This document shows positions 1-64,000 of a stretch of DNA of 64,000 nucleotides, one piece after another. The stretch lies in contig NZ_AP024109.1 of the NCBI RefSeq assembly GCF_016591715.1, positions 6,074,001-6,138,000 on the forward strand, written 5' to 3'. The notes under the pieces were generated by a model, which made no database searches, was not told where the DNA came from, and saw only the letters and a program-made list of their open reading frames with translations. The stretch comes from Mesorhizobium sp. J8 (GTDB lineage: Bacteria > Pseudomonadota > Alphaproteobacteria > Rhizobiales > Rhizobiaceae). Both the position numbers and the translations under genes were made by a program. Position 1 is the first letter of the stretch. Each line of letters begins with the position of its first letter.

Positions 1-1
1 G

Positions 2-598
2 AAGACGATGAGCGAGGCCGAGACCGGCCGCCTGCTCGACCGCGCAGCGCAGGAGGCGGCCGAAGCCGGACCGGATGACGACCGGTTGGCGGCGTTGCGC
101 CTGCACGCGCTCGTCGAGGTGCTCTATGCCACTGGCCTGCGCGTGTCGGAACTGGTCGGACTGCCGGTGACGGTGGCGCTGCGCGACGACCGTTTCTTCA
201 TGGTCCGCGGCAAGGGCGACAAGGAACGCATGGTGCCGCTGTCGGCCAAGGCGCGCGCCGCCATGCGGGCCTGGCTTGCCGCAAGGGCCGAGCGGCCGGC
301 CTTTGCCGAGAGCCCGTTCCTGTTCCCGGCCTCTTCCGACAGCGGTCATCTCTCCCGGCAGGTTTTCGCCCGCGATCTCAAGGGCTTGGCCGCCCGGTCC
401 GGGATAGAGGCGGCCAAGATCTCGCCGCATGTGCTTCGCCATGCTTTCGCCAGCCATCTTCTGCAGAACGGCGCCGATCTCAGAGCCGTTCAGCAACTCC
501 TTGGCCATGCCGACATCTCGACCACGCAGATCTACACCCATGTGCTGGAGGAGCGGCTGGTGCGGCTGGTCAACGATCATCATCCGCTTGCCGACTAG
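2..598 (+). CDS. xerD: Tyrosine recombinase XerD, C-terminal part (5' end outside window)
   Basis: Site-specific tyrosine recombinase that, with XerC, resolves chromosome dimers at dif. The visible 196 residues from the first in-frame Met are the catalytic domain of a protein usually about 300 residues long; the frame is open to the window edge, so the N-terminal DNA-binding domain lies upstream. All six catalytic residues can be placed, counting from that Met: Arg45, Lys69, His141 and Arg144 (HVLRH), His167 (LLGHADI) and Tyr176 (TQIYTH). Their spacing equals that of E. coli XerD. The adjacent accA gene matches the order common in Rhizobiales. A phage-type integrase is less likely given this context and the typical XerD motifs. 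Confidence 0.93.
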
Positions 599-698
599 GC
601 CTCATATCGCTATGTGAGGGCGACGTTCCACCGCCCGGAGCCGGCATTTCAGCGGTTCCGCCAGCCATTTGCCTTCCGACGGATCGGTCCGCTCAAGC

Positions 699-1649
699 AT
701 GTACAACTACCTCGACTTTGAAAAGCCGGTGCAGGATCTGGAGCTCAAGATCCTTGAGCTGAAGAAGCTTGCCGAAAACGGCGAGGCGGTCGATGTCGCC
801 GAAGAGATCAGCAGGCTGGAAAAGCGCTCGCGCGACGCGTTGCGCGACCTCTACAAGGCGCTCACGCCCTGGCAGAAGGTGCAGGTCGCGCGCCATCCCG
901 ACCGCCCGCATTGCGTCGACTACATCAAAGGCCTGTTCACCGATTTCACGCCTTTGGCCGGCGACCGCAATTTCGGCGACGACCAGGCGATCGTCGGCGG
1001 CTTCGCGCGTTTCCGCGGCGAGCCGGTGGCGGTGATCGGCCAGGAGAAGGGTTCCGACACGGCAAGCCGCATCAAGCACAATTTCGGCTCGGTGCGGCCG
1101 GAGGGCTACCGCAAGGCGGTGCGCCTGATGGAACTGGCCGACCGCTTCAAGATCCCGCTTTTGACCCTGGTCGACACCGCCGGGGCCTATCCCGGCGTCG
1201 GCGCCGAAGAGCGCGGCCAGGCCGAAGCGATCGCGCGTTCGACCTCGGCGTGCCTTTCGCTGAAAGTGCCGTCGATCTCGGTGGTCATCGGCGAAGGCGG
1301 CTCAGGGGGCGCCATCGCGATTGCCACCGCCAACCGCGTCTACATGCTGGAGCACGCCATCTATTCGGTGATCTCGCCCGAGGGCGCGGCCTCGATCCTG
1401 TGGCGCGACACGACCCGCTCCAAGGACGCGGCGACCAACATGAAGATAACCGCGCAGGATCTTCTCGAGATGAAGATCATCGACGCCATTATTCCCGAGC
1501 CGATCGGCGGCGCCCAGCGCGCGCCGGAAACGGTGATCGCCTCGACCGGCGACCTCATCGCCAGGACGATGAAGGATTTTGCCGGCGCCAACACCGATTT
1601 CCGCGAGCAGCGCCGCGAGAAATACCTGGCGATGGGCCGCAGTCTCTGA
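699..1649 (+). CDS. accA: Acetyl-CoA carboxylase carboxyltransferase subunit alpha
   Basis: Alpha subunit of the cytosolic carboxyltransferase that, with AccD, moves the carboxyl group from biotin to acetyl-CoA to give malonyl-CoA, the first step of fatty acid synthesis. The 316-residue product has the usual family length and begins with the typical [10 protein letters not shown] segment, followed by a helical region and the crotonase-like core with the glycine-rich [10 protein letters not shown] stretch of the oxyanion region. An in-frame TTG 30 nt upstream would add ten residues, but the ATG fits the family N-terminus better; no strong Shine-Dalgarno precedes either. It follows xerD by 100 nt in the same direction and is probably constitutive. 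Confidence 0.96.
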
Positions 1650-1679
1650 CGCGCCAACCTTCAACTGTGGCCAAGATGA

Positions 1680-1700
1680 GCATTTTTGCCACAAAAATGC
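1680..1700 (+). terminator. AT-rich hairpin after accA
   Basis: A perfect 9-bp inverted repeat (GCATTTTTG, loop CCA, CAAAAATGC) lies 31 nt after the accA stop. No T-tract follows it, so a termination role is inferred. A competing shorter stem (TGTGGC with GCCACA) overlaps it. Confidence 0.45.
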
Positions 1701-1858
1701 CGCCGGATTCGGCTCAATGGGATTTGCCGTGAGGGGTTTGCCAAGGCTTGCGGTAAGGAATTTTCAAGGTTAACGGGCTTACGGTCCGCTGGTGTTCAGC
1801 CTGCGGGCTCCGCCATGCCGAGAGCCGTTGGCCAGAGAGAAAAGACGTAGCCGTATCG

Positions 1859-3148
1859 ATGTTTGCCAAGCTTGCCCGCACCGGAGCCCTGATTGCCGCC
1901 ATCGGCGTCGCCGGCTGCAATGATTCGTCGATGAAGGATTTCGCGCCGGAGGCCAACAAGCCGCTGCCGGACAAGATCCTCGCTGACATGAAGGCCAAGG
2001 GCATGGTGCGCACCTCCTCGGTGATGGCGCGCATCTTCAAGGAAGAAGGCAAGCTCGAGATCTGGAAGGCCAAGACCAATGGCCGTTACGATCTCGTCGC
2101 CACCTACGACATCTGCAAATGGTCGGGAAAGCTCGGTCCCAAATACACCGAGGGCGACCGCCAGGCGCCGGAAGGCTTCTACACGGTGCGCCCTTCGCAG
2201 ATGAACCCGCGCTCGCATTACCATTTGTCCTTCAACATCGGCTTTCCCAACGCCTATGACCGCGCCAATGGCCGAACCGGCCAGAACCTGATGGTGCACG
2301 GCGCCTGCTCGTCGTCCGGCTGCTATTCGATGACCGACGCGCAGATCGAGCAGATCTATGCCTTCGGCCGCGACGCCTTCGAGGGCGGCCAGACCGAGTT
2401 CCAGATCCAGGCTTTTCCGTTCCGCATGACCGCCGCCAACATGGCGCGCTACCGCAACGACCCGAACTACGAGTTCTGGAAGATGCTGAAGGTCGGCTAC
2501 GATAATTTCGAGATCACCAAGGTGCCGCCGAAGGTCGATGTCTGCGAGAAGCGCTACGTGTTCAACCAGGTGGCGCCGGAAGGCACCACTTTCGACCCGA
2601 CCGGCCCCTGCCCCGCGACGACGCAGCCGGATTCGCTGAAAACGGCCTATGCCGACTATGAGAAGCGTTATGACGCGGCCTTCAAGGCAGCCGTCAATTC
2701 CAGCACGCCGCCGCCAAAGCCGACCATTGCCGGCATCAAGGAAGCCAGCATCGTTTCCGACTGGTCGAAGCGCCGCGCCCGTGGCGAGCGCGTGCCGATC
2801 GAGCCGCCGTCGATGAATGCCGACGGTTCGGTGACGGAAACGACCCGCATGGGTCGCATCGATTCCCCGCTTGGCCGCAAGATGGCGGCGCTCGACGCGG
2901 AAAAGGAGGCCAAGCGCAAGGCCGAGGAGCAGCGTCTGGCCGCGATCGAGGCGGCCAAGGCCGCCAAGGAAGCGGCCAAGCAGCAGGCTTTGGCCGAGAA
3001 GGAAGCCGCCAAGCAGGCGGCGCAGCAGCCGGTCGTCACCGCCGGTGTCGAGACAGCGCCCGCGCAGGAAACCCAGCAGGCGGCCGAAGCCGATCAGGGC
3101 ACGGTGTCGAAGCTGAAGAAGAAACTGCTCGGCATGTTCGGCGGCTGA
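1859..3148 (+). CDS. L,D-transpeptidase-family lipoprotein with Ala/Lys-rich C-terminal tail
   Basis: Probable murein L,D-transpeptidase or related YkuD-fold enzyme acting on peptidoglycan peptides in the periplasm. The N-terminus is a short hydrophobic signal ending in a lipobox (GVAGC, Cys20), so the protein is probably a lipoprotein. The catalytic signature HGACSSSGCYS places His147 and Cys155. The 429 residues exceed a bare YkuD domain: after about residue 335 there is a charged Ala/Lys/Glu-rich stretch to about 395 that looks like a coiled coil, then a Gln/Ala-rich tail. The sequence resembles the YafK-like branch. It is monocistronic or transcribed with the following tusA-like gene 18 nt downstream. 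Confidence 0.85.
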   Translation: MFAKLARTGALIAAIGVAGCNDSSMKDFAPEANKPLPDKILADMKAKGMVRTSSVMARIFKEEGKLEIWKAKTNGRYDLVATYDICKWSGKLGPKYTEGDRQAPEGFYTVRPSQMNPRSHYHLSFNIGFPNAYDRANGRTGQNLMVHGACSSSGCYSMTDAQIEQIYAFGRDAFEGGQTEFQIQAFPFRMTAANMARYRNDPNYEFWKMLKVGYDNFEITKVPPKVDVCEKRYVFNQVAPEGTTFDPTGPCPATTQPDSLKTAYADYEKRYDAAFKAAVNSSTPPPKPTIAGIKEASIVSDWSKRRARGERVPIEPPSMNADGSVTETTRMGRIDSPLGRKMAALDAEKEAKRKAEEQRLAAIEAAKAAKEAAKQQALAEKEAAKQAAQQPVVTAGVETAPAQETQQAAEADQGTVSKLKKKLLGMFGG

Positions 3149-3166
3149 GACTTCGCGCGTAACGAC

Positions 3167-3418
3167 ATGCGTGAACAAATGCCGAAGCCGCCCGCCACCT
3201 ACGATCTCAAGGGGCTGAACTGCCCGTTGCCGGTGCTGAAGGCGCGCAAGCGGCTGGCGGCCATGCGGCCAGGCAGCCGGCTTTGGCTGGAAACCACCGA
3301 TCCGCTCGCGGTCATCGATATCCCGGCCTTCTGCGCCGATGCTGGCCACCAATTGATCGAAACGGCCGCGGTCACCGGTGGCCACCGCTTTTTGGTCCAA
3401 CGCGGCAACGCCGCCTGA
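3167..3418 (+). CDS. TusA/SirA-like sulfurtransferase
   Basis: Small cytosolic sulfur-carrier protein of the TusA family, which accepts persulfide sulfur on a conserved Cys and passes it on for tRNA thiolation, molybdenum cofactor or other sulfur metabolism. The 83 residues match the family's length, and the diagnostic CPxP motif is present (NCPLPVLKARK, Cys19) followed by the expected beta-alpha-beta-alpha pattern. The start is uncertain: a second ATG four codons later is equally plausible because neither has a clear ribosome binding site. It lies just after the L,D-transpeptidase gene and ends 8 nt from the convergent CobW-family gene. Which sulfur pathway it serves cannot be told from context. 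Confidence 0.85.
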   Translation: MREQMPKPPATYDLKGLNCPLPVLKARKRLAAMRPGSRLWLETTDPLAVIDIPAFCADAGHQLIETAAVTGGHRFLVQRGNAA

Positions 3419-3426
3419 CGGGTGGA

Positions 3427-4542
3427 TTACAATCCCGCTATCGCCAGCGGATTGGCTTCAAGCGCCGTACGGTCCGGCGTGTCGATCGACGGCTTGTTGG
3501 TGAAGGCGGCGAACAGCCGCTGGATATAATCCTGCGGCATGTCGAGCGTGATCAGCACCAGCCTGGTGCCGCGCTGGCCGTCGGGCCAGGCCGGCAGCCT
3601 TGCCGGCGGATGCAGGATCTTCTGCACGCCGTGAACGACCAGCGGCCGCGACGGATCCTCGGCAAGCTCGATGACGCCCTTCATGCGCAGAAGTTTCTCG
3701 CCATGCGTCGAGCGCAGAAGATCGAGGAACATCTCTATCGCCGAGAACGGCACCGGGCCGTCATGGACGAGCGAGTGCGTGCGCACGCGCGCATCGTGGC
3801 GATGCTCATGATGATGATGGTGGTGATCATGGTCGCCGTCATGGTGGTCATGACCATGCTGATGATCATCACCATGCGCCGCCTCTTCGCCAAGCCAGCG
3901 CCGCACGTCGGCGGACTTGGTTTCAGGGTTATAGAGGCCGCAATTGAACAGCGCCGCGGCGCTGGCCTCGTCGACGTCGAGCACGACGGCGCCCGGATTG
4001 ACCTGCTTCAGCCTCGCCCGCAACGCCTCGACCTCGGCCGCATCGGCAAGGTCGGTCTTGGTCAGCACGATGCGATCGGCCACCGCCGCCTGCTTCACCG
4101 CCTCGACATGGGCATCGAGCGTTGCCTCGCCATTGACGGCGTCGACCAGCGTGATGACCCCGTCGAGCCGAAAGGCCTGCACCAGCGCCGGATGCGCCAT
4201 GATCGACTGCAGCACCGGCGCCGGATCGGCCAGGCCCGTCGTCTCGACGACGACACGCGCCAGTTTGGCGATACGGCCGGTCTGCAGCCGGTCGACGAGA
4301 TCGGCGAGCGTGTCGACGAGATCGCCGCGCACCGTGCAGCACAAGCAGCCGTCGGAAAGCTGGATGATGCCGTCGGACGCCTGCTCGACCAAAAGATGGT
4401 CGATCGCCACCTCGCCGAACTCGTTGATGATAACCGCCGTGTCGGCAAGCGCCGGATCCTTGAGCAGCCTGTTGAGCAGCGTCGTCTTGCCGGCGCCGAG
4501 GAAGCCGGTGAGCACCGATACGGGAATGGGAAAACTGTTCAT
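3427..4542 (-). CDS. CobW/COG0523-family metal-binding GTPase
   Basis: G3E-family P-loop GTPase, a metal chaperone or insertase for zinc or cobalt. It shows a Walker A motif (GFLGAGKTT, residues 13-21), the family's CXCC metal-binding motif (CLCC, residues 66-69), the TKTD guanine-specificity motif near 161, and a CobW C-terminal domain. Residues 223-249 form a very histidine-rich loop with more than a dozen His plus Asp, likely a metal-loading segment. No cobalamin biosynthesis gene or B12 riboswitch is nearby, so a zinc role is as likely as cobalamin. The gene lies 8 nt after the D,D-carboxypeptidase gene and is probably cotranscribed with it. Confidence 0.9.
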   Translation of the reverse strand: MNSFPIPVSVLTGFLGAGKTTLLNRLLKDPALADTAVIINEFGEVAIDHLLVEQASDGIIQLSDGCLCCTVRGDLVDTLADLVDRLQTGRIAKLARVVVETTGLADPAPVLQSIMAHPALVQAFRLDGVITLVDAVNGEATLDAHVEAVKQAAVADRIVLTKTDLADAAEVEALRARLKQVNPGAVVLDVDEASAAALFNCGLYNPETKSADVRRWLGEEAAHGDDHQHGHDHHDGDHDHHHHHHEHRHDARVRTHSLVHDGPVPFSAIEMFLDLLRSTHGEKLLRMKGVIELAEDPSRPLVVHGVQKILHPPARLPAWPDGQRGTRLVLITLDMPQDYIQRLFAAFTNKPSIDTPDRTALEANPLAIAGL

Positions 4543-4550
4543 CAGCTTGG

Positions 4551-5723
4551 CTAGTTGGCAGCTTTGGCGGACTGGTCGCCCTGCGCCGCGGCGGCGGCCG
4601 TTCCGGTCGCCAGCGGCTCGGCGCCGGCCGGCGTCGGCCTGTCGGGCCGCCAGCTCGGCAGCGGCACATCGGCATAGTTCTGATCGGTCTGGTCGACGAA
4701 TGCCTTGGGCGCCGGCCCCGTGGCGCCTCCTAGGCCGACGGCGACGAGCGTCGGGTGGTCGAGCTTCACCTGGTATGGCGACTTGGGCTTGTCCTTGGCC
4801 GCAACCTCGGGGGCCGCCTCGGACTGCTCCTCCTTCGGCTTCTTCTTGCAGATCTCGTCATGCATGTCATTGGGCGACAGTGTGTCGCCATAGGGCTTGA
4901 GCGCGGCTAGCGTGGTCGATCCCGCCGCTGGCATGTCGAAACCCTGGTCGAGCAGCTTCGCCGCCGCTTCGGCGCGGCTGATCGCCGATTTCTCGCCAAG
5001 CACCACGGCCACCAGCGTGCGCCCATTGCGCGTCGCCGAACCGATCATGTTGAATCCGGAAGAGCACACAAAGCCGGTCTTCATGCCGTCGGCGCCCGGA
5101 TAGCGGCCGATCAGCAGATTGTAGTTCGGGAGCGCCTTCTTGCCGACGGCAAGGCCCTCGATCGAGAACCAGGGCGCATATTGCGGAAAATCATTGCGCA
5201 ACGCCGTCACCAGCACGGCGAGGTCGCGGGCCGTCGTGTACTGCTCCGGCGAATAGAGCCCGTTTGGGTTGACGAAATGCGTGCCTGTCATGCCGAGCCG
5301 GGCCGCCTCGGCGTTCATGCGGTCGGCGAAAGCGGCTTGCGAGCCGCCGATATTCTCTCCGACGGCCATGGCAATGTCGTTTGCCGACTTGACCAGCATC
5401 ATCTTCAGCGCATTGTCGAGCCGCATCACCGAGCCGGGCTTGAAGCCCATCTTGCTCGGCGGCTCGCCGGCCGAGTGCTTCGTCACCTTGATCGGCGAAT
5501 CGAGCGCCACCTCGCCCGCCTGGATCGCGCGGAAGGCGACATAGGCGGTCATCAGCTTGCTGAGCGAGGCCGGGTACCAGCGCTTGAACGCATCCTGATG
5601 CTCCAGAATGGAGCCGCTCTTGAGGTCGAAAAGGACGATCGGATTGGCCCGCGCCACCCCGGCAAATACCGGAAGCGCCAGCGCGCCTGCCAGCAACAGG
5701 TTGAGGAAATGCCTTTGCCGCAT
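4551..5723 (-). CDS. D-alanyl-D-alanine carboxypeptidase (penicillin-binding protein, DacA/DacF type)
   Basis: Periplasmic serine D,D-carboxypeptidase that trims the terminal D-Ala from peptidoglycan stem peptides. The chosen ATG starts directly at a signal peptide (MRQRHFLNLLLAGALALP..., cleavage near ARA-NP at residues 25-28); longer in-frame starts would put 69 unlikely residues ahead of it. Active-site motifs are SLSK (Ser53, Lys56), SAN (113-115) and KTG (215-217), in the right order and spacing. Length is 390 residues. The C-terminal part after about 300 is Pro/Ala-rich and ends without an obvious amphipathic membrane anchor. It is upstream of, and probably cotranscribed with, the CobW-family gene. 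Confidence 0.92.
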   Translation of the reverse strand: MRQRHFLNLLLAGALALPVFAGVARANPIVLFDLKSGSILEHQDAFKRWYPASLSKLMTAYVAFRAIQAGEVALDSPIKVTKHSAGEPPSKMGFKPGSVMRLDNALKMMLVKSANDIAMAVGENIGGSQAAFADRMNAEAARLGMTGTHFVNPNGLYSPEQYTTARDLAVLVTALRNDFPQYAPWFSIEGLAVGKKALPNYNLLIGRYPGADGMKTGFVCSSGFNMIGSATRNGRTLVAVVLGEKSAISRAEAAAKLLDQGFDMPAAGSTTLAALKPYGDTLSPNDMHDEICKKKPKEEQSEAAPEVAAKDKPKSPYQVKLDHPTLVAVGLGGATGPAPKAFVDQTDQNYADVPLPSWRPDRPTPAGAEPLATGTAAAAAQGDQSAKAAN

Positions 5724-5944
5724 GATCAAATCCGAAATCGCCTCTTGCCGTGATCGCCGCTGGGTCCGTAAGATTTCGTTACCCATCGCCAGCATAAATG
5801 CGGCTCGGCCCCTCGACCCGGACCGCATTGTTGCGGTGCTATTTACCCTATGTGACGCCAAAATGGCAAAGTTCAAGACAATCACAATTGCTGGGCATCG
5901 GCTCTGAACCGACTGCCGCCAATCAACCAAGAGATGGACCGATC

Positions 5945-7108
5945 ATGCCGATTCTGAACCGCGCCGCGCAAATGCAGGAAGAAGTCGCCGGCTGGCGACG
6001 GCATCTGCACCAGACACCGGAACTGAATTTCGACGTGTTCCAGACCGCCGGTTTCGTCACCGAGAAGCTGAAGGCTTTCGGCTGCGACGAGGTGGTGACG
6101 GGGCTGGGCAAGACAGGCGTCGTCGGCATCATCCGCGGCCGCAAGGGCGATGGCCCGACCATCGGGCTGCGCGCCGATATGGACGCGCTGCCGATCGACG
6201 AGATCACCGGCAAGCCATGGGCCTCGACCGTGCCAGGCAAGATGCATGCCTGCGGCCATGACGGCCATACCGCGATGCTCTTGGGCGCGGCCAAATATCT
6301 TGCCGAGACGCGCAACTTCGCCGGCACCGTGGCGGTGATCTTCCAACCGGCCGAGGAAGGCGGCGGCGGCGGCAACGAGATGGTCAAGGACGGCATGATG
6401 GAACGCTTCGGCATCGAGAAAGTGTTCGGCATGCACAATATGCCGGGCCTGCCGGTCGGCCAGTTCGCCATCAAGCCCGGCCCGATCATGGCCGCGACGG
6501 CGGAATTCACCATCACCGTCAAGGGACGCGGCGGCCATGCCGCGATGCCGCACGGCACGATCGACCCGATCGTCATCGCCAGCCAGTTGGTCGGCGCGCT
6601 GCAGACCATCGCATCGCGCAGCACCGATCCGGTCGAGGCCGTGGTGGTGTCGGTGACGAAGTTCCATGCCGGCGACGCCTATAACGTCATTCCTGAAAGC
6701 GCCGAGATCGCCGGCACCGTGCGCACGCTGAAGAAGGAAGTGGCCAAGAAGTCGGAAGAGCGCATCCGCGCGCTCTGCGCCGGGCTCGCCGCTGCCTTCG
6801 GCGCCACCATCGAGGTCGATTACGACGCCAATTACCCCGTCACCTTCAACCATGCCGAAGAAACCGCGTTTGCGGGCGATGTCGCGGCCGACATCGCCGG
6901 CGACAGCCATGTCCACCGCGCCATCCAGCCGGTGATGGGCGGCGAGGATTTCTCCTATATGCTGGAAGCCCGCCCCGGCGCCTTCATCTTTATCGGCAAT
7001 GGCGACTCGGCCGGCCTGCATCACCCGGCTTACGACTTCAACGACGAGGTCATCCCGCACGGCATGAGCTACTGGGTGAAGCTGGCCGAGACCGCGCTGG
7101 CCGCTTGA
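5945..7108 (+). CDS. M20-family amidohydrolase (hippurate/N-acyl-amino-acid hydrolase type)
   Basis: Zinc or manganese dependent metallo-aminoacylase of the M20D family, which hydrolyses N-acyl amino acids. The 387 residues give the usual two-domain architecture: catalytic halves flanking a dimerisation domain at about 185-295. Metal-site motifs are visible: HACGHDGHTAML (Cys103, His105), the PAEEGGGG segment with Glu137-Glu138, and GMHNMPG. The ATG was chosen because it begins the family-typical N-terminus, preceded by AGAGATGG; an upstream extension reads through non-conserved sequence. It is divergent from the carboxypeptidase gene with 221 nt between them and stands alone. The natural substrate cannot be inferred from its neighbours. 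Confidence 0.9.
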   Translation: MPILNRAAQMQEEVAGWRRHLHQTPELNFDVFQTAGFVTEKLKAFGCDEVVTGLGKTGVVGIIRGRKGDGPTIGLRADMDALPIDEITGKPWASTVPGKMHACGHDGHTAMLLGAAKYLAETRNFAGTVAVIFQPAEEGGGGGNEMVKDGMMERFGIEKVFGMHNMPGLPVGQFAIKPGPIMAATAEFTITVKGRGGHAAMPHGTIDPIVIASQLVGALQTIASRSTDPVEAVVVSVTKFHAGDAYNVIPESAEIAGTVRTLKKEVAKKSEERIRALCAGLAAAFGATIEVDYDANYPVTFNHAEETAFAGDVAADIAGDSHVHRAIQPVMGGEDFSYMLEARPGAFIFIGNGDSAGLHHPAYDFNDEVIPHGMSYWVKLAETALAA

Positions 7109-7182
7109 GCGCTGCGGGCGACGGCGGCGAGCACTCCGCCATCAGGCTTGGGCAGCTCGGCCCCACCGAGATGAGTTGCAGT

Positions 7183-7209
7183 CCAAGGGGAGGTCAGCAT
7201 GCCCCTTGG
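7183..7209 (+). terminator. Hairpin after amidohydrolase gene
   Basis: A perfect 8-bp GC-rich inverted repeat (CCAAGGGG ... CCCCTTGG, 11-nt loop) lies 74 nt after the amidohydrolase stop and ahead of the tRNA. No U-tract is present, so this may be a rho-dependent or processing structure. Confidence 0.35.
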
Positions 7210-7245
7210 CGAACCGGCCCGAAGCGTTTATGTGTCGGGCCGCGT

Positions 7246-7322
7246 GGTCCCGTAGCTCAGTAGGATAGAGCGGCAGATTCCTAATCTGTAGGTCACAGGT
7301 TCGATTCCTGTCGGGATCACCA
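7246..7322 (+). tRNA. tRNA-Arg (anticodon CCT)
   Basis: A 77-nt cloverleaf with CCA encoded at 7320-7322. The acceptor stem GGTCCCG pairs with CGGGATC (one G-T). The D arm is GCTC/GAGC. The anticodon stem GCAGA/TCTGT (one G-T) closes the loop TTCCTAA with anticodon CCT at 7280-7282. The T arm is ACAGG-TTCGATT-CCTGT, and the discriminator base is A. It reads AGG codons. No integrase or direct repeat of the 3' end was seen nearby, so the locus does not show island insertion within this window. Confidence 0.97.
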
Positions 7323-7364
7323 TATTTTTCAAAGGCTTGGCGAGCAGGTCGCCGCGCGCCGGGG

Positions 7365-8771
7365 TCAGAGCGACCCCGAAGTGAACGGCCCCGAAAGATG
7401 GTGCCTGCGCATGAGCGTGGAGAGACGGTTCGCCGCTTCGGCGAATGCTTCGCCTCCGGAAGCGATCAATGCCGCTCGTTCCTGCTCGGGCGCAGCCAGG
7501 ATGCGTTCCCAAAATGCGGCTATGAGTGCGCTCGACCGGGCGAGGTCGGCGGCCACGGCCTGATCGGCGGCCAGCGCCGCCAAATCCCGAGATGTGATGC
7601 CGCCGATGCCGGGCGCGACCTTCGCTCCCATGTCGACGAAGCCCGGAGGCAGGGATCCTTTCAGATTGTGGACGCGATGCTCGGCAATGGCCGCGTAGAT
7701 CTGGTCGACGGCTTGCTTGGCGCCGGCGACACGGGAGGGATGGTCGGTGTCGGCCGCGGCGTGAGGGAGCAGTTCCAGTCGCGGGCCATAGGCCTCGACC
7801 AGTCTGAGATAGGGCAGCATCGGTCCCGAAAGCGTGCCGCCGTCCTTGAACAGGTCCGCATCGATCGCCGCATGGGCAACGCGTCCTGACGCCAGCGCGC
7901 GCTCCAGCGCTGCAACATCGACCAATTCGCCGCGATCGTAGTTGATGAGCACGGCACCGCGATTGAGGAGGGAGAGGACTTCATCCCCGATCAGTCCGGC
8001 ATTGGCGTGTCGTTGCCGGTCGGCATCGAAAGCCCCCAGTCCGAGATGGACCGAAAGCGCGTCGGCGCCGCGCGCCGCGTCTTCCATGGTTGCGGCATAG
8101 TCGAAGCCTTCCAGCTCGATCCATTTTTGGTGACGGGGCCGCGCATGGACGGCGACCCGCATGCCGAAGGCTTGGCCGAGCCTGGCGAATTCGCGACCGA
8201 TATTGCCATAGCCGATCACGGCCAGTCTTTTGCCTTCGAGCTTCTCGGTCGGGTAATGGCGCAGGTCCTTTCCCGTGTCGAACTGCCCAGCGGCGACCAG
8301 GGCGTTGAGCCTGTCCACCGGAAGATCCGGCCTGACTTTCAGCAGCGCCTTCATGGCCATCTGCGCGGTGGCGCGACTGTTGATGCCGGGCGTGTTCATC
8401 AAGGGCGCTTCGCCGCCTTCGCCACTGCCGCCGCCCCAGGATGCCGAGCCCATATTGCCGGTGCCGGCGCCGATGCGCACGCCGCCGAGGCGGAACCTGG
8501 TCTCGGCCGGAATGAAGGTCGCGGCGGCGATGACGGCGTCGTAGCGGCCGTCGCCGGCCTCGGCCAGCAATTCGTCGCGCGTGCTCAATTGCGGCAAGTA
8601 GAAGAAATGCAGCTTGCCGGGGTCAAGCGCGCCGGCACCGGCGAGGCCTGTCTCGTGGAACACGCCACCCTTGGCTTCGATATGGGCCTTGACCTCGCTG
8701 TGGTCGGGATTGCCGTCCGCGCCGAAGCGCAGCCCGACAAAATCGCAGATCAGAATATTGGCTGATGTCAT
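7365..8771 (-). CDS. NAD-binding D-isomer-specific 2-hydroxyacid dehydrogenase family protein
   Basis: Cytosolic NAD(P)-dependent oxidoreductase of the D-2-hydroxyacid dehydrogenase (SerA-like) superfamily. The Rossmann nucleotide-binding motif GYGNIG is at residues 187-192. The later segments LINYDRGELVD and ELLPHAAADTDHPS correspond to the family's substrate Arg region and catalytic His region. At 468 residues it is longer than simple members (about 320); residues 1-130 include a Gly-rich stretch near 96-120, and the last 90 residues are an extra helical tail, not an obvious ACT domain. It is the last gene of the minus-strand run that begins at the GntR repressor, 105 nt after the D-amino-acid oxidoreductase, so its membership in that operon is likely but not certain. 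Confidence 0.8.
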   Translation of the reverse strand: MTSANILICDFVGLRFGADGNPDHSEVKAHIEAKGGVFHETGLAGAGALDPGKLHFFYLPQLSTRDELLAEAGDGRYDAVIAAATFIPAETRFRLGGVRIGAGTGNMGSASWGGGSGEGGEAPLMNTPGINSRATAQMAMKALLKVRPDLPVDRLNALVAAGQFDTGKDLRHYPTEKLEGKRLAVIGYGNIGREFARLGQAFGMRVAVHARPRHQKWIELEGFDYAATMEDAARGADALSVHLGLGAFDADRQRHANAGLIGDEVLSLLNRGAVLINYDRGELVDVAALERALASGRVAHAAIDADLFKDGGTLSGPMLPYLRLVEAYGPRLELLPHAAADTDHPSRVAGAKQAVDQIYAAIAEHRVHNLKGSLPPGFVDMGAKVAPGIGGITSRDLAALAADQAVAADLARSSALIAAFWERILAAPEQERAALIASGGEAFAEAANRLSTLMRRHHLSGPFTSGSL

Positions 8772-8876
8772 GAAGCGTCGTTTCCCTGCAGCTGTCTCCA
8801 GCTACTCCAATCCGTGATCCGATGGACCGCGCGAAACGGCATATCCGGGTCGCAAGCGAGAGATGTCCCAGGAAAA

Positions 8877-10145
8877 CTAGAACCTGTCGGCCCTGAATGG
8901 CGACAGGTCGACCGTGGTCGGCAGTCCCGCCGCCAGCTCGGCGACGAGCTTACCGGTGACCGACCCAGCGATCAGCCCCTGATGCCCGTGGCCGAACGCA
9001 TAGATGACGTTACGGGCGCGCCTTGCGCGATCGATGACGGGGATGCTGTCGGGCGTTCCCGGACGATGGCCCATCCACCGCTTCACTTCGCCCTCCCGGA
9101 ATGTCCTGAACATGGGCCGAGCCTGCTTCAACAGCGTGTCGGCGCGGAACATGTTCGGCGGCGCCCGCAGGCCGGAGAACTCAACATTGCCTGCGATGCG
9201 CAAGCCCTCCTCCATCGGCGAGGCCACGAATTTGCGATCCGCGGAAATGGTCTGGATCCGCAGCCCCGTATCGGCACCCTTGACCATCACGTGATAGCCG
9301 CGCTCGGTCTCGAAAGGGATGCGATTACCGAGCTTGCGGGCGAGTTCCGCCGACCAGGCGCCCGTGGCAAGGACTGCTTGCTCGACCGCGCGGCGCTCCC
9401 CGCCTTCGAGAACGACCCCGGTCAGTTCCTGCCCGTTCAGCTCGAAATCCTTGACCCGTGCCTGGAGGAATCTGGCGCCCTGCCGCGCGGCGTTTTCCGC
9501 CAGTTTTCGCACCAACCGCCCGGGATTCGGGCACTGCCCCTGCTCCGGCAGGTAGACGGCGCTTTTGAAGATCGACGCCAGCGCAGGCTCCAGCTGCCGG
9601 ATTTCGTCGGCGTCGAGGATATCGACGCGCACGCCATGCGCACGGCGCAATTCGAGGCCGTAGTTGCTTTTGCCCGGCCCATCCACGCTTTCATAGACGA
9701 AGAGCTGGCCGCGCTTTTGCAAAAGCTCCTCGCAACCCGCTTGCTTCATCAACGGCTCGTAGCATTCGAACGTGTAGCGGTGCAGCGCGCGCATCGCCGC
9801 CGAGATTTCCTCGACGCGGGACTTGCGGCTTGCCGCCAGGAAGCGCAGCAGCCACGGCAAGGCGTGCGGCAGGTAAGCCAGCCGCACGTAAAGCGGCCCC
9901 TCCGGGTCCATCAGCCATTTGGGGACGTTTTTCCAGACGCCCGGCATGGAGTTCGGAATGCAGGACCCAGGACAGATGCCGCCGGCGTTGCCGTAGGAGC
10001 ACTGATCCTCGGAACCGGGCAGGGTAGGGTCGATCACCTCGACGTCGAAGCCCTGCTTAAGCAGATAGTTGGCGCTGCACACGCCGACGATGCCCGCGCC
10101 GATGACGGTCACCTTCCTGCCTGCACCATCGCGATCGCCCCGCAT
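8877..10145 (-). CDS. FAD-dependent D-amino-acid dehydrogenase (DadA/HypO-like)
   Basis: FAD oxidoreductase of the DAO family that oxidises D-amino acids or imino acids to 2-imino acids. The dinucleotide-binding motif VIGAGIVG is at residues 14-21, the segment QCSYGNAGG near 47-55 is typical of DadA-like enzymes, and the C-terminal ATDxxPxIG-like region is replaced by YAFGHGHQGL, again a DadA feature. It has 422 residues, near the family norm. Because a proline-racemase-family epimerase is encoded in the same operon, oxidation of a cis-4-hydroxy-D-proline or other D-imino acid is a reasonable inference, but ordinary D-amino acids cannot be excluded. The HpcH aldolase gene ends 22 nt upstream. 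Confidence 0.85.
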   Translation of the reverse strand: MRGDRDGAGRKVTVIGAGIVGVCSANYLLKQGFDVEVIDPTLPGSEDQCSYGNAGGICPGSCIPNSMPGVWKNVPKWLMDPEGPLYVRLAYLPHALPWLLRFLAASRKSRVEEISAAMRALHRYTFECYEPLMKQAGCEELLQKRGQLFVYESVDGPGKSNYGLELRRAHGVRVDILDADEIRQLEPALASIFKSAVYLPEQGQCPNPGRLVRKLAENAARQGARFLQARVKDFELNGQELTGVVLEGGERRAVEQAVLATGAWSAELARKLGNRIPFETERGYHVMVKGADTGLRIQTISADRKFVASPMEEGLRIAGNVEFSGLRAPPNMFRADTLLKQARPMFRTFREGEVKRWMGHRPGTPDSIPVIDRARRARNVIYAFGHGHQGLIAGSVTGKLVAELAAGLPTTVDLSPFRADRF

Positions 10146-10167
10146 GCCGATAGCCCTTGCTATGCCG

Positions 10168-10950
10168 TTACGGCGTCAGGTCGCTGACGGAGCCGGTCCG
10201 GAACGCCGGCAGCGACCGCGACACGATCTGCTGCAGCATGCGGAAGTCCGACAGATAGGCCATGAAGCGATAGCCCATCTTGCGCATATCCACGCCATAG
10301 GCGACCGACCCGCAATGGATGCCTGGGATGACACCTGCTTCCTTGCACCTGGCGGCGATGTATTCGATCGCCTCGTAGACGGCGGGATAGCGCGGATCGA
10401 AGCCGGGCGCCTCTCCCATGGTGACGGCAAGGTCCGACGGGCCGACGAAGATCGCGTCGAGATTCGGCGTCTTGAGGATGTCCTCGAGATTCTTGACCGC
10501 CTGCTCGCTCTCGATCATCGCCATGGTGACGATGGTCTCGTTGGCGTGCTTGAAATAGTCCGGGCCTGCATAGAGCGAGGCGCGCAACGGGCCGACCGAA
10601 CGGCCGCCCTTGGGGAAGTAACGACATGCCTTGACGAAGGCATCGGCCTCGTCGGCCGTGTTCACCATCGGACAGATCACGCCGTACGCTCCGGCGTCGA
10701 GCACTTTGCCGATGATTGCCGGGTCGTTCCACGGAACGCGCACGAATGGCGCTGTATCCGTCGTGGAAATGGCCTGGAGCATGGGAACCATGTCGGCGTA
10801 GTCGGTCGCGCCGTGCTGGAGATCGACGGTCAGTGCGTCCCAGCCCTGCTGCGCCATCAATTCCGCCGAGATGGTGGAAGGGATGCCCAGCCATCCCGTC
10901 ACCACCTCGCCGCCGGCTGCCCAGATGTCCCTTACCTTGTTCCTGCGCAT
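10168..10950 (-). CDS. HpcH/HpaI-type class II 2-keto-acid aldolase
   Basis: Metal-dependent aldolase of the HpcH/HpaI family, which cleaves 2-keto-3-deoxy or 4-hydroxy-2-oxo acids to pyruvate and an aldehyde. Family segments are clear: VDLQHGATDY (general-base His near residue 47), MIESEQAVKNLEDIL with the metal-ligand Glu, and IFVGPSDLAVTMG with the metal-ligand Asp. The 260-residue length is normal. The ATG is preceded by a good AAAGGA site; longer in-frame readings start inside the upstream GMC gene and add Arg/His-rich non-conserved sequence. In an operon of dehydrogenases it probably releases pyruvate at the end of the pathway; the carbon skeleton is not known. Confidence 0.9.
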   Translation of the reverse strand: MRRNKVRDIWAAGGEVVTGWLGIPSTISAELMAQQGWDALTVDLQHGATDYADMVPMLQAISTTDTAPFVRVPWNDPAIIGKVLDAGAYGVICPMVNTADEADAFVKACRYFPKGGRSVGPLRASLYAGPDYFKHANETIVTMAMIESEQAVKNLEDILKTPNLDAIFVGPSDLAVTMGEAPGFDPRYPAVYEAIEYIAARCKEAGVIPGIHCGSVAYGVDMRKMGYRFMAYLSDFRMLQQIVSRSLPAFRTGSVSDLTP

Positions 10951-10964
10951 GGTCGTTCGTCCTT

Positions 10965-12659
10965 TCAAGCTGCGGAATTGAGGATGAGATCCGACGCCTT
11001 CTCGGCGATCGCGATCGTGGTGATGTTGGTGTTGGCGGCGATGATGGTCGGCATGATCGAGGCGTCGACCACGCGCAGTCCCTGCACGCCGCGCACGCGG
11101 CATTCGCCGTCGAGGACCGCGAGCGGATCGGCGTCGGCGCCCATCTTGCAGGTGCCCGAGACATGCCAGCCTGACCAGACCGACTGCTTGACCCAATCGG
11201 CGATCAGATCGTCGTTCCGCATCATCTGGTGCATCCGGTCAGTGGTGCCGAATTTGCGCTTGAGCAATGCCTCGCGGAAGAACGGCAGATAGTCGAAAGC
11301 ATAGGCGGCACTGGCCGTCTTGATCCAGTTCGAGGCCTTGCGCACGCTGAGCGCCCGCGCCTCGTCGCTGTAGCCGGCCAGGAACCAGGTGTTGACATGA
11401 GCCTGGACGTCCGGGGTCGTCATGATGCGGTAAATGCGCTTGAAGCCATCCACCAGACGCATGAGGTCACGGCCATCGGAGGCCATGTTGAGATCGACGA
11501 CCGGCTCGTCTGTCTGGTTCGGCGACCTCAGCGTCACCGTGCCGCGCGAATAGGACTTGTTCACGCAGACATTGAGCGCGCCCATCGCCTTGCCCAGCGG
11601 ATGCCAGCCGGCGCGGTTGACCGGCATCAGCAGCATGTCGCCCGGATGGCAGCCATCCAGGTTGGACGAATAGCGCACGCCGAGGAAGATGTGCCTGCGC
11701 TGGCCAGGCCGCAGCCGGGCCGATTTCTTGAAATGGGCGCCGACCGCGATGTGCGGATGGTCGGTCAGGTTCTCGCCGACGCCGGGCAGGTCGGCCACGA
11801 TCGGGATTCCGAGCCTCGCCAACTGTCCTGCCGGGCCGATGCCGGCGCGCATGAGGATCGCCGGCGAATGCAGCGCACCGGCGGCGACGATCACTTCGCG
11901 GGCGCGATAAGTCCTGGTCTCGCCGCCAATCGTGACGGTCGCGCCGACGATGCGCGTGCCTTCGCTTACCAGCCCCTCGACGAAGGCGTTGGCAAAGATA
12001 TGCAGGTTCTTCCTGGCGCGCGCCTTGCTGTGGAGATAGCCGACCGCCGTCGAGACGCGACGATCGTTCTCGTTGGACAGCGGCAGGGGAAAGGAGCCGT
12101 CCTCGAAGCTCCCATTGTAGTCGGGCCGATAGGGATAGTCCTGTTCGGTTGCCTTCAGGACCGATTTCGTGAAGCCTGCCCATTCCGGCGGGAACACGCG
12201 GCGGATGGGGATGTTGCCGGCCTTGTTGTGCAGTTCGCCGCCGAAGTCGAGGTCGCGCTCGAGCTTCTTCAGGTAGGGAAGCATGCCTTCCCACCCCCAG
12301 CCTTTCAGGCCAAGGCTCTCCCATTCGTCATAGTCATGGGGAAGGCCCCGCACGGCGAACTGGCCGTTGATGCTGGAGCCGCCGCCCATGACCTTGGCCT
12401 GCTCGAGCTTGGCGGTCTTGGCCGGCTGCGTATTCAGCTTCGGGGAGCGGTTGTAGACCCTGAGTTCGGTCCAATGATATTTCGGATCGAAATAGGAGAG
12501 CCCGGGATAGCTGTCGGCGATGATGTCGGGAACACCATCCGGCGGCGTGTCCGGACCCGCCTCGAACAGCGCAACCTGTTTGGTCCCGTCTTCCGAAAGC
12601 CGGCTGGCGAGCACGGCCCCCGCGGAGCCGCCGCCGACGATAATGTAATCGAATTGCAT
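10965..12659 (-). CDS. GMC-family oxidoreductase (choline dehydrogenase-like)
   Basis: FAD-dependent alcohol oxidoreductase of the glucose-methanol-choline family, 564 residues. It shows the N-terminal FAD motif (VGGGSAGAVLASRL, from residue 8), the GMC signature GGGSSINGQFAVRG, the second signature GALHSPAILMRAGIGPA, and the catalytic C-terminal WHVSGTCKMG (His499) with Asn543 in NTNITTIAIAE. It most likely oxidises an alcohol to an aldehyde, which the adjacent aldehyde dehydrogenase could take to the acid. BetA itself is one possibility, but the operon has no betaine genes and the importer is of the amino-acid type, so a hydroxylated amino acid or its derivative is as likely. Confidence 0.9.
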   Translation of the reverse strand: MQFDYIIVGGGSAGAVLASRLSEDGTKQVALFEAGPDTPPDGVPDIIADSYPGLSYFDPKYHWTELRVYNRSPKLNTQPAKTAKLEQAKVMGGGSSINGQFAVRGLPHDYDEWESLGLKGWGWEGMLPYLKKLERDLDFGGELHNKAGNIPIRRVFPPEWAGFTKSVLKATEQDYPYRPDYNGSFEDGSFPLPLSNENDRRVSTAVGYLHSKARARKNLHIFANAFVEGLVSEGTRIVGATVTIGGETRTYRAREVIVAAGALHSPAILMRAGIGPAGQLARLGIPIVADLPGVGENLTDHPHIAVGAHFKKSARLRPGQRRHIFLGVRYSSNLDGCHPGDMLLMPVNRAGWHPLGKAMGALNVCVNKSYSRGTVTLRSPNQTDEPVVDLNMASDGRDLMRLVDGFKRIYRIMTTPDVQAHVNTWFLAGYSDEARALSVRKASNWIKTASAAYAFDYLPFFREALLKRKFGTTDRMHQMMRNDDLIADWVKQSVWSGWHVSGTCKMGADADPLAVLDGECRVRGVQGLRVVDASIMPTIIAANTNITTIAIAEKASDLILNSAA

Positions 12660-12672
12660 GGTATGGCTCGTT

Positions 12673-14148
12673 TCAGGCGTAGTTGACCCAGACGGCTTTT
12701 TGCCTGGTGAATTCCTCGAACCCTGCCCGGCCCATGTCCTTGCCGAATCCGGACCCCTTGTAGCCGCCGGCGGTGTAGGTGAATTCGGGGCTGCGGCCGT
12801 GCTGGTTCACCCAGACCATGCCGGCCTCGATGCCGTCGGCCGCCTTCAGCGCCTTCTTCACATCGCAAGTATGGACGCTCGCGGAAAGCCCGTAGGTCGG
12901 ATGGGCGGCAAGAGCTATGCCCTCTTCAAGTTCGGTGAAGGTGCCGACCGTCGCGACGGGTCCGAAGAATTCGTCGCGGAAGCCGACATTGTCATGGTCG
13001 ACGTTCTCCAACAGCGTCGGAGCGTAGAAGTTGCCCTCGTTGCGCGATTCCATCGGTGCGCCGCCGGTGATCAATGAACCGCCCTCGCTGACGGTCCGCC
13101 GGACCATGCCGTCGATCCGGTCGAGCTGCCTGCGGCTGATTATAGGGGCGAAGGTCGTGGTCTCGTCCCAGGTCGGACCAGCCTTTATCTCCCTGGTCTT
13201 GCCGACGATACGCTCGATCAGTTCGTCGGCTATCTTCTTCTCGACCAGGATGCGCGAGCCCGCCGTGCAGACCTGGCCTGCATTGGCCATGAAGGCCGCC
13301 GATACGCGGCCTGCCACGACATCCAGATCGCCGGCATCGGCGAGCACCAGCTGAGGGCTCTTGCCGCCAAGCTCCAGCGTCACCGGCTTGATGCCTGACT
13401 GCGCCGCCAGCGACATGATCGCCGCGCCCGTGTTCGTCGATCCGGTGAAGGAAACCATCATCACATCGGGGTGGCGCACGATCGCGACTCCGGTCGTATG
13501 CCCGTAGCCGTTGATGACGTTAAGCAGGCCCGCCGGCAGCCCTGCCTTGGCGGCAAGCTCAGCAAGCGCAAGGAGACTATGCGGTGTAAGCTCGGAGGTC
13601 TTCATGACGACGGCGTTGCCCGCCGCGAGCGCCGGTGCGAATTTCCAGGCAGCGGTGATCATCGGGAAGTTCCACGGCACGATCGCGCCGATGATGCCGT
13701 AGGGCTCGCGCTTGACGTAGCTCAGCGTGTTGTCTTCGGTGGCTGTGACGATGCCTTCCAGCTTGTCGCAGAATTCCGCAAAATAGCGCACGACGCCGGC
13801 CGTGCGGATAGCGTCGCCGGTGACCGTGCCCGAAATCAGGCGGCTCGAACCCATGGCCTCGAGCCGGCCGAGATAGAGGTTGTTCTCCTCAATCAGCTGG
13901 GCAAAACGGAACAGGATTTTCGCGCGCTCCCGAGGAGCAATTTTTGCCCACCTGCTTGCCCGGAGCGCTTCCTTCGCGGCCTGGACCGCAAGGTCGACGG
14001 CGGCCACGCCGCCATCGTTGACGATGCCCATCAACTGCTGGTCGGACGGACGAAGCACCTCGATCTCGTCGCCGGGAAGATCGAGATATCGACCACCAAC
14101 ATGGTGGCCTTTGGGAATATCGACGATTTTCGGGTCAAAACTGAGCAT
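12673..14148 (-). CDS. NAD(P)-dependent aldehyde dehydrogenase (first of two in the locus)
   Basis: Cytosolic aldehyde dehydrogenase, 491 residues. The catalytic Cys294 lies in GQVCTAGSR and the general base Glu259 in TLELGGKSP; the cofactor segment VPWNFP is near 158. The start ATG follows AAGGAAAGAAT and begins the likely native N-terminus; a longer reading adds 26 Arg-rich residues and would overlap the upstream ATPase gene. It lies 13 nt upstream of the GMC oxidoreductase gene, giving an alcohol-to-acid pair like betA/betB. A 2-oxoglutarate-semialdehyde role is an alternative, because the same operon has an epimerase and a D-amino-acid oxidoreductase. Confidence 0.92.
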   Translation of the reverse strand: MLSFDPKIVDIPKGHHVGGRYLDLPGDEIEVLRPSDQQLMGIVNDGGVAAVDLAVQAAKEALRASRWAKIAPRERAKILFRFAQLIEENNLYLGRLEAMGSSRLISGTVTGDAIRTAGVVRYFAEFCDKLEGIVTATEDNTLSYVKREPYGIIGAIVPWNFPMITAAWKFAPALAAGNAVVMKTSELTPHSLLALAELAAKAGLPAGLLNVINGYGHTTGVAIVRHPDVMMVSFTGSTNTGAAIMSLAAQSGIKPVTLELGGKSPQLVLADAGDLDVVAGRVSAAFMANAGQVCTAGSRILVEKKIADELIERIVGKTREIKAGPTWDETTTFAPIISRRQLDRIDGMVRRTVSEGGSLITGGAPMESRNEGNFYAPTLLENVDHDNVGFRDEFFGPVATVGTFTELEEGIALAAHPTYGLSASVHTCDVKKALKAADGIEAGMVWVNQHGRSPEFTYTAGGYKGSGFGKDMGRAGFEEFTRQKAVWVNYA

Positions 14149-14222
14149 ATTCTTTCCTTTTCGGAGGCGTGTCGGCGCCCGTCGACGGCGAATTCTTCCT
14201 GCGCGGTAATGCCACGAAGCGC

Positions 14223-15077
14223 TCACGCTCCGTCGGCGTGCATGGCTTCCAGGAACGGGCGAAGCATGTCCGCCGATTCATGGAAGCGGCCGACGAAGCT
14301 CTTCAGCCGCTCGTGCGTCGGATGGAGCAATATCTTGTGCGGCGGGCCTTCTTCCGCGATCAGGCCCTGGTCGAGGAAGACGATGCGATCGGCGATCTCG
14401 AAGGCGAAGCCCAACTCATGCGTTACGATCACCATCGTCATTCCGCTCTTGGCCAATTCGACCATCGCCTTCATGACCTCGCCGACGAGCTCCGGATCGA
14501 GCGCCGATGTCGGCTCGTCGAAAAGCATGACCTTCGGCTGCATGGCCATGGCGCGGGCGATCGCCACGCGCTGCTGCTGGCCACCGGAAAGCTGGCGCGG
14601 AAGTTTGTCGGCGTGCTGCTCCAGCCCCATGGTCTTGAGCAGCCGCATGGCCTTCTCGCGCGCCGCGTCTGCGGGTTCCTTCTTGACCGTCACGGGACCT
14701 TCCATGACGTTCTGAAGCGCCGTCATGTGCGGGAACAGGTTGAACTGCTGGAAGACCATGCCGGTCTTGGCGCGAATCCGATTGATCTCCTGCTTGGCGA
14801 TCTCGCGGCCGCCGCCGGCCTGACGGTCGAAGATCGTCTCGCCGTCGATGACGATATGACCGCTGGTAGGGCTGTTGAGCAGGTTAATGCAGCGCAGAAG
14901 CGAGGTCTTGCCCGATCCGCTTGCGCCAATCAGGACGACCACCTCGCCTTCGGCCACCTTCAGATCGACGCCGTGCAGGACCCTCCTGGCGGCGAAATCC
15001 AGGCAGATGCGTTCCAGTTCCAGGACTTGCCTGACGTTTGCGCCGTTGGGCAGCAGCGATGTTGGATTGCCGGTCAT
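14223..15077 (-). CDS. Polar amino acid ABC transporter ATP-binding protein
   Basis: Cytosolic ATPase of a PAAT-type importer (GlnQ/HisP family). Walker A GASGSGKT is at residues 51-58, the Q-loop in [12 protein letters not shown], the ABC signature LSGGQQQR, and Walker [13 protein letters not shown] with the His switch in IVTHE. At 284 residues it is slightly longer than usual because of a short N-terminal extension of about 20 residues. Its start overlaps the permease stop by 4 nt (ATGA), which indicates translational coupling. The importer has one visible permease gene, so it may work as a homodimer of that permease. Confidence 0.95.
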
Positions 15078-15730
15078 TTGGACATCACCCCGCTCTTTTC
15101 CAGCTTGCGCGCCAGGTAGGTCAGCGGCACCAAGATGATGAGGAAGATCGCGCCGACGGCCGTGTAGACCTCCATCGGCCGATAGGTGAAGGAGGAGATA
15201 TAGCTGGCCTGATAGAGCAGGTCGGGCACCGTAATCATCGACAATAGCGTGGTGTTCTTCATCTGGATGATCGACTGGCCGGCGAGCGGCGGGATCATCC
15301 GGCGAAACGCCTGGGGAAGGATGATGCGACGCATACGCTGGCTGTAGGACATGCCGATGGCGGTCGCCGCGTCGGTCTGTCCCTGGTCGATCGACTGGAC
15401 GCCGGCGCGCAGGATTTCCGCATAGAAGGAGCCGACATAGCAGCTGAGGCCGATGAAGCCGGCCCAGAACTTCGTCACGTTGATGCCGGCGAAGATCGGG
15501 AAGGCATAATAGACCCAGAGCAAGGTCACCAGCAGCGGGATGTTGCGGAAGAATTCGACATAGAGCTGGCCGAGCAGTACAAGCGGTCGGAAGGTGCTGA
15601 GCTGGATGAGGCCGACGATCAGCCCGATGGCAAGCCCCGCCAGGATGGTGATGACGGTGAAGTATAGCGTCATCAGCAGGCCGTCCCAGAGCAGCGGCCA
15701 GTTGTTGGTCAGTACGGTGAAATCAAACAT
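15074..15730 (-). CDS. Polar amino acid ABC transporter permease
   Basis: Inner-membrane permease of the HisM/GlnP type, 218 residues with about five membrane segments. The EAA-loop region reads [24 protein letters not shown], followed by [15 protein letters not shown], both typical of this family and of its contact with the ATPase. It lies between the binding-protein gene (88 nt upstream) and the ATPase gene (4-nt overlap). Only one permease is encoded in this operon, whereas many PAAT importers have two. Confidence 0.95.
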
Positions 15731-15818
15731 GGTCCGTGCTCGTCTCGTCGGCGGAACTGAACGCGCCGAGGAAGGCTTGACCGCTCCGGAAAGCGGTCAA
15801 GCTGGTGCGGGGCAGCGA

Positions 15819-16661
15819 TCAGAAGCTGAAACCCTTCGGCAGAATGGACAGGTCGATGCCGCGTGCCTCCCAGGCGCGCGCCAGCTTGCCCTGCGCCTGG
15901 CCGAGCGAGCGCTGCTGCTCGATCCAGTTGGTCAGGAAGTTGATGTAGCCGGCATTGCCGGGCTTGCGGGCGACCGCCAGCGTCGCGGGGTTGCGCAGGA
16001 TCGGCTCAGGCAGGGAGACCTCGCCGATCTTCTTTTCCGAGACCTGCAGCGCGTCGAAGATCGACAGCAGGACGGCGTCGGTGCGGCCCGACTGCAGCTC
16101 CATCAGCGCCAGGCCGCGGTCCTCCACGGGCGTGATCTTGGCCTTGGGCAGAAGCGCCTCGGCGACGATCTGCATCGTCGATCCCTTCTGGACGACCACC
16201 GTCTTGGACGGGTCGTTGAGCTCGGCCCAGGTCTTCACCGGCTTGCCGACCGGCGTGAGCACGGCCCAGGCGTCAGTGAACAGCGGCTCCCACAGATAGT
16301 CGACCACGAGGCCGCGCTTCGGGTTCGGATTGACGCCGATGGCGATGTCAATCTTGTTCGACTGGAAGTCGGCGGCAAGATTGCCCCAGGTCGTCTCGAC
16401 CGGCTGCAGCTTGACGCCGAGCTCGGTGGCGATCTCGGTGAGGAACTCTACGTAGAAGCCGCTCCACTGTCCCGTCGCCGGATCCTTGATGTAACCGGGT
16501 TCCTCGCCGACCATGACGGGCGCCTTGAGAACGCCCGAGGCGCGGATCTGGTCGAGCACGGCCGACGGATTGTCGTCCGCGACAGCTGCCACGGGCGCCG
16601 CCAGAAGGGAGAGCGCGACGGTCGCCGCCGCAAACAGCTTGCTGAAGTTGAACGATATCAT
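15819..16661 (-). CDS. Amino-acid ABC transporter substrate-binding protein (family 3)
   Basis: Periplasmic solute-binding protein of the SBP_bac_3 family, 280 residues, that delivers an amino acid or small cyclic imino acid to the adjacent permease. A signal peptide is visible (residues 1-28, hydrophobic run then AVAADD). Later segments such as WSGFYVEFLTEIATELGVKL and NKIDIAIGVNPNPKRGLVVDY match the family fold. The ATG is chosen for its strong AGGGGAA site eight nt upstream; a longer in-frame reading runs antisense-like, Arg-rich sequence through the epimerase gene. Substrate identity is best guessed from the operon: a D/L-interconvertible amino or imino acid. Confidence 0.93.
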   Translation of the reverse strand: MISFNFSKLFAAATVALSLLAAPVAAVADDNPSAVLDQIRASGVLKAPVMVGEEPGYIKDPATGQWSGFYVEFLTEIATELGVKLQPVETTWGNLAADFQSNKIDIAIGVNPNPKRGLVVDYLWEPLFTDAWAVLTPVGKPVKTWAELNDPSKTVVVQKGSTMQIVAEALLPKAKITPVEDRGLALMELQSGRTDAVLLSIFDALQVSEKKIGEVSLPEPILRNPATLAVARKPGNAGYINFLTNWIEQQRSLGQAQGKLARAWEARGIDLSILPKGFSF

Positions 16662-16690
16662 AACGTTCCCCTTTTCTTGTGGTTGGGTTG

Positions 16691-17683
16691 TTAACGACTG
16701 AGGAATCCCTTCGAGAGCGGATCGTCCGCTTCGAAGAAGATCGTCTGCGCCGAGGTGATGAAGGCGCTGCCTTCGACCTCGACGATTGCGGCCTCTCGCT
16801 CCCCAATTGCCACCTTCTCGGAAAGGCGGGCCTCGAACGGGATGCCGAATATGTTGCGGGCGCGATAAACCTGGTCGGATCGCAGGATGCCCTTGTGCAG
16901 GAGATGGGCCATGCGCGCCGAAGTGCCGGTGCCGCAGGGCGACCGGTCGTACTTGTTGACCTCGAGCACCAGGAAATGCGTCGCGCTGTCGGGCGCGTCG
17001 GCCGCGTAGAAGAGCACGCTCGGCGCCGTCGCGCCGGCGAAAAGCGGCATGTCGGCGACCGCTTCCTTGATCGCCGCCTTGATGGTGGAGCCTTTGAGCA
17101 TCAGCTGCGATGCATGGTCCGGAGCGAGTTCCAGCCCCAGCTGCGTGGCGTCGACCAGGGCATACCACATGCCGCCATAGACGATATCCGTCCGGATCCG
17201 GCCGATACCGGCGACGTCGACCTCCAGTCCTTCCAGGCCGACATAGCTTGGCACATTCTTCAGCCGCACCGATTGCAGCGCGCCGCCCTCGCCCCAGACC
17301 AGCCCGACGGTGACGACGCCCGCCGGCGTTTCGAGCGTGAAGCTGTCTCCCGTCGACCGTCCGATCTGCCCCGTGAAAGCGAGCGTCTTGGCAAAGCCGA
17401 TCGTGCCGTGACCGCACATATCGAGATAGACATACGATGAGATGAAGAAGGCGCCGTAGTCCGCCACGTCGGACGGCACGGGAACCAGCCCGACCATCGC
17501 GGCGTGGCCACGCGGCTCATGCAGGAGCGCGGCGCGCAGATGATCGAAGCGATTGCGGAAATCTTCGCGGCGTTCCCACACGGTCCGGCCGTCGAGCCGG
17601 GGGATTCCGCTGAAGATCACGCGCGTCGGATGCCCGGCGGTGTGGCTGTCCACGACAGCGAAGGAAGAGTTCAACGCCAACAT
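16691..17683 (-). CDS. Proline racemase-family protein, probable 4-hydroxyproline 2-epimerase
   Basis: Cofactor-independent racemase/epimerase of the proline racemase fold, 330 residues. Both catalytic cysteines are present: Cys90 in DMCGHGTIG and Cys250 in SPCGTGTSARM. In this family two Cys indicate racemase or epimerase activity, while trans-3-hydroxyproline dehydratases have Thr or Ser at one site. With the D-amino-acid oxidoreductase and aldehyde dehydrogenases nearby, epimerisation of trans-4-hydroxy-L-proline to the cis-D form is the most likely function; proline racemase is the alternative. The chosen ATG begins the conserved N-terminus and is 5 nt after the GntR gene stop, so it is probably translationally linked. 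Confidence 0.88.
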   Translation of the reverse strand: MLALNSSFAVVDSHTAGHPTRVIFSGIPRLDGRTVWERREDFRNRFDHLRAALLHEPRGHAAMVGLVPVPSDVADYGAFFISSYVYLDMCGHGTIGFAKTLAFTGQIGRSTGDSFTLETPAGVVTVGLVWGEGGALQSVRLKNVPSYVGLEGLEVDVAGIGRIRTDIVYGGMWYALVDATQLGLELAPDHASQLMLKGSTIKAAIKEAVADMPLFAGATAPSVLFYAADAPDSATHFLVLEVNKYDRSPCGTGTSARMAHLLHKGILRSDQVYRARNIFGIPFEARLSEKVAIGEREAAIVEVEGSAFITSAQTIFFEADDPLSKGFLSR

Positions 17684-17688
17684 GATAA

Positions 17689-18366
17689 TTACTGACCGAA
17701 ATAGTCGCGCACCTTTTCGCGCATGCTCTGCCAAATCTCGCGGATGAGCTTCTCCGTCATCGCCTGGGCCGCGTCGCCGTCGCCGGCCGTGATCGCGTCG
17801 TAGATCCGAGCCGTGTCGTCCAGCGACAGCTTGACGATCTTCGGATCCTGCTCGTAGGCGTGGAAGCGGTAGCGCAGCGCCTGCTTCTCAAGGCCCTGCA
17901 GCAGACGGGTCAACGTGCGGTTCGCGGCCAGGTCGTAGACCAGGGCCGAGCCGCGGACGTCGACGGTGAAGAACTGCCGGGCGTCGTTGCGCGCCTGTGC
18001 TTCCTTGAGCTCGACCAAAAGGCCGCGGAACTCCTTCTTCCGTACCGCATCCGTGGATTCGGCAGCCTGACGAGCGACGAGGCCCTCAAGCGCAATCCGG
18101 CACGTATAGACTTCGTCAAAATCACGCTGCGACATGGGCGCGACCCAGATCCCGCGCCGCGCTTCGCGGATGACCAGTCCGTCTCGCTCCAGCAAGCGTA
18201 GCGCTTCACGCACGGGCGAACGGCTGACGCCGTAGCGTTCGGCGACGACTTCTTCGGTCAATCGCTCCTCGGATTTGAGGCGCCCGAAAATGATCTCCTC
18301 CTCCAGCATTTCGGCGAGGCTCTCGGGGATGGCGGCTGCCAGTTTCGGTAATCGTTGCAAAATCAT
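17689..18366 (-). CDS. GntR-family transcriptional regulator (FCD subfamily)
   Basis: DNA-binding repressor or activator, 225 residues. Residues about 12-80 form the GntR winged helix (LTEEVVAERYGVSRSPVREALRLLERDGLV), and residues about 90-215 are an all-helical FCD ligand-binding domain. It is the first gene of the ten-gene minus-strand run and is divergent from the aldehyde dehydrogenase at 18496. A near-palindromic site of the kind this family binds lies just upstream of its start, so autoregulation and control of both arms are likely. Hydroxyproline loci of rhizobia use an FCD GntR regulator (HypR), which supports but does not prove a similar ligand. Confidence 0.92.
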   Translation of the reverse strand: MILQRLPKLAAAIPESLAEMLEEEIIFGRLKSEERLTEEVVAERYGVSRSPVREALRLLERDGLVIREARRGIWVAPMSQRDFDEVYTCRIALEGLVARQAAESTDAVRKKEFRGLLVELKEAQARNDARQFFTVDVRGSALVYDLAANRTLTRLLQGLEKQALRYRFHAYEQDPKIVKLSLDDTARIYDAITAGDGDAAQAMTEKLIREIWQSMREKVRDYFGQ

Positions 18367-18378
18367 GTCGACACCATA

Positions 18379-18395
18379 TTGTATACAGAATACAA
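18379..18395. promoter_or_regulatory. Predicted GntR operator
   Basis: TTGTATACAGAATACAA contains a perfect 6-bp inverted repeat (TTGTAT/ATACAA) with a 5-nt spacer, and its left part TGTATACA is itself an 8-bp palindrome. The shape matches sites bound by FCD-type GntR regulators. It is 12 nt upstream of the GntR start and 100 nt upstream of the divergent aldehyde dehydrogenase gene. Confidence 0.7.
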
Positions 18396-18495
18396 GTCAA
18401 GCGCCCTTTGCAGAAGTTGCCGTGGGCACCCGTCGAGGGGCGCATTCGGCGTCGCAAGATTCAGGACGGTCAGGATCCAAGAGGAAGAACGGACA

Positions 18496-19926
18496 ATGTA
18501 TTCGGAAAAGATTGAGCTGCTGATTGCAGGCGTGTGGCGGAAAGGTTCCGAGGGAAGATCGGAACCCTTGGTCAATCCGGCCAATGAGGAAGTCCTTGCC
18601 GAAGTCCCGCATGCCAGCGTTGCCGACCTGGACGAGGCGCTGGCGGCTGCCGCGCAGGGCTTCAAGGTCTGGAAGGCGATGACGGCGCAACAGCGTTGGC
18701 TGATCATGTCCAAGGCCGCCGATCTGATCGAACGACGCAAGGCCGATATTGCCCGGATCCTGACCATGGAGAACGGCAAGGCGCTGGCTGAAGCCACTGG
18801 CGAGGTCCAGTTCGCCGCGGACGCCACGAGATGGTACGCCGAGGAAGGCAAGCGCGCCTATGGCCGGATCGTGCCCGCCAGGCTGCCTGGCGTGCGCCAG
18901 ATGGTGCTGAAGGAACCGGTCGGGCCGGTAGCCGCTTTCGCCGCCTGGAACTTTCCGGCCAGCAACACGATCCGCAAGATCGCCGGCGCTCTCGGCGCCG
19001 GATGCTCGATCATCCTGAAGCCGGCGGAAGAGACGCCCGGGACCGCCGTCGCGATGGCCCGCTGCTTCCAGGAAGCGGGGCTGCCGGCGGGCGTGCTGAA
19101 CATCGTGTTCGGCGTTCCGTCGGAAGTGTCCAGCTACCTGCTGGCATCGCCCATCATCAAGAAAGTGTCGTTGACCGGCTCGACGGCGGTGGGAAAGCTT
19201 CTGCAGAAACAGGCGGCGGACACGCTCAAGCGCTGCACGATGGAGCTTGGCGGCCACGCGCCGGTGATCGTCCACAAGGACGCGGACATTGAGAAAGCAC
19301 TGGACACATTGGTGGCGTTCAAGTTCCGCAACGCCGGGCAGGTCTGCACGTCGCCGACGCGTTTCTACATCCACGAATCCGTCTACGAACCCTTCCTGTC
19401 GGGATTCGTCGACCGCGCCAACCGCCTGAAGATCGGCGACGGCCTGGAAGACGGTGTCCAGATGGGACCGATGATCGCGCCGCGCCGCCTCGAGGCGATG
19501 GACGCCTTCGTCTCGGACGCGCAATCTCGCGGGGCAAAAGTCGTCACCGGCGGACAGCGTCGCGGCAACAAGGGATACTTCTATGCACCGACCCTGCTGC
19601 GGGACGTTCCTGATACCGCCCGCATCATGTCGGAAGAGCCGTTTGGACCGATCGCTCCCGCAACCACTTTCTCATCCTTCGACGAAGTGATCGAGCGCGC
19701 GAACGCATTGCCCTATGGACTGGCCTCATTCGTGTTCACCCGTGACATGGCGCTTGCGCAAAAGAGCGAGCTCGCGCTCGAAGCCGGCCTGGTCGGCGTC
19801 AACCATATGATGGTGTCCACGCCGGAAACGCCTTTCGGCGGCGTCAACGAATCCGGCTACGGATCGGAATCCGGAATCGAGGGCCTGGACGCCTATCTGC
19901 GGACCAAATTCGTCACAGAAACGTAA
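18496..19926 (+). CDS. Aldehyde dehydrogenase, succinate-semialdehyde dehydrogenase-like (second of two)
   Basis: NAD(P)-dependent aldehyde dehydrogenase, 476 residues. Catalytic Cys284 lies in GQVCTSPTRF and Glu250 in MELGGHAP; the cofactor motif AAWNFPASN is near 149-157. The MENGKALAEA and GRIVPA segments are like those of GabD and 2-oxoglutarate-semialdehyde dehydrogenases. The start is fixed by the AAGAGGAAGAA site. It is transcribed divergently from the GntR gene, with the predicted GntR operator between them, so it belongs to the same regulon. If the locus degrades hydroxyproline, this enzyme would make 2-oxoglutarate from the semialdehyde. Confidence 0.92.
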   Translation: MYSEKIELLIAGVWRKGSEGRSEPLVNPANEEVLAEVPHASVADLDEALAAAAQGFKVWKAMTAQQRWLIMSKAADLIERRKADIARILTMENGKALAEATGEVQFAADATRWYAEEGKRAYGRIVPARLPGVRQMVLKEPVGPVAAFAAWNFPASNTIRKIAGALGAGCSIILKPAEETPGTAVAMARCFQEAGLPAGVLNIVFGVPSEVSSYLLASPIIKKVSLTGSTAVGKLLQKQAADTLKRCTMELGGHAPVIVHKDADIEKALDTLVAFKFRNAGQVCTSPTRFYIHESVYEPFLSGFVDRANRLKIGDGLEDGVQMGPMIAPRRLEAMDAFVSDAQSRGAKVVTGGQRRGNKGYFYAPTLLRDVPDTARIMSEEPFGPIAPATTFSSFDEVIERANALPYGLASFVFTRDMALAQKSELALEAGLVGVNHMMVSTPETPFGGVNESGYGSESGIEGLDAYLRTKFVTET

Positions 19927-19950
19927 GCACCTTCAAGCGGGTTGCCTCGG

Positions 19951-20514
19951 CTATTCCGCCGCGATCCGCTGGCCGGCGGCGCGGCGGGAGAGCGCATGGC
20001 CCGCCTCGTCGACCGCCTGCGCGACGCGCTTGCGGATCGCTTCGGAGACCAGGACGCCGTCGGCGAAATCCTTGTCCGTCGCATAGACCCCGGTGGGCAA
20101 GGCAAGCGCCTCGAAAAAGCCGAACAGCGGCCGCAATTGATGCTCGACGATCAGCGCATGCCGCTCGCCGCCCCCCGTTGCGAGCAGCAGCACCGGCTTG
20201 CCCCTCAGCGAGGCCGGATCGAGCAGGTCGAAGAAATGTTTGAATAGGCCGGTGTAGCTGCCCTTGTACGTCGGCGATCCGACCACCAGCACATCGGCGT
20301 TGACGACCCTGTCGAGGATATCGCGGGCCTGCTGATCGAGATCGCGCGCCCATTTGGCGTTGCCGAGCGAAGGTCCGACGTCCTCGATGTCAAAGGTGCT
20401 CGCGGACAAAGCGTTGCGGGCCGCGATGTCCCTCACCACCTGCTCGACGAAACCGCGCGTCTTCGACGGCCGGGTGAAATTTCCGGAGAAACCGACAACG
20501 GTTGGATTGGCCAT
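19951..20514 (-). CDS. NAD(P)H-dependent FMN reductase (MsuE/SsuE-like)
   Basis: Flavodoxin-fold reductase, 187 residues, that supplies reduced flavin. The phosphate-binding loop GFSGNFTRPSKT is near residue 8 and the family hallmark GSPTYKGSYTGLFKHFFDLL is present. MsuE and SsuE feed FMNH2 to sulfonate monooxygenases, but no monooxygenase or sulfonate transporter gene is adjacent, so the partner is unknown. A start two codons earlier is possible; the second ATG is preferred because GAGGGA lies six nt before it. A strong inverted repeat sits 35 nt upstream. It is convergent with the aldehyde dehydrogenase at 18496, with 24 nt between stops. Confidence 0.85.
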   Translation of the reverse strand: MANPTVVGFSGNFTRPSKTRGFVEQVVRDIAARNALSASTFDIEDVGPSLGNAKWARDLDQQARDILDRVVNADVLVVGSPTYKGSYTGLFKHFFDLLDPASLRGKPVLLLATGGGERHALIVEHQLRPLFGFFEALALPTGVYATDKDFADGVLVSEAIRKRVAQAVDEAGHALSRRAAGQRIAAE

Positions 20515-20549
20515 GTTCATTCCCTCGGTATGCCGGCGCCAGATCTTAT

Positions 20550-20568
20550 GTCTATAATTTTTATAGAC
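20550..20568. promoter_or_regulatory. Perfect inverted repeat upstream of FMN reductase, likely operator
   Basis: GTCTATAATTTTTATAGAC is a perfect 8-bp inverted repeat with a 3-nt AT spacer, 35 nt upstream of the FMN reductase start. It is AT-rich in a GC-rich region. No regulator gene adjoins it, so the binding protein is unknown; TetR, MarR and GntR types all use sites of this size. Confidence 0.55.
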
Positions 20569-20788
20569 TCTAGCCCGCCTTAGAAGGAACGATCCGCCTT
20601 TCGAGGGCGTCTCCCCGAACAATTTTTCCATGGATCGGACCGATCGTGGTCGCCTGGATCGGAATGAGCGGCGCACTCGATTCATGGCTCGCCTATCTGC
20701 CAGGCATGGCAGGCGTTTAATCGGCCGCTGATGAAGAATTTGCGCGGCACGCCATTCCGCCTCGGCTTCAATCGGATGGCCGGCCGGA

Positions 20789-21679
20789 TCAGCCCGGGAT
20801 AATCTCGTAGCGAAGGATCTGGGCGTCGCCGAGGGTCGATCTGCGTCCGGGTGAGATAACGCCGGAGCCGAAGAGGAGAATATCCTCGCGGCGCACGAAG
20901 ACGTCTTGGCCGGATCCCATCGACACAAATGTGCCCGATGAGCTTCGCTCGACAAGCCTCGCCTTGCCATTCGAAATGGTGAAGGTCGCGTGGTGCCTCG
21001 AAACCCAGGGCCGCTGGACGACGATATCGCATTCCGGCGATCGGCCGATCGTCACCAATTCGTTGTTTCGGCAGGATCGCAATTGATCTTCATAGCGGAT
21101 GACCAGATTGATCCGCGGCGGCGGGGCCGAGCGCCTGTCGACAAAGGTGCCCCGGTTGACGACATGCGTGCTGGGGGCGCCATCGTCGCTCCGCAGCGTA
21201 TAGACATCGAAGAGTTCTTGCTTTCCCTTGAAGGCCATTTTGTCGAGGAGCCGCAAGGTACCGCGGCTGTCCGCGGAAAGGGCTTCGAAGAAGCTCTGGC
21301 TGATCAGGACCTCCCCGGGATTGGCCGTGGCGGACAGCCTTGCGGTGACATTGACAACGTCGCCGAATACCGCGCCGCGCGCGCGAATGACCGCCCCGAA
21401 ATGCAATCCGATCCGGACGATCAAGGGCTCTTTCGTCATTTGGCCGCCGATCTGGCAGACCGCCCTCAGCGCCGCCTCCGGTGTCTCGAACAGGCTGAGC
21501 ACATCATCGCCCTTCGAGTAGATGAAGTCACCGCCATGCTTGGCGACGATCTCGCGTATCGCGTCGAGGCAATCCGAGACCTGCCGCAGCGCGGCATCGT
21601 CGCCGATGCGCTCATAGAGCGGCACGCTGCCCACGACATCGGCCAGAAGGACTGCGGCCAGAAGTCTTTCCTGATCCAT
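20789..21679 (-). CDS. Class III adenylate/guanylate cyclase domain fused to FHA domain
   Basis: Cytosolic 296-residue protein. Residues about 5-165 are a class III nucleotide cyclase domain: metal Asp13 (LLADVVGS) and Asp58 (SKGDDVLSLF), and a transition-state pair Asn110 and Arg114 (VVNVTARL). Residues about 190-285 are a forkhead-associated domain with GR at 212-213 and SRHH at 227-230, the phosphothreonine-binding signature. The cyclase part looks catalytically complete. A link between Ser/Thr phosphorylation and cyclic nucleotide output is inferred; no kinase gene is nearby. An in-frame ATG 13 codons upstream is possible. The gene is monocistronic between the FMN reductase and the anti-sigma gene. 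Confidence 0.88.
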   Translation of the reverse strand: MDQERLLAAVLLADVVGSVPLYERIGDDAALRQVSDCLDAIREIVAKHGGDFIYSKGDDVLSLFETPEAALRAVCQIGGQMTKEPLIVRIGLHFGAVIRARGAVFGDVVNVTARLSATANPGEVLISQSFFEALSADSRGTLRLLDKMAFKGKQELFDVYTLRSDDGAPSTHVVNRGTFVDRRSAPPPRINLVIRYEDQLRSCRNNELVTIGRSPECDIVVQRPWVSRHHATFTISNGKARLVERSSSGTFVSMGSGQDVFVRREDILLFGSGVISPGRRSTLGDAQILRYEIIPG

Positions 21680-21860
21680 CGACTCGTATCCGCCCCGAGA
21701 ACGCGGCGTATATAACACACCGAAGTCGACCTTGACTTATCACTTGTGCGCCAAGGAGCCGGCGCAACCGAGGCGTGATTCTCGCGGACGGACAGGCATC
21801 AGGCTTCCCGCCAAATGGGTTAGCCAACCTCAAAACAGCGGCGATAAGGACGTTCGTTCC

Positions 21861-22775
21861 CTAACCCGGACTGCCGGCAGCCGGATTGGCGATGATCGCC
21901 GCCCGAAAGCGGACGACGAAATCGTCCAGCGCCGGGCGTTCGGCGTCCGAGATCGCCCAATAGGAGAAGGCGTCGTCGGTCCAGTGGACCAGAAAGAAGC
22001 CCCCCGCCGAGAGGTCGTCCGCCACCGGCACCGATTTGGCCTCGTTCTGCCGAGGCGCGGCCACCAGCGTGATCAGATGCTCGTGATGGCGGTAGACCAG
22101 CGCCGGCATCGGCTTGTCGCCGATCACCTCGACGCGTCCGCCGAGCAGCGCGTAGCCGTCCTTGGCCATGTCCGGCGCCGCCGGCGACACGCCGATGCGA
22201 CCGTCAAGCCATGGCTTCACCGTGTGGCGGTCGGACGAGACGATATCGACCGGCGTCGCCGCGAGCAGGCTGCGGCGATGACCATTGGCGACGGCGACCG
22301 CAAAGCTCTCGGAGCCATTGTCCGCCGTGGCCAGCCACTGCGTCGCGCCGCTGGCGAGGAACGCCGTCAGCACGATCGAGGCCGCCATCTGGCGCCAGTC
22401 GAAAGAGTTGAACCAGCGTGACGCGCGCGGCCGCATCTCGACGACGTTGCTCTGCTGCCATTGTGGCAGCGGCTCAACCTTCGCGGTCGCGGGTTCGGCG
22501 GCGTCCTCGGCATCTTTCACCTCGGCAATCGCCGCGATCCGCGCCAGGAAATCGTCGCTCACGACGGGACGCTGCACGTTGGCGAGAGCGCCGCGCAGCG
22601 CCACCAGGCGCGCATGCTCGGCGGCCAGCTCCGGATCTGCGGCCATGCGGCGCTCGACCGCCAAAGCGGCCGCGGCATCGAGCTCGCCATCGACCAGGGC
22701 GTGGATCATCAGCTTCATATCCTGCGGGTCTTGCGGCAATCCATCCTCACGCGAGCGATCTTCATGCGGGCTCAT
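21861..22775 (-). CDS. Membrane anti-sigma factor
   Basis: Probable anti-sigma factor for the ECF sigma gene directly upstream. The 304-residue protein has a short cytosolic N-terminal helical region (IHALVDGELDAAAALAVERRM near residues 24-44) typical of anti-sigma domains, one membrane segment at about 129-149, and a periplasmic C-terminal half. The classical zinc-binding HxxxCxxC motif is absent, so it is not a ZAS-type redox sensor. The ATG follows GGAGGGCGCGACC and overlaps the end of the sigma gene by 14 nt, which supports coupled translation and partnership. The signal sensed is unknown. Confidence 0.85.
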   Translation of the reverse strand: MSPHEDRSREDGLPQDPQDMKLMIHALVDGELDAAAALAVERRMAADPELAAEHARLVALRGALANVQRPVVSDDFLARIAAIAEVKDAEDAAEPATAKVEPLPQWQQSNVVEMRPRASRWFNSFDWRQMAASIVLTAFLASGATQWLATADNGSESFAVAVANGHRRSLLAATPVDIVSSDRHTVKPWLDGRIGVSPAAPDMAKDGYALLGGRVEVIGDKPMPALVYRHHEHLITLVAAPRQNEAKSVPVADDLSAGGFFLVHWTDDAFSYWAISDAERPALDDFVVRFRAAIIANPAAGSPG

Positions 22776-23334
22776 GGTCGCGCCCTCCAAGTTCCGTCAT
22801 CAAGAGGCCGCGGGCTCGCGCCAGCCGCGACATCACCGTGCCTTGCGGCACGCCGAGCATGGCGGCGATCTCGCGGTAGCTGAGACCGTTTATGTCGCGC
22901 AGCACCAGCGTCTCGCGGAAGGCCTGCGGCAGCCTTGCGATCGCCGCTTCCACCGCCGCCGAATTCGCCTTGGCGATCAGAACCGCCTCGGGGCTGTCGG
23001 CATCATTGTCGGTCGGCGGCGACACGTCGTCGAGATCGGCGAGGTCGCCGACGGCGACCACGCTGCGCGGACGGTTCTTCGCCATCCATGTATAGGAGGC
23101 GTTGCGCACGATGGTGAGCAGCCACGCGCGGGGGTTTCCCCCAGCGAAGCCGGCAATGCCCGCATGCGCCTTGAGGCAGGCCTCCTGCACGACATCCTCG
23201 GCATCGGCCGCGTTGCCGGTCAGCCAGCGGGCGAGCGACAGCGCATCGCCAAGATGCGGCAGCACCACCTCGGCAAAACGCGCGGCCAGCATCTTTTCGC
23301 TCAACACCGTTCCGCCGTCGGGCGCTCCCGCCAT
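22762..23334 (-). CDS. ECF-family RNA polymerase sigma factor
   Basis: Alternative sigma factor of 190 residues. Region 2 reads ALSLARWLTGNAADAEDVVQEACLKAH and region 4 reads LPQAFRETLVLRDINGLSYREIAAMLGVPQGTVMSRLARAR, with the usual linker between. The start is placed at the ATG following TGAGGG; a much longer in-frame reading would add a Pro/Ser-rich segment that overlaps two small upstream frames. It is followed by the membrane anti-sigma gene in an overlapping pair. A candidate ECF-type promoter lies about 400 nt upstream, so positive autoregulation of a four-gene unit is possible. Confidence 0.93.
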   Translation of the reverse strand: MAGAPDGGTVLSEKMLAARFAEVVLPHLGDALSLARWLTGNAADAEDVVQEACLKAHAGIAGFAGGNPRAWLLTIVRNASYTWMAKNRPRSVVAVGDLADLDDVSPPTDNDADSPEAVLIAKANSAAVEAAIARLPQAFRETLVLRDINGLSYREIAAMLGVPQGTVMSRLARARGLLMTELGGRDHEPA

Positions 23335-23350
23335 GGGTGTGCCGCCGCCC

Positions 23351-23560
23351 TCAGCGGGAGGCGACGATCTGTCCCTGCTCGTGCGGGTGAAGATCGCGAC
23401 CGCAGGCGAGGGCGCCTGCTTCGAGGGAGGAGAAGGCATTGGTGTCACCGGAGTCAAGTGTCTCGGAAGCAAGGGGCGCCTTGGAAGGGGACGGCGCATC
23501 GCTGGCTGCAACGGGGTGCTTGCCGTCATGGTCGTGGATCTCGATGGTTGCGATCGGCAC
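23351..23560 (-). CDS. Small hypothetical protein upstream of ECF sigma
   Basis: Possible 69-residue protein with a GTG start three nt after the stop of the preceding 41-residue frame. The sequence is hydrophilic and begins MPIATIEIHDHDGKHPVAAS, with several His and Asp and one Cys near residue 53; no known domain was recognised. Its TGA overlaps the GAGGG ribosome site of the sigma gene, 16 nt before the sigma start, as expected for an operon. Against it: the GTG has no good ribosome binding site of its own and the region is also open in other frames. Treat as tentative. Confidence 0.4.
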   Translation of the reverse strand: MPIATIEIHDHDGKHPVAASDAPSPSKAPLASETLDSGDTNAFSSLEAGALACGRDLHPHEQGQIVASR

Positions 23561-23563
23561 GGA

Positions 23564-23689
23564 TCAGGGACGCCGGCGGGGCGGTATTGCCCAGAACAGG
23601 TGCGCCCAGCTCCAGCGCTCCAAGGGGCGACGGCGGCTTAGGCCGTCGCCCTCTTCCGCCCGTGCGTATTTGTCTTCATGCCGCTTCAT
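23564..23689 (-). CDS. 41-residue peptide at the head of the sigma operon
   Basis: Possible very small protein, MKRHEDKYARAEEGDGLSRR then a Pro/Arg/Trp-rich end (ERWSWAHLFWAIPPRRRP). It has the best ribosome binding site in the locus: AGGAG six nt before the ATG. A candidate ECF promoter lies 40-69 nt upstream. The reading frame stops 3 nt before the next small frame. The basic, tryptophan-containing sequence could be membrane-active or regulatory, but no family was recognised. It is not excluded that this is only a leader whose translation affects downstream expression. Confidence 0.45.
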   Translation of the reverse strand: MKRHEDKYARAEEGDGLSRRRPLERWSWAHLFWAIPPRRRP

Positions 23690-23728
23690 GATGGTCTCCT
23701 GCTGTTGCGCGTAAACGGCGCATGCCCT

Positions 23729-23758
23729 GGAGACCGGCGGACCGGGCCGTTTATTCCC
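23729..23758 (-). promoter_or_regulatory. Candidate ECF-type promoter
   Basis: On the minus strand GGGAAT, a 17-nt spacer and GGTCTCC resemble the -35/-10 layout of ECF-dependent promoters (GGAA-type -35, GTC-type -10). It is upstream of the 41-residue frame, the 69-residue frame and the ECF sigma gene. Autoregulation is an inference from position. Confidence 0.4.
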
Positions 23759-23808
23759 GGCCGGTCAGCCTTTTCCTTCACGCTGACGTGATCGAGGGGC
23801 GCGCGGGT

Positions 23809-25197
23809 CTACAGCGCCAGCAAGGCAAGCCCGGCCAGAGCCGACCCCGCCAGCGTCGGCAACATGCCGAGCTTCAGCCTGAACATGGCGACCATCGCCC
23901 CAACCGACAGCAGCGCGGCGCGCCAGTCGAGCGAGGACGGGAACGGCACCTCCACGCCCCAGCCGACGCTTGCGACCTTGCCGAAGACGACATGCAGCGC
24001 GAACCACAATGCAAGGTTCATGATGACGCCGACCACCGCCGCGGTGATGGCGCCGAGCGCCGCCGCCAGCGCCTTGTTCTGCCGCAATTGCTCGATGTAG
24101 GGCGCGCCCAGAAATATCCAGAAGAAGCAGGGGACGAAGGTGGCCCAGAGCGTCAGCGCCGACCCGAGCGATCCGGCGAGCAAAGGGCTGATCGCGCCTG
24201 CATGGCGATAGGCGGCGGCAAAGCCGACGAATTGCAGCACCAGGATCAGCGGCCCTGGCGTCGTTTCGGCGAGTCCCAGCCCGTCGACCATCTGTCCAGG
24301 CGAAAGCCAGCCGAACGAGGTGACCGCCGCCTGCGCCACATAGGCGAGCACCGCATAGGCGCCGCCGAAGGTGACGACGGCCATCAGGCTGAAGAAGCCA
24401 CCGATCTGCGCCCACACGCTAGCTGGGCCCGCCAGCAAGGCGATCAGCGCCACCGGCCCTAGCCAAAGTGGAAGCCAGATGCCGATGGTCCGGACCGCAT
24501 GCCATCGTGACGGCACGGTGTGGCCGAGCTCGCCGCGCTCGAACATCAGGTCGACCACGCCTTTGTGATCGGCGGCGGCGCCGCCCTTGCCATGCGCCGA
24601 GCCGGAAAACAGCGCCGGTGCAAAGCGATTGCCGGCCCAGCCGATAAGTCCGGCTGTGAGCACGATGAGCGGGAACGGCAGCTTCACGACATAGATGGCG
24701 AGGAAGGCCGCCACGGCGATCGCTACCATCGCGCGGTTCTTCAGCGCGCGCTTGCCGATGCGGATCACTGCCTCCACGACCACGGCGAGCACCGCCGCCT
24801 TGACGCCGAAGAACAGCGCCTCGACCACCGGCGCGTCGTTGTAGAGCATGTAGAAGCTGCTCAGACCAAGCATGACCAGCGCGCCGGGCAGCACGAACAG
24901 GATGCCCGCGACCAGCCCGCCCGCCGTTCGGTGCAGCAGCCAGCCGATATAGACGGCAAGCTGCTGCGCCTCGGGCCCGGGCAGGAGCATGCAGTAGTTG
25001 AGCGCGTGCAGGAAACGCTCCTCGCCGATCCAGCGGCGCTCCTCGACCAGCTCCTTGTGCATCAGCGCGATCTGCCCGGCCGGCCCGCCGAACGACAGCA
25101 GGCCGATCCTGGCCCAGAGCCGCGTCGCCTCGCGGAAGCTCGGCATCGCCGGGGCGTCGGACGGCCGTGCGGCCCGGCCTTTGGCAAGGATCGTCAT
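23809..25197 (-). CDS. chrA: Chromate transporter ChrA
   Basis: Inner-membrane chromate efflux protein of the CHR family, 462 residues, consistent with the bidomain (long-chain) type. Both halves carry the family motif: LLSFGGPAGQIALMHKELVEERRWI near residue 33 and FSLMAVVTFGGAYAVLAYVAQAA in the second half, each followed by a PGP segment (LLPGPEAQQ and TTPGPLILV). About ten to twelve hydrophobic segments are visible. The gene starts within the chrB stop (4-nt ATGA overlap), so it is translated from the chrB-chrA message. It confers chromate resistance by export in characterised members. Confidence 0.95.
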   Translation of the reverse strand: MTILAKGRAARPSDAPAMPSFREATRLWARIGLLSFGGPAGQIALMHKELVEERRWIGEERFLHALNYCMLLPGPEAQQLAVYIGWLLHRTAGGLVAGILFVLPGALVMLGLSSFYMLYNDAPVVEALFFGVKAAVLAVVVEAVIRIGKRALKNRAMVAIAVAAFLAIYVVKLPFPLIVLTAGLIGWAGNRFAPALFSGSAHGKGGAAADHKGVVDLMFERGELGHTVPSRWHAVRTIGIWLPLWLGPVALIALLAGPASVWAQIGGFFSLMAVVTFGGAYAVLAYVAQAAVTSFGWLSPGQMVDGLGLAETTPGPLILVLQFVGFAAAYRHAGAISPLLAGSLGSALTLWATFVPCFFWIFLGAPYIEQLRQNKALAAALGAITAAVVGVIMNLALWFALHVVFGKVASVGWGVEVPFPSSLDWRAALLSVGAMVAMFRLKLGMLPTLAGSALAGLALLAL

Positions 25198-26012
25198 GGG
25201 GTCTTGCCTCCGACCGGCCAGTTATGCGTCTCGTCGGTCGCGTCGCGGCACCAGCGGAAGAAGGCGTCGTAGAAGAGCATACCGGCTTCGAGCTGTTCGA
25301 GGTCGTCGCGGAACATGCGCGACAGGCCGAGCGAGGCGGCGAGGAACCCGGCCGCTTGCGGCACGAGGTCGAGCCGCGCCGTGTCCGCGCCGCGCACGAT
25401 CAGCGCCAGGCGATCGAGCGCCTCGACGCGCAGGCCGAATTCCTCGATCATGGTGTCGAAAGTGCAGCGGTCCCCGCGATGGCTCCAGAACACGCTTTCG
25501 ATGTCGAAGGGTACCGCTGCAAAGCGGTCCGCCACCAGAGGCACCTCGGCCGGATCGACGAACAGGAACACCGCCTCGGGATCGACGAAGCGGCGGATCA
25601 GCCAGGGACAGGCGATGCGGTCGACCTTGGGCCGCGAACGGGTGACCCATACAGTGCGCCCCTTTTCATCGCGCGGCGGGATCGCGCCGGCCCTGACCAA
25701 TGGCGCCTTGGCGGCGCCCCAGACCTCGAAGCCGCCTTCCAGCGACTCAGCCGGAATGCCTTCGTGGCGCAGCCATGCGGCAACGCCTTGCGAGAGTTTC
25801 TCCCCCCGCTGGCAGATAACGACGGCCTTTGACCCCGCGAATTCGGCCGCCCAGGTCGAGACGGTCCTGAAATCGCGCCGGCAGGACGCCGGCAGCAGCC
25901 GCGGATCGGCTTCATAGTCCTCGTCGATGCGCACGTCGATCAGAACCGGCGCATCCGGCAGGCCGACGAGACGGGTGAGTTGCGGAACGGTGATTTGGGT
26001 TGTTGACGGCAT
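25194..26012 (-). CDS. chrB: Chromate resistance protein ChrB-like, rhodanese-ChrB fusion
   Basis: 272-residue protein with an N-terminal rhodanese-like domain (residues about 6-108, ending in the GGFEVWGAA segment; the active-loop Cys is in VICQRGEKL) joined to a chromate-resistance domain at about 115-265 (VTRSRPKVDRIACPWLIRRFVDPEA). ChrB-type proteins are reported as chromate-responsive regulators or accessory resistance factors. The start follows a strong AGGAGG site. It is upstream of and overlaps chrA. A short inverted repeat 79 nt upstream could be the control site. Whether the rhodanese domain acts on sulfur or is structural is unknown. Confidence 0.88.
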   Translation of the reverse strand: MPSTTQITVPQLTRLVGLPDAPVLIDVRIDEDYEADPRLLPASCRRDFRTVSTWAAEFAGSKAVVICQRGEKLSQGVAAWLRHEGIPAESLEGGFEVWGAAKAPLVRAGAIPPRDEKGRTVWVTRSRPKVDRIACPWLIRRFVDPEAVFLFVDPAEVPLVADRFAAVPFDIESVFWSHRGDRCTFDTMIEEFGLRVEALDRLALIVRGADTARLDLVPQAAGFLAASLGLSRMFRDDLEQLEAGMLFYDAFFRWCRDATDETHNWPVGGKTP

Positions 26013-26090
26013 GGCGTCCACCTCCTGAACAAAGAGAGCCTGGACGCGATCGTTGGGCTGACGCCTCACGGGGTCGTCGCGGAGAACCCC

Positions 26091-26107
26091 TTCCAATAAT
26101 GCTGGAA
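26091..26107. promoter_or_regulatory. Inverted repeat upstream of chrB
   Basis: TTCCAATAATGCTGGAA is an inverted repeat TTCCA-N7-TGGAA, 79 nt upstream of the chrB start. A minus-strand TTGACA at 26122-26127 could be a -35 element. An operator role is inferred from position only. Confidence 0.35.
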
Positions 26108-26151
26108 CGCTCCCCGCCGATTGTCAAGGAAGAGCTTCCACGCTCGTCCCG

Positions 26152-26928
26152 TCAAAGCGATGCCGTGATGCCGCCGTCGACATAGAGGACGTGGCCGTTG
26201 ACAAAGCTAGATGCATCCGATGCCAGGAAGACCGCGGCCCCGATCAGTTCCCCGACTTCCGCCCAGCGGCCGGCAGGCGTGCGTTTTTCCAGCCAGGCGG
26301 TGAAGTCGGCGTCGGCGACCAGGGCGGCGTTGAGTTCGGTGTTGAAATAGCCTGGGCCGATCGCATTGACCTGCAGGCCATATCGCGCCCAGTCGGTCGC
26401 CATGCCCTTGGTCAGCATCTTCACGGCACCCTTGGTCGCCGTATAGGGAGCGATGCTCGTGCGCGCCAGCTCGCTCTGCACGGAAGCGATGTTGATGATT
26501 TTGCCGTGTCCGCGCGGGATCATGCGGCGTGCCACGGCCTGACCGACATGGAACACGCTGTCGATGTTGGTCGCCTTGAGCCTTTCCCAGGCATCCAGCG
26601 GAAATTGCTCGAGCGGCGCGCGAAATTGCGTGCCGGCATTGTTGAAGAGGATCTCGATCGGACCGATTTCGCTCTCGATGGCATCGACCGCTGCCGCCAC
26701 GACGGCCGCGTCGGTCACGTCGAAGGCGCGAGCGTGAACCTTATGGCCTTCGGCGGCGAGCCTTGCCCGCGCCTCCTCCAGCACGCTTTCGTTGCGCGCG
26801 TTGAGCACCAGCTCCGCGCCTGCTTCGGCCAGGCCGCGGGCGATCGCGAAGCCTATCCCCTTCGAGGATCCGGTTACCAGGGCAAGCCGGCCGGAAAGGT
26901 CGAAGCGCTTGATGGCAGTTTCCCTCAT
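26152..26928 (-). CDS. Short-chain dehydrogenase/reductase (gluconate 5-dehydrogenase-like)
   Basis: NAD(P)-dependent cytosolic oxidoreductase, 258 residues, classical SDR. Cofactor motif TGSSKGIG is at residues 19-26, NNAG at 96-99, and the catalytic triad Ser149, Tyr162, Lys166. The overall sequence resembles IdnO-type gluconate 5-dehydrogenases. It is the last gene of the sugar-type ABC locus, 11 nt after another SDR. The start is fixed at the ATG that begins the usual SDR N-terminus; longer in-frame readings run through the upstream gene. In this locus it probably oxidises or reduces a sugar acid or polyol intermediate. Confidence 0.92.
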   Translation of the reverse strand: MRETAIKRFDLSGRLALVTGSSKGIGFAIARGLAEAGAELVLNARNESVLEEARARLAAEGHKVHARAFDVTDAAVVAAAVDAIESEIGPIEILFNNAGTQFRAPLEQFPLDAWERLKATNIDSVFHVGQAVARRMIPRGHGKIINIASVQSELARTSIAPYTATKGAVKMLTKGMATDWARYGLQVNAIGPGYFNTELNAALVADADFTAWLEKRTPAGRWAEVGELIGAAVFLASDASSFVNGHVLYVDGGITASL

Positions 26929-26939
26929 CGTCACCTGCG

Positions 26940-27752
26940 TCACCCCGGAAAAATCGTGAAGCCGCCGTCGACGCGGATCACCTGGCCATTGATGAAACGG
27001 GCGCGCGATCCGGCGAGGAAGGCGACAGCCTCGGCAACCTCTTCCGGCTCGGCATAGCGGTTGAGCGAACGCTTCGACGAATCCATCCTGGCCGGATCGA
27101 CGACGCGCGTCGCCTGGAACCGGGCGGTTTTCGTAGCCCCCGGGCTGACCGCATTGACCCGCACGCCCTCGTCGATCAGCTCCTTGGCAAGGCAACGTGT
27201 ATAGTGGACGACAGCGGCCTTGAGCGTCGAATAGACGACCTCCGGCGAGCAGCCGATGTGAGCGGCCGCCGAGGCGATATTGATCACCGAACCCGACCCG
27301 CGCTTCACCATCGGCGGCACGAAGGCCTGGCAAACCAGCATGGTGCCGACCAGGTTGTTTTCGGTGAGAACCTTTATGTCCTCGTAATCGATGTCGAGGG
27401 CATTGTTGGGGCTGGGCTTGGTTCCCTTGGCGCCGATATCCCCGCCTGCGCAGTTGACGAGCACATGCACATCGCCGAGTTCCGCCTCGATGTTGCGCTT
27501 CATCTCGGCTACGGCGGCACGGTCGCCGATATTGCCGGTCACCGCGGTCACCCGAGTGCCGTGTCGTCCCAGGTGCCTTGCCGATTCACCGAGGTCTGCG
27601 AACTCGCCATACTTCGCCGGTTGGGTCCAGTCCAGGTCGTGGATTGCTACGTCCGCCCCGAGTTCCGCCAGCCGGTCGGCCATGACGTGGCCGAGGCCGC
27701 GTCCGGAACCGGTGACAAAGGCGGTGAGGCCGCTGAGTTCGCGAGTTGTCAT
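26940..27752 (-). CDS. Short-chain dehydrogenase/reductase (second of three)
   Basis: Classical SDR of 270 residues with TGSGRGLG at residues 14-21, catalytic Ser161, Tyr174 and Lys178, and a normal C-terminal substrate loop. It has an extended segment at about 41-65 (DWTQPAKYGEFADLGESARH) after the second beta strand, longer than in simple SDRs. Its start overlaps the isomerase-like gene stop by 4 nt (ATGA). Three SDRs with one isomerase-like enzyme in a single operon suggest successive oxidations or epimerisations of a sugar or cyclitol. The exact substrate is unknown. Confidence 0.92.
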   Translation of the reverse strand: MTTRELSGLTAFVTGSGRGLGHVMADRLAELGADVAIHDLDWTQPAKYGEFADLGESARHLGRHGTRVTAVTGNIGDRAAVAEMKRNIEAELGDVHVLVNCAGGDIGAKGTKPSPNNALDIDYEDIKVLTENNLVGTMLVCQAFVPPMVKRGSGSVINIASAAAHIGCSPEVVYSTLKAAVVHYTRCLAKELIDEGVRVNAVSPGATKTARFQATRVVDPARMDSSKRSLNRYAEPEEVAEAVAFLAGSRARFINGQVIRVDGGFTIFPG

Positions 27753-28750
27753 GAAGGGTTCTCCAAGGTCATGAGGCCGAGCTCCTTCATGTTGGCGGCG
27801 CTGCGCCGGATCATGTCGAGCTCGTAGGAAACCAGGGCGCCGTCGTCGCCGCTCTCCCAGGGAGTGCGGAAATCGGCGTCGTCGGGCAGGCAATTCTCTT
27901 GCGCGGCCGCAAGGCAGGCAGCGAATTCGCGAGCGGTTTTCGGCGGATAGCCGTTCCACCAGTCGTCGAGAAGAAAGCGAACATGGCGCGCCTCGAGCGC
28001 CCCCGGCTCGAGCACCGCGGTGAGCTCGTCGTGGACGTCGCCAAGCAGGGCCGCGAGGGCACGGAAGGGCACGGCGCCGTCGCCGATGGCGCAGCGCACG
28101 AGCCGGTATCCTTCGCTCGTGAACTGGACGCGATAGTCCTTCAGATGGACATGCCGCACATAAGACGCGACGCGACGGGCGAAGTCGAGCGGCGCTTCGG
28201 CGACGGGAAACGTATTGCCGGTGTCGAACGTGATGCCGACCCCTCGCCCGCCGGTCTCGCAGAACGCCACCAGCTCGGCGCTGCCGAAATCCTGATGGTT
28301 CTCGATCGCGAGCACGCGGCCCTCAGCTTCGGCCCGCGGCCCCCATTGCCGAAGCGCCGACCTGATCGAGGCGTTGAGCTCGTCCCATTTCTCGCCCCAG
28401 GCATTGCGGTCACCGCACAGAACCGGTGTCAGGCCGAGCCGGATGGTCTTCGCGCCGAGCAAGCGGGCGGAACGGAACGCGCTCTCCAGCGGCCCCATCA
28501 TGTTGAGCCCGGCGCTGACGACGGGCGTCATCCCAAGCCCATCGAGCCGTTCCTTCAGCGCGGCCAGTCCGGAATCGGACATTTCCGCCAGCCACGGATC
28601 ATAGATCTCCAGCGTGCGTGCGCCGAGCTCTTCGGCGAGCGCAATGAAGCCTTCGAGCCCCGCGCCCTTGGGGTTGGCGCGCGGCGTACCACGGCCCTGC
28701 AGCCCAAGATGATAGGTAAGTCCATAGGGGTTCAAACCAACGCGCAGCAT
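27749..28750 (-). CDS. Sugar phosphate isomerase/epimerase-like TIM-barrel protein
   Basis: Xylose isomerase-like TIM barrel (AP_endonuc_2 family), 332 residues from the preferred ATG. Metal-ligand positions are suggested by AIENHQDFGS (Glu) and TFDTGNTFPV (Asp), followed by VRHVHLKDYR with two His. These match sugar isomerases, epimerases and inosose dehydratases. An in-frame ATG at 28807 would extend the protein by 19 residues and overlap the upstream SDR by 17 nt; neither start has a clear ribosome site. It is cotranscribed with flanking SDR genes. Activity on an inositol-like or keto-sugar intermediate is plausible. Confidence 0.85.
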   Translation of the reverse strand: MLRVGLNPYGLTYHLGLQGRGTPRANPKGAGLEGFIALAEELGARTLEIYDPWLAEMSDSGLAALKERLDGLGMTPVVSAGLNMMGPLESAFRSARLLGAKTIRLGLTPVLCGDRNAWGEKWDELNASIRSALRQWGPRAEAEGRVLAIENHQDFGSAELVAFCETGGRGVGITFDTGNTFPVAEAPLDFARRVASYVRHVHLKDYRVQFTSEGYRLVRCAIGDGAVPFRALAALLGDVHDELTAVLEPGALEARHVRFLLDDWWNGYPPKTAREFAACLAAAQENCLPDDADFRTPWESGDDGALVSYELDMIRRSAANMKELGLMTLENPS

Positions 28751-28790
28751 CAGGCCAGCCGGTCGGACGAGGGGAGACGGAGAAGCTGCA

Positions 28791-29558
28791 TCAGCGCAGG
28801 CCCGCATCGACGGTGATGGATTGCTTGGTGATCATGCGGCTGTCGTCGGCGGCGAGAAAAAGCGCCGTGCGGGCGATCTCGTCGGCCAGCAGAACCCGCC
28901 TGATCAACTGGCGCCCGACCATCTGATCGACGGACTCCTGCGTTGTGTACCAGAGACGGCGCTGCCGTTCGGTGATCACGGCGCCTGGCTCGATGGCGTT
29001 GACGCGGATGTTGTCGGGACCGAAGGCGCGGGCCAATGACCGCGTCATGCCGATGATCGCGGCCTTGGCCGTGGCATAGGCGGTCATCTGGTCGGCGCCG
29101 AAGCGCCAGGAGGTCGAGGAAAGATTGATGATGGAGCCAAAACCCAGCGACTTCATCTGCGGATGGACGGCCTGGGCGGCGAAGAACTGGTGCTTCAGAT
29201 TGACGTTCTGGGCATGATCCCAGTAGTCCGGCGTCACGTCGGCGACTGCGTGGCGGTCATCATTGGCGGCGTTGTTCACCAGGACAGCAACCGGCCCGGC
29301 CTTTTCCCGCACATGCTCGATCGCCGCGCGCAGGGCCGCGATGTCGGTCACATCGCATGGCACGAACAGGGGCGCGTGGCGCGTGGCGCCCGCAAGCTCC
29401 GCCTTGAGCTCCCGGCCGACCGCTTCCTGAATGTCGAGAAATGCCACGCGCGCCGCGTTGGCCGAGAAGGCGCGAACCATTTCGGCGCCGATGCCGGAGG
29501 CTCCTCCGGTGATCAGCACGACACGGTCTGCGAGGCTTGGATAGGTAGCGAATGTCAA
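28791..29558 (-). CDS. Short-chain dehydrogenase/reductase (third of three)
   Basis: Classical SDR of 255 residues with TGGASGIG at residues 17-24, NNAA at 95-98 in place of NNAG, and catalytic Ser148, Tyr161 and Lys165. It ends DAGLR rather than the usual DGG signature. It is directly downstream of the ABC ATPase gene (26 nt) and upstream of the isomerase-like gene. It is probably the first oxidising step on the imported sugar or polyol, by gene order only. Confidence 0.92.
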   Translation of the reverse strand: MTFATYPSLADRVVLITGGASGIGAEMVRAFSANAARVAFLDIQEAVGRELKAELAGATRHAPLFVPCDVTDIAALRAAIEHVREKAGPVAVLVNNAANDDRHAVADVTPDYWDHAQNVNLKHQFFAAQAVHPQMKSLGFGSIINLSSTSWRFGADQMTAYATAKAAIIGMTRSLARAFGPDNIRVNAIEPGAVITERQRRLWYTTQESVDQMVGRQLIRRVLLADEIARTALFLAADDSRMITKQSITVDAGLR

Positions 29559-29584
29559 AGGTTGAGCTTTCTAGGGCTGAGCTT

Positions 29585-30706
29585 TCAAAGAAGGGATTGG
29601 GTCGTCGGGTCGAAGAGGCAAGCCCGCGCCATGTCGATGCCGAGGGTCATTGTCTCGCCCATGCGTGGCGCACTGTCCGGGTCGAAACGGCCGGTGACTT
29701 CGAGATCGCCTAAGCGCAGCACCGCCAAGGTCTCCGCACCCGTGGGCTCGACCAGCTCGACCGGGGCCTTCACCGCCGCAATGGCGTGCTTGCGGTGGGT
29801 CAGGTCGTCCGACAAGCGGTAGATATGTTCCGGCCGCACGCCGAGCACGACCTTCCTTGGCGCGCCGGCCGGCACCGGCTGGGCAAGTTCCAACGCCGCC
29901 GTGCCGCCATCCACGGTCCGAACCGTGACGCAGGGCCGGCCCGCCCCGTCGCCAAGCTCGGCAGGAATGAAATTCATCGCCGGAGAGCCCATGAAACCCG
30001 CGACGAACATGTTGGCGGGGCGGCTGTAGATCATCTGGGCCGCGTCGAACTGCTGCACCGACCCCTGATGCATGACGGCGATGCGCGAAGCGAGCGTCAT
30101 CGCCTCCACCTGGTCGTGGGTGACATAGACCGTGGTCTTGCCGACACGGTTGTGCAGCTTCTTGATCTCGGTGCGCATGTCGACGCGCAGCTTGGCATCG
30201 AGGTTGGAAAGCGGCTCGTCGAACAGGAAGAGCTTCGGGTCCCGCACCAGCGCCCGGCCCATGGCGACCCGCTGGCGCTGGCCGCCGGAGAGTTGCCCGG
30301 GCTTGCGGCCAAGCAGCGCCTCGATCTGCAGCAGCGCCGCGACGCGCTTGACGGCTTCGGCCTGATCGGCCTTCGGCACGCCTCGGCTCTCCATGCCGAA
30401 GGTGATGTTCTGGCGCACGGTCATGGTCGGGTAGAGCGCATAGGACTGGAACACCATTGCGATGTCGCGATCCTTTGGCGGCACGGAATTGACGAGCCGG
30501 TTGCCGATGCGGATTTCGCCCGACGTCACGCTTTCAAGTCCGGCAATCATGGCAAGCAGGGTGGACTTGCCGCAACCGGAAGGTCCGACGAGAGCGATGA
30601 ACTCTCCCGGCTGCGCTTCGAGGTTGATGCCTTTCAAGACGTCCACGGCGCCGTAGCTCTTGTGAAGATTGCGGATGGTCAGGGCTGATAGGGATTGGCT
30701 CGTCAT
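29585..30706 (-). CDS. Sugar ABC transporter ATP-binding protein (UgpC/MalK type)
   Basis: Cytosolic ATPase of a CUT1-family importer, 373 residues. It has Walker A GPSGCGKST, the ABC signature LSGGQRQR, Walker B LFLFDEPLSNLD and the His switch YVTHD in the N-terminal 235 residues, followed by the two OB/TOBE folds typical of MalK (GVRPEHIYRL segment). Its ATG overlaps the permease stop by 4 nt. With the two upstream permeases and binding protein it makes a complete importer. Unlike some members it lies with its transporter, so it is probably dedicated. Confidence 0.96.
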   Translation of the reverse strand: MTSQSLSALTIRNLHKSYGAVDVLKGINLEAQPGEFIALVGPSGCGKSTLLAMIAGLESVTSGEIRIGNRLVNSVPPKDRDIAMVFQSYALYPTMTVRQNITFGMESRGVPKADQAEAVKRVAALLQIEALLGRKPGQLSGGQRQRVAMGRALVRDPKLFLFDEPLSNLDAKLRVDMRTEIKKLHNRVGKTTVYVTHDQVEAMTLASRIAVMHQGSVQQFDAAQMIYSRPANMFVAGFMGSPAMNFIPAELGDGAGRPCVTVRTVDGGTAALELAQPVPAGAPRKVVLGVRPEHIYRLSDDLTHRKHAIAAVKAPVELVEPTGAETLAVLRLGDLEVTGRFDPDSAPRMGETMTLGIDMARACLFDPTTQSLL

Positions 30707-31599
30707 TTGATGGCGCCCTGTGTCAGACCGCGAACGAAGTATTTGCCGCCAAAGAGATAGATCAGGAGCGGCGGCAGCGCGCCGATCAGCACGGCGGCGC
30801 TCATCACGTCGTAGCTGCGGGCGGTCGTGCCGCTCGCCGTCAGCGCGACGAGCGCGGCTGTGATCGGCTGCGCCTGGCCGGACGTGAAGACCACGCCGAA
30901 CAGATACTCGTTCCATATGCCTGTGAACTGCCAGATGACGGTCACGATCAGGATGGGCGGCGACAGCGGCATCATGATCTTCCAGAAGATCCGCCAGAAG
31001 CCGGCGCCGTCAATGCGCGCCGCTTTGATCAGGTCGTCGGGGATGCCGACATAGTAGTTGCGGCAGAACAGGGTGGTGAAGGAAATTCCCTGGACGACAT
31101 GCACCAGGATCAGCCCGTAGGTCGAGTTGGTCAGGCCGAGCTTTCCAAGAACGAATGCCCAGGGCATCAGCGCGATCTGCCCCGGCATGAAGACGCCGAG
31201 CAGCATCAGGGTGAACAGGACTTCCGAGCCCCTGAAGCGCCATTTGGACAGCACGTAGCCGTTCACGGCGCCGAGCAGCGTGGAAATGATCGTCGCCGGA
31301 ATGGTCATCCACAGCGAGTTCAGGAAATTCCGTTGCATTCCCTGGCATGTGCCCGCGATGCAATAGGTGCTCCAGGCCTGCGTCCATGCCTCCAGCCGGA
31401 AGGTCTTCGGGAGCGAGATGAGGCCGTCGCGCGCGATCTCCGCCTGCTCGCGGAAGGAATTGAAGACGACCACGAGCAGCGGGATCAGATAGATTGCGGC
31501 GAAGACCGTGAGCAGGCCATAGATCGCGAACCGGCTCCAGAAGTGCCTGCGGCTCGCTGAAGCCGCTTCCAGGTCGATGGCGGCGGCCAGTTCAGCCAT
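30703..31599 (-). CDS. Sugar ABC transporter permease (MalG type)
   Basis: Inner-membrane permease of 298 residues with six predicted membrane segments, the first at about 25-47. The EAA loop reads GIPDDLIKAARIDGAGFWRIFWKIMMPLSPP, typical of MalG-like CUT1 permeases. The ATG overlaps the stop of the preceding permease gene by 8 nt and the gene overlaps the ATPase gene by 4 nt, which supports one tightly coupled operon. Confidence 0.95.
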   Translation of the reverse strand: MAELAAAIDLEAASASRRHFWSRFAIYGLLTVFAAIYLIPLLVVVFNSFREQAEIARDGLISLPKTFRLEAWTQAWSTYCIAGTCQGMQRNFLNSLWMTIPATIISTLLGAVNGYVLSKWRFRGSEVLFTLMLLGVFMPGQIALMPWAFVLGKLGLTNSTYGLILVHVVQGISFTTLFCRNYYVGIPDDLIKAARIDGAGFWRIFWKIMMPLSPPILIVTVIWQFTGIWNEYLFGVVFTSGQAQPITAALVALTASGTTARSYDVMSAAVLIGALPPLLIYLFGGKYFVRGLTQGAIK

Positions 31600-32527
31600 T
31601 TCCCGCCTCCGCCCGTCGGCGCCACACCACCCACAGCGAATAGGGCACCAGCACCACCGCAAGCGCGGCCAGCATCATGACCGCTGCGGCCGCGCCCTCG
31701 CCGATCTCACCACGCTGGAACATCAGATCGTAGACGTAGATGGCTGGGAACGTGGTCGAGATGCCCGGCCCGCCGCGGGTCAGGGCGGCAACGAGGTCGA
31801 ACGTCTTGATGGCGAACTGGATCTGGATGACGGCCACCGCAAGGAAGATCGGCGCGATGGTCGGCAGAATGACTTTCCTGTAGGTGCGCACGACCGATGC
31901 GCCGTCGATCTGCGCCGCCTTCACCAGATCCGGGTCGACCGAGCGCAGGCCAGCCAGGAAAAGCGCCATGGCGAAACCGGAAGACTGCCAGACGCCGGTG
32001 ATGATCACCGCATAGATTGCGTGGTTGCGATCGCTGGTGAGCGCGAAGCTGAAGTCGCTCCAGCCCAGCCCGCGCACCAGCGCCTGGATGCCGTCGGCCG
32101 GATTGTAGAGCCAGCTCCAGACGGTGCCGGTGACGATGAAGGAAACCGCCAGCGGATAGAGGAAGATCGTCCGCCACACCGCCTCGCCGCGCACGCGCTG
32201 GTCGATCAGGATGGCCAGCAGCAGCCCGACCGCCATCGAGCCCACGATATAGAAGCCGCTGAACAGGAAAAGGTTGGTGTAGGCGATGTTCCAGCGCCGG
32301 TTGGACCAGAGCGATACGTAGTTGTCGAGGCCCGCAAAGCCGTAGCTCGGCAAAAGTGTCGAGTCCGACAGCGACAGATAGAGCGTCCAGCCCGTGAACA
32401 CGAAGACATAGACGAAGCTCGCCGCGAGCGAAGGGGCGAGCACGAGGATCGGCACGATCGATCCCAGACGATCCCGCCACGAGCGGGCGGGCACGGCTAT
32501 CGGAACGGATAGGTCGTGGATGGACAT
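31592..32527 (-). CDS. Sugar ABC transporter permease (MalF type)
   Basis: Inner-membrane permease of 311 residues with six predicted membrane segments. The EAA loop reads VDPDLVKAAQIDGASVVRTYRKVILPTIAP. The chosen ATG gives the conserved N-terminal length and lies 55 nt after the binding-protein gene; earlier in-frame codons lie inside that gene. Pairs with the MalG-type permease encoded next. Confidence 0.95.
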   Translation of the reverse strand: MSIHDLSVPIAVPARSWRDRLGSIVPILVLAPSLAASFVYVFVFTGWTLYLSLSDSTLLPSYGFAGLDNYVSLWSNRRWNIAYTNLFLFSGFYIVGSMAVGLLLAILIDQRVRGEAVWRTIFLYPLAVSFIVTGTVWSWLYNPADGIQALVRGLGWSDFSFALTSDRNHAIYAVIITGVWQSSGFAMALFLAGLRSVDPDLVKAAQIDGASVVRTYRKVILPTIAPIFLAVAVIQIQFAIKTFDLVAALTRGGPGISTTFPAIYVYDLMFQRGEIGEGAAAAVMMLAALAVVLVPYSLWVVWRRRAEAGNG

Positions 32528-32582
32528 TGGGCTTCCTGCCGGCCGTTCGCCGGCGCGATGGCGCGCCGGCGCTCTCCGCACG

Positions 32583-33848
32583 TCATTCCTGCGCTTCGGC
32601 GGCGTCGGCCATGGCATTGGCCGCATCCTTGGCGGACATGTCCGGCGTCGCGACGAATTCTGTGATCGTGTCCATCATGGCGCCGCGGACCTTTTGCGGG
32701 ACGGTCATGTTGTGGGCCATTGAGCGGACCAGCGTACCCGCTTCGATCGAGGCCTGCAGGTCCTTCTGGGACTTCTGCTGGCAGGGATTGAAACCCTTCG
32801 ACAGATCGACGTCGAGGCGCGCCGGGATCGAGCCCTTGGCCTGGTTGAAGACGGTCTGGAACTCCGGCGACAAGATGGTGCTGGCGAGCAGCTTTTGGCC
32901 CTCCACGTAGTCGGGATCCTTCTGCTGGAAGAACACGACGGAATCGGAGTTCAGGATGAAGCCGGGCTTGCCCCAGTCGGTCGGCGCCTGGGCGCAGACA
33001 TAGTCCGTTCCCTCCTTGAATCCGGCGGCGGTAAGCAGGCCGATCGTCCAGTCGCCCATGATGTGGAACGCCGCCTCGCCGCGGCCGACCAGGGCCGACA
33101 TCGAATCCCAGTCGCGGCCGTTCATGCCGGGGTCCATGTATTTGGACGTCATGATGCGGAGTTGCTCGAAGGCCTTGACCATTCCGTCGCTGCGCATGGC
33201 GTCCACGTTGCCTTCGACGAAGGCCTTGCGATAGAGGTCGAGGTCCTGGCCGTAGACGACGACTTCAAAGACCGTGGAATCGGTCCAGTCGGCGGTCGAG
33301 TGCGAGATGCATATCTTGCCGGTAGCCACGATCTTGTCGCAGGCCGCGTTGAATTCCGCCCAGGTCTTGGGAATTTCGGTCACGCCGGCTGCCTGCATGA
33401 CCTTCGGCGATGCCCATATCCAGTTGATGCGGTGGATGTTCATCGGCGCCGCCACCCACTTGCCGCTCGGCTTCATCACCGGCAGCAATTCCGGCGCCAC
33501 CACCTTCTCCCAATTCTCCGCCTTCGCGAGATCGTCCAGATCGGCTGTCATGCCGGTCTTGTTCCATTCGGCGATCTCCGGACCCTTGAGCTGAACCGCC
33601 GGAGGAGCATTGCCTGCGATCACGTCGGCGCGCAGCTTTGCAAGCGTGTTGGCGGTATGGCCGGCGATCGAGGTCTGCTGCCATTTTCCGCCCTTCGCCT
33701 CGAACATCTCGCCAAGCTTGGCGATGGCCTGCGCATCCGATCCGGTCGCCCATTGGTGGAGCAGATTGGTCTTCGGCTCGGCGAGTGCTGCGTTGGCAAG
33801 AAAGGCAAATGCCGCCGTGGCGACAAGGGTCGCCCTCAGATATCTCAT
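32583..33848 (-). CDS. Sugar ABC transporter substrate-binding protein (family 1)
   Basis: Periplasmic binding protein of the SBP_bac_1 family, 421 residues. A signal peptide covers residues 1-23 (MRYLRATLVATAAFAFLANA, cleavage after ALA). The segment RRGEAAFHIMGDWTIG-like (VGRGEAAFHIMGDW) and a Trp-rich N-lobe are typical of binding proteins for mono- or disaccharides. The ATG is supported by GGGAGTGAG upstream; an earlier in-frame ATG would precede the signal peptide with charged residues. It is the first gene of the importer operon and is divergent from the ROK regulator, with a candidate operator between them. Confidence 0.95.
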   Translation of the reverse strand: MRYLRATLVATAAFAFLANAALAEPKTNLLHQWATGSDAQAIAKLGEMFEAKGGKWQQTSIAGHTANTLAKLRADVIAGNAPPAVQLKGPEIAEWNKTGMTADLDDLAKAENWEKVVAPELLPVMKPSGKWVAAPMNIHRINWIWASPKVMQAAGVTEIPKTWAEFNAACDKIVATGKICISHSTADWTDSTVFEVVVYGQDLDLYRKAFVEGNVDAMRSDGMVKAFEQLRIMTSKYMDPGMNGRDWDSMSALVGRGEAAFHIMGDWTIGLLTAAGFKEGTDYVCAQAPTDWGKPGFILNSDSVVFFQQKDPDYVEGQKLLASTILSPEFQTVFNQAKGSIPARLDVDLSKGFNPCQQKSQKDLQASIEAGTLVRSMAHNMTVPQKVRGAMMDTITEFVATPDMSAKDAANAMADAAEAQE

Positions 33849-33924
33849 CGTCTCACTCCCATTTGATTTCGGCACGGTTCATCACGACCGTTTCGTCGAG
33901 ACCGCTCACGCATCGCAGAAGGCC

Positions 33925-33940
33925 TCTAGTTTTTTCTAGA
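33925..33940. promoter_or_regulatory. Candidate ROK-regulator operator
   Basis: TCTAGTTTTTTCTAGA is a perfect inverted repeat TCTAG-T6-CTAGA in the 134-nt divergent region between the binding-protein gene and the ROK gene. Its position suits control of both promoters. It overlaps a second 8-bp palindrome TTCTAGAA. Confidence 0.5.
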
Positions 33941-33982
33941 ATGATCAAATACGATCGACAGTCAAGGAGTTTTAAGACGAAA

Positions 33983-35179
33983 ATGACAAAAAGCCTCCTC
34001 AGATCGCTGCTGGACGGTCAACCTCCGGGCACGCCTGAAAGTCTGATTGTCCGCTGTCTCAGCCAGCGCGGCGCCATTTCCGCCGCGCAAATCGCCCGAC
34101 TCACCGGCTTAGCCCGCTCGACCGTCTCCACGGCTTTGACTGGTCTGAAGAAGTCAGGAATCGTGGCGGAACTGGCGGCGGCTGACGAAACAGCCAAAAG
34201 CGTCGGCCGGCCGCCGGCGACGCTGACGCTCAATCCTGAAGCCGGCACGTGCGTTGGCGTTCATCTTAGTCTCGACGAAATCCGGGTCGCTGTAGCCGAC
34301 GTCTCGCATTCATTCATCTCCGAAAAAATTATCCCACTCGGTCTGGATTATCCTCCAGACCGGGCGGCCAAGCTCACCAAGGCGGCGATCGCGCAATGCT
34401 ACGAGGAGAACAGCTTGTCTGCGTCCGGCCTCCTGGGTGTCGGGGTTTCTGTGTCGGGACCGGTCAGCCCCGAAGGCTTCGTCCAGCGGGCCAGCATCGT
34501 TCCCACTTGGGCCGGCGTCAACATCCGACATGTGTTTGGGCCGGTGCTGGAGCAGCCGATCTTCGCAGCCAATGAAAGCAACTGCGCCGCCATTGCCGAG
34601 ATGATGTGGGGCGCCGCTGTCGGTTACGAGGACTTTGTCCTGTTCAAGATCGACCTCGGGGTCGGCGGCGCGATCGTCCAGCACGGACGCGTCGTCACCG
34701 GAATTGCCGGCGGGGCAGGCGAATTCGGTCACATGAGCATCGATCCGGCAGGCGATCTTTGCCGCTGCGGCAATCGAGGCTGCCTGGAACTCTACGCCAG
34801 CTTCAACCGGCCGTTGGAGCAGATCGCGCGCGTGATGGGCCGGCGCGTCACGATGGACGACGTGATCGGCATGGCCGAACAGGGCGATGTCGGAGCATTG
34901 CGGATGATCGAGGATACGGCGGACATGGCGGGCCGAGGCCTGGGCATGATCGGATCCGTTCTGAATCCGCCCCTCATCATCATCGGAGGACGCATGGCGC
35001 TCGCTGGCGACATCCTGCTTGCGCCACTCATTGCAGCCTATGAGCGGCACACCCTAATCAAGGCGCGGGATGTCGCCCCCGACAGGCGCACGCGAATAAT
35101 CGTCGGCAAGCACACCGAAAACGATTCGCTGCTTGGAGCCGTCGGCCTCGTCCTGAGCCATTACGGGCGACTTCAATAG
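33983..35179 (+). CDS. ROK-family transcriptional regulator
   Basis: Sugar-responsive repressor of the NagC/Mlc/XylR group, 398 residues. Residues about 22-60 form a MarR-like winged helix (IVRCLSQRGAISAAQIARLTGLARSTVSTAL); the rest is a ROK sugar-kinase-like domain. The structural zinc site is complete: His250 in GEFGH and Cys260, Cys262 and Cys267 in CRCGNRGCLE. The kinase catalytic Asp segment is altered (KIDLGVGGAI), as expected for a regulator. An ATG at 33941 would add 14 residues but lacks a ribosome site; AAGGAG precedes the chosen ATG at a long spacing. It probably represses the divergent ABC/SDR operon until the sugar binds. Confidence 0.92.
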   Translation: MTKSLLRSLLDGQPPGTPESLIVRCLSQRGAISAAQIARLTGLARSTVSTALTGLKKSGIVAELAAADETAKSVGRPPATLTLNPEAGTCVGVHLSLDEIRVAVADVSHSFISEKIIPLGLDYPPDRAAKLTKAAIAQCYEENSLSASGLLGVGVSVSGPVSPEGFVQRASIVPTWAGVNIRHVFGPVLEQPIFAANESNCAAIAEMMWGAAVGYEDFVLFKIDLGVGGAIVQHGRVVTGIAGGAGEFGHMSIDPAGDLCRCGNRGCLELYASFNRPLEQIARVMGRRVTMDDVIGMAEQGDVGALRMIEDTADMAGRGLGMIGSVLNPPLIIIGGRMALAGDILLAPLIAAYERHTLIKARDVAPDRRTRIIVGKHTENDSLLGAVGLVLSHYGRLQ

Positions 35180-35200
35180 CCATGAGGACCGGAGGCGCCC

Positions 35201-35989
35201 CTACTGCGCCGTCCAGCCGCCATCCATCGGCAGGGTCGTGCCGGTCATCTGCTTGGCGGCATCCGAGCACAGGAAGAGCGTCAGCGCGGCAAGCTCCTCG
35301 ACGGTGACGAACTCCTTGGTCGGCTGCGCTGCGAGCAGCACGTCGTGCTTGACCTGTTCCTCGGTCATGCCGCGCGCCTTCATCGTGTCGGGGATCTGCT
35401 TTTCGACCAGCGGCGTCCAGACATAGCCGGGCGCGATCGCGTTCACGGTGATGCCGTCCTGCGCCACTTCCAGCGCCACCGTCTTGGTCAGGCCGGCAAT
35501 GCCGTGCTTGGCCGAGACATAGGCCGATTTGAACGGCGAGGCGACCAGCGCATGGGCGGAAGCCGTGTTGATGATGCGGCCCCATTTACGGCTCTTCATG
35601 CCGGGCACCGCCGCCTTGATCGCATAGAATGCGGCGAGAAGGTTGATGCGGATGATGGCTTCCCATTTGTCGTCGGGAAATTCCTCGATCGGCGCGACAT
35701 GCTGGATGCCGGCATTGTTGACCAGGATGTCGAGGCTGCCGAACGCTTCCTCGGCCTCGTGGATCATGGCGGTGACCGCGGCGCCGTCCATCATGTTGGC
35801 GCCCGAATAGCGGCACTTGACGCCGAAATCCTTTTCGATGCCGGCCCGCTCCTGCTCGATCGCCGCGGCATCGCCCAGGCCGTTGATGGTGACGTTGGCG
35901 CCCTCGGCGGCGAAGGCCCGGGCGATTGCAAGGCCGATGCCGCTGGTTGAGCCGGTGACGAGCGCATTCTTCGAGGACAGGGAAGCCAT
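35201..35989 (-). CDS. bdhA: 3-hydroxybutyrate dehydrogenase
   Basis: NAD-dependent D-3-hydroxybutyrate dehydrogenase of the SDR family, 262 residues, interconverting 3-hydroxybutyrate and acetoacetate in poly-3-hydroxybutyrate turnover. TGSTSGIG is at residues 12-19, [15 protein letters not shown] at 91-105 and the triad is Ser144, Tyr157, Lys161. The NNAGIQHV segment, the long [20 protein letters not shown] substrate lid and the C-terminal [10 protein letters not shown] are characteristic of PHB-linked enzymes. It is divergent from an acetoacetate decarboxylase gene, which uses the same metabolite. Confidence 0.94.
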
Positions 35990-36240
35990 GGGAGATCTCA
36001 CGACAGGAGGAGGACAGGGGGAAGAGTATGAAGGCAGACAATCCGGAAGGCACACGATTTGTGCGCCGCAGCATCACAATGCCACACCCATATGTCGGCG
36101 CTGTTACAGCTTCACGACGGCATTTGCCGGCTTTGCGGAAGCGCCGTCTTGGCGTTGACACGGCACTGTCATGCTGCCGTGCAACATATTTGCCAGCGCA
36201 TTCGCGCGGGGTCATTTCAAATCTGTTTGGGGCACCAGCC

Positions 36241-37029
36241 ATGGAAATCGCCGATGTCGTGAAGCGCGCCTATGCGATGCCGCTCACCAACCCGTCCTTC
36301 CCGCCCGGCCCTTATCGTTTCTTCGACCGCGAATACATCATCATCACCTACCGCACGACGCGCGAGGCGCTCGAAGCCGTCGTGCCGGCGCCGCTCGAGA
36401 TCGACGAGCCGCTGGTCAAATACGAATTCATCCGCATGCCGGATTCGACCGGCTTCGGCGATTACACCGAGACCGGCCAGGTCATCCCGGTGCGCTACAA
36501 AGGCCAGCACGGCGGCTATGTGCACTCGATGTATCTCGACGACGACGCGCCGATCGCCGGCGGCCGCGAGCTCTGGGGTTTCCCGAAGAAGCTCGCCAGC
36601 CCCAAGATCGTGCATGAGGGCGAGGTGGTGGTGGGCACGCTGCACTATGGCAGCGTTCTGTGCGCCACCGGCACCATGGGCTACAAGCATCGCGAGGCCG
36701 ATCACGACCAGGTGCTGGCCTCGCTCGCCGCGCCCAATTTCCTGATCAAGATCATCCCGCATGTCGACGGCAGCCCGCGCATCTGCGAGCTGGTCCGCTA
36801 CTATCTCACCGACGTCACGCTGAAGGAGGCCTGGACGGCGCCGGCCGCGCTCGACCTGCGCCCGCATGTCATGGCCGATGTCGCCAAGCTGCCTGTGCTC
36901 GACATCGTCTCGGCTGTTCACTTCACCGCCGACCTGACGCTCGGCCTCGGGGAGGTCGTGCATGATTATCTCGCCGACCACGGCCGATCGGCCGCCGGCG
37001 CGAAGGAACTGGAGAAAGCCGGTGCTTGA
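36241..37029 (+). CDS. adc: Acetoacetate decarboxylase
   Basis: Enzyme of 262 residues that decarboxylates acetoacetate to acetone and CO2 through a Schiff base. The active-site Lys is in [13 protein letters not shown] (Lys116, next to Lys117 as in characterised enzymes), and the [16 protein letters not shown] segment carries the conserved Arg and Glu. The start codon follows a 251-nt region shared with divergent bdhA. The patatin-family gene begins inside the adc stop region, so the two are translationally coupled. The bdhA-adc arrangement suggests disposal or routing of acetoacetate from storage polymer; the reason for coupling to a lipase is unclear. Confidence 0.93.
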
Positions 37030-38185
37030 GCGTAACCGCAGCAAGACGACCGCCGCCGCTACCATTGCGGAAATCACGGCGCAGTACGATCGCGTCGCCC
37101 TGGTCTTTCAGGGCGGAGGCGCGCTCGGCGCCTATCAGGCGGGAGTCTATCAGGCGCTTGCCGACGCCGGCTGCGAGCCGACCTGGCTCTCGGGCGTCTC
37201 GATCGGCGCCATCAACGCTTCGATCATCGCCGGCAACGAGCCGAGCCGCCGCCTGCAGCGGCTGGAGCAGTTCTGGCAGACCGTCTCGGGCCGCAAGATC
37301 TGGGCCTATACGCCCGAAGGCGACATCTATCGCGATATCCGCAACCAGACCTCGTCCTTCATGACCATGACCATGGGCCAGCCCGGCTTCTTCAAGCCGC
37401 GCAGCCCCAACCCCTGGTTCCAGCTGGCGGGAGCCGAAGGCGCCACCAGCTTCTACGACACCGCCGAGCTCAAGGACACGCTGGAAAGCCTGATCGACTT
37501 CGACGTGCTGAACGACGGCAAAAAGCGCTTGAGCGTCGGCGCGGTCAATGTCCGGACCGGCAACTTCGTCTATTTCGACACCGACAAGGTGCGCATCGGG
37601 CCGGAGCACATCATGGCGAGCGGCGCTCTGCCGCCGGCCTTCCCCTCGATCCGCATCGAGGGCGAGTATTACTGGGACGGCGGCATCGTTTCCAACACGC
37701 CGCTGCAATATCTGCTCGACCAGGAGGAGGACCGCTCCTCACTGGTGTTCCAGGTCGACCTGTTCAGCGCCCGCGGCGTGCTGCCGCGCGGCATGGCCGA
37801 CGTCCTGTCGCGCCACAAGGACATCATGTATTCCAGCCGCACGCGCCAGAACACCGACAACTTCCAGCGCATCCATGCGCTGAAGATGAAGCTGCTGGAT
37901 GCGCTGAGGCGCGTGCCGCCGGAGCAGCTCAAGGATGGCGAGAAGGAATTGATGGCCGACTACTCCGACGCCGGCGTCGTCAACATCGTCCACCTGATCT
38001 ACCAGCACAAAGGCTATGAAGGCCACGCCAAGGACTACGAGTTCTCCGGCACTTCCATGCGCGAGCACTGGGAGATGGGCCTGGAAGACACTGAGCGCAC
38101 GCTGCGCCACAAGAAATGGCTGATGCTGCCGGACAACGCCGAAGGCGTCACCATCCACGATCTGCACCGCGAAGACCCGACCTGA
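37022..38185 (+). CDS. Patatin-like phospholipase with DUF3734-type C-terminal region
   Basis: Predicted Ser/Asp dyad acyl hydrolase, 387 residues. The oxyanion loop is [12 protein letters not shown] near residue 30, the nucleophile Ser60 is in GVSIG, and the catalytic Asp219 in WDGG. The C-terminal 140 residues form the extra helical region found in bacterial patatins of this type. The GTG start is supported by GGAG seven nt before it and overlaps the adc stop by 8 nt; an in-frame ATG 60 nt upstream lies deep in adc and is less likely. No signal peptide is visible, so a cytosolic or peripheral membrane location is likely. Confidence 0.9.
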
Positions 38186-38258
38186 TATCTGCCTTCCGCA
38201 ACGAGCGGAGTAGTCTCGGGAAAGCCACAGCGGTCGCTCGCCAGGGAGCCCGCAAACT

Positions 38259-38317
38259 GTGAAGCTCTGCTTCACGGGCCATCAACATTGTCGCGAATAG
38301 CCGCTCGCGGCGAGCGG
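38259..38317. repeat. Two adjacent hairpins after the patatin gene
   Basis: GTGAAGC-TCT-GCTTCAC (38259-38275) and CCGCTCG-CGG-CGAGCGG (38301-38317) are perfect 7-bp stems in the 183-nt gap. They could be part of transcription termination or a small dispersed palindrome. No T-tract follows. Confidence 0.35.
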
Positions 38318-38368
38318 ACTTACATCTGAGCGTCAGCAAAATGCGCTGGGCCCGATGGAGTACCGTCA

Positions 38369-39211
38369 ATGACCGCCGAAGCTGTTTCCCCTGCCGTCGT
38401 TCCACTGCGCGACGCCTGGCGAGGCCTGCTGTGGTTCGTGCCGCTCACAGGGCTGTGGCTACTCTTGATCTATCGTTGGCCGGCGATCCCGGACAGCGGC
38501 GTTCCGACCACGTTTCACCAGCTCGCCGCTCACGGTCTCATCGCTCTCGGATTGTGGCTCGGCCTCGAGCAGACGGGCCTGACGGCGGGCCAACGTCGCG
38601 CGACTTGGCTGGCGATCATGATCCCGGATACGCTATGGTTCGCCGTCGCTTGGAGCGCCGCGATCAATGGCGTCTTCCACCCGGACGCCACATCCTTACC
38701 GGCGTTGCCGTCGGCCATCGTCCTGCCGGTGATCATCGGCGCACCGCTGTTGCTGCTTTCCAGGCGGATCGGGCAGGTGCTCGATGCGATGCCGGCGAGC
38801 TGGCTCGTCGCGCTTCAGCTCTACCGGGTATTCGGCAGTTGGGCGCTCGCGGCGTGGCTGCACGGCGCGCTGCCCGCCGTGTTCGCAGTGCCCGCGGGTA
38901 TCGGCGACGTGCTGACAGGGCTGTTCGCGTTGCCGGCGGCGATCGCTGCGGCGACCGGCACAGCCGGCGGCCGGAGGGCAGCAACCCTCTGGAACATCCT
39001 TGGCCTTGCCGATTTCGCTGTCGCGATCACCATGGGCATAATCACTTCGCCCGGCCCGTGGCAATTGATCGTTCCGGATGTGCTGAGCATCGGCGCCGGG
39101 AATTATCCGGGTGTGCTGACCCCTGCTTTCGTGGTGCCAAGCTCAATACTGCTGCACGTTTTATCGCTGCGCCAGCTACGCCGCCTTAGCGCAATTCCAG
39201 GAAAAGTGTGA
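38369..39211 (+). CDS. Polytopic membrane protein of unknown function
   Basis: Hypothetical inner-membrane protein of 280 residues with about seven to eight hydrophobic segments, starting at about 20-36 (LLWFVPLTGLWLLLIY). No catalytic or transport motif was recognised. The N-terminus is short and cytosolic-like. The final residues (LSAIPGKV) and the stop codon lie inside a dispersed palindromic repeat, so the native C-terminus may have been replaced when that element arrived. It stands alone between the adc-patatin pair and the convergent pit gene. Confidence 0.75.
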   Translation: MTAEAVSPAVVPLRDAWRGLLWFVPLTGLWLLLIYRWPAIPDSGVPTTFHQLAAHGLIALGLWLGLEQTGLTAGQRRATWLAIMIPDTLWFAVAWSAAINGVFHPDATSLPALPSAIVLPVIIGAPLLLLSRRIGQVLDAMPASWLVALQLYRVFGSWALAAWLHGALPAVFAVPAGIGDVLTGLFALPAAIAAATGTAGGRRAATLWNILGLADFAVAITMGIITSPGPWQLIVPDVLSIGAGNYPGVLTPAFVVPSSILLHVLSLRQLRRLSAIPGKV

Positions 39212-39234
39212 GCGGTTTTCCGCCCGGAATTGCG
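39190..39234. repeat. Dispersed palindromic repeat, copy 1
   Basis: Inverted repeat CGCAATTCC ... GGAATTGCG with inner GAAAA/TTTTC arms. A near-identical copy is at 46291-46334 and a partial copy at 49355-49380. This copy contains the stop codon of the upstream membrane-protein gene. Confidence 0.7.
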
Positions 39235-39248
39235 TAAAAACAAGGAGA

Positions 39249-39289
39249 TAGAACATCTCACCGTTTCCGTAAAATGGCGAAATGTTCTA
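39249..39289. repeat. Long imperfect hairpin
   Basis: TAGAACA ... TGTTCTA arms extend through a stem of about 17 bp with a few wobble pairs, 14 nt after dispersed repeat copy 1. The pair of palindromes may be one compound intergenic element. Confidence 0.5.
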
Positions 39290-39316
39290 GCAGGGCGGAC
39301 GTTGAGCAGCGGTAGA

Positions 39317-39346
39317 AGGAAACGGCGCCGCCAGCGGCGCCGTTTC
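39317..39346 (-). terminator. Strong GC hairpin downstream of pit
   Basis: A perfect 14-bp stem (GGAAACGGCGCCGC/GCGGCGCCGTTTCC) with a 2-nt loop lies 18 nt beyond the pit stop on the minus strand, followed by a short pyrimidine run. It may terminate pit and also the facing transcript. Confidence 0.6.
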
Positions 39347-39364
39347 CCTGAGGGCCTTCCCGGC

Positions 39365-40975
39365 TCAGAACACCTGCCGGAAGATCACGAACAGCACGAA
39401 GGCCAGCGCGATCGAGCAGGGCAGCGTGAGCACCCAGGCCAGCAGGAGATTGCGCACGGTCGACCACTGCAGGCCGGAGCCGTTGGCCGCCATCGTGCCG
39501 GCGACGCCGGACGACAGCACATGGGTGGTCGACACCGGCAGGCCGAGACGGTCGGCCATGCCGATGGTGATCATCGCGACCAGCTCGGCGGCGGCGCCCT
39601 GGCCGTAGGTCAGGTGGCTCTTGCCGATCTTCTCGCCGACGGTGACGACGATGCGCTTCCAACCGACCATTGTGCCGAGGCCGAGCGCCAGCGCGACCGC
39701 GATCTTCACCCACAGCGGGATGAACTTCGTCGCGTTGTCGACCGCCTTGTGATAGTCGGTAACCGCCTTCAGGTCGGCGTCCTGCATCGGCAGCAGCTTC
39801 TTCTTGTCGATCAGCTTCAGCGCTTCGCCGATCAGGTAGATGTCGTTGCGCGCGTTGCTGACCAGGTCTGTCGGAACTTTGTCGACAGTAGCGTAGGGCT
39901 GCAGTTCGGCCGTCGTGTTGTGGATGTAGGTCTGCAGCGCGAGCGTCGTCTGGTCGGTCCACGATTTGCTGCGCACGGCTTCCTGCACGGCTGCCTTGGC
40001 GGCATTGGCGTCCGCGACGGTGACGCCGGGCTTGACGTATTTGCCCAGCGCCTGCTCGACGGAAACCGAGGCCGACTTGTAGGCGTCGAGATAGTTGACG
40101 TCGGGTGTGCGGTTGAGCGCGTAAGCCGTCGGCACCACGCCAATCAGGATCAGCATGATGAGGCCCATGCCCTTCTGGCCGTCATTGGAGCCATGCGCGA
40201 AGCTGACGCCGGTGCAGGTGAAGATCAGCAGCGCACGGATCCACCATGGCGGCGGCGTGTTGCCCTTCGGCGCCTCGTAGAGCGCCGGGTTGCGCACCAG
40301 AAGCTTCATGGCATAGAGCAGCGCCGCGGCGGCGAAGAAGCCGACGATCGGCGAGACCAAAAGGGTGGTGCCGACATTGGTCGCCTGGCCCCAGTCGACG
40401 CCGCTGGTGGCGCTGCCGGCCGGGGCCATGAACTGATTGGCGAGGCCGACGCCGATGATCGAGCCGACCATCGTGTGCGAGCTCGAGGCCGGCAGGCCGA
40501 GGAACCAGGTGCCGAGGTTCCACAGGATGGCGGCGACCAGGAGCGCGAACACCATGGCGAAGCCGGATGACGAACCGACCTGCAGGATGAGCTCGAGCGG
40601 CAGCAGCGACAGGATGCCGAACGCCACCGCGCCGCTCGAGGTAAGCACGCCGAGGAAGTTGAAGACGCCGGACCACATGACCGCGAATTCGGCCGGCAGC
40701 GAACGCGTGTAGATTACGGTGGCGACCGCGTTGGCGGTGTCGTGGAAGCCGTTGACGAACTCGAAGCCGAGCGCGATCAGAAGCGCGATGCCGAGCAGGA
40801 TCCACGGCACCGTCTTGGCGATGGCCAGATCCTGGCTGAGCGCATAGCCGACATAGATGATGCCGACGAGCACCAGCACGCCGAAAGCCGGCAGGAACCA
40901 TTTGGCTCCGCTCGATTGTTCTAGGGGATGATCCGGTCTCGGGATCCCCGCCTCACTGGAAACTACGTCCACCAT
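39365..40975 (-). CDS. pit: Inorganic phosphate transporter, Pit family
   Basis: Inner-membrane metal-phosphate/proton symporter of 536 residues with about ten to twelve membrane segments. Both signature repeats are present: GFEFVNGFHDTANAVATV near residue 70 and SFAHGSNDGQKGMG in the second repeat, together with LGLPASSSHTMVGS and LGLPVSTTHVLSS. A loop of roughly 150 mostly hydrophilic residues between the halves is larger than in short members. The chosen ATG is nine codons inside the longest reading. An array of four 19-bp palindromes lies in its upstream region, which suggests repressor control. No phoU-like gene is adjacent. Confidence 0.95.
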   Translation of the reverse strand: MVDVVSSEAGIPRPDHPLEQSSGAKWFLPAFGVLVLVGIIYVGYALSQDLAIAKTVPWILLGIALLIALGFEFVNGFHDTANAVATVIYTRSLPAEFAVMWSGVFNFLGVLTSSGAVAFGILSLLPLELILQVGSSSGFAMVFALLVAAILWNLGTWFLGLPASSSHTMVGSIIGVGLANQFMAPAGSATSGVDWGQATNVGTTLLVSPIVGFFAAAALLYAMKLLVRNPALYEAPKGNTPPPWWIRALLIFTCTGVSFAHGSNDGQKGMGLIMLILIGVVPTAYALNRTPDVNYLDAYKSASVSVEQALGKYVKPGVTVADANAAKAAVQEAVRSKSWTDQTTLALQTYIHNTTAELQPYATVDKVPTDLVSNARNDIYLIGEALKLIDKKKLLPMQDADLKAVTDYHKAVDNATKFIPLWVKIAVALALGLGTMVGWKRIVVTVGEKIGKSHLTYGQGAAAELVAMITIGMADRLGLPVSTTHVLSSGVAGTMAANGSGLQWSTVRNLLLAWVLTLPCSIALAFVLFVIFRQVF

Positions 40976-41057
40976 TGTCCCACTCCATTTGCATTGCAGC
41001 AAAGAACCGGGAAGGACGCTATGTCGCTAGGATGAAGCTGGTGTGACGCCCTTAACC

Positions 41058-41132
41058 GTTTGGTCACCACCAAACAGTTTGGTCACCACCAAACAGTTTG
41101 GCCGCGGCCAAACAGCTGGTCGCCACCAAACT
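41058..41132. repeat. Tandem array of four palindromic 19-bp units upstream of pit
   Basis: Units at 41058-41076 and 41077-41095 are identical (GTTTGGTCACCACCAAACA), the third at 41096-41114 is a variant with CCGCGG in the centre, and the fourth at 41115-41132 is degenerate. The junctions form a second palindrome, ACCAAACAGTTTGGT. The array lies between the TetR stop (10 nt away) and the pit start (82 nt away). It looks like a multi-site operator, not CRISPR: units are contiguous with no spacers. Confidence 0.8.
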
Positions 41133-41142
41133 GTTTTGGTGC

Positions 41143-41676
41143 CTATCCGGCTATCTTCAGGAGCGAGGACACCAGCAGCTTGCGCTCGTCTTCGGAAAGC
41201 ACGTCTGAATCGAACAGGTTCATGCTGCGCATCCCCTCGATGGCGAGAAAACAGACCAGCAGCGAGCCAAGGTCCTGCGTCTCCCCCTTCAGCCGTTCGA
41301 ACAGCTGGCGCTTGAAGGCCTTTATCGGCGTCAGGAAGTCGGGATCCTCCGCGATTGCCGAGAACATCCAGGACGCCGAGGGTTTCGGCCGCTCGCAGTC
41401 GTCGGCCGACAGCTCGATATAGGCCGAGAGCACGCTTTCGCGGCCGGCCTCGGCGGCACGTGCCTCCAGCGCCTTCTGGAAATCGCTGAGATAGTTTTCG
41501 ACCAGCCCCTGCATGAGCTTGGCCTTGGTCGGGAAATTGTAGAGCAGCCCGCCCTTCGACACGCCGGCGCGGCTGGCGACTGCCTCGAGCGACAGGCTTC
41601 CCGGGCCTGCCTCGCGCGCAACGTCGGCGGCGGCGGCTAGTATCTTTTCGCGTGAGTTTGCCCTGGGTGCTCTCAT
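41143..41676 (-). CDS. TetR/AcrR-family regulator of RND efflux
   Basis: Transcriptional repressor of 177 residues. The N-terminal helix-turn-helix (REKILAAAADVAREAGPGSLSLEAVASRAGVSKGGLLYNFPTKAKL, to about residue 53) is typical; the C-terminal ligand domain resembles those of small AcrR-like regulators. It is divergent from the RND adaptor gene with 146 nt between start codons, where an operator-like site overlaps a promoter-like -35 element. It is also upstream of the palindrome array and pit, so it might control both directions. The inducing ligand is unknown. Confidence 0.9.
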   Translation of the reverse strand: MRAPRANSREKILAAAADVAREAGPGSLSLEAVASRAGVSKGGLLYNFPTKAKLMQGLVENYLSDFQKALEARAAEAGRESVLSAYIELSADDCERPKPSASWMFSAIAEDPDFLTPIKAFKRQLFERLKGETQDLGSLLVCFLAIEGMRSMNLFDSDVLSEDERKLLVSSLLKIAG

Positions 41677-41707
41677 CGCGCCTCCCCGTACATTAGCCTA
41701 GGCGGAA

Positions 41708-41736
41708 TTGACAAGACCGTCCAGCCGGTACAGTAA
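41708..41736 (+). promoter_or_regulatory. Promoter and operator region for RND operon
   Basis: TTGACA at 41708-41713 is a consensus -35 element. It is followed by ACCGTCCAGCCGGT (41716-41729), an inverted repeat ACCG-N6-CGGT like TetR-family sites. The -10 is weak (TACAGT at 41729-41734). The repressor would cover the spacer. Confidence 0.5.
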
Positions 41737-41822
41737 GGCGCGCCATTTGAAATCGGGACCTGTCGTCGATATGTGTCCCGGCTTCGATTGTTTTGCCGGT
41801 TGCCAGCCGAGGGGGACTATCC

Positions 41823-43130
41823 GTGAAGCGCTTTTTCATCATCGCCGGATTCTTGCTGCTGCTCGCCTTGGTGTGCGTCGGCATCGTTGGCTTCAACTTC
41901 ATGCGCGACGCCGGCATCAAGCAGTATTTCGCCACCATGAAGCCCCCGGCCGCGACGGTCTCGACGGTGACGGTGAAGCCGTCGGAATGGACCCCGGGCG
42001 TCGAGGCCATCGGCACCGTCAATGCCGTGCGCGGTGTCGACCTTACCGTCGAGACCAGCGGCATCGTCAAGGACATCCTCTTCCACGCCAACCAGAAGGT
42101 TGCCGCCGACGCGGTGCTCCTGCAACTGGACGACGCGGTCGAGAAGGCCGATCTGGTGGCGCAGAAGGCGCAGGCCGCCTCGGACCAGGCCGCGCTGACC
42201 CGCGCGATCGAATTGCAGCGGCGCGGCGTCGGCACGGACGCGACGCTCGACGCCGCGCGCGCCGCGGCGGACGCCTCGGCCGCGCAGGTCAACAAGCTGC
42301 AGGCGGTGCTCGACCAGAAGCAATTGTCCGCGCCCTTCGGCGGCACGGTCGGTATCCCGAAGATCGATATCGGCCAGTATCTGGCCCCGGGCAACTCTGT
42401 CGTGACCATCCAGGACCTCGACACGATGCGGGTCGACTTCACGGTTCCCGAACAGCAGTTGCCGCTGCTCAAGATCGGCCAGACCATCAAGCTTGGCAGC
42501 AGTCTCGCCGACATGTCCTTTGCCGGCTCCATTCGCGGCATCGACCCCAAGATCGACCCCGCCAGCCGGCTGGTCTCGATCCGCGGCGAGGTCGCCAATC
42601 CGGAAGGCAAGCTGACGCCCGGCCAGTTCGTCCAGATCCGTGTCGAGCTGCCGCAGGAGAACAACGTCATCTCCGTGCCGCAGACGGCGGTGACGACCAG
42701 CCTCTATGGCGACTATGTCTTCGTCGTCCAGCCGGCGAAGCCCGCCCAGGGTGCTGCCGCCGCGCCGGCAAAACCGGATGAGCAGAAGGCCGGCGCCGAC
42801 AAGGCGGCCGGCGATGCCGCCAAGCCGCAGGCCGACGCTTCCAAGCCCGCCGTCGACAATGCGGCGAAGCCGGCTGACGCGAAGCCGGCCGACAAGGCGG
42901 CCGGCGACGCCGCCAAGCCGGCCGAGGGCGCGCAACAGCCGCTCACCATCTCGCAGGTCTTCGTGAAGCTCGGCCGCCGCAACGAAGGCATGGTCGAGAT
43001 CGTCGAGGGCCTGAAGGACGGCGACCAGGTCGTCACCGCCGGCCAGAACCGGCTTTTCAACGGCATGTCGGTTGCCGTCGATAACACCATCGACCCCAGC
43101 AAATCGGCGAACAAGCAGGTTCAGCAATGA
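41823..43130 (+). CDS. RND efflux periplasmic adaptor with Ala/Lys-rich insertion
   Basis: Membrane-fusion protein of the MexA/AcrA family, 435 residues, linking the inner-membrane pump to an outer-membrane channel. It has an N-terminal membrane anchor (residues 4-26), a lipoyl/hairpin region (about 60-175) and a beta-barrel. Residues 304-372 are an unusual low-complexity insertion of Ala, Lys, Pro and Asp with repeated AAKP-type units before the membrane-proximal domain. The GTG start follows GAGGGGG at seven nt and begins the membrane anchor; a TTG 30 nt upstream lacks this. It overlaps the pump gene by 4 nt. No outer-membrane factor gene is present here. Confidence 0.92.
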   Translation: MKRFFIIAGFLLLLALVCVGIVGFNFMRDAGIKQYFATMKPPAATVSTVTVKPSEWTPGVEAIGTVNAVRGVDLTVETSGIVKDILFHANQKVAADAVLLQLDDAVEKADLVAQKAQAASDQAALTRAIELQRRGVGTDATLDAARAAADASAAQVNKLQAVLDQKQLSAPFGGTVGIPKIDIGQYLAPGNSVVTIQDLDTMRVDFTVPEQQLPLLKIGQTIKLGSSLADMSFAGSIRGIDPKIDPASRLVSIRGEVANPEGKLTPGQFVQIRVELPQENNVISVPQTAVTTSLYGDYVFVVQPAKPAQGAAAAPAKPDEQKAGADKAAGDAAKPQADASKPAVDNAAKPADAKPADKAAGDAAKPAEGAQQPLTISQVFVKLGRRNEGMVEIVEGLKDGDQVVTAGQNRLFNGMSVAVDNTIDPSKSANKQVQQ

Positions 43131-46100
43131 GCTTCTCCGACCTTTTCATCCGCCGGCCGGTGCTCTCGACGGTGCTGGCCTGCATGATCCTGCTTCTGGG
43201 CTTCCAGGGCATTTTCAGCTTGTCGATCCGCCAGTATCCGAAGGTCGACGAGACGGCGATCACCATCACCACGGCCTATCCGGGCGCCAGCGCCGACCTG
43301 ATCCAGGGCTTCATATCGGCGCCGATCGCGCGCGCCGTCGCCTCGACCGAAAACATCGACTACGTCACCTCGTCCAGCCGTCCGTCCTCAAGCACGGTGA
43401 CGGTGCAGATGAAGCTCGGCTCCAATCCGGACGTCGCGCTCGCCGAGGTGTTGTCCAAGGTCCAGGGTGTGCGCGGCACCTTGCCGGAGGCATCCAAGGA
43501 TCCCGTCATCGTCAAAGGCACCGGGCAGCAGTTCGCGATGATGTACATCTCGATGCAGAACCCGAACATGACGAAGGAGCAGCTCACCGAATATATCGAG
43601 CGCGTCATCCGGCCTCGCATCTCGACCGTGGAGGGCGTCGCCGACGTCCAGATCTTCGGCGCCCAGGAATATTCCATGCGCATCTGGATCGACCCGGTCC
43701 GGCTCGCCGCGCGCGGCGCCACGGCGGTGGACGTGCTGACGGCCATCAACAACTCGAACTTCCTGTCGGCGCCCGGCAACACCGAGAACGAATATGTGGT
43801 GTCCTCGATCACCGTGCATTCGACCCTGCAGACGCCCGAGGCCTTCGCGCAGTTGCCGGTTCGCTCGACCAACGGCGAGGTTGTCCGCCTGCGCGATGTC
43901 GCGCGGATCGAGCTCGGTGCGAAGAACACCGACACCAGGGTGAGCTTCAACGGCAAGCCGGGAACCTTCCTGGCCATCTTCCCGACGCCGGCGGCGAACC
44001 CGCTGACGACGGCGGCGGCGCTCACCAAACTCGTGCCGCAAATCCAGGACACGCTGCCGAAAGGCATGACGATCGAGATCGTCTACGACGCCACGGGCCA
44101 GATCAGCGCCTCGATCGAGGAAGTGTTCAAGACCATCGGCGAGGCCGTCGCCATCGTCATCGTGGTGATCCTTCTCTTCCTCGGCTCGTTCCGCTCGGTG
44201 ATGATGCCGATCGTCACCATCCCGCTGTCGCTGATCGGCGTCTGCTTCCTTTTGTTCGCGGTCGGCTACTCGATCAACCTTCTGTCGCTGCTGGCCATGG
44301 TGCTGGCGATCGGCCTTGTCGTCGACGACGCCATCGTGGTGGTGGAGAACATCCACCGCCACATGGAGGAGGATCACATGTCGCCGATGCAGGCGGCATT
44401 CAACGGCATGCGCGAGATCGCGACGGCCATCGTGGCGATGACCATCACGCTGGCAGCCGTGTTTGCCCCGCTGGCCTTCACCGGCGGCTTGACCGGCGCG
44501 CTGTTCCGCGAATTCGCGGTGACGCTGGCCGGCTCCGTGGTGCTGTCGGGCCTGATCGCCATGACGATCACGCCGATGATGTCGGCGCGTTTGCTGAAGC
44601 CGGGCCAGCACGGCCGCTTCCAGCGCATCGTCGACGGTACGTTCACGCGCGTCGAGCGCGTTTATGAACGGGCCGTCACCGCTTCGCTCAGGAACCGGCC
44701 GGTGACGCTGATCATCGTCGTCGCGCTTGTCGCCCTCACCGGCTTCATGTTCACCAAGACATCGACCGAGTTGGCGCCTGAGGAAGATCAGGGCTTCCTG
44801 CTGTCGCTGGTGACCGCGCCGCGCTATGCGACGTCGGATTACACGGAGACCTATGTCAATCAGATCCTGGGGCTCGTGAAGGACATCCCGGAGACCCGGG
44901 CGCAGTTCTCGGCCGTTGCCTTCGGCGGCGCCACCAACAGCGCCTTCGTCGGTTTCGCCTTCAAGGACTGGGCCGACCGCAAGCGCAACTCGAAGGAACT
45001 GCAGGCCGACATCACCGCACGGCTCGCCAAGGTCGCCGGCGTTCAGGCCTTCGTCTTCGCGCCGCCGACGCTGCCCGGTTCCGGCGGCGGCCTGCCGATT
45101 TCCATGGTCGTGCGCTCCACCGGCGATCCCTCGGAAGTCTTCGAGCAGGCGGAGAAGATCAAGAACAAGGCGCAGGCCTCAGGCCGCTTCATCGTCGTGC
45201 AGAACTCGATGGCCTACGATGCGCCGCAAGTGACCGTCACCATCGATCGCGAGCGCGCGGCGGCTTTGAACCTGCCGATTGCCGATATCGGCAACACATT
45301 GACGCTGCTGGTCGGCGGCGCCGAGGTGGCGCAGTTCGATCGTGATTCCAACAGCTACGACATCATCCCGCAGGTGCCGCAGGAATTCCGCGACAATCCC
45401 GAGAAGCTCGGCGAGTATTTCGTCCGCAGCGTCGACGGCAAGATGGTGCCGCTGTCGGCGGTCGTGAAGATTTCGACCAATGCCTCGCCGGCGGCCATCG
45501 AACAGTTCAACCAGCTGAACTCCTCGACGATCTCGGCCCTGCCTCTGCCCGGCGTGACCACCGGCGACGGCCTGAAAGTGCTGGAGGATCTCGCCAGGGA
45601 GACCCTTCCCGACACCTTCTTCGTCGACTATTCCGGCCAGTCGCGGCAGGAGAAGGAGCAGGGCAACACCATCCTGATCGCCTTCGCCGCGGCCGTCATC
45701 GTCATCTACCTGGTGCTGGCGGCCCAGTTCGAGAGCTTCCGCGACCCGCTGATCATCATGATGGCGGTACCGCTGTCGATCTTCGGCGCGATCGTGCCGC
45801 TCAACATCGGGCTGGGGACGCTCAACATCTACACCCAGGTCGGCCTGATCACGCTGATCGGGTTGATCACCAAGCACGGCATTCTGCTGGTGGAATTCGC
45901 CAACCAGCAGCGGGAGATCCACGGCATGCGCCGCCGCGACGCCATCATCGCTTCGGCCAAGGTGCGCCTGCGGCCGATCCTGATGACCACGGCGGCCATG
46001 GCGCTGGGCGTCGTGCCGCTGATCGTCTCGAGCGGCGCGGGCGCGGCCGCGCGCTATTCGATGGGCCTGGTCATCTTCACCGGCATCTTGGTCGGCACGA

Positions 46101-46210
46101 TGTTCACGCTCTTCGTCGTGCCGATGTTCTACACCTTCATCGCCAGCAAGGACCTGCCGCACCTCGCCGAGAAGCCCGATCCGAAGCTGATGCCGGCGCT
46201 GCCGAGCTGA
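43127..46210 (+). CDS. RND multidrug efflux permease (HAE1 family)
   Basis: Inner-membrane proton-driven exporter of 1,027 residues with twelve predicted membrane segments and two large periplasmic domains. The proton-relay Asp pair is visible in GLVVDDAIVVVENIHRHME (about residues 401-402) and the matching Lys region of the second half in GLITKHGILLVEFANQ. The N-terminus FSDLFIRRPVLSTVLA is typical. The start overlaps the adaptor stop (ATGA). A rho-independent terminator follows 20 nt after the stop. Substrates cannot be read from sequence. Confidence 0.96.
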   Translation: MSFSDLFIRRPVLSTVLACMILLLGFQGIFSLSIRQYPKVDETAITITTAYPGASADLIQGFISAPIARAVASTENIDYVTSSSRPSSSTVTVQMKLGSNPDVALAEVLSKVQGVRGTLPEASKDPVIVKGTGQQFAMMYISMQNPNMTKEQLTEYIERVIRPRISTVEGVADVQIFGAQEYSMRIWIDPVRLAARGATAVDVLTAINNSNFLSAPGNTENEYVVSSITVHSTLQTPEAFAQLPVRSTNGEVVRLRDVARIELGAKNTDTRVSFNGKPGTFLAIFPTPAANPLTTAAALTKLVPQIQDTLPKGMTIEIVYDATGQISASIEEVFKTIGEAVAIVIVVILLFLGSFRSVMMPIVTIPLSLIGVCFLLFAVGYSINLLSLLAMVLAIGLVVDDAIVVVENIHRHMEEDHMSPMQAAFNGMREIATAIVAMTITLAAVFAPLAFTGGLTGALFREFAVTLAGSVVLSGLIAMTITPMMSARLLKPGQHGRFQRIVDGTFTRVERVYERAVTASLRNRPVTLIIVVALVALTGFMFTKTSTELAPEEDQGFLLSLVTAPRYATSDYTETYVNQILGLVKDIPETRAQFSAVAFGGATNSAFVGFAFKDWADRKRNSKELQADITARLAKVAGVQAFVFAPPTLPGSGGGLPISMVVRSTGDPSEVFEQAEKIKNKAQASGRFIVVQNSMAYDAPQVTVTIDRERAAALNLPIADIGNTLTLLVGGAEVAQFDRDSNSYDIIPQVPQEFRDNPEKLGEYFVRSVDGKMVPLSAVVKISTNASPAAIEQFNQLNSSTISALPLPGVTTGDGLKVLEDLARETLPDTFFVDYSGQSRQEKEQGNTILIAFAAAVIVIYLVLAAQFESFRDPLIIMMAVPLSIFGAIVPLNIGLGTLNIYTQVGLITLIGLITKHGILLVEFANQQREIHGMRRRDAIIASAKVRLRPILMTTAAMALGVVPLIVSSGAGAAARYSMGLVIFTGILVGTMFTLFVVPMFYTFIASKDLPHLAEKPDPKLMPALPS

Positions 46211-46230
46211 GAAAGCGACGAACCGAAAGC

Positions 46231-46262
46231 AAAAGAGGCCGGAAATCCCGGCCTCTTTTTTT
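46231..46262 (+). terminator. Rho-independent terminator of the RND operon
   Basis: A 10-bp stem AAGAGGCCGG/CCGGCCTCTT with a 5-nt loop is followed by a run of seven T. It lies 20 nt after the pump gene stop. Confidence 0.92.
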
Positions 46263-46290
46263 GGCGGTCGCCTCACGGCTTCGGCGCTGA

Positions 46291-46334
46291 GCAATTCCAG
46301 GAAAAGCGTATAACGGCTTTCCGTCAGGAATTGC
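46291..46334. repeat. Dispersed palindromic repeat, copy 2
   Basis: GCAATTCCAGGAAAAGCGTA ... GGAATTGC matches copy 1 at 39190 in both arms and the GAAAA/TTTCC interior. It lies between the terminator and the convergent L,D-transpeptidase gene. Confidence 0.7.
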
Positions 46335-46388
46335 GTCTCACAAACCGCGCGGAAGGCGGCAACCGGCCAGCTACTTTATCCCGGCGCG

Positions 46389-46844
46389 TCACTTCACGAT
46401 GAGGATGCTGGTGTTGCCGGGGCCGAACGCCTCGACCAACTGATAGAAATCAGCCGCCGCATCCGGATGCAGCCGCACGCAGCCATGCGAGGCGGGACGG
46501 CCGAGACGGCTGATGGCATAGGTGGCGTGGACGGCATAACCGCCGCTGAAGAACACCGAATGCGGCATCGGCGCGTTATCGTATTTCTTCGAATACCACA
46601 TCTCATGCATGCGGGTCGGCTTGAACGAACCGGTCGGCGTGATGTGCCTCCTGTCGCCGGTCGAGACTTTCCAGGTGTAGGTCGGGCGGCCATCGACCGT
46701 GACCTCCATGATCTGCTGCGACAGCGAAACCTTGGCCACGATCTGGTTGGCATGGGCGGCGTTGCCGGCGCCGAACAGCAGTGCAGCACCCGTGAGCGCG
46801 GCGGCGGTGATATTGATGAGCTTGGCGGAAATGGCGGTATGCAT
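46389..46844 (-). CDS. L,D-transpeptidase (small YkuD protein)
   Basis: Exported cell-wall enzyme of 151 residues that forms meso-DAP crosslinks or attaches proteins to peptidoglycan. A signal peptide covers residues 1-32 (ending AAHA). The YkuD core shows His106 in YAVHATYA and the catalytic SHGCVRL (Ser119, His120, Cys122) near the C-terminus. It is among the shortest of the family, with no LysM or other binding domain. The ATG follows AGAGGGA and begins the signal peptide; longer readings add 63 unlikely residues. Such minimal YkuD genes are multicopy in Rhizobiales. Confidence 0.93.
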   Translation of the reverse strand: MHTAISAKLINITAAALTGAALLFGAGNAAHANQIVAKVSLSQQIMEVTVDGRPTYTWKVSTGDRRHITPTGSFKPTRMHEMWYSKKYDNAPMPHSVFFSGGYAVHATYAISRLGRPASHGCVRLHPDAAADFYQLVEAFGPGNTSILIVK

Positions 46845-47194
46845 GACGATCCCTCTCTGTTTCTTGCCGGTCGCGCCGGCTTCAAATCGATGGGCTCTTA
46901 TCGGGTCCGTCCGTTTCAGACCTATTTCGCTTGATGCTCGTTTCTGTTTCGGATCGGTTTCTACAAGCTTATGGCGAGGCCGGCTGAACGGCTCGGCGCG
47001 GCCTTTTCGAGACCAGGCGTTCAGGCGCCGCACAATGAGCTCGGATCAGGAACGAAAGTTCATTTCGCCTGTATATGAAAGATGCGGGGCCGTTTTCGAA
47101 ACCAATCTGCAACAAAGTGCAGCCACGGCGGCATGATCCGGATACAGGCCGGCGGCACATTTGACGCAACGGGAACAGACATCTGCAAACGAAA
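46845..47194. other. Intergenic region without a recognised gene
   Basis: This 350-nt divergent region separates the small L,D-transpeptidase from the small membrane protein. The only structure noted is a weak inverted repeat CGAAA-N5-TTTCG near 47054. Promoters for both sides must lie here but no consensus elements stand out. Confidence 0.6.
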
Positions 47195-47527
47195 ATGGGC
47201 AGGAAATCGAAACTCCGCTCCTGGCTTCTCGGGATCGGCGTCGCGGTGATCGTGCTCGGCGGCACCGGCTCGGTAGCCGGCAACCCGGCGACGACGCTGT
47301 CGGCGACGGGTACCGCCGAGGTTTCGACGCTGCACATGGTTCTGTTCATCGCCACGGTCTGGATTGTTTCCAGCCTGCGCGTCCACCGGCTGAAGGCCCT
47401 CTGGCGGGTCGGCCGTCGGCTGATGAGGACGCGCGGCCCCTCCGGCTACTTGCTGCCGAGAGGACCGAAGGCCCGCGCCGCAGCGGGGGGCTCCGTCAGC
47501 GGCGCGGGCGCTTCGGGAGTTTCCTGA
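47195..47527 (+). CDS. Small membrane protein of unknown function
   Basis: Hypothetical protein of 110 residues. It has a basic N-terminus, a hydrophobic segment at about 9-25 (WLLGIGVAVIVLGGTGS), a second at about 46-60 (LHMVLFIATVWIVSS) and a basic, Gly/Ser/Ala-rich C-terminus. The pattern fits a two-pass membrane protein of the DUF5670 or lipocalin-leader size class, but no family can be named with confidence. A second very small membrane-protein frame follows 30 nt later in the same direction, so the two may form a unit. Confidence 0.55.
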   Translation: MGRKSKLRSWLLGIGVAVIVLGGTGSVAGNPATTLSATGTAEVSTLHMVLFIATVWIVSSLRVHRLKALWRVGRRLMRTRGPSGYLLPRGPKARAAAGGSVSGAGASGVS

Positions 47528-47557
47528 AGCACTGACGATCGAGATTGGGAATACGAC

Positions 47558-47722
47558 ATGAAGACGAACCTTGCCGCCTCGGTGCTTTCCGCGCTTCTCT
47601 ACGCGCAGGGCCTGCTCGGCTTCGCCGCGCTGGCAACGGTGCTGCTGAAGGAGCGCACCCCGGTTGAAATGACCGTCAGCGCCAACCTTCCAACTGGACC
47701 CTCGGTCGTCGTGGTGCGCTGA
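47558..47722 (+). CDS. 54-residue single-pass membrane peptide
   Basis: Short frame beginning MKTNLAASVLSALLYAQGLL, with one hydrophobic segment at about 5-30, then KERTPVEMTVSANLPTGPSV and a Val-rich end. GGGA lies seven nt before the ATG. The codon pattern is strongly third-position G/C like its neighbours, which supports coding. It has no recognised homologue and follows the 110-residue membrane protein by 30 nt. It ends 69 nt from the convergent response-regulator gene. Confidence 0.5.
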   Translation: MKTNLAASVLSALLYAQGLLGFAALATVLLKERTPVEMTVSANLPTGPSVVVVR

Positions 47723-47791
47723 GCGCCGGACATTGGATGACCATCGCCCAAAATGATCACCGCTTTCGTGAATCCGATGCTCGACCTGAAC

Positions 47792-48502
47792 TCACTCGTT
47801 GCGCGAGAGCGGCGGATCGAAACGATAGCCGGCGCCGCGGATGGTGGTGATGGTCTCGGTGTCGAGCTTGCGGCGCAGCCGCACGATGCGCGAATCGATC
47901 GAACGGTCGAAAGCGTCGGCATTCTCGGCCGGCGCCGCGGCAATGATGTCGTCGCGCGTCAGCACCTTGCGCGGACTCGCCAGGAACAGCTTCAGCAGCG
48001 CCACCTGGCCGGGAGAAAGCTGCTCCTCCGTGCCCGAGCGATGCATCACCATGGCCGACCGCAGATCGACGGTGGCGTTTTCCAGCACGATCAGTTCCCC
48101 TGCCGCCCGGCCGCGTCTCATCAGCAGGCCGCCGATCCGCGCGGCAAGCTCGCGCACGTTGAGCGGACTTTCGATGACGTCTGCGGCACCGAGTTCGAGC
48201 GCCAGCACCTTGTCGACGAGGTCGCGCGGCCGGCAGATCAGGATGAAATCAGGACCGCCCTCGCCACCTCCGCCCTGGCTACTGTAACGCCTGAGAAGTT
48301 CGCGCCCCTCGGCCTGGGTGACCTCATCGCCGACCACGACGACATCGATACCGCCGGCCGAAAGCAGCGTCTCCGCCTCCCAGGGCTGGCGCGCCTGGCG
48401 CACGTCGTGCCCGCGCCGCTCGAGATGGTCGGCGAGATCGCCGGCCACCACCTCGGCGACGGACACAAGCGCAATGACGGATCGTGCGGCCATTTTCTCC
48501 AC
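47792..48502 (-). CDS. OmpR-type regulator with degenerate receiver domain
   Basis: Transcription factor of 236 residues with an N-terminal receiver-like domain (about 8-128) and a C-terminal OmpR winged helix (about 140-232, including VLTRDDIIAAA and the SRIVRLRRKLDTE recognition region). Aligned by eye with the neighbouring normal receiver, the acidic pair EDE is replaced by VAE, the phospho-acceptor Asp by Gly58 (VVVVGDE), and the conserved Lys by Ser112 (VIESPLN). It is therefore unlikely to be phosphorylated in the usual way. The DNA-binding domain looks intact. It is divergent from the canonical response regulator at 48587. Confidence 0.85.
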   Translation of the reverse strand: MEKMAARSVIALVSVAEVVAGDLADHLERRGHDVRQARQPWEAETLLSAGGIDVVVVGDEVTQAEGRELLRRYSSQGGGGEGGPDFILICRPRDLVDKVLALELGAADVIESPLNVRELAARIGGLLMRRGRAAGELIVLENATVDLRSAMVMHRSGTEEQLSPGQVALLKLFLASPRKVLTRDDIIAAAPAENADAFDRSIDSRIVRLRRKLDTETITTIRGAGYRFDPPLSRNE

Positions 48503-48586
48503 CCCGCCACAGACAACTCGAGATGAGTGCTGGACATCATGTTTATACCCAATCTACTTTCCGCTGAAAGCGGGAGCGAGCGCGTC

Positions 48587-49315
48587 GTGAAGGCACGCAT
48601 CATCGTCGTCGAGGACGAACCGGATCTGAGGGAGGCCGTGGCCGAGTATCTCGGCGCCAGCGGCTATGACGTCGTGACGGCCGAGAATGCCGTGGCGGCG
48701 CGCGCGCTGTTCGAAGCGCAGCCCTTCCACCTTGCCATCCTCGACATCGCCATGCCCGGCGAGGACGGGCTGTCGCTCGGCCGCTGGCTGCGCTCCAAGA
48801 CCCAGATCGGCATCATCTACGCCACCGCCGCCGGCACAGCGCTCGACCGCATCGTCGGGCTGGAGCTCGGCGCCGACGATTACATCGTCAAGCCATATGA
48901 ATTGCGCGAGGTGCTGGCGCGGGTGCGCAGCGTTTTGCGCCGCGTGCCGCAACCGGCCGAGCCGCAGGCGCGGAAGGCCGAAGCCGGCAATCGCCGCTTC
49001 ATGAATTTCGGCGGCTTCCAGGCCGATTTCGACGGCCGCCTGGTCACCACCGCCAACGGCGCGGTGATCGAGATGGCCAAGAGCGAGTTCGATGTGCTCG
49101 AGGTTTTCCTCACCCGCGCCAACCGGCTCCTGACGCGGGCAGCGATTTCGGAAGCGATCGGCTTCGTCGAGGATCCGGAATCCTCGCGTGCGGTCGACAT
49201 CCGCATCATGCGGTTGCGAAAGAAGATCGAGGCCGACCCCGCCAATCCGAAATTCCTGCGCACGGTGCGCGGCGAAGGCTATATCTTCTCGCTGCCGAGT
49301 GGCGACGCCAATTAG
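48587..49315 (+). CDS. OmpR-family response regulator
   Basis: Two-component response regulator of 242 residues. The receiver (residues about 3-118) has the acidic pair in VVEDEPDL, phospho-acceptor Asp in AILDIAMPGEDG, Thr in YATAAG and Lys in YIVKPYELRE, all canonical. The C-terminal winged helix ends RTVRGEGYIFSLP. The GTG start begins the beta-1 strand, with GGAG ten nt upstream; in-frame ATG codons 48 and 60 nt earlier would add non-conserved residues. The hybrid kinase gene is 130 nt downstream in the same direction and is the likely partner. Confidence 0.92.
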   Translation: MKARIIVVEDEPDLREAVAEYLGASGYDVVTAENAVAARALFEAQPFHLAILDIAMPGEDGLSLGRWLRSKTQIGIIYATAAGTALDRIVGLELGADDYIVKPYELREVLARVRSVLRRVPQPAEPQARKAEAGNRRFMNFGGFQADFDGRLVTTANGAVIEMAKSEFDVLEVFLTRANRLLTRAAISEAIGFVEDPESSRAVDIRIMRLRKKIEADPANPKFLRTVRGEGYIFSLPSGDAN

Positions 49316-49354
49316 AATGGCGTGAAACGGCCGGGCTGGGCGCCTTGGCCGTAG

Positions 49355-49380
49355 CCTTCCGTCCGAAATTGCGTCAAAAC
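49355..49380. repeat. Partial copy of the dispersed palindromic repeat
   Basis: CCTTCCGTCCGAAATTGCGT followed by CAAAAC matches the right arm of copies 1 and 2 with one mismatch. The left arm is absent. It lies between the response regulator and the kinase. Confidence 0.5.
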
Positions 49381-49445
49381 AAAAAGGAAAGAGCGGTTCC
49401 CGTGGAACGGAGGGACACTCTGAACGACCGGCGTCCCGGCCAGGT

Positions 49446-51560
49446 ATGACCATGACTGCTGATGCAGCACGCACCGATATGCATGGCTCGCGTCCGGGCG
49501 GCGCCGCGATGGCGGCAGTCCATGTCGTGCGCCGCCTGCGCGAGGCAGGCGACTGGCAGCGCGAGATGGACGACATATTGGGGACGGTCTGCCGCAAGAT
49601 GGAATGCCAGCGCGGCATCCTCTTTCGCCTGCGTGAATTGCCGGGCCAAGGCTTTGCCCAGTCCGTCGCCGCCTATTGGATCGACCCTGATTTCGGCGGC
49701 GAGCTGGCCTCGCCCACGGTGATCGTGCAGTCGATCATCAACTCGGATTCCTTGCTGGAGCGGCTGCAGGAAGACGAGCGGCAAGGCAAGATCTTCTCCG
49801 GCCACACGCGCGACCTCGACGGCTTCCTGCGGGCCGACTTCGAGAAGCAGAACATCAAGTCGTTCCTGTCCGTCTCTGTTTTCGCGCATGGCCACCTCTG
49901 GGGCACGCTGGCCGTCAACGACTGCGTCGCCGAGCGTGAATGGACGGATGAGGAAGAGGCGACGCTGCACATCATCGCCTTGGCCATCGGCGACGCCATC
50001 GAGCGCTCGCCATCCGAGGCGCACGCCAGCGAGGTGATCCGCCGCACCATGCTGCAGGCCTCGCTGGACGCCATCATCGTCATCGACGAGACGGGCTCGA
50101 TCATCGAGTTCAATCCCGCCGCCGAGAAGATGTTCGGCTTCCAGCGCAGCGCCATCCTGGGCAAGGACCTGCTCGATACCATCGTTCCGGTTTACTACCG
50201 CAAAGGCTATGCCTCCGGCGCCGAATACATGGCCGGCCGAGGCGCGCCGATGGTCGGCCAGCGGCTGGAGACCGTCACCCAGAACGCCGCTGGCGAGATC
50301 TTCCCGATCGAGCTGACGGCGACCGAGATGCGCGTTGCCGACCGCCGCCTGATCTTCGGCTCGATCCGCGACCTGCGTGAAAAGCTGCAGGCCGAGGAGG
50401 AGATCAACCGACAGCGCGAGAAGCTGCACCAGAACGAGAAGATGGCGGCGATGGGCTCGCTGCTTGCCGGCGTCTCGCATGAGCTCAACAACCCGCTGGC
50501 GGTGGTGGTGGCGCAGTCGACGTTGCTGCATGAATTCGCCGGCGACCCGCAGACCAAAGTGCGCGCCGAGAAGGTGCGCGCCGCCGCGGAGCGATGCGGT
50601 CGCATCGTCAAGAGCTTCCTGTCGATGGTGCGGCTGCACCCGACCGAACAGGCCGAGACGGATCTCAACCAGGTGATGCGCTCGGCGCTCGAGGTCACCG
50701 CCTACGGCGCGCGCTCCAGCGGCATCATCATCGACACCGATTTTGCCGACGGACCGCTGCTTGCCCTGGCCGACGCCGACCACATCACCCAGGTGGTGGC
50801 CAACTTTCTCATCAACAGCCAGCACGCGCTGGCCGGCATGCCCGGCGAGCGGCACATCAAGGTGCGGACCTTCCGCAACGAACACGGCAATCCGGGCTTC
50901 TCTGTCGAGGACAACGGCCCGGGCATTCCGGAAGCGATCCGCGCGCGCATCTTCGAGTCCTATTTCACCACCAAGCCGGTCGGCGTCGGCACCGGCATCG
51001 GCCTGTCGATCTCGAAATCGATCGTCGAGCGCCATCACGGCAGCATCCGGTTCGAGGAAGTGCAACCGAACGGCGCGCGCTTCGTCGTGCAATTGCCGGC
51101 GATCGCGGTCGGCGGCGCCAGGCCAGGCGAAGGCCCTGCGCGTTCGAGCGGGCTGCGCCATGCGCTGGTGATCGACGACGAGCCGGACGTCGCCGCCTCC
51201 TTGTCCGACATACTCGAGTTGATGGGCGTGAAGTCGCGCGTCGTGGCAAGCTGGACATCGGCGGCCGACGTGTTGAACGGTCACATGCCGCCGGACATCG
51301 TCTTTTCCGATCTGCGCATGCCGGGCATCAGCGGTATTGCGATCTACCGCGAGCTGCTCGCGCAGCAGCCCCCGCTCGCCAAGCGCTTCGTGCTGGTGAC
51401 CGGCGACATGATCGGTGCCAAGGCCGAGATCGAAGCGCTGCCGCCGCAGCAGCGCCCGCATATACTGGAAAAGCCTTTCTCGACGCTCGACGTCCGCGGC
51501 ATCCTGTCGACGGTCGCCGACGAAGCCGCCGCCGCAGCCGACAACGGCGCGCATATCTGA
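49446..51560 (+). CDS. Hybrid sensor histidine kinase (GAF-PAS-HisKA-HATPase-REC)
   Basis: Soluble hybrid kinase of 704 residues with no membrane segment. Order of domains: a GAF domain (about 35-185), a PAS domain (about 200-312), a short coiled linker, HisKA with phospho-acceptor His345 in GVSHELNNP, an ATPase domain with N-box NFLINSQHA (about 453-461), G1 DNGPGIP and G2 GTGIGL, and a C-terminal receiver with Asp622 in FSDLRMPG and Lys676. A cytosolic signal is therefore likely. The start is either this ATG or one two codons later. It probably phosphorylates its own receiver and the response regulator encoded just upstream. Confidence 0.93.
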   Translation: MTMTADAARTDMHGSRPGGAAMAAVHVVRRLREAGDWQREMDDILGTVCRKMECQRGILFRLRELPGQGFAQSVAAYWIDPDFGGELASPTVIVQSIINSDSLLERLQEDERQGKIFSGHTRDLDGFLRADFEKQNIKSFLSVSVFAHGHLWGTLAVNDCVAEREWTDEEEATLHIIALAIGDAIERSPSEAHASEVIRRTMLQASLDAIIVIDETGSIIEFNPAAEKMFGFQRSAILGKDLLDTIVPVYYRKGYASGAEYMAGRGAPMVGQRLETVTQNAAGEIFPIELTATEMRVADRRLIFGSIRDLREKLQAEEEINRQREKLHQNEKMAAMGSLLAGVSHELNNPLAVVVAQSTLLHEFAGDPQTKVRAEKVRAAAERCGRIVKSFLSMVRLHPTEQAETDLNQVMRSALEVTAYGARSSGIIIDTDFADGPLLALADADHITQVVANFLINSQHALAGMPGERHIKVRTFRNEHGNPGFSVEDNGPGIPEAIRARIFESYFTTKPVGVGTGIGLSISKSIVERHHGSIRFEEVQPNGARFVVQLPAIAVGGARPGEGPARSSGLRHALVIDDEPDVAASLSDILELMGVKSRVVASWTSAADVLNGHMPPDIVFSDLRMPGISGIAIYRELLAQQPPLAKRFVLVTGDMIGAKAEIEALPPQQRPHILEKPFSTLDVRGILSTVADEAAAAADNGAHI

Positions 51561-51593
51561 GCCGAGATCGCACCACTGCAGGATCTGGTGAGA

Positions 51594-51709
51594 TTCAGGT
51601 CAAGCCGAGCCGAGAGTGGCGGTATCCGAGAACCGGAGCGGAGCGTACGAAAAGTACGTGAGCACCGGAAGCCAAGGACGCCGCCACTCGCAGGCCGGCT
51701 TCACCTGAA
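51594..51709. repeat. Compact mosaic palindromic element (RIME-like)
   Basis: A 116-bp nested inverted repeat: outer arms TTCAGGTCAAGCCG and CGGCTTCACCTGAA (one mismatch), middle arms AGTGGCGG/CCGCCACT, and an inner GTAC-gaaaa-GTAC hairpin flanked by ACCGG segments. The GAGAACCGGAGCG and GTACGTGAGCACCGG blocks resemble the intergenic mosaic elements of Rhizobiaceae. It lies after the kinase gene. Confidence 0.7.
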
Positions 51710-51723
51710 CATCGCCGGATCCG

Positions 51724-51763
51724 AAAAAAAGAGGCTCCCGACCCACTTTCGCGGCGGGAGCCT
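51724..51763 (-). terminator. Rho-independent terminator for the minus-strand small gene
   Basis: On the minus strand a 9-bp stem AGGCTCCCG/CGGGAGCCT with a 14-nt loop is followed by C and seven T. It lies 36 nt beyond the stop of the 136-residue gene and supports that gene being real. Confidence 0.85.
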
Positions 51764-51798
51764 GACTGGAGCGCAGGAGGGTGCGCTCAGGGGAGCTC

Positions 51799-52209
51799 TT
51801 AGAAAACGTTCGGCGTGTTGGTGAGCGGCGCGGCGTTGGCGATCATGCGCACCGCGCGTTCCCGGCGCTGGCCGGACTGTTCGGCGATGGCGCGCAGGCA
51901 ATCGAGGCTCTCGGCGCCCCAGTTCTGGCCCTTGCAGGCAAAGTCGACCGCGGATTCCGGCAGACGGGCGGTCTTGAGCGTGGTCTGCGCGCCCTCGATG
52001 ACATTGGCGGGCGGATTGATCGAGGCGAAAGCCGGGCCCGAGGCGGGTGCCGCCAGCATGCCGACGAAGGCGCAAGCGCCGATCGCCATGAACATCGCCA
52101 TCGGATGATCGCTGGCGCGCTGGCGCAACGCCAGCTTCGGCCGGCGGTCATTGCGCTCCGGACCATGCAGGCGGCGATCATTATCGGCGGTACGAACTTT
52201 CGCAAACAC
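51799..52209 (-). CDS. Small secreted or membrane-anchored hypothetical protein
   Basis: 136-residue protein of unknown function with a GTG start preceded by AAGGGA at a good distance. The first 33 residues are basic and polar, followed by a hydrophobic segment at about 36-60 (PMAMFMAIGACAFVGMLAAP), then a mostly helical domain containing two Cys (CKGQNWGAESLDCL) that could form a disulfide if exported. A strong terminator follows. It is monocistronic and divergent from the Rieske oxygenase gene with 478 nt between. Related short proteins occur widely in Rhizobiales by recollection, but no family name is certain. Confidence 0.7.
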   Translation of the reverse strand: MFAKVRTADNDRRLHGPERNDRRPKLALRQRASDHPMAMFMAIGACAFVGMLAAPASGPAFASINPPANVIEGAQTTLKTARLPESAVDFACKGQNWGAESLDCLRAIAEQSGQRRERAVRMIANAAPLTNTPNVF

Positions 52210-52624
52210 GGTTGTTCCCTTCGCTATCTTTCTTTTCGCTATGAAACGAACTTAATCGCACCAGGTAACAGCCGAATGATCGATGGCGATTATCTGTGTA
52301 ACAGGATTGAAACAGGCACCGAAGGCTCCAGCATCCCAATCCGAGGCAACCATTCGACCGGTCTTCGAAGCTGGTCGGTGTAGACAATGCGCCTGTCCCG
52401 CCCGACCGACTGTAAACAGCCTCACACAGCGATGCCTGAACCGAGCGCTTCGCGGCCGCCTGCCACACGCCCCTGGATCGATCGAGACATGCCCTCCTGC
52501 AGGCAGTCTGCGGCCACTTACGATCGCCGTTCCGCTCTTCGATTAAGGCCCGGATTTTCCGGGATTTTTCCGGCTCAGGCGGGTCGAACTTGCCGCCACA
52601 AAAATTCCATACTTTCGCAAGCCA
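52210..52624. other. Intergenic region upstream of the Rieske oxygenase
   Basis: Part of a 478-nt divergent gap. No gene or RNA was recognised in this stretch. The functional elements found lie at its right end, in the separately listed promoter and operator. Confidence 0.6.
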
Positions 52625-52668
52625 TTGCATTTCAACGAAAAATATGTTTATATTGAATGAGTATTCAA
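52625..52668 (+). promoter_or_regulatory. Promoter with overlapping TetR-type operator (site a)
   Basis: TTGCAT (52625-52630), an 18-nt spacer and TATATT (52649-52654) form a good promoter. The operator TTGAATGAGTATTCAA (52653-52668), a perfect 6-bp inverted repeat with a 4-nt spacer, overlaps the -10 and ends 19 nt before the Rieske start. Two related sites are at 55442 and 63677. Confidence 0.75.
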
Positions 52669-52687
52669 CAAAAAGAAGAGCATACCG

Positions 52688-53890
52688 ATGAACCCGCACC
52701 TCCGTGACGTGGCGATTCCCAACGATTGGGACCGGCGGGGTTTGCCGGGGTGGAGCTACCATTCCAACGCTCTTCTCGAGCTCGAGAAGGAATACGTCTT
52801 CCGCAATCATTGGCAGATCGTCGGCCATGTCTCCGACGTGCCGAATCCGGGCGACTATCTGACCATGGACGTCATCGGCGAACGCGCGCTGATCCTGCGC
52901 GGCAAGGACGGCGTCGTGCGTGCCTTCAACAATATGTGCCGCCACCGCGGCAGCCGCGTCGTCGCCGACAGCCAGGGCAGTTGCAAGAACGCGCTTGTGT
53001 GCCCGTTCCATGGCTGGGTCTACAATCTCGACGGAACTCTGCGCGGTGCCGCCCGTCCGCGCTCCTTCCCCGAGCTCGACAAGACCGAGTTCGGCCTGAT
53101 GCCGCTCGACCTCGAAATCTGGATGGGCTTCATCTTCATCCGCTTCCGCAAGGGCGGCCCGCAGCCTTCGGTGGCCGAGCTCTTGAAGCCGATCGAAGCC
53201 GAGATGGCGCATTACAACGTCGGCGAAATGGTGCCGTCCTGGGGCATCTGGACACAGAGATCGCCGGTCAACTGGAAGTCGGTGCGCGACGTCGACAATG
53301 AGGGCTATCACGTCGCCATGGCGCATCCGGCGCTGCAGGACCTCTATGGCGCCACCTATTTCGACGAGCCTTTCGTCAACGGCGTGTCGCGCTCCTTCGC
53401 CACCTACAATCCGCATGCCGGCCGGCGCTGGAGCGTGCGCGAGTACATCAAGCTCGCGCCCGAGGCCACGCATCTGCCGGAGCATCTGCGCAAGGCCTGG
53501 ATCTATTACGGCATCTTCCCCAACAACGCGCTGTCGATCATGCCGGAATCGGTGCAGTTCTATCAGGAGTTCCCGATGTCGACCGGCGAGACGCTGCTGC
53601 GCGGCGCGGTCTACCGCTACAAGGACGAGACCAGGGAACAGGCGGCCGCACGCTACCTAGCCTATCGCATCGACCGCGACACTATGAACGAGGACGTGCA
53701 GCTTTCCGTGTGGTCGAACGAATCCATGCTGTCGGAAGCCTTCGAGGGTTTTTATCTCTCCGACCTCGAATATGGCGTGCGCACCCACCACGACCATCTG
53801 CGCAGGCAGGTCCCGGTGCTCAACCTGGAGACGGCGCCCGAGGAAAAGGACATGTGGGGGCTGAACGAAGCGCTGAGGTCGAGGGGATGA
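52688..53890 (+). CDS. Rieske [2Fe-2S] oxygenase, probable quaternary-amine N-demethylase type
   Basis: Catalytic alpha subunit of a Rieske non-haem iron oxygenase, 400 residues. The Rieske cluster ligands are Cys84 and His86 (CRHRG) and Cys105 and His108 (CPFHGW). The mononuclear iron ligands are His208 and His213 in NEGYHVAMAH. The bridging residue three before His208 is Glu205, where most ring-hydroxylating dioxygenases have Asp; carnitine monooxygenase CntA also has Glu. This and the BetI-like regulon suggest attack on a trimethylammonium or N-methyl group rather than an aromatic ring. No ferredoxin reductase gene is visible here, so the electron partner lies elsewhere. Confidence 0.88.
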   Translation: MNPHLRDVAIPNDWDRRGLPGWSYHSNALLELEKEYVFRNHWQIVGHVSDVPNPGDYLTMDVIGERALILRGKDGVVRAFNNMCRHRGSRVVADSQGSCKNALVCPFHGWVYNLDGTLRGAARPRSFPELDKTEFGLMPLDLEIWMGFIFIRFRKGGPQPSVAELLKPIEAEMAHYNVGEMVPSWGIWTQRSPVNWKSVRDVDNEGYHVAMAHPALQDLYGATYFDEPFVNGVSRSFATYNPHAGRRWSVREYIKLAPEATHLPEHLRKAWIYYGIFPNNALSIMPESVQFYQEFPMSTGETLLRGAVYRYKDETREQAAARYLAYRIDRDTMNEDVQLSVWSNESMLSEAFEGFYLSDLEYGVRTHHDHLRRQVPVLNLETAPEEKDMWGLNEALRSRG

Positions 53891-53933
53891 GCTCTTTTCT
53901 TCTCCCCGTCCCACGGGGAGAAGGAAGAGCCAA

Positions 53934-55352
53934 TCACCCCCGCCAGACGCCTTCCTTCCTGAGGTCATCCATGGTCCGCGAAATCCCTTCCCGCAGGATC
54001 GCCACCATATCGTCGACCTGCTCTTTGGTGATGATCAGCGGCGGCGACATCACGCACATGTTGATCAGCGGCCGCACCAGAAGGCCGAGTTCGTGGCAAT
54101 GCGCGTCGATGCGTTTGCCAACATCCTTGTCGAGCTGAAGCGGATCCTTGCTTTCGCGATCGGCGACGCATTCGACGCAAGCCATCAGGCCGACGCCGCG
54201 TACCTCGCCGACCAGCGGCAGCTCTTCCAGCGTCTTCAGTTGCGCCTGGAAATAGGGCGCGATCTCGCGCGCGTGGGCAAGCACGCCCCCCTCCAGCAGG
54301 TCGAGATTCTTCAGCGCCACCGCGCAGCCGATCGGATGGCTGGTGTAGGTGAGGCCATGGCCAAACAGGGCGTCAGGGTGGTTGGACCGGCGCAGCTCTT
54401 CCAGCAGCCGCTCGGAGATGATGACGCCGCCGAGCGGGAAATAGCCCGACGTGACGCCCTTGGCGAAGGTGATCATGTCCGGATCGATGCCGAACACGTC
54501 GCGGGAGGCGAAGACGTGGCCGAGCCGCCCGAAGCCGGTCACCACCTCGTCCGAGACATAGAGGATGTCGTTCTCGCGGCAGATCTCGCGGATGCGCTTC
54601 AGGTACCCGTCCGGCGGCACAACGACACCGCCGGAAGCCTGCACCGGCTCGCCGACAAAGGCGCCGATGCGCTCCGCGCCGACGCGCGCGACGGTGTCGC
54701 GGAACTGCTCGACGAGAAAATCGGTGAAGGCGGCGATGCTCATCTCCTTCGGCCGCCGGAACGGATCGGGCGAGGACAGCTTCACCACCAGATCGTCGGC
54801 GCCGTCCATCCAGTCGCGGTCGCGCGGGCGGCCGTTGAGCGAGGCCGACAGATAGGTCGAGCCGTGATAGGCGCCGCCGCGGCTGAGGATGAGCTTCTTC
54901 TCCGGCCGTCCGCGGACGTTGTTGTAGAACTGCATGAAGCGCAGCGCCGTCTCTACCGCCGACGAGCCGCCGGTGGTGAAGAAGGTGTGGCTGAGATCGC
55001 CGGGTGCCGCATCGGCGATGCGCCGCGCGAGCTCGGCCGAGGGCGCGTTCATCGTGTACCACGGCGTGTTGTAGGAGAGTGCCATCGCCTGGTCGTACAT
55101 GACCTTGGCCAGCTCCTCGCGGCGATGGCCGACATTGATGCACCACATGCCGGCCGGCCCGTCGATCAGGCGCTTCCCGGAGCCGTCGGTGATGTAGATG
55201 CCGTCGCCCTCGCCGATCAGCGCGCGCGCCTCGTTGCCGACCGAGCCGGCATAAGGCCAGGGCTGGACGAGATGGCGCTTGGCGAGCTCGACCGCGTCGT
55301 CATCGTCAGGCCCGATGAGTTCACTTGCCTTGATCTTGCTTTGAGCCGCCAT
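53934..55352 (-). CDS. Class III PLP-dependent aminotransferase
   Basis: Aminotransferase of 472 residues, omega-amino-acid/diamine:pyruvate type. The PLP Lys298 lies in TFAKGVTSGYFPLGG, the Asp in YVSDEVVTGFGR (Asp268), and the phosphate-binding TTGGSSAVETALR near 126-138. The sequence is closest by eye to putrescine or beta-alanine:pyruvate aminotransferases. It is convergent with the Rieske gene (43 nt) and divergent from the polyamine-type importer, with operator site b in between. It probably removes the primary amine of the imported compound or of a breakdown product. Confidence 0.92.
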   Translation of the reverse strand: MAAQSKIKASELIGPDDDDAVELAKRHLVQPWPYAGSVGNEARALIGEGDGIYITDGSGKRLIDGPAGMWCINVGHRREELAKVMYDQAMALSYNTPWYTMNAPSAELARRIADAAPGDLSHTFFTTGGSSAVETALRFMQFYNNVRGRPEKKLILSRGGAYHGSTYLSASLNGRPRDRDWMDGADDLVVKLSSPDPFRRPKEMSIAAFTDFLVEQFRDTVARVGAERIGAFVGEPVQASGGVVVPPDGYLKRIREICRENDILYVSDEVVTGFGRLGHVFASRDVFGIDPDMITFAKGVTSGYFPLGGVIISERLLEELRRSNHPDALFGHGLTYTSHPIGCAVALKNLDLLEGGVLAHAREIAPYFQAQLKTLEELPLVGEVRGVGLMACVECVADRESKDPLQLDKDVGKRIDAHCHELGLLVRPLINMCVMSPPLIITKEQVDDMVAILREGISRTMDDLRKEGVWRG

Positions 55353-55441
55353 TTTCGCCTCGCATCGCCAGGTTGCTGAATTTTCATCGGGTATCAAACG
55401 ACGCGGAAAACCATGGGAACTCGGCTTTTCATCACTTCATT

Positions 55442-55457
55442 TTGAATATCCGTTCAA
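55442..55457. promoter_or_regulatory. TetR-type operator (site b)
   Basis: TTGAATATCCGTTCAA has half-sites TTGAAT and GTTCAA (TTGAAC on the other strand) with a 4-nt spacer. It lies 89 nt upstream of the aminotransferase gene and 185 nt upstream of the importer operon and matches sites a and c. Confidence 0.7.
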
Positions 55458-55642
55458 TCAATATCGCAGAAATAGCGCTTGATTTCAATCGGCGGATGCG
55501 CTCATGATGAAAGAAAGCCGGCAAGCCAGGAGCGATCGCGCTCCAAGCATAATTCGGGAACAGGCGGCCGGCGCCGCGAATGGGAAGGCCGCATGGCGGG
55601 ACAGTCCGAGCCAGCTACCGAAATCACGCCCGGAGCGCTGCA

Positions 55643-56560
55643 ATGACGGTTGCCGCGGAAGGGTCGCCCCCGCTGCGCATGGCGGGATCGAGACGAAGTC
55701 CCCTTCTGCAATCGGAAGCCGTCCAGGGCTTTGCCCTGATCAGTCCCACCTTCGTCTACGCCCTCATTCTCCTCGTCCTGCCGATCCTGGTCGTCATCGC
55801 CCATTCCTTCTGGACGCAGAACTACCTCACCATCGACCACACCTTCACGCTGGACAACTACCGGATCGCGCTGACCGAGCCGATCTACCGCGACCTGCTC
55901 TGGCGCTCGCTCTACATCTCGCTGACGGTCAGCCTGCTGACGGTGGCGCTCGCCTACCCGATCGCTTATTTCATTTCCTTCCACGGCGGCCGCCACAAGA
56001 GCCTGTGGCTGTTCCTCATCACCATCCCGTTCTGGACCAGCTACCTGTTGCGCGTGATGTCGTGGAAGGTGATCCTCGGCTACAACGGCGTCCTCAACTC
56101 CGGCCTTATGGGCCTCGGCATCATCGACCAGCCGTCGACGGCGCTCCTCTACAATTCCAGCGCCGTCATCATCACGCTCACCCATGCCTGGGCGACCTTC
56201 GCCATCCTGCCGATCTTCGTGTCGCTGGAGAAGGTCGACCGCACCCTGGTGGAGGCCGCGACCGACCTCGGCGACGGACCGCTGCGCTCCTTCCTGCGCG
56301 TCACCCTGCCGCTGTCGGCGCCCGGCGTCATCTCGGCCGCGCTGATCGTCATGATCCCCACCGTCGGCGACTATGTGACGCCGAAGCTGGTCGGCGGCAA
56401 GGATGGCGTCATGATCGCCAATGCCATCCAGGCGCAGTTCGGCAAGGCGTCGAACTGGCCGCTGGGCGCGGCACTTTCCGTCACCACCATGATCATCGTC
56501 TCGCTGATGGCCGGCGCCACCGTGCTGGCCATCCGCGCCCTGCAGAAGCTGGCGCGATGA
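55643..56560 (+). CDS. Polyamine-type ABC transporter permease (PotB/PotH-like)
   Basis: Inner-membrane permease of 305 residues with six membrane segments, the first at about 28-50. The EAA loop reads VDRTLVEAATDLGDGPLRSFLRVTLPLSAPG. GGAG seven nt before the ATG fixes the start. The next permease begins within its stop codon. Permeases of this class import putrescine, spermidine or related cationic compounds; the flanking amine oxidase and aminotransferase agree with an amine substrate. Confidence 0.95.
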   Translation: MTVAAEGSPPLRMAGSRRSPLLQSEAVQGFALISPTFVYALILLVLPILVVIAHSFWTQNYLTIDHTFTLDNYRIALTEPIYRDLLWRSLYISLTVSLLTVALAYPIAYFISFHGGRHKSLWLFLITIPFWTSYLLRVMSWKVILGYNGVLNSGLMGLGIIDQPSTALLYNSSAVIITLTHAWATFAILPIFVSLEKVDRTLVEAATDLGDGPLRSFLRVTLPLSAPGVISAALIVMIPTVGDYVTPKLVGGKDGVMIANAIQAQFGKASNWPLGAALSVTTMIIVSLMAGATVLAIRALQKLAR

Positions 56561-57378
56561 CGGCGATAAGACGTTTCCTGCCTAGCTGGCTGTCGAGCTA
56601 CGCCGTCCTCTATCTGTTGTTCCTTTATCTGCCGGTGATCTTCCTGCCGATCTTCTCGATCAACACGGCGGCGACGCCCAAATTCCCGCTCTCGGGCGTC
56701 ACCCTGCACTGGTACGAGGATCTGCCGCGCACGCCGGCGCTGATCGACGCGACCTGGAACAGCCTGATCGTCGGCGTCTCCGCCTCGATCCTGTCGACGG
56801 TGCTGGGCATCCTCGCCGCCCGCTCGATCACCCGCTACCGCTACCCCGGCCGCCGCGCCATCAACGGCCTGATCATGGCGCCGCTGGTGCTGCCGGAGGT
56901 GATCGTCGCCATCTCCATGCTTTTGGTGATGCTGCAGCTTGGCCTCAGCCTGTCGCTGTTCACCGTGGTGCTCGGCCACGTCCTGGTCTGCATCCCCTAT
57001 TCGATGACCGTTCTGACCTCCGGCTTCGAGGGTTTCGACCGCAGCCTGGAGGAGGCGTCCGCCGATCTGGGCGAAAGCGCCTTCGGCACTTTCCGGCGCG
57101 TGACGCTGCCGATGGTCGCGCCGGCGATCATCTCCAGCCTGCTCGTCTGTTTCACCATCTCGCTCGACGAATTCATCATTGCCTTCTTTCTCACCGGCAC
57201 CGAGGCGACGCTGCCGATCTACATCTGGGGCCAGTTGCGCTTCGCGGCCAAGCTCCCCGGCGTGCTGGCGCTCGGCACCCTGCTGCTTTTCGCTTCCTTC
57301 GTGCTGATGACGATTGCCGAAATCCTGCGCCGCCGCGCAGCGAGACGCACCCAGAACGAGGGAGGCCTATATGCTTGA
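56557..57378 (+). CDS. Polyamine-type ABC transporter permease (PotC/PotI-like)
   Basis: Second permease of the importer, 273 residues, about six membrane segments. The EAA loop reads FDRSLEEASADLGESAFGTFRRVTLPMVAP and ITISLDEFIIAFFLTG-like sequence (FTISLDEFIIAFFLTG) is characteristic of PotC homologues. The start overlaps the previous stop by 4 nt and the end overlaps the ATPase start by 8 nt, so the three genes are translated together. Confidence 0.95.
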   Translation: MTAIRRFLPSWLSSYAVLYLLFLYLPVIFLPIFSINTAATPKFPLSGVTLHWYEDLPRTPALIDATWNSLIVGVSASILSTVLGILAARSITRYRYPGRRAINGLIMAPLVLPEVIVAISMLLVMLQLGLSLSLFTVVLGHVLVCIPYSMTVLTSGFEGFDRSLEEASADLGESAFGTFRRVTLPMVAPAIISSLLVCFTISLDEFIIAFFLTGTEATLPIYIWGQLRFAAKLPGVLALGTLLLFASFVLMTIAEILRRRAARRTQNEGGLYA

Positions 57379-58489
57379 GCGGGTCCAGTCCGAGCGCACG
57401 CAGTCGGATCGAACCATGATCGAGATCCGCGACGTCACCCGCAGCTACGGGTCCTTCAAAGCGCTGGACAATGCCTCGCTGGCGATCCGCGAAGGCGAGT
57501 TCTTCTCGCTGCTCGGGCCTTCCGGCTGCGGCAAGACCACTTTGCTGCGCATGATCGCCGGCTTCGACACGCCGACCAGCGGCTCCATCGCCGTCGACGG
57601 CCAGCCGATGGACGGAATTCCCGCCAACCGCCGGCCGACCAACATGGTGTTCCAGAGCTATGCGATCTTCCCGCATCTCAATGTCGAGCAGAACGTCGCC
57701 TATGGGCTGAAGCGGCTGAAGCTCGACGCCGGCGAGGAGAAGCGCCGCGTCGAGGAAGCGCTGGCGCAGGTCTCGCTGACCGGCCTCGGCAAGCGCCGCG
57801 CCACCGAGCTTTCCGGCGGCCAGCGCCAGCGCGTGGCTTTGGCCCGCGCCCTGGTCATGCGGCCCAAGGTGCTGCTGCTCGACGAGCCGCTTTCGGCGCT
57901 CGACAAGAAGCTGCGCGAGCAGATGCAGGTCGAATTGCGCCGCCTGCAGCAGGCCGTCGGCATCACCTTTGTGCTGGTCACGCACGACCAGTACGAGGCG
58001 CTTGCCATGTCGGACCGCATCGCGGTGATGTTCGGCGGGCGCATCGCGCAGGTCGCCTCGCCCAAGGAGATCTATCAGCGCCCGGTCAACCGCCAGGTCG
58101 CCGATTTTCTCGGCGGCATGAACTTCGTCAAGGCCGAGATCGTCGAGGAGAACGGCGCTTCGCTGGTGCTCGACACGCTGGGCTTCGGCCGCGTCAGGAC
58201 CGACAAGCCGAAGGCTTTCGTGCGCAATGGCGGCGCGGCGACGCTCGGCATCAGGCCCGAGCGCCTGCGCGTCTTGTGGGACAATGCGACGGCGAAATTC
58301 GAGGTCGCCGGCAAGGTGGTGGAGCGCCACTATTTCGGCGAGATCACGCATCTGATCGTCGAGATACCGGGGCTCGAAAAGCCGCTCTCGGTCACCGAGA
58401 CCAATGATTTCGGCGCCGACGACATTCCGGTCGGCGCACCGATCCGCCTCGCCTACGATCCCGAGGCGCTGGTGGCGATGGCCGACTGA
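57371..58489 (+). CDS. Polyamine-type ABC transporter ATP-binding protein (PotA-like)
   Basis: ATPase of 372 residues. Walker A is GPSGCGKTT (about 49-57), signature LSGGQRQR, Walker B VLLLDEPLSALD, His switch VLVTHD, then a TOBE region with LGIRPERLRVL. GGAGG precedes the ATG by five nt. The last 37 nt overlap the 3' end of the convergent flavin amine oxidase gene. Together with the two permeases and the two binding proteins encoded on the other strand it makes a full importer. Confidence 0.95.
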   Translation: MLERVQSERTQSDRTMIEIRDVTRSYGSFKALDNASLAIREGEFFSLLGPSGCGKTTLLRMIAGFDTPTSGSIAVDGQPMDGIPANRRPTNMVFQSYAIFPHLNVEQNVAYGLKRLKLDAGEEKRRVEEALAQVSLTGLGKRRATELSGGQRQRVALARALVMRPKVLLLDEPLSALDKKLREQMQVELRRLQQAVGITFVLVTHDQYEALAMSDRIAVMFGGRIAQVASPKEIYQRPVNRQVADFLGGMNFVKAEIVEENGASLVLDTLGFGRVRTDKPKAFVRNGGAATLGIRPERLRVLWDNATAKFEVAGKVVERHYFGEITHLIVEIPGLEKPLSVTETNDFGADDIPVGAPIRLAYDPEALVAMAD

Positions 58490-59751
58490 ATCTTTCCGGC
58501 CGCGATGCGTCCCGCAACGATCGCGCCCTCGACATAGCCCGGAAAAGACGGCGAGAGTTCCGAGGCGGCGAAATGGACCGGCGGGGCGCCGGCAAGGATG
58601 ACGCGCTCGGCATCGCGCGCGCTCACGTCGATGATGAGATCGCTATAGGCGCCGCCACTCCAGCGGTCATGCGTCCAGTCACGCGCGCTGAAATCGACGA
58701 TATCGGCGGCCTGCGAGCCGAGCGCCTGGACAAGCCTGGCGATGATTTCCGCCTGCAATGCCGCCTCGCCGAGCATATGCCAGCGCAGCGCGAGCGGCCC
58801 GCCGACAAAGACGACAAGCGCGGCGTGATCGGTATCCTTGCTGGCGTCGCAGGCAAACAGCCCCGGCTGATCGCGCCACATGACCATGCCGCTCAAGGCG
58901 CGCTCGCGCCAGAACGGCTTTGCGTAGCGCACCAGGATCTTGATCACCGCGCCGCTTTCCCAGACGCCGAGCGCGGTTGCGAGCTCCGCCGGCAAGGCCG
59001 GCGCGAAATCAAGCTTCGCGGCCGTCGCCGGCGGCAGCGCGACCAGGACCTGGCGCGCTGCGATCGTGGCCGCGCCTGTGCTGATGCGAACGCCTTGCGG
59101 CACGCGCTCGACGCGCGTCGCCGCTTGGTTCAGGCGCAACCGGTCGCCGAGCGCGGCGGCAAGGTCCTCGGCCAGCGACTGCATGGTGTCGCCCAGGAAA
59201 TACTGCAGCTCGAACACCTCGTTGGTGATGCGGCGATCATTGTCGATCAGGTACCAGAGCGGCACCTTGTCCGCAGCCAGGCACCACAGACCCTCGACCA
59301 GCGAGCGGAAAGCGGCCTTGGCATCGGCCTCGTCGTGCTGGCGTTCCAGCCAATCGGCGACGGTCAGCCCGGCAATCGCCGGGTCGTCCGGATCGATCCG
59401 GTTCATGCGCTCGCGGATCGCCATCGAGACATGATAAGTCCGCTCCGCCCGCGCCGGCGTCATCGACGGATGGGTGATGAACTCGCCTTCGACATAGGTC
59501 TCGACGAAGGCCTTGCCGTAGGCCCTCGCCAGCGCCATCACCTCCGGCATGTCCACGCACAGGAACTGGCCGCCGCTGTCGATACGCTCGTCGAGCCCAT
59601 TGCGGACGGCCTCCACCCTGCCGCCGACCCGGTCGCGCGCCTCCAGCACAAGGAAATCGATGCCGGCGCGCTTCAGCTCGAGCGCGGCTGACAGGCCAGT
59701 AAAGCCGGCGCCGACGATGACGACGTCGGTTCTTTCAATGCCGCTCTTCAA
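58453..59751 (-). CDS. Flavin-containing monoamine oxidase-like protein
   Basis: FAD-dependent amine oxidase of 432 residues. The dinucleotide motif VGAGFTGL (residues 13-20) is followed by EARDRVGGRVEAV, both diagnostic of the MAO/polyamine oxidase family, and the C-terminal FAD segment is PSFPGYVEGAIVAGRIAA. It has no signal peptide or tail anchor, so it is probably cytosolic. Its start overlaps the second binding-protein gene by 4 nt and its 3' end overlaps the convergent ATPase gene. It likely oxidises the imported amine to an aldehyde or imine. Confidence 0.9.
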   Translation of the reverse strand: MKSGIERTDVVIVGAGFTGLSAALELKRAGIDFLVLEARDRVGGRVEAVRNGLDERIDSGGQFLCVDMPEVMALARAYGKAFVETYVEGEFITHPSMTPARAERTYHVSMAIRERMNRIDPDDPAIAGLTVADWLERQHDEADAKAAFRSLVEGLWCLAADKVPLWYLIDNDRRITNEVFELQYFLGDTMQSLAEDLAAALGDRLRLNQAATRVERVPQGVRISTGAATIAARQVLVALPPATAAKLDFAPALPAELATALGVWESGAVIKILVRYAKPFWRERALSGMVMWRDQPGLFACDASKDTDHAALVVFVGGPLALRWHMLGEAALQAEIIARLVQALGSQAADIVDFSARDWTHDRWSGGAYSDLIIDVSARDAERVILAGAPPVHFAASELSPSFPGYVEGAIVAGRIAAGKIQSAIATSASGS

Positions 59752-60824
59752 TAGCCGGCCTTGATCTTCTCGAATTCGGCGACCATGCGCTGCTTCAAGT
59801 CGGGCGCAACCGGCTGCTGGAACAGCGTCTTGTCGAGGAACTTGTCGAGATTGTCGAAACCGCGCTCGGTGAGCAGCTTCTGGTCCATCGCTGCCATGCC
59901 TGCACTGTTGCCGTGACCGTAGCCGAAGGTCTTCACCATATACTCCGAAACACCCGGCGCGTTGACGGCGCTCAGGAAATCATAGGCCTGGTCGAGCTTG
60001 CCCGGCACATCCTTGAGCAGCACATAGCCGCACACCCAGGTCGAGATGCCTTCCTTGGTGTCGCGGTTCATGGCGATCGGCAGGCCTTGCCCTTTCAGCG
60101 TCACATAGGTCTCGTTCCAGCCCCAGACCAGATCGACCTCGTTGCCGGTGAAGGCCTGGTTGAGATCGGTGTCGTCCGTCCAATAGAAGCGGACATTCTT
60201 GTGCACGTCGCGCAGGAAGGCGGAGGCTTGGCTGAACTGCTCGTCGGTCATCTTGGTCCAGTCCTTCAGGCCGATGACCAGGCTCGCCAGCGCATAGGCG
60301 TCGTCGACATTGTCGCCGATGGTGACGCGTCCCTTGAACTTCGGATCGGCGAAGACCTTTAGCGACTGCGCCTCGTCGGCCGTCACCTTGTCGGTGCGGT
60401 AGAGCAGCGAGGTGTTGCCCCAGTCGAAAGGCATGAACCAGGCCTTGCCGTCGGCGGTGATGGCCAGGTCCTTCATCGCCATGATGCCTGGATTGAGGTC
60501 CTTCCAACCGGCGATCTTCGAGGTGTCGAGCGGCTGCAGCAACCCGGCCTCGCGCCATTTCACCACGCTTTGCGAGCAGGGATGCGCGATATCGGCCTTG
60601 AAGCCGGCGCGCATCTTCTCGAACGCCTCGTCCTCATCGCCGAAGAAGGAGAAGGTCGGCTCGGCATTGTATTTGGCGGTGTAGGCCGGATGCAGCAGCG
60701 GGTCCTCGTAACCGGACCAGTCGAAGACGACGAGGTCGCCGCCACCTTCGGCAAGCGCATAGGCGGTGCCCGCGCCGACGGTAACGAGGGCGGCCAAGAC
60801 AAGACGGCGAAGCATGGTTTTCAT
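59748..60824 (-). CDS. Polyamine-type periplasmic binding protein (second tandem copy)
   Basis: Solute-binding protein of the PotD/PotF type, 358 residues with a signal peptide (about 1-25). It shares long identical stretches with the upstream copy, for example FDWSGYEDP near the N-terminus, HPCSQSVVKWREAGLLQPLD and GDNVDDAYALASL. The two copies differ most in a segment near residues 200-235 (DTDLNQAFTGNEVD versus TTDIVQLLSGGEVD) and in the GWNETYVTL region, which probably line the ligand pocket. A duplication followed by ligand divergence is likely. It is upstream of the amine oxidase and overlaps it. Confidence 0.93.
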   Translation of the reverse strand: MKTMLRRLVLAALVTVGAGTAYALAEGGGDLVVFDWSGYEDPLLHPAYTAKYNAEPTFSFFGDEDEAFEKMRAGFKADIAHPCSQSVVKWREAGLLQPLDTSKIAGWKDLNPGIMAMKDLAITADGKAWFMPFDWGNTSLLYRTDKVTADEAQSLKVFADPKFKGRVTIGDNVDDAYALASLVIGLKDWTKMTDEQFSQASAFLRDVHKNVRFYWTDDTDLNQAFTGNEVDLVWGWNETYVTLKGQGLPIAMNRDTKEGISTWVCGYVLLKDVPGKLDQAYDFLSAVNAPGVSEYMVKTFGYGHGNSAGMAAMDQKLLTERGFDNLDKFLDKTLFQQPVAPDLKQRMVAEFEKIKAGY

Positions 60825-60939
60825 GGCGCGAGAAACTCCCCCATCGCGGACGACGGGAGGAAGTTAAGAGAATTCAGAAGCTTTGGCGAGCCCGCTCACT
60901 TTGCTCTGCTTGGCAAACGAGCGGGCCGCAGGGTTGGCC

Positions 60940-62022
60940 TCAATAGCCGGCTTTGATCTTCTCGAACTCGGCGATCATCTTGAGCTTGAGCTCCGAAGGC
61001 AGCGGCTGCTGGAAAAGCGTCTTGTCGACCCATTTTTCCACATTGTCGTAGCCCTTTTCCTTCAGGATCGCCGGGTCGACGCCGGCCATGCCCTTGGCAT
61101 TGGCCTGGCCGTAGCCCCAGTCCTTGACCAGTGTCTTGGCGACTTCCGGATCGTTCACGGCGTTGAGATAGTCATAGGCCTTGTCGATGTTACCGGGCGC
61201 GTCCTTGAACAGCACATAGCCGCAGACCCAGGTCGAGATGCCTTCGTCGGTGTCCTTCTTGGACTTGATCGGCACGCCGGCCTTGACCGACTGCACGGTC
61301 GCGTCGTTCCAAGCCCAGGCTAGGTCGACCTCGCCGCCCGAGAGCAGTTGCACGATGTCGGTGGTGTCGGTCCAGTAGGAGCGCACATTCTTGTGCACTT
61401 GGCGCAGGAAGTCCGATGCCTGCTTGAATTGGTCGTCCGTCATCTTGGTCCAGTCCTTGAGCCCGATGGCGAGGCTGGCCAGCGCGTAGGCGTCGTCGAC
61501 ATTGTCGCCGATCGAGACACGGCCCTTGTATTTCGGATCGGCAAACACCTTGAGGGACTGCACGTCCTTCTCGGCGATCTTGTCGGAATTGTAGGTGAGC
61601 TGGGTATCGCCCCAATCCCAGGGCATGAACCAGGCCTTGCCGTCGGACGTCGTGGCGAGGTCCTTCATCGCCATGATGCCGGGGTTGAGATCCTTCCAGC
61701 CAGTGATCTTCGAGGTGTCGAGCGGCTGCAAGAGCCCCGCTTCGCGCCACTTCACCACGCTCTGCGAGCAGGGATGGCCGAGATCGGACTTGAAGCCGGA
61801 GCGGATCTTTTCGAATGCCTCGTCCTCGTCGCCGAAGAAGGCGAAGGTCGGCGAGTCGCCGTTCTTCTCGACATATTTGCCATGGAAGCTCGGATCCTCG
61901 TAGCCGGACCAGTCGAACACGATCAGGTCCTTGTCGGCGGCGACGGCGAACGCCGCCGCCGAAGCCGCGATCGCGCTCCCAAGCGCCAGGGTCAGTGTCA
62001 GGCGTCGGCTGAGTTTCTTCAT
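60940..62022 (-). CDS. Polyamine-type periplasmic binding protein (first tandem copy)
   Basis: Solute-binding protein of the PotD/PotF type, 360 residues with a signal peptide (MKKLSRRLTLTLALGSAIAA, cleavage after about residue 28). The sequence is closely related to the next gene, 115 nt downstream. The start is preceded by AGAGGA; a longer in-frame reading would overlap the regulator gene. It presumably docks with the permease pair encoded at 55643-57378 on the other strand, because no other permeases are nearby. Having two binding proteins would widen the range or affinity of a single importer. Confidence 0.93.
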   Translation of the reverse strand: MKKLSRRLTLTLALGSAIAASAAAFAVAADKDLIVFDWSGYEDPSFHGKYVEKNGDSPTFAFFGDEDEAFEKIRSGFKSDLGHPCSQSVVKWREAGLLQPLDTSKITGWKDLNPGIMAMKDLATTSDGKAWFMPWDWGDTQLTYNSDKIAEKDVQSLKVFADPKYKGRVSIGDNVDDAYALASLAIGLKDWTKMTDDQFKQASDFLRQVHKNVRSYWTDTTDIVQLLSGGEVDLAWAWNDATVQSVKAGVPIKSKKDTDEGISTWVCGYVLFKDAPGNIDKAYDYLNAVNDPEVAKTLVKDWGYGQANAKGMAGVDPAILKEKGYDNVEKWVDKTLFQQPLPSELKLKMIAEFEKIKAGY

Positions 62023-62104
62023 GCTGTTCCATCCTCTTTTGGTTTTGCCGGTCTTGTTTGGCCGGCTGTTGCTAACCCTGCTTTTGCTAGCCCCACATCC
62101 TTTG

Positions 62105-62788
62105 CTAACCATAGTGTTTCGGGAAGGCGGCGGCCAGGAACGCGTTCGCCGCCTGCAATGCCGTCTCCCGCGTGGTGTCCTCCGTTCCCATCATCAGCCG
62201 CAGCCACAGGCCCTCGAGCATGGCGCTGAGCGCCAGGGCGATGGCCTGGGGGTCATAGCTGTAGCCGCCGCTTTTCTTGAGCGTCGTGCAGAGATCGATG
62301 AAGACCTGCTGATAATAGGCGTCGCGCGAGCTGCTCAGCGCCTGGTAGGTCGGCCGCGACTTGGCCTCGCCCCAGAAGGCGAGCCAGGCGGCGAGCTTGC
62401 GCTTGTTGCAGATCGAGCGGTCGAAATCGGCCCACACCAGCTGCTGCAGTTGTCGCGCCGGATCGTCGCCCGCCTTCTGCAAGGCGGTGCGCCAATGCGC
62501 CGAATACTCGTCATACATATGCTGCAGCGTGGCGATGAGCAGCTTTTCCTTGCTCTCGAAATGGAAGTTGACGATGCCGCGCGACAGGCCCGCGCCGTCG
62601 GCAACGTCGGCCATCGTCGTTTCGGCATAGCCGCGCTTGGCCAGTGAATCGATCGTCGCCTCGATCAGTTGCAGACGCCTGACCTCTTTCGAGGCCTTGC
62701 GGCCGCGCTTGTCGGCGTCGCCTTTCCGCGCCGTTTCGGAGAGAGCGTCGCTCGCCTCAGTCTTCATGGGTGTCACGGTCTCCAGCAT
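62105..62788 (-). CDS. TetR-family regulator, BetI-like
   Basis: Transcriptional repressor of 227 residues. After a charged N-terminal extension of about 35 residues comes a TetR helix-turn-helix (RRLQLIEATIDSLAKRGYAETTMADVADGAGLSRGIVNFHF). The C-terminal domain has BetI-like segments: KLAAWLAFWGEAKSRP and ALSAMLEGLWLRLMMG. BetI proteins respond to choline and bind TTGAAC-type inverted repeats, which agrees with the three operator sites found in this regulon. The gene begins 6 nt after the methyltransferase stop; a GTG one codon earlier and an ATG 21 nt later are alternative starts. Site c upstream of the methyltransferase suggests autoregulation. Confidence 0.9.
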   Translation of the reverse strand: MLETVTPMKTEASDALSETARKGDADKRGRKASKEVRRLQLIEATIDSLAKRGYAETTMADVADGAGLSRGIVNFHFESKEKLLIATLQHMYDEYSAHWRTALQKAGDDPARQLQQLVWADFDRSICNKRKLAAWLAFWGEAKSRPTYQALSSSRDAYYQQVFIDLCTTLKKSGGYSYDPQAIALALSAMLEGLWLRLMMGTEDTTRETALQAANAFLAAAFPKHYG

Positions 62789-62794
62789 CACCGG

Positions 62795-63589
62795 CTATCC
62801 GACCGGCTTCCAACCGCGCAGATGAGTGGGGCGGTGCTCGCCACTGTCAAGCACCTTCTGCATCGCCTCCCAAGTCCTGATGTTCTTGTCGACATAGGCC
62901 GCGCCGACCGCTGCCGCGGCCCGTGCGTAGAGCGACCCCTTGAGCCGCGAAAGCTCTTCGCGCGCGACCTCGCGGTACCATGGATTGCGGTCGCGGATGG
63001 TGATGTCGGTGAAGCCGGCGCGCCGCATGGCTTCGGCATAGCGCGCTGGCGAGGCCATGGCGAAGGAGAGCCCCTCGGCCGCGATATAGGCCTTCATCTC
63101 AGGCGACGGCTCCCCGTCATGCGAAATCATCCAGTTCGACGCCGCAAACACCCCTCCGGGTCTCAGCACGCGAAAGATCTCGGCGAACAGCGCGTCCTTA
63201 TCCGGCACGTGCAGCAGCGCGTCCTTGGAGAAGACGACGTCGAAGGAAGCGTTCATGAAAGGCAGCGGCCCCGGCGGCGCCTGGACGAAGCTGACACGAT
63301 CCTCGAGGCCCCGCCTGATCGCCCCTCGCCTCGCCGCCTCGATCACCGGCTTTTCGACGTCGAAGCCGGTGGCTCGAGCCGCGCCGTGCGTTGCCGCCAG
63401 ATGCAGCGTGATGCCGCCGGCGCCGCAACCGATATCGAGGATCGTCTTACCCTTGAGCGAGAGGCCTTCGACCACGCGGTCGACCTCGTCCGGACCGCCC
63501 GGCGACAGGTAGCCCTCGCCCCACAGCGCTTCGAGGAAGCGGATGGCGGTGTCGTCATATTCCGGCTCGGCGTCAGCCGTTTCGATCAT
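62795..63589 (-). CDS. SAM-dependent methyltransferase, phosphoethanolamine N-methyltransferase-like
   Basis: Class I methyltransferase of 264 residues. Motif [11 protein letters not shown] is at residues 50-59, with the acidic post-I residue in GFDVEKP and motif IV in [15 protein letters not shown]. The sequence from [22 protein letters not shown] to motif I and the [11 protein letters not shown] segment resemble plant and protist phosphoethanolamine N-methyltransferases. In an operon with a BetI-like regulator and binding proteins for amines, N-methylation of an amine is the likely activity, but small-molecule methyltransferases are hard to assign. AAGGAT precedes the ATG. It is the first gene of the minus-strand operon. 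Confidence 0.82.
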
Positions 63590-63676
63590 CGGATCCTTAG
63601 CCCCAAATGCCGATGCAGATCAGTCCAGAATGCTGCCAAAGCCTACCGCATCAACAGGAAAACGCAACATCATTTG

Positions 63677-63692
63677 TTGAACATTCATTCAA
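63677..63692. promoter_or_regulatory. TetR-type operator (site c)
   Basis: TTGAACATTCATTCAA has half-sites TTGAAC and ATTCAA (TTGAAT on the other strand) with a 4-nt spacer. It lies 87 nt upstream of the methyltransferase-regulator operon and 96 nt upstream of the divergent FAD oxidoreductase gene. Confidence 0.7.
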
Positions 63693-63788
63693 AATGGCTG
63701 GACAAAAAACTGTGATCCGTGTCAAATTCGGGCAATCGGGGAACAAACCGCACCGAAAGAGAGGCGGCCGGATGGAGGTTCTGCGCGC

Positions 63789-64000
63789 ATGAAGGCATGG
63801 GACGCGATCGTCATCGGCGGCGGCCATAACGGGCTGGTCAACGCCTGCTACCTGCAGCGCGCCGGACTGGACGTGCTGGTGGTCGAGAAGAACGACTGGG
63901 TGGGCGGTGCCGCCACCAGCCGCGAGCTGACGCCGGGCTTCCTCTATTCCAACTGCTCTTATGTCTGCTCGCTGTTCCGGCCCGAGATCATGCGCGATCT
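63789..64000 (+). CDS. FAD-dependent oxidoreductase, phytoene-dehydrogenase-like (3' end outside window)
   Basis: Only the first 70 residues are visible. They contain the dinucleotide-binding motif IVIGGGHNGLVNACYL (residues 7-22) and VVEKNDWVGGAATSREL, which mark the NAD(P)/FAD-dependent oxidoreductases related to phytoene desaturases and amine oxidases (COG1233). GGAGG lies ten nt before the ATG. It is divergent from the methyltransferase gene with operator site c between them, so it probably belongs to the same amine regulon. The full length and C-terminal domain cannot be judged. Confidence 0.85.
   Translation, partial: MKAWDAIVIGGGHNGLVNACYLQRAGLDVLVVEKNDWVGGAATSRELTPGFLYSNCSYVCSLFRPEIMRD

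Follow-up and report, generated by a model that had tools for sequence, protein, structure and literature searches.

The closest described systems to the locus analyzed here are those of BetI, the choline regulator. The BetI proteins of Ruegeria pomeroyi (BetI1), Escherichia coli, and Sinorhizobium meliloti have a PF13977 C-terminal domain and palindromes with TTGA/TCAA arms, as do the regulator and the sites described below, and the palindrome TTGATTGGACGTTCAA is what we take to be the BetI operator in the E. coli BetI-gate primer. This sequence, contained in the promoter primer as given in the accessible part of PMC7058928, is one mismatch from the local box. Characterized BetI proteins are presented as repressors in the available text of PMC12442346, which also reports a second BetI-family regulator, BetI2 of R. 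pomeroyi DSS-3, with boxes unlike the standard betI box. The shared flank printed there for BetI2, AAACTTGAAC, holds the half-site TTGAAC, which fits the local TTGAAY arm; in contrast to the local locus, however, BetI2 controls betTA and responds to choline. BetI regulons are mentioned with no usable motif in the accessible parts of PMC4560400 and PMC3223726, and the portion seen of a Mesorhizobium huakuii transcriptome study (PMC3973600) lists two betI genes, neither of which could be tied to the local regulator. Literature searches found no paper on the regulon reported here.

The window, that is, the whole 64-kb stretch of DNA that was analyzed from Mesorhizobium, a bacterium of soil and root nodules, encodes a regulator at 62105..62791 on the reverse strand. 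The initial annotation described it as a BetI-like TetR protein ending at 62788; the family assignment holds, as TetR_N (PF00440, 50.1 bits) and PF13977 (70.4 bits) each exceed their gathering cut-off, but the open reading frame ends at 62791 and the protein is not BetI itself, scoring 129 bits against the TIGR03384 BetI equivalog model, whose cut-off is 201.3. Its score against the NF001978 BetI model, 131.2 bits, is over the cut-off of 118. Six proteins of the genome carry PF13977, and two of these exceed the TIGR03384 cut-off, L025 with 254.3 bits and L026 with 211.9 bits (255.9 and 163.5 bits against NF001978). It is at L025, elsewhere in the genome, that betC, betA, and betB adjoin betI, and the local regulator is 24% identical to this BetI. 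Unlike the bet systems, the local locus has no betA, betB, betC, or betT among its scanned proteins and has three boxed promoters within 11 kb. The box at Mesorhizobium betI loci was ATTGA-N4-TCAAT in 25/25 examined, and the exact 16-bp box described below was found at none of the 25 betI genes beside betCAB; the local box differs from this standard form in its inner bases, AY/RT. Close orthologs of the local regulator retain its helix-turn-helix (HTH) segment, SRGIVNFHF, whereas BetI beside betCAB has SSALAHHYF and a different box. Judged from its sequence, the local regulator is BetI-like and is not the choline regulator.

Three 16-bp boxes match TTGAAY-N4-RTTCAA exactly, with the positions and letters that the initial annotation had given: TTGAATGAGTATTCAA at 52653..52668 (box R), TTGAATATCCGTTCAA at 55442..55457 (box A), and TTGAACATTCATTCAA at 63677..63692 (box M). 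Each of these predicted operators lies in a promoter region of one 11-kb locus, again as first described. Box R lies 20 bp before the start of a gene for a Rieske non-haem iron oxygenase of the alpha-subunit type (52688..53890, forward strand; PF00848, PF00355). Box A lies between the divergent genes of a class III aminotransferase (53934..55397, reverse; PF00202, NF005447 over cut-off, related to omega-aminotransferase structures) and an importer, which begins with a PotB-like ABC permease (55580..56560, forward; PF00528, PotB/PotH models below cut-off) and continues with a PotC-like permease (56557..57378, forward; PF00528, PotC/PotI models below cut-off) and a PotA-like ATPase (57314..58489, forward; PF00005, TOBE_2); the true starts of the first and third of these are probably inside the open reading frames. 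Box M separates two further gene sets, whose divergent start codons are each some 90 bp away, and occupies an autoregulatory position. On its reverse-strand side are a SAM-dependent methyltransferase (62795..63589), whose nearest solved relatives are phosphoethanolamine N-methyltransferases, the regulator, two periplasmic binding proteins related to PotD/PotF (60940..62112, and 59748..60824 with PF13416), and a flavin amine oxidase (58453..59751; PF01593), whose solved relatives are cyclohexylamine, monoamine, and putrescine oxidases. On the forward strand, the FAD oxidoreductase that had been placed under the proposed repressor is indeed present as a CrtO-like gene (63789..64000), but it is cut by the window end and belongs to a four-gene set. 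The other members, beyond the window, encode a second FAD-dependent oxidoreductase, a protein resembling GcvT, and a small protein (L029:790-5520).

In our interpretation, the three palindromes are very probably operators of a BetI-like TetR repressor encoded at 62105..62791. A dimer of the regulator would bind the 16-bp box TTGAAYRNNYRTTCAA, and the boxes would overlap or lie near the promoters of five putative transcription units: the Rieske gene at box R; the aminotransferase and the Pot-type importer, divergently, at box A; and, likewise divergently at box M, a methyltransferase-TetR-binding protein-amine oxidase operon and an FAD-oxidoreductase/GcvT-like operon. The repressor would keep all five units off, its own operon included, until released by a small amine, which is probably either the substrate that the cell imports or a compound formed early in its breakdown. 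At box R, a promoter-like element found by eye, TTGCAT-18-TATATT (52625..52654, forward), has its -10 overlapping the start of the box; it was missed by the promoter scan, conservation of the flank averages 0.89 across 40 bp, and we infer a promoter here. At box A, the scan located TTGAAA-17-GATATT (55460..55488, reverse), which abuts the box, immediately before it, and directs towards the aminotransferase. This match says little alone, since the scan found 2 elements against a shuffle mean of 1.8; the flank that holds it is conserved at 0.92. Promoters at box M could not be placed by the scan.

The initial annotation noted by eye no further copy of the pattern in the window, and a computed scan likewise gives only these three, even at two mismatches. 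With one mismatch allowed, 100 dinucleotide shuffles of the window contained a mean of 0.16 matches and none reached three, and a first-order Markov model predicts 0.005 exact copies in 64 kb and 0.5 in a genome of 6.69 Mb; the shuffles, the two-mismatch scan, and the Markov estimate thus reject a chance origin of the boxes. Genome-wide, exact copies number six rather than three, with three in the locus, against the 0.5 expected, and the one-mismatch copies are near background: 11 additional matches were found, and all of them except 1118950, a site of a second BetI-like regulator discussed below, are attributed to background because the reversed pattern yields 8 in all at the same setting. 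A genome-wide regulon was rejected on considering the three outside exact copies one by one. One belongs to the conserved box set of that second regulator; another (L024:9436) is within a long open reading frame; and the third, upstream of a gene that appears GntR-like by eye, has no such assignment and is only partly conserved, being present with at most one mismatch in 16/23 loci, its own included.

Comparison within the genus, among genomes that are related and hence not independent observations, revealed the local TetR gene in 60/73 genomes and the Rieske gene in 58/73. In 36 fetched same-genus neighborhoods, where gene matches below 55% identity or covering less than 30% of the query were left out, box R was exact before the Rieske gene in 30/30 having that gene, box A was exact at the aminotransferase/permease pair in 32/32 having the permease gene, and box M was present with 0-1 mismatch at the methyltransferase-or-regulator promoter in 35 of the 36; no other copies within one mismatch were found in these stretches. 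A second count of 80 named loci, which overlap the unnamed 36, gave 39/39 examined for R, 71/71 for A, and 76/80 for M; genes lacking their N-terminus, among them the truncated Rieske copies of L188 and L245, were set aside, as were 11 Rieske genes that lie close to the end of a locus. In the four loci lacking box M, the FAD-enzyme gene is absent and the methyltransferase gene is partial or absent. The box core is conserved at 0.95-0.99, a value partly built in because sites were selected at one mismatch or less, and the center at 0.77 for R, 0.94 for A, and 1.0 for M, and is variable at R only. A refined form of the box occurred 32 times in 13 same-genus genomes with the regulator, 30 of these within the local regulon, and not once in the 13/13 genomes with no detected regulator, absence here being not absolute, as the search scored the best candidates per genome only. 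These 13 genomes also lack the Rieske gene, so that co-occurrence does not fully separate the regulator from the pathway.

All 16 Rieske genes sited away from the locus keep an exact box, 12 of them on a contig other than the regulator's and four on the same contig at a distance of about 30-94 kb. A box stands beside the regulator in L064, L065, and L067, whose regulator gene has none of the Rieske, aminotransferase, importer, or methyltransferase genes next to it, as well as in four other families (L060-L063; the L063 regulator frame contains a stop, and L063 was excluded from the protein alignment). Of the Rhizobiaceae plasmids (5 of 22 matching records examined), two of three carry R, A, and M and the third R and A. 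Box M is absent from the G016 regulator locus. Among nine more distant relatives at 42-52% identity, a box was found near the regulator in four, and five had none within one mismatch, nor did either of the two Rhodobacterales loci. A looser search around the regulator found no box in L160-L162, L165, or L167, the nearest being a two-mismatch match in L165, yet L160 and L161 retain the same HTH segment; relatives below about 52% identity often have no box. The initial annotation placed the Rieske, aminotransferase, importer, methyltransferase/regulator, and FAD genes under one repressor, and this proposal gains from the genus-wide conservation, the boxes at displaced Rieske genes, the absence of the refined box from the 13 genomes with no detected regulator, and the presence of boxes beside the regulator in loci with other gene content. 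The regulon reading is well supported by comparative genomics.

The boxes might instead be read by another BetI-family protein, namely BetI beside betCAB, the second BetI-model protein at C1:2896506, or an MttB-linked paralog, singly or in competition, with the local TetR protein having other targets; we regard this as unlikely. The genome offers candidates in its six PF13977 proteins, two of them over the TIGR03384 cut-off, and among them is the MttB-linked regulator (C1:1126430-1127104), which adjoins a methylated-amine-type locus and has a conserved 16-bp palindrome of its own. It is 26% identical to the local regulator; its HTH segment, SRGLINHHF, is similar, its box TTGWACGANCGTWCAA is only slightly different, and its own-genome site TTGAACGATCGTTCAA matches the local pattern exactly; cross-talk is possible because the two boxes are near-identical. 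However, this paralog occurs in 22/73 same-genus genomes, against 60/73 for the local TetR gene with its boxes, and T4 or A13 is present in 16/17 collected paralog boxes (a set that leaves out the one-mismatch site L149:530) and in 0/97 local boxes. As for BetI beside betCAB, its promoters also carry TTGA-N8-TCAA arms, and it may bind the local boxes weakly, the arms being similar, but as a reader it was rejected, as its own promoter has the other box in 25/25 loci and departs from the A at position 5 and the T at position 12 that 97/97 local boxes carry. Of the candidate readers, the comparison in relatives covered BetI beside betCAB and the MttB-linked paralog. The location of box M at the local regulator's own operon likewise argues for the local protein as the reader.

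Some TetR proteins activate transcription, and the distance of box M from both divergent starts, where promoters were not placed, would suit a regulator acting mainly as an activator or in a dual manner rather than as a simple repressor. We consider such a role improbable, more so than reading by another BetI-family protein, given that the box overlaps a -10-like element seen by eye at R and sits just past one at A, positions at which polymerase would be blocked, and that characterized BetI proteins repress according to the available text of PMC12442346. That chance and inheritance of promoters from a recent ancestor explain the three sites with no function involved has hardly any likelihood: same-genus genomes do descend from common ancestors, and conservation extends to some of the flanks, but the probability that a given 11-kb stretch holds three exact copies is about 1e-10, the arms keep one pattern while the central bases differ among the three sites, and the boxes persist in other families and rearranged loci.

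With repression by the local regulator as the preferred reading, a broader picture can be put forward tentatively, which we hold to be somewhat less probable than its opposite: at least three BetI-family repressors in one genome would use related but distinguishable palindromes, ATTGAYNNRTCAAT at betI promoters, TTGAAYRNNYRTTCAA for the local regulator, and TTGWACGANCGTWCAA for the MttB-linked one, for separate methylated-amine gene sets, with the local one governing an undescribed catabolic pathway. If so, the fourth repressor, C1:2896506, may use a TTGACC/GGTCAA form. Such paralogous repressors with related boxes would be a natural set for studying operator discrimination by TetR proteins. 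The preferred reading by itself would turn a generically annotated cluster, found in most sampled Mesorhizobium genomes, into a single regulon whose regulator is named and whose target sites are known to the base. The substrate would also become findable, since the compound that releases the repressor should be the pathway inducer; the effector would thus reveal the substrate, to which family names did not point.

Judged by its genes, the locus may serve to take up a methylated amine and remove its N-methyl groups oxidatively, by the Rieske enzyme, the FAD enzymes, and the folate-linked GcvT-like protein, along with deamination and transamination. In the tentative broader picture, the pathway would degrade an N-methylated, polyamine-sized compound by means of a Rieske enzyme that resembles CntA but lacks the Cys pair, two CrtO-like flavoenzymes, and a demethylase of GcvT type. 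The Pot-type importer set comprises two permeases, the PotA-like ATPase (TIGR01187 potA over cut-off), and a PotD/PotF-like binding protein (PotD/PotF models well below cut-off). Among the group V Rieske enzymes, carnitine monooxygenase CntA is the best solved relative of the local oxygenase (E 5e-36 over residues 20-221), with CRHRG, CPFHGW, and the bridging Glu before GYH all matched in the alignment, and glycine betaine monooxygenase GbcA is its best NCBIfam model, albeit at 126.1 bits, far from the cut-off of 670. A Cys-X-X-Cys pair beside the catalytic iron is reported for some group V members in the accessible part of PMC10952381; in the alignment, the local protein carries Gly and Val instead of these cysteines.

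The three 16-bp palindromes are found exactly where the initial annotation had placed them, at window positions 52653-52668 (box R), 55442-55457 (box A) and 63677-63692 (box M), and they mark a real and conserved regulon, to which a BetI-like repressor is predicted to bind. Box R precedes the Rieske oxygenase gene (52688-53890, forward strand), and box A separates a class III aminotransferase gene from a Pot-type importer (two permeases, one ATPase). Box M separates two gene runs: an apparent operon of methyltransferase, TetR regulator (62105-62791, reverse strand), two PotD/PotF-like binding proteins and flavin amine oxidase, and a second such operon, which starts with a CrtO-like FAD oxidoreductase and whose further genes, past the window end, encode another enzyme of this type, a GcvT-like protein and a small protein that matched no family in profile searches. 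We found no paper on this regulon in the open-licence PMC literature. Within the window, TTGAAYNNNNRTTCAA matched the three palindromes only, at 0, 1 or 2 mismatches. According to a first-order Markov model built on the window (64% GC), 0.005 exact matches are expected per 64 kb and 0.5 per genome, and the probability of three exact copies in a given 11-kb stretch is about 1e-10. The genome-wide scan proposed in the initial annotation, on the single 6,690,860-base contig (C1; window, C1:6074001-6138000), returned 6 exact copies versus 0.5 expected, and 11 with one mismatch. One exact copy, at C1:380954 (L022:7955), lies upstream of a gene that appears GntR-like by eye, with a malonyl-CoA synthase gene next; of 23 loci (own counted), 16 keep this box at the equivalent place with at most one mismatch, and the others have lost it.

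Of 121 genomes, 70 (own counted) had a match to the regulator at E <= 1e-20, including 60 of 73 of the same genus, where best matches were 74-98% identical and that in G067 was partial; the closest named locus is that of Mesorhizobium sp. B4-1-3 (regulator match 100%). We fetched the neighbourhoods of 40 of the other 69 (36 of 59 same-genus, 4 of 10 from other families). Among the 36 same-genus neighbourhoods, box R was exact in all 30 having the Rieske gene, box A was exact in all 32 having the permease gene, and box M was present in 35 (15 exact, 20 with one mismatch), with no further match at up to one mismatch. The twelve fixed box positions were nearly invariant (mean conservation 0.95-0.99, partly due to how the sites were chosen), variation among the four central bases was confined to R (0.77, versus 0.94 at A and 1.0 at M), and the 40-bp flanks scored 0.62 to 0.92. 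A second, overlapping set of 80 named loci (1.56 Mb) held box R in 39 of 39 examined, box A in 71 of 71 and box M in 76 of 80; 11 more R sites were too close to the locus end, with an exact box near that end in 10. The four loci lacking box M also lack the FAD-enzyme gene, and their methyltransferase gene is partial or absent. A reversed control pattern gave zero matches in the 1.56 Mb. Seven extra one-mismatch copies comprised one in L242 and six of one related sequence, and L256 carried one additional such copy within the A region. The related sequence, e.g., GTGAACGACTGTTCAAAATATGTTCAC, was seen at L198:739, L195:343, L203:503, L206:763, L208:826 and L188:5777; in all but L188, it lies ~9 kb from the regulator and 3-4 kb beyond the FAD operon, flanked by genes that look glyoxalase-like and sulfatase-like by eye. 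It is degenerate in the own genome, and is possibly the site of another regulator.

Boxes also accompany Rieske genes situated apart from the regulator. The Rieske gene, present in 58 of 73 same-genus genomes, stands apart from the regulator in 16: on a different contig in 12, where draft contig breaks may conceal linkage, and on the same contig in 4 (~30 kb away in G004, G053 and G054, and ~94 kb in G050). All 16 displaced genes were fetched, and each has an exact box just upstream; two of these stretches (L173 and L181) hold one extra one-mismatch copy each. In G016, the regulator locus is degraded and without box M, and the Rieske gene nonetheless has an exact box. Stretches around two outside boxes (L185 and L186) contained no regulon genes. 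In several Mesorhizobium genomes the locus is eroded (L188, L194, L245, L246 and that of G016, L072): the regulator remains, but some or all of the importer, Rieske or FAD genes have been lost in part or entirely.

The 13 same-genus genomes in which no regulator was detected contain no exact match to a refined pattern, TTGAAYRNNYRTTCAA, versus 32 in 13 of the 59 regulator-bearing ones; 30 of the 32 fall within this regulon, one of them assigned by position alone, and the reversed control gave 3 over all 26 genomes. Because the 13 regulator-less genomes also lack this Rieske gene, co-occurrence alone cannot tell regulator from pathway. Their separation rests on regulator-adjacent boxes in loci of differing gene content. 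L064, L065 and L067 hold the regulator with an adjacent box, binding proteins, amine oxidase and small protein, and their boxed Rieske and importer genes are ~30 kb off. The box likewise adjoins the regulator in loci of four other families (L060-L063) and in four (L159, L163, L164 and L166) of the nine relatives of 42-52% identity, which are everything returned by a class-wide search of 385 genomes. Counting against it, the remaining five (L160-L162, L165 and L167) showed no box within one mismatch, although L160 and L161 keep the HTH segment, none was found within one mismatch on two Rhodobacterales plasmids, and the regulator reading frame in L063 has a stop. On plasmids of three Rhizobiaceae (Rhizobium sp. 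SL42, Ensifer adhaerens and Shinella zoogloeoides), the regulon has both box R and box A, and two of the three plasmids also have box M; A is exact, and R and M have one mismatch. The SL42 plasmid also has, ~1 kb from the regulon (L292:6239-10751), genes whose annotations read fatty acid desaturase family protein, MocE-type ferredoxin, FAD-dependent oxidoreductase and inositol 2-dehydrogenase, a set reminiscent of rhizopine catabolism.

The local regulator is not BetI itself: it passes one NCBIfam BetI model (131.2 vs cut-off 118) and fails the other (129 vs 201.3), whereas the own-genome betI beside betC, betA and betB (L025) passes both (255.9 and 254.3). ATTGA-N4-TCAAT occurs in all 25 Mesorhizobium betI loci examined, none of which holds the exact 16-bp box; the own betI promoter has it as the core of TTTATTGACTCATCAATCAATAAA (L025:8122-8145, C1:2258121-2258144). 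Since betI promoters hold TTGA-N8-TCAA arms too, the two boxes are related. The HTH segment, whose residues presumably form the recognition helix, reads SRGIVNFHF in the local regulator versus SSALAHHYF in the BetI beside betCAB and SRGLINHHF in a paralog linked to MttB; these differences run in line with those of the boxes. Several Mesorhizobium betI boxes are identical to ATTGACGCGTCAAT, a footprinted Ruegeria box (PMC12442346). The paralog (L023:12431-13108) is a BetI-like TetR protein whose gene adjoins MttB-like and OYE-like genes. It has a conserved box of its own, TTGWACGANCGTWCAA, at L023:4951 and L023:16842 (C1:1118950 and C1:1130841); one of these copies stands where a gene run with an ABC transporter begins, and the other at the OYE gene. 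Of 11 relatives fetched, 9 have this box, and the remaining two are short or cut. Position 4 or 13 differs in 16 of the 17 copies collected, versus 0 of 97 local boxes; the exception, the own-genome copy, fits the local pattern. Another own-genome protein, in the C1:2896506 region (L026:7462-8200), passes both BetI models (163.5 and, for TIGR03384, 211.9 bits), and its gene is divergent from one that by eye looks like that of a choline-type binding protein; TTGACCAATGGGACAA and TCGACCAATAGGTCAA in the gap are possibly yet another box form.

Box R overlaps what by eye is a TATATT located 18 bp after TTGCAT, and box A lies directly past a TTGAAA-17-GATATT element. These placements would block initiation, as expected of a TetR repressor. 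Taken alone, the scan for promoters did no better than background, so we infer such blocking, with support from the conservation of flanks on the promoter-element side of boxes R and A. Bound as a single dimer at each box, the regulator would govern one or two divergent units there, which makes five in total, and, from the position of box M, the regulator would control its own operon by autoregulation.

Nearest solved relatives are carnitine monooxygenase for the Rieske protein, omega-aminotransferases for the aminotransferase, cyclohexylamine, monoamine and putrescine oxidases for the flavin amine oxidase, phosphoethanolamine N-methyltransferases for the methyltransferase, and PotD/PotF for the binding proteins; the GcvT-like protein is nearest to the NCBIfam model of trimethylamine N-oxide demethylase, below cut-off. 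Together these enzymes suggest that the substrate is an N-methylated amine brought in by the Pot-type importer, but a purely catabolic reading leaves the methyltransferase unexplained. In the Rieske enzyme, Gly and Val replace the Cys206/Cys209 pair of CntA, mutants of which lost much of their activity, according to PMC10952381.
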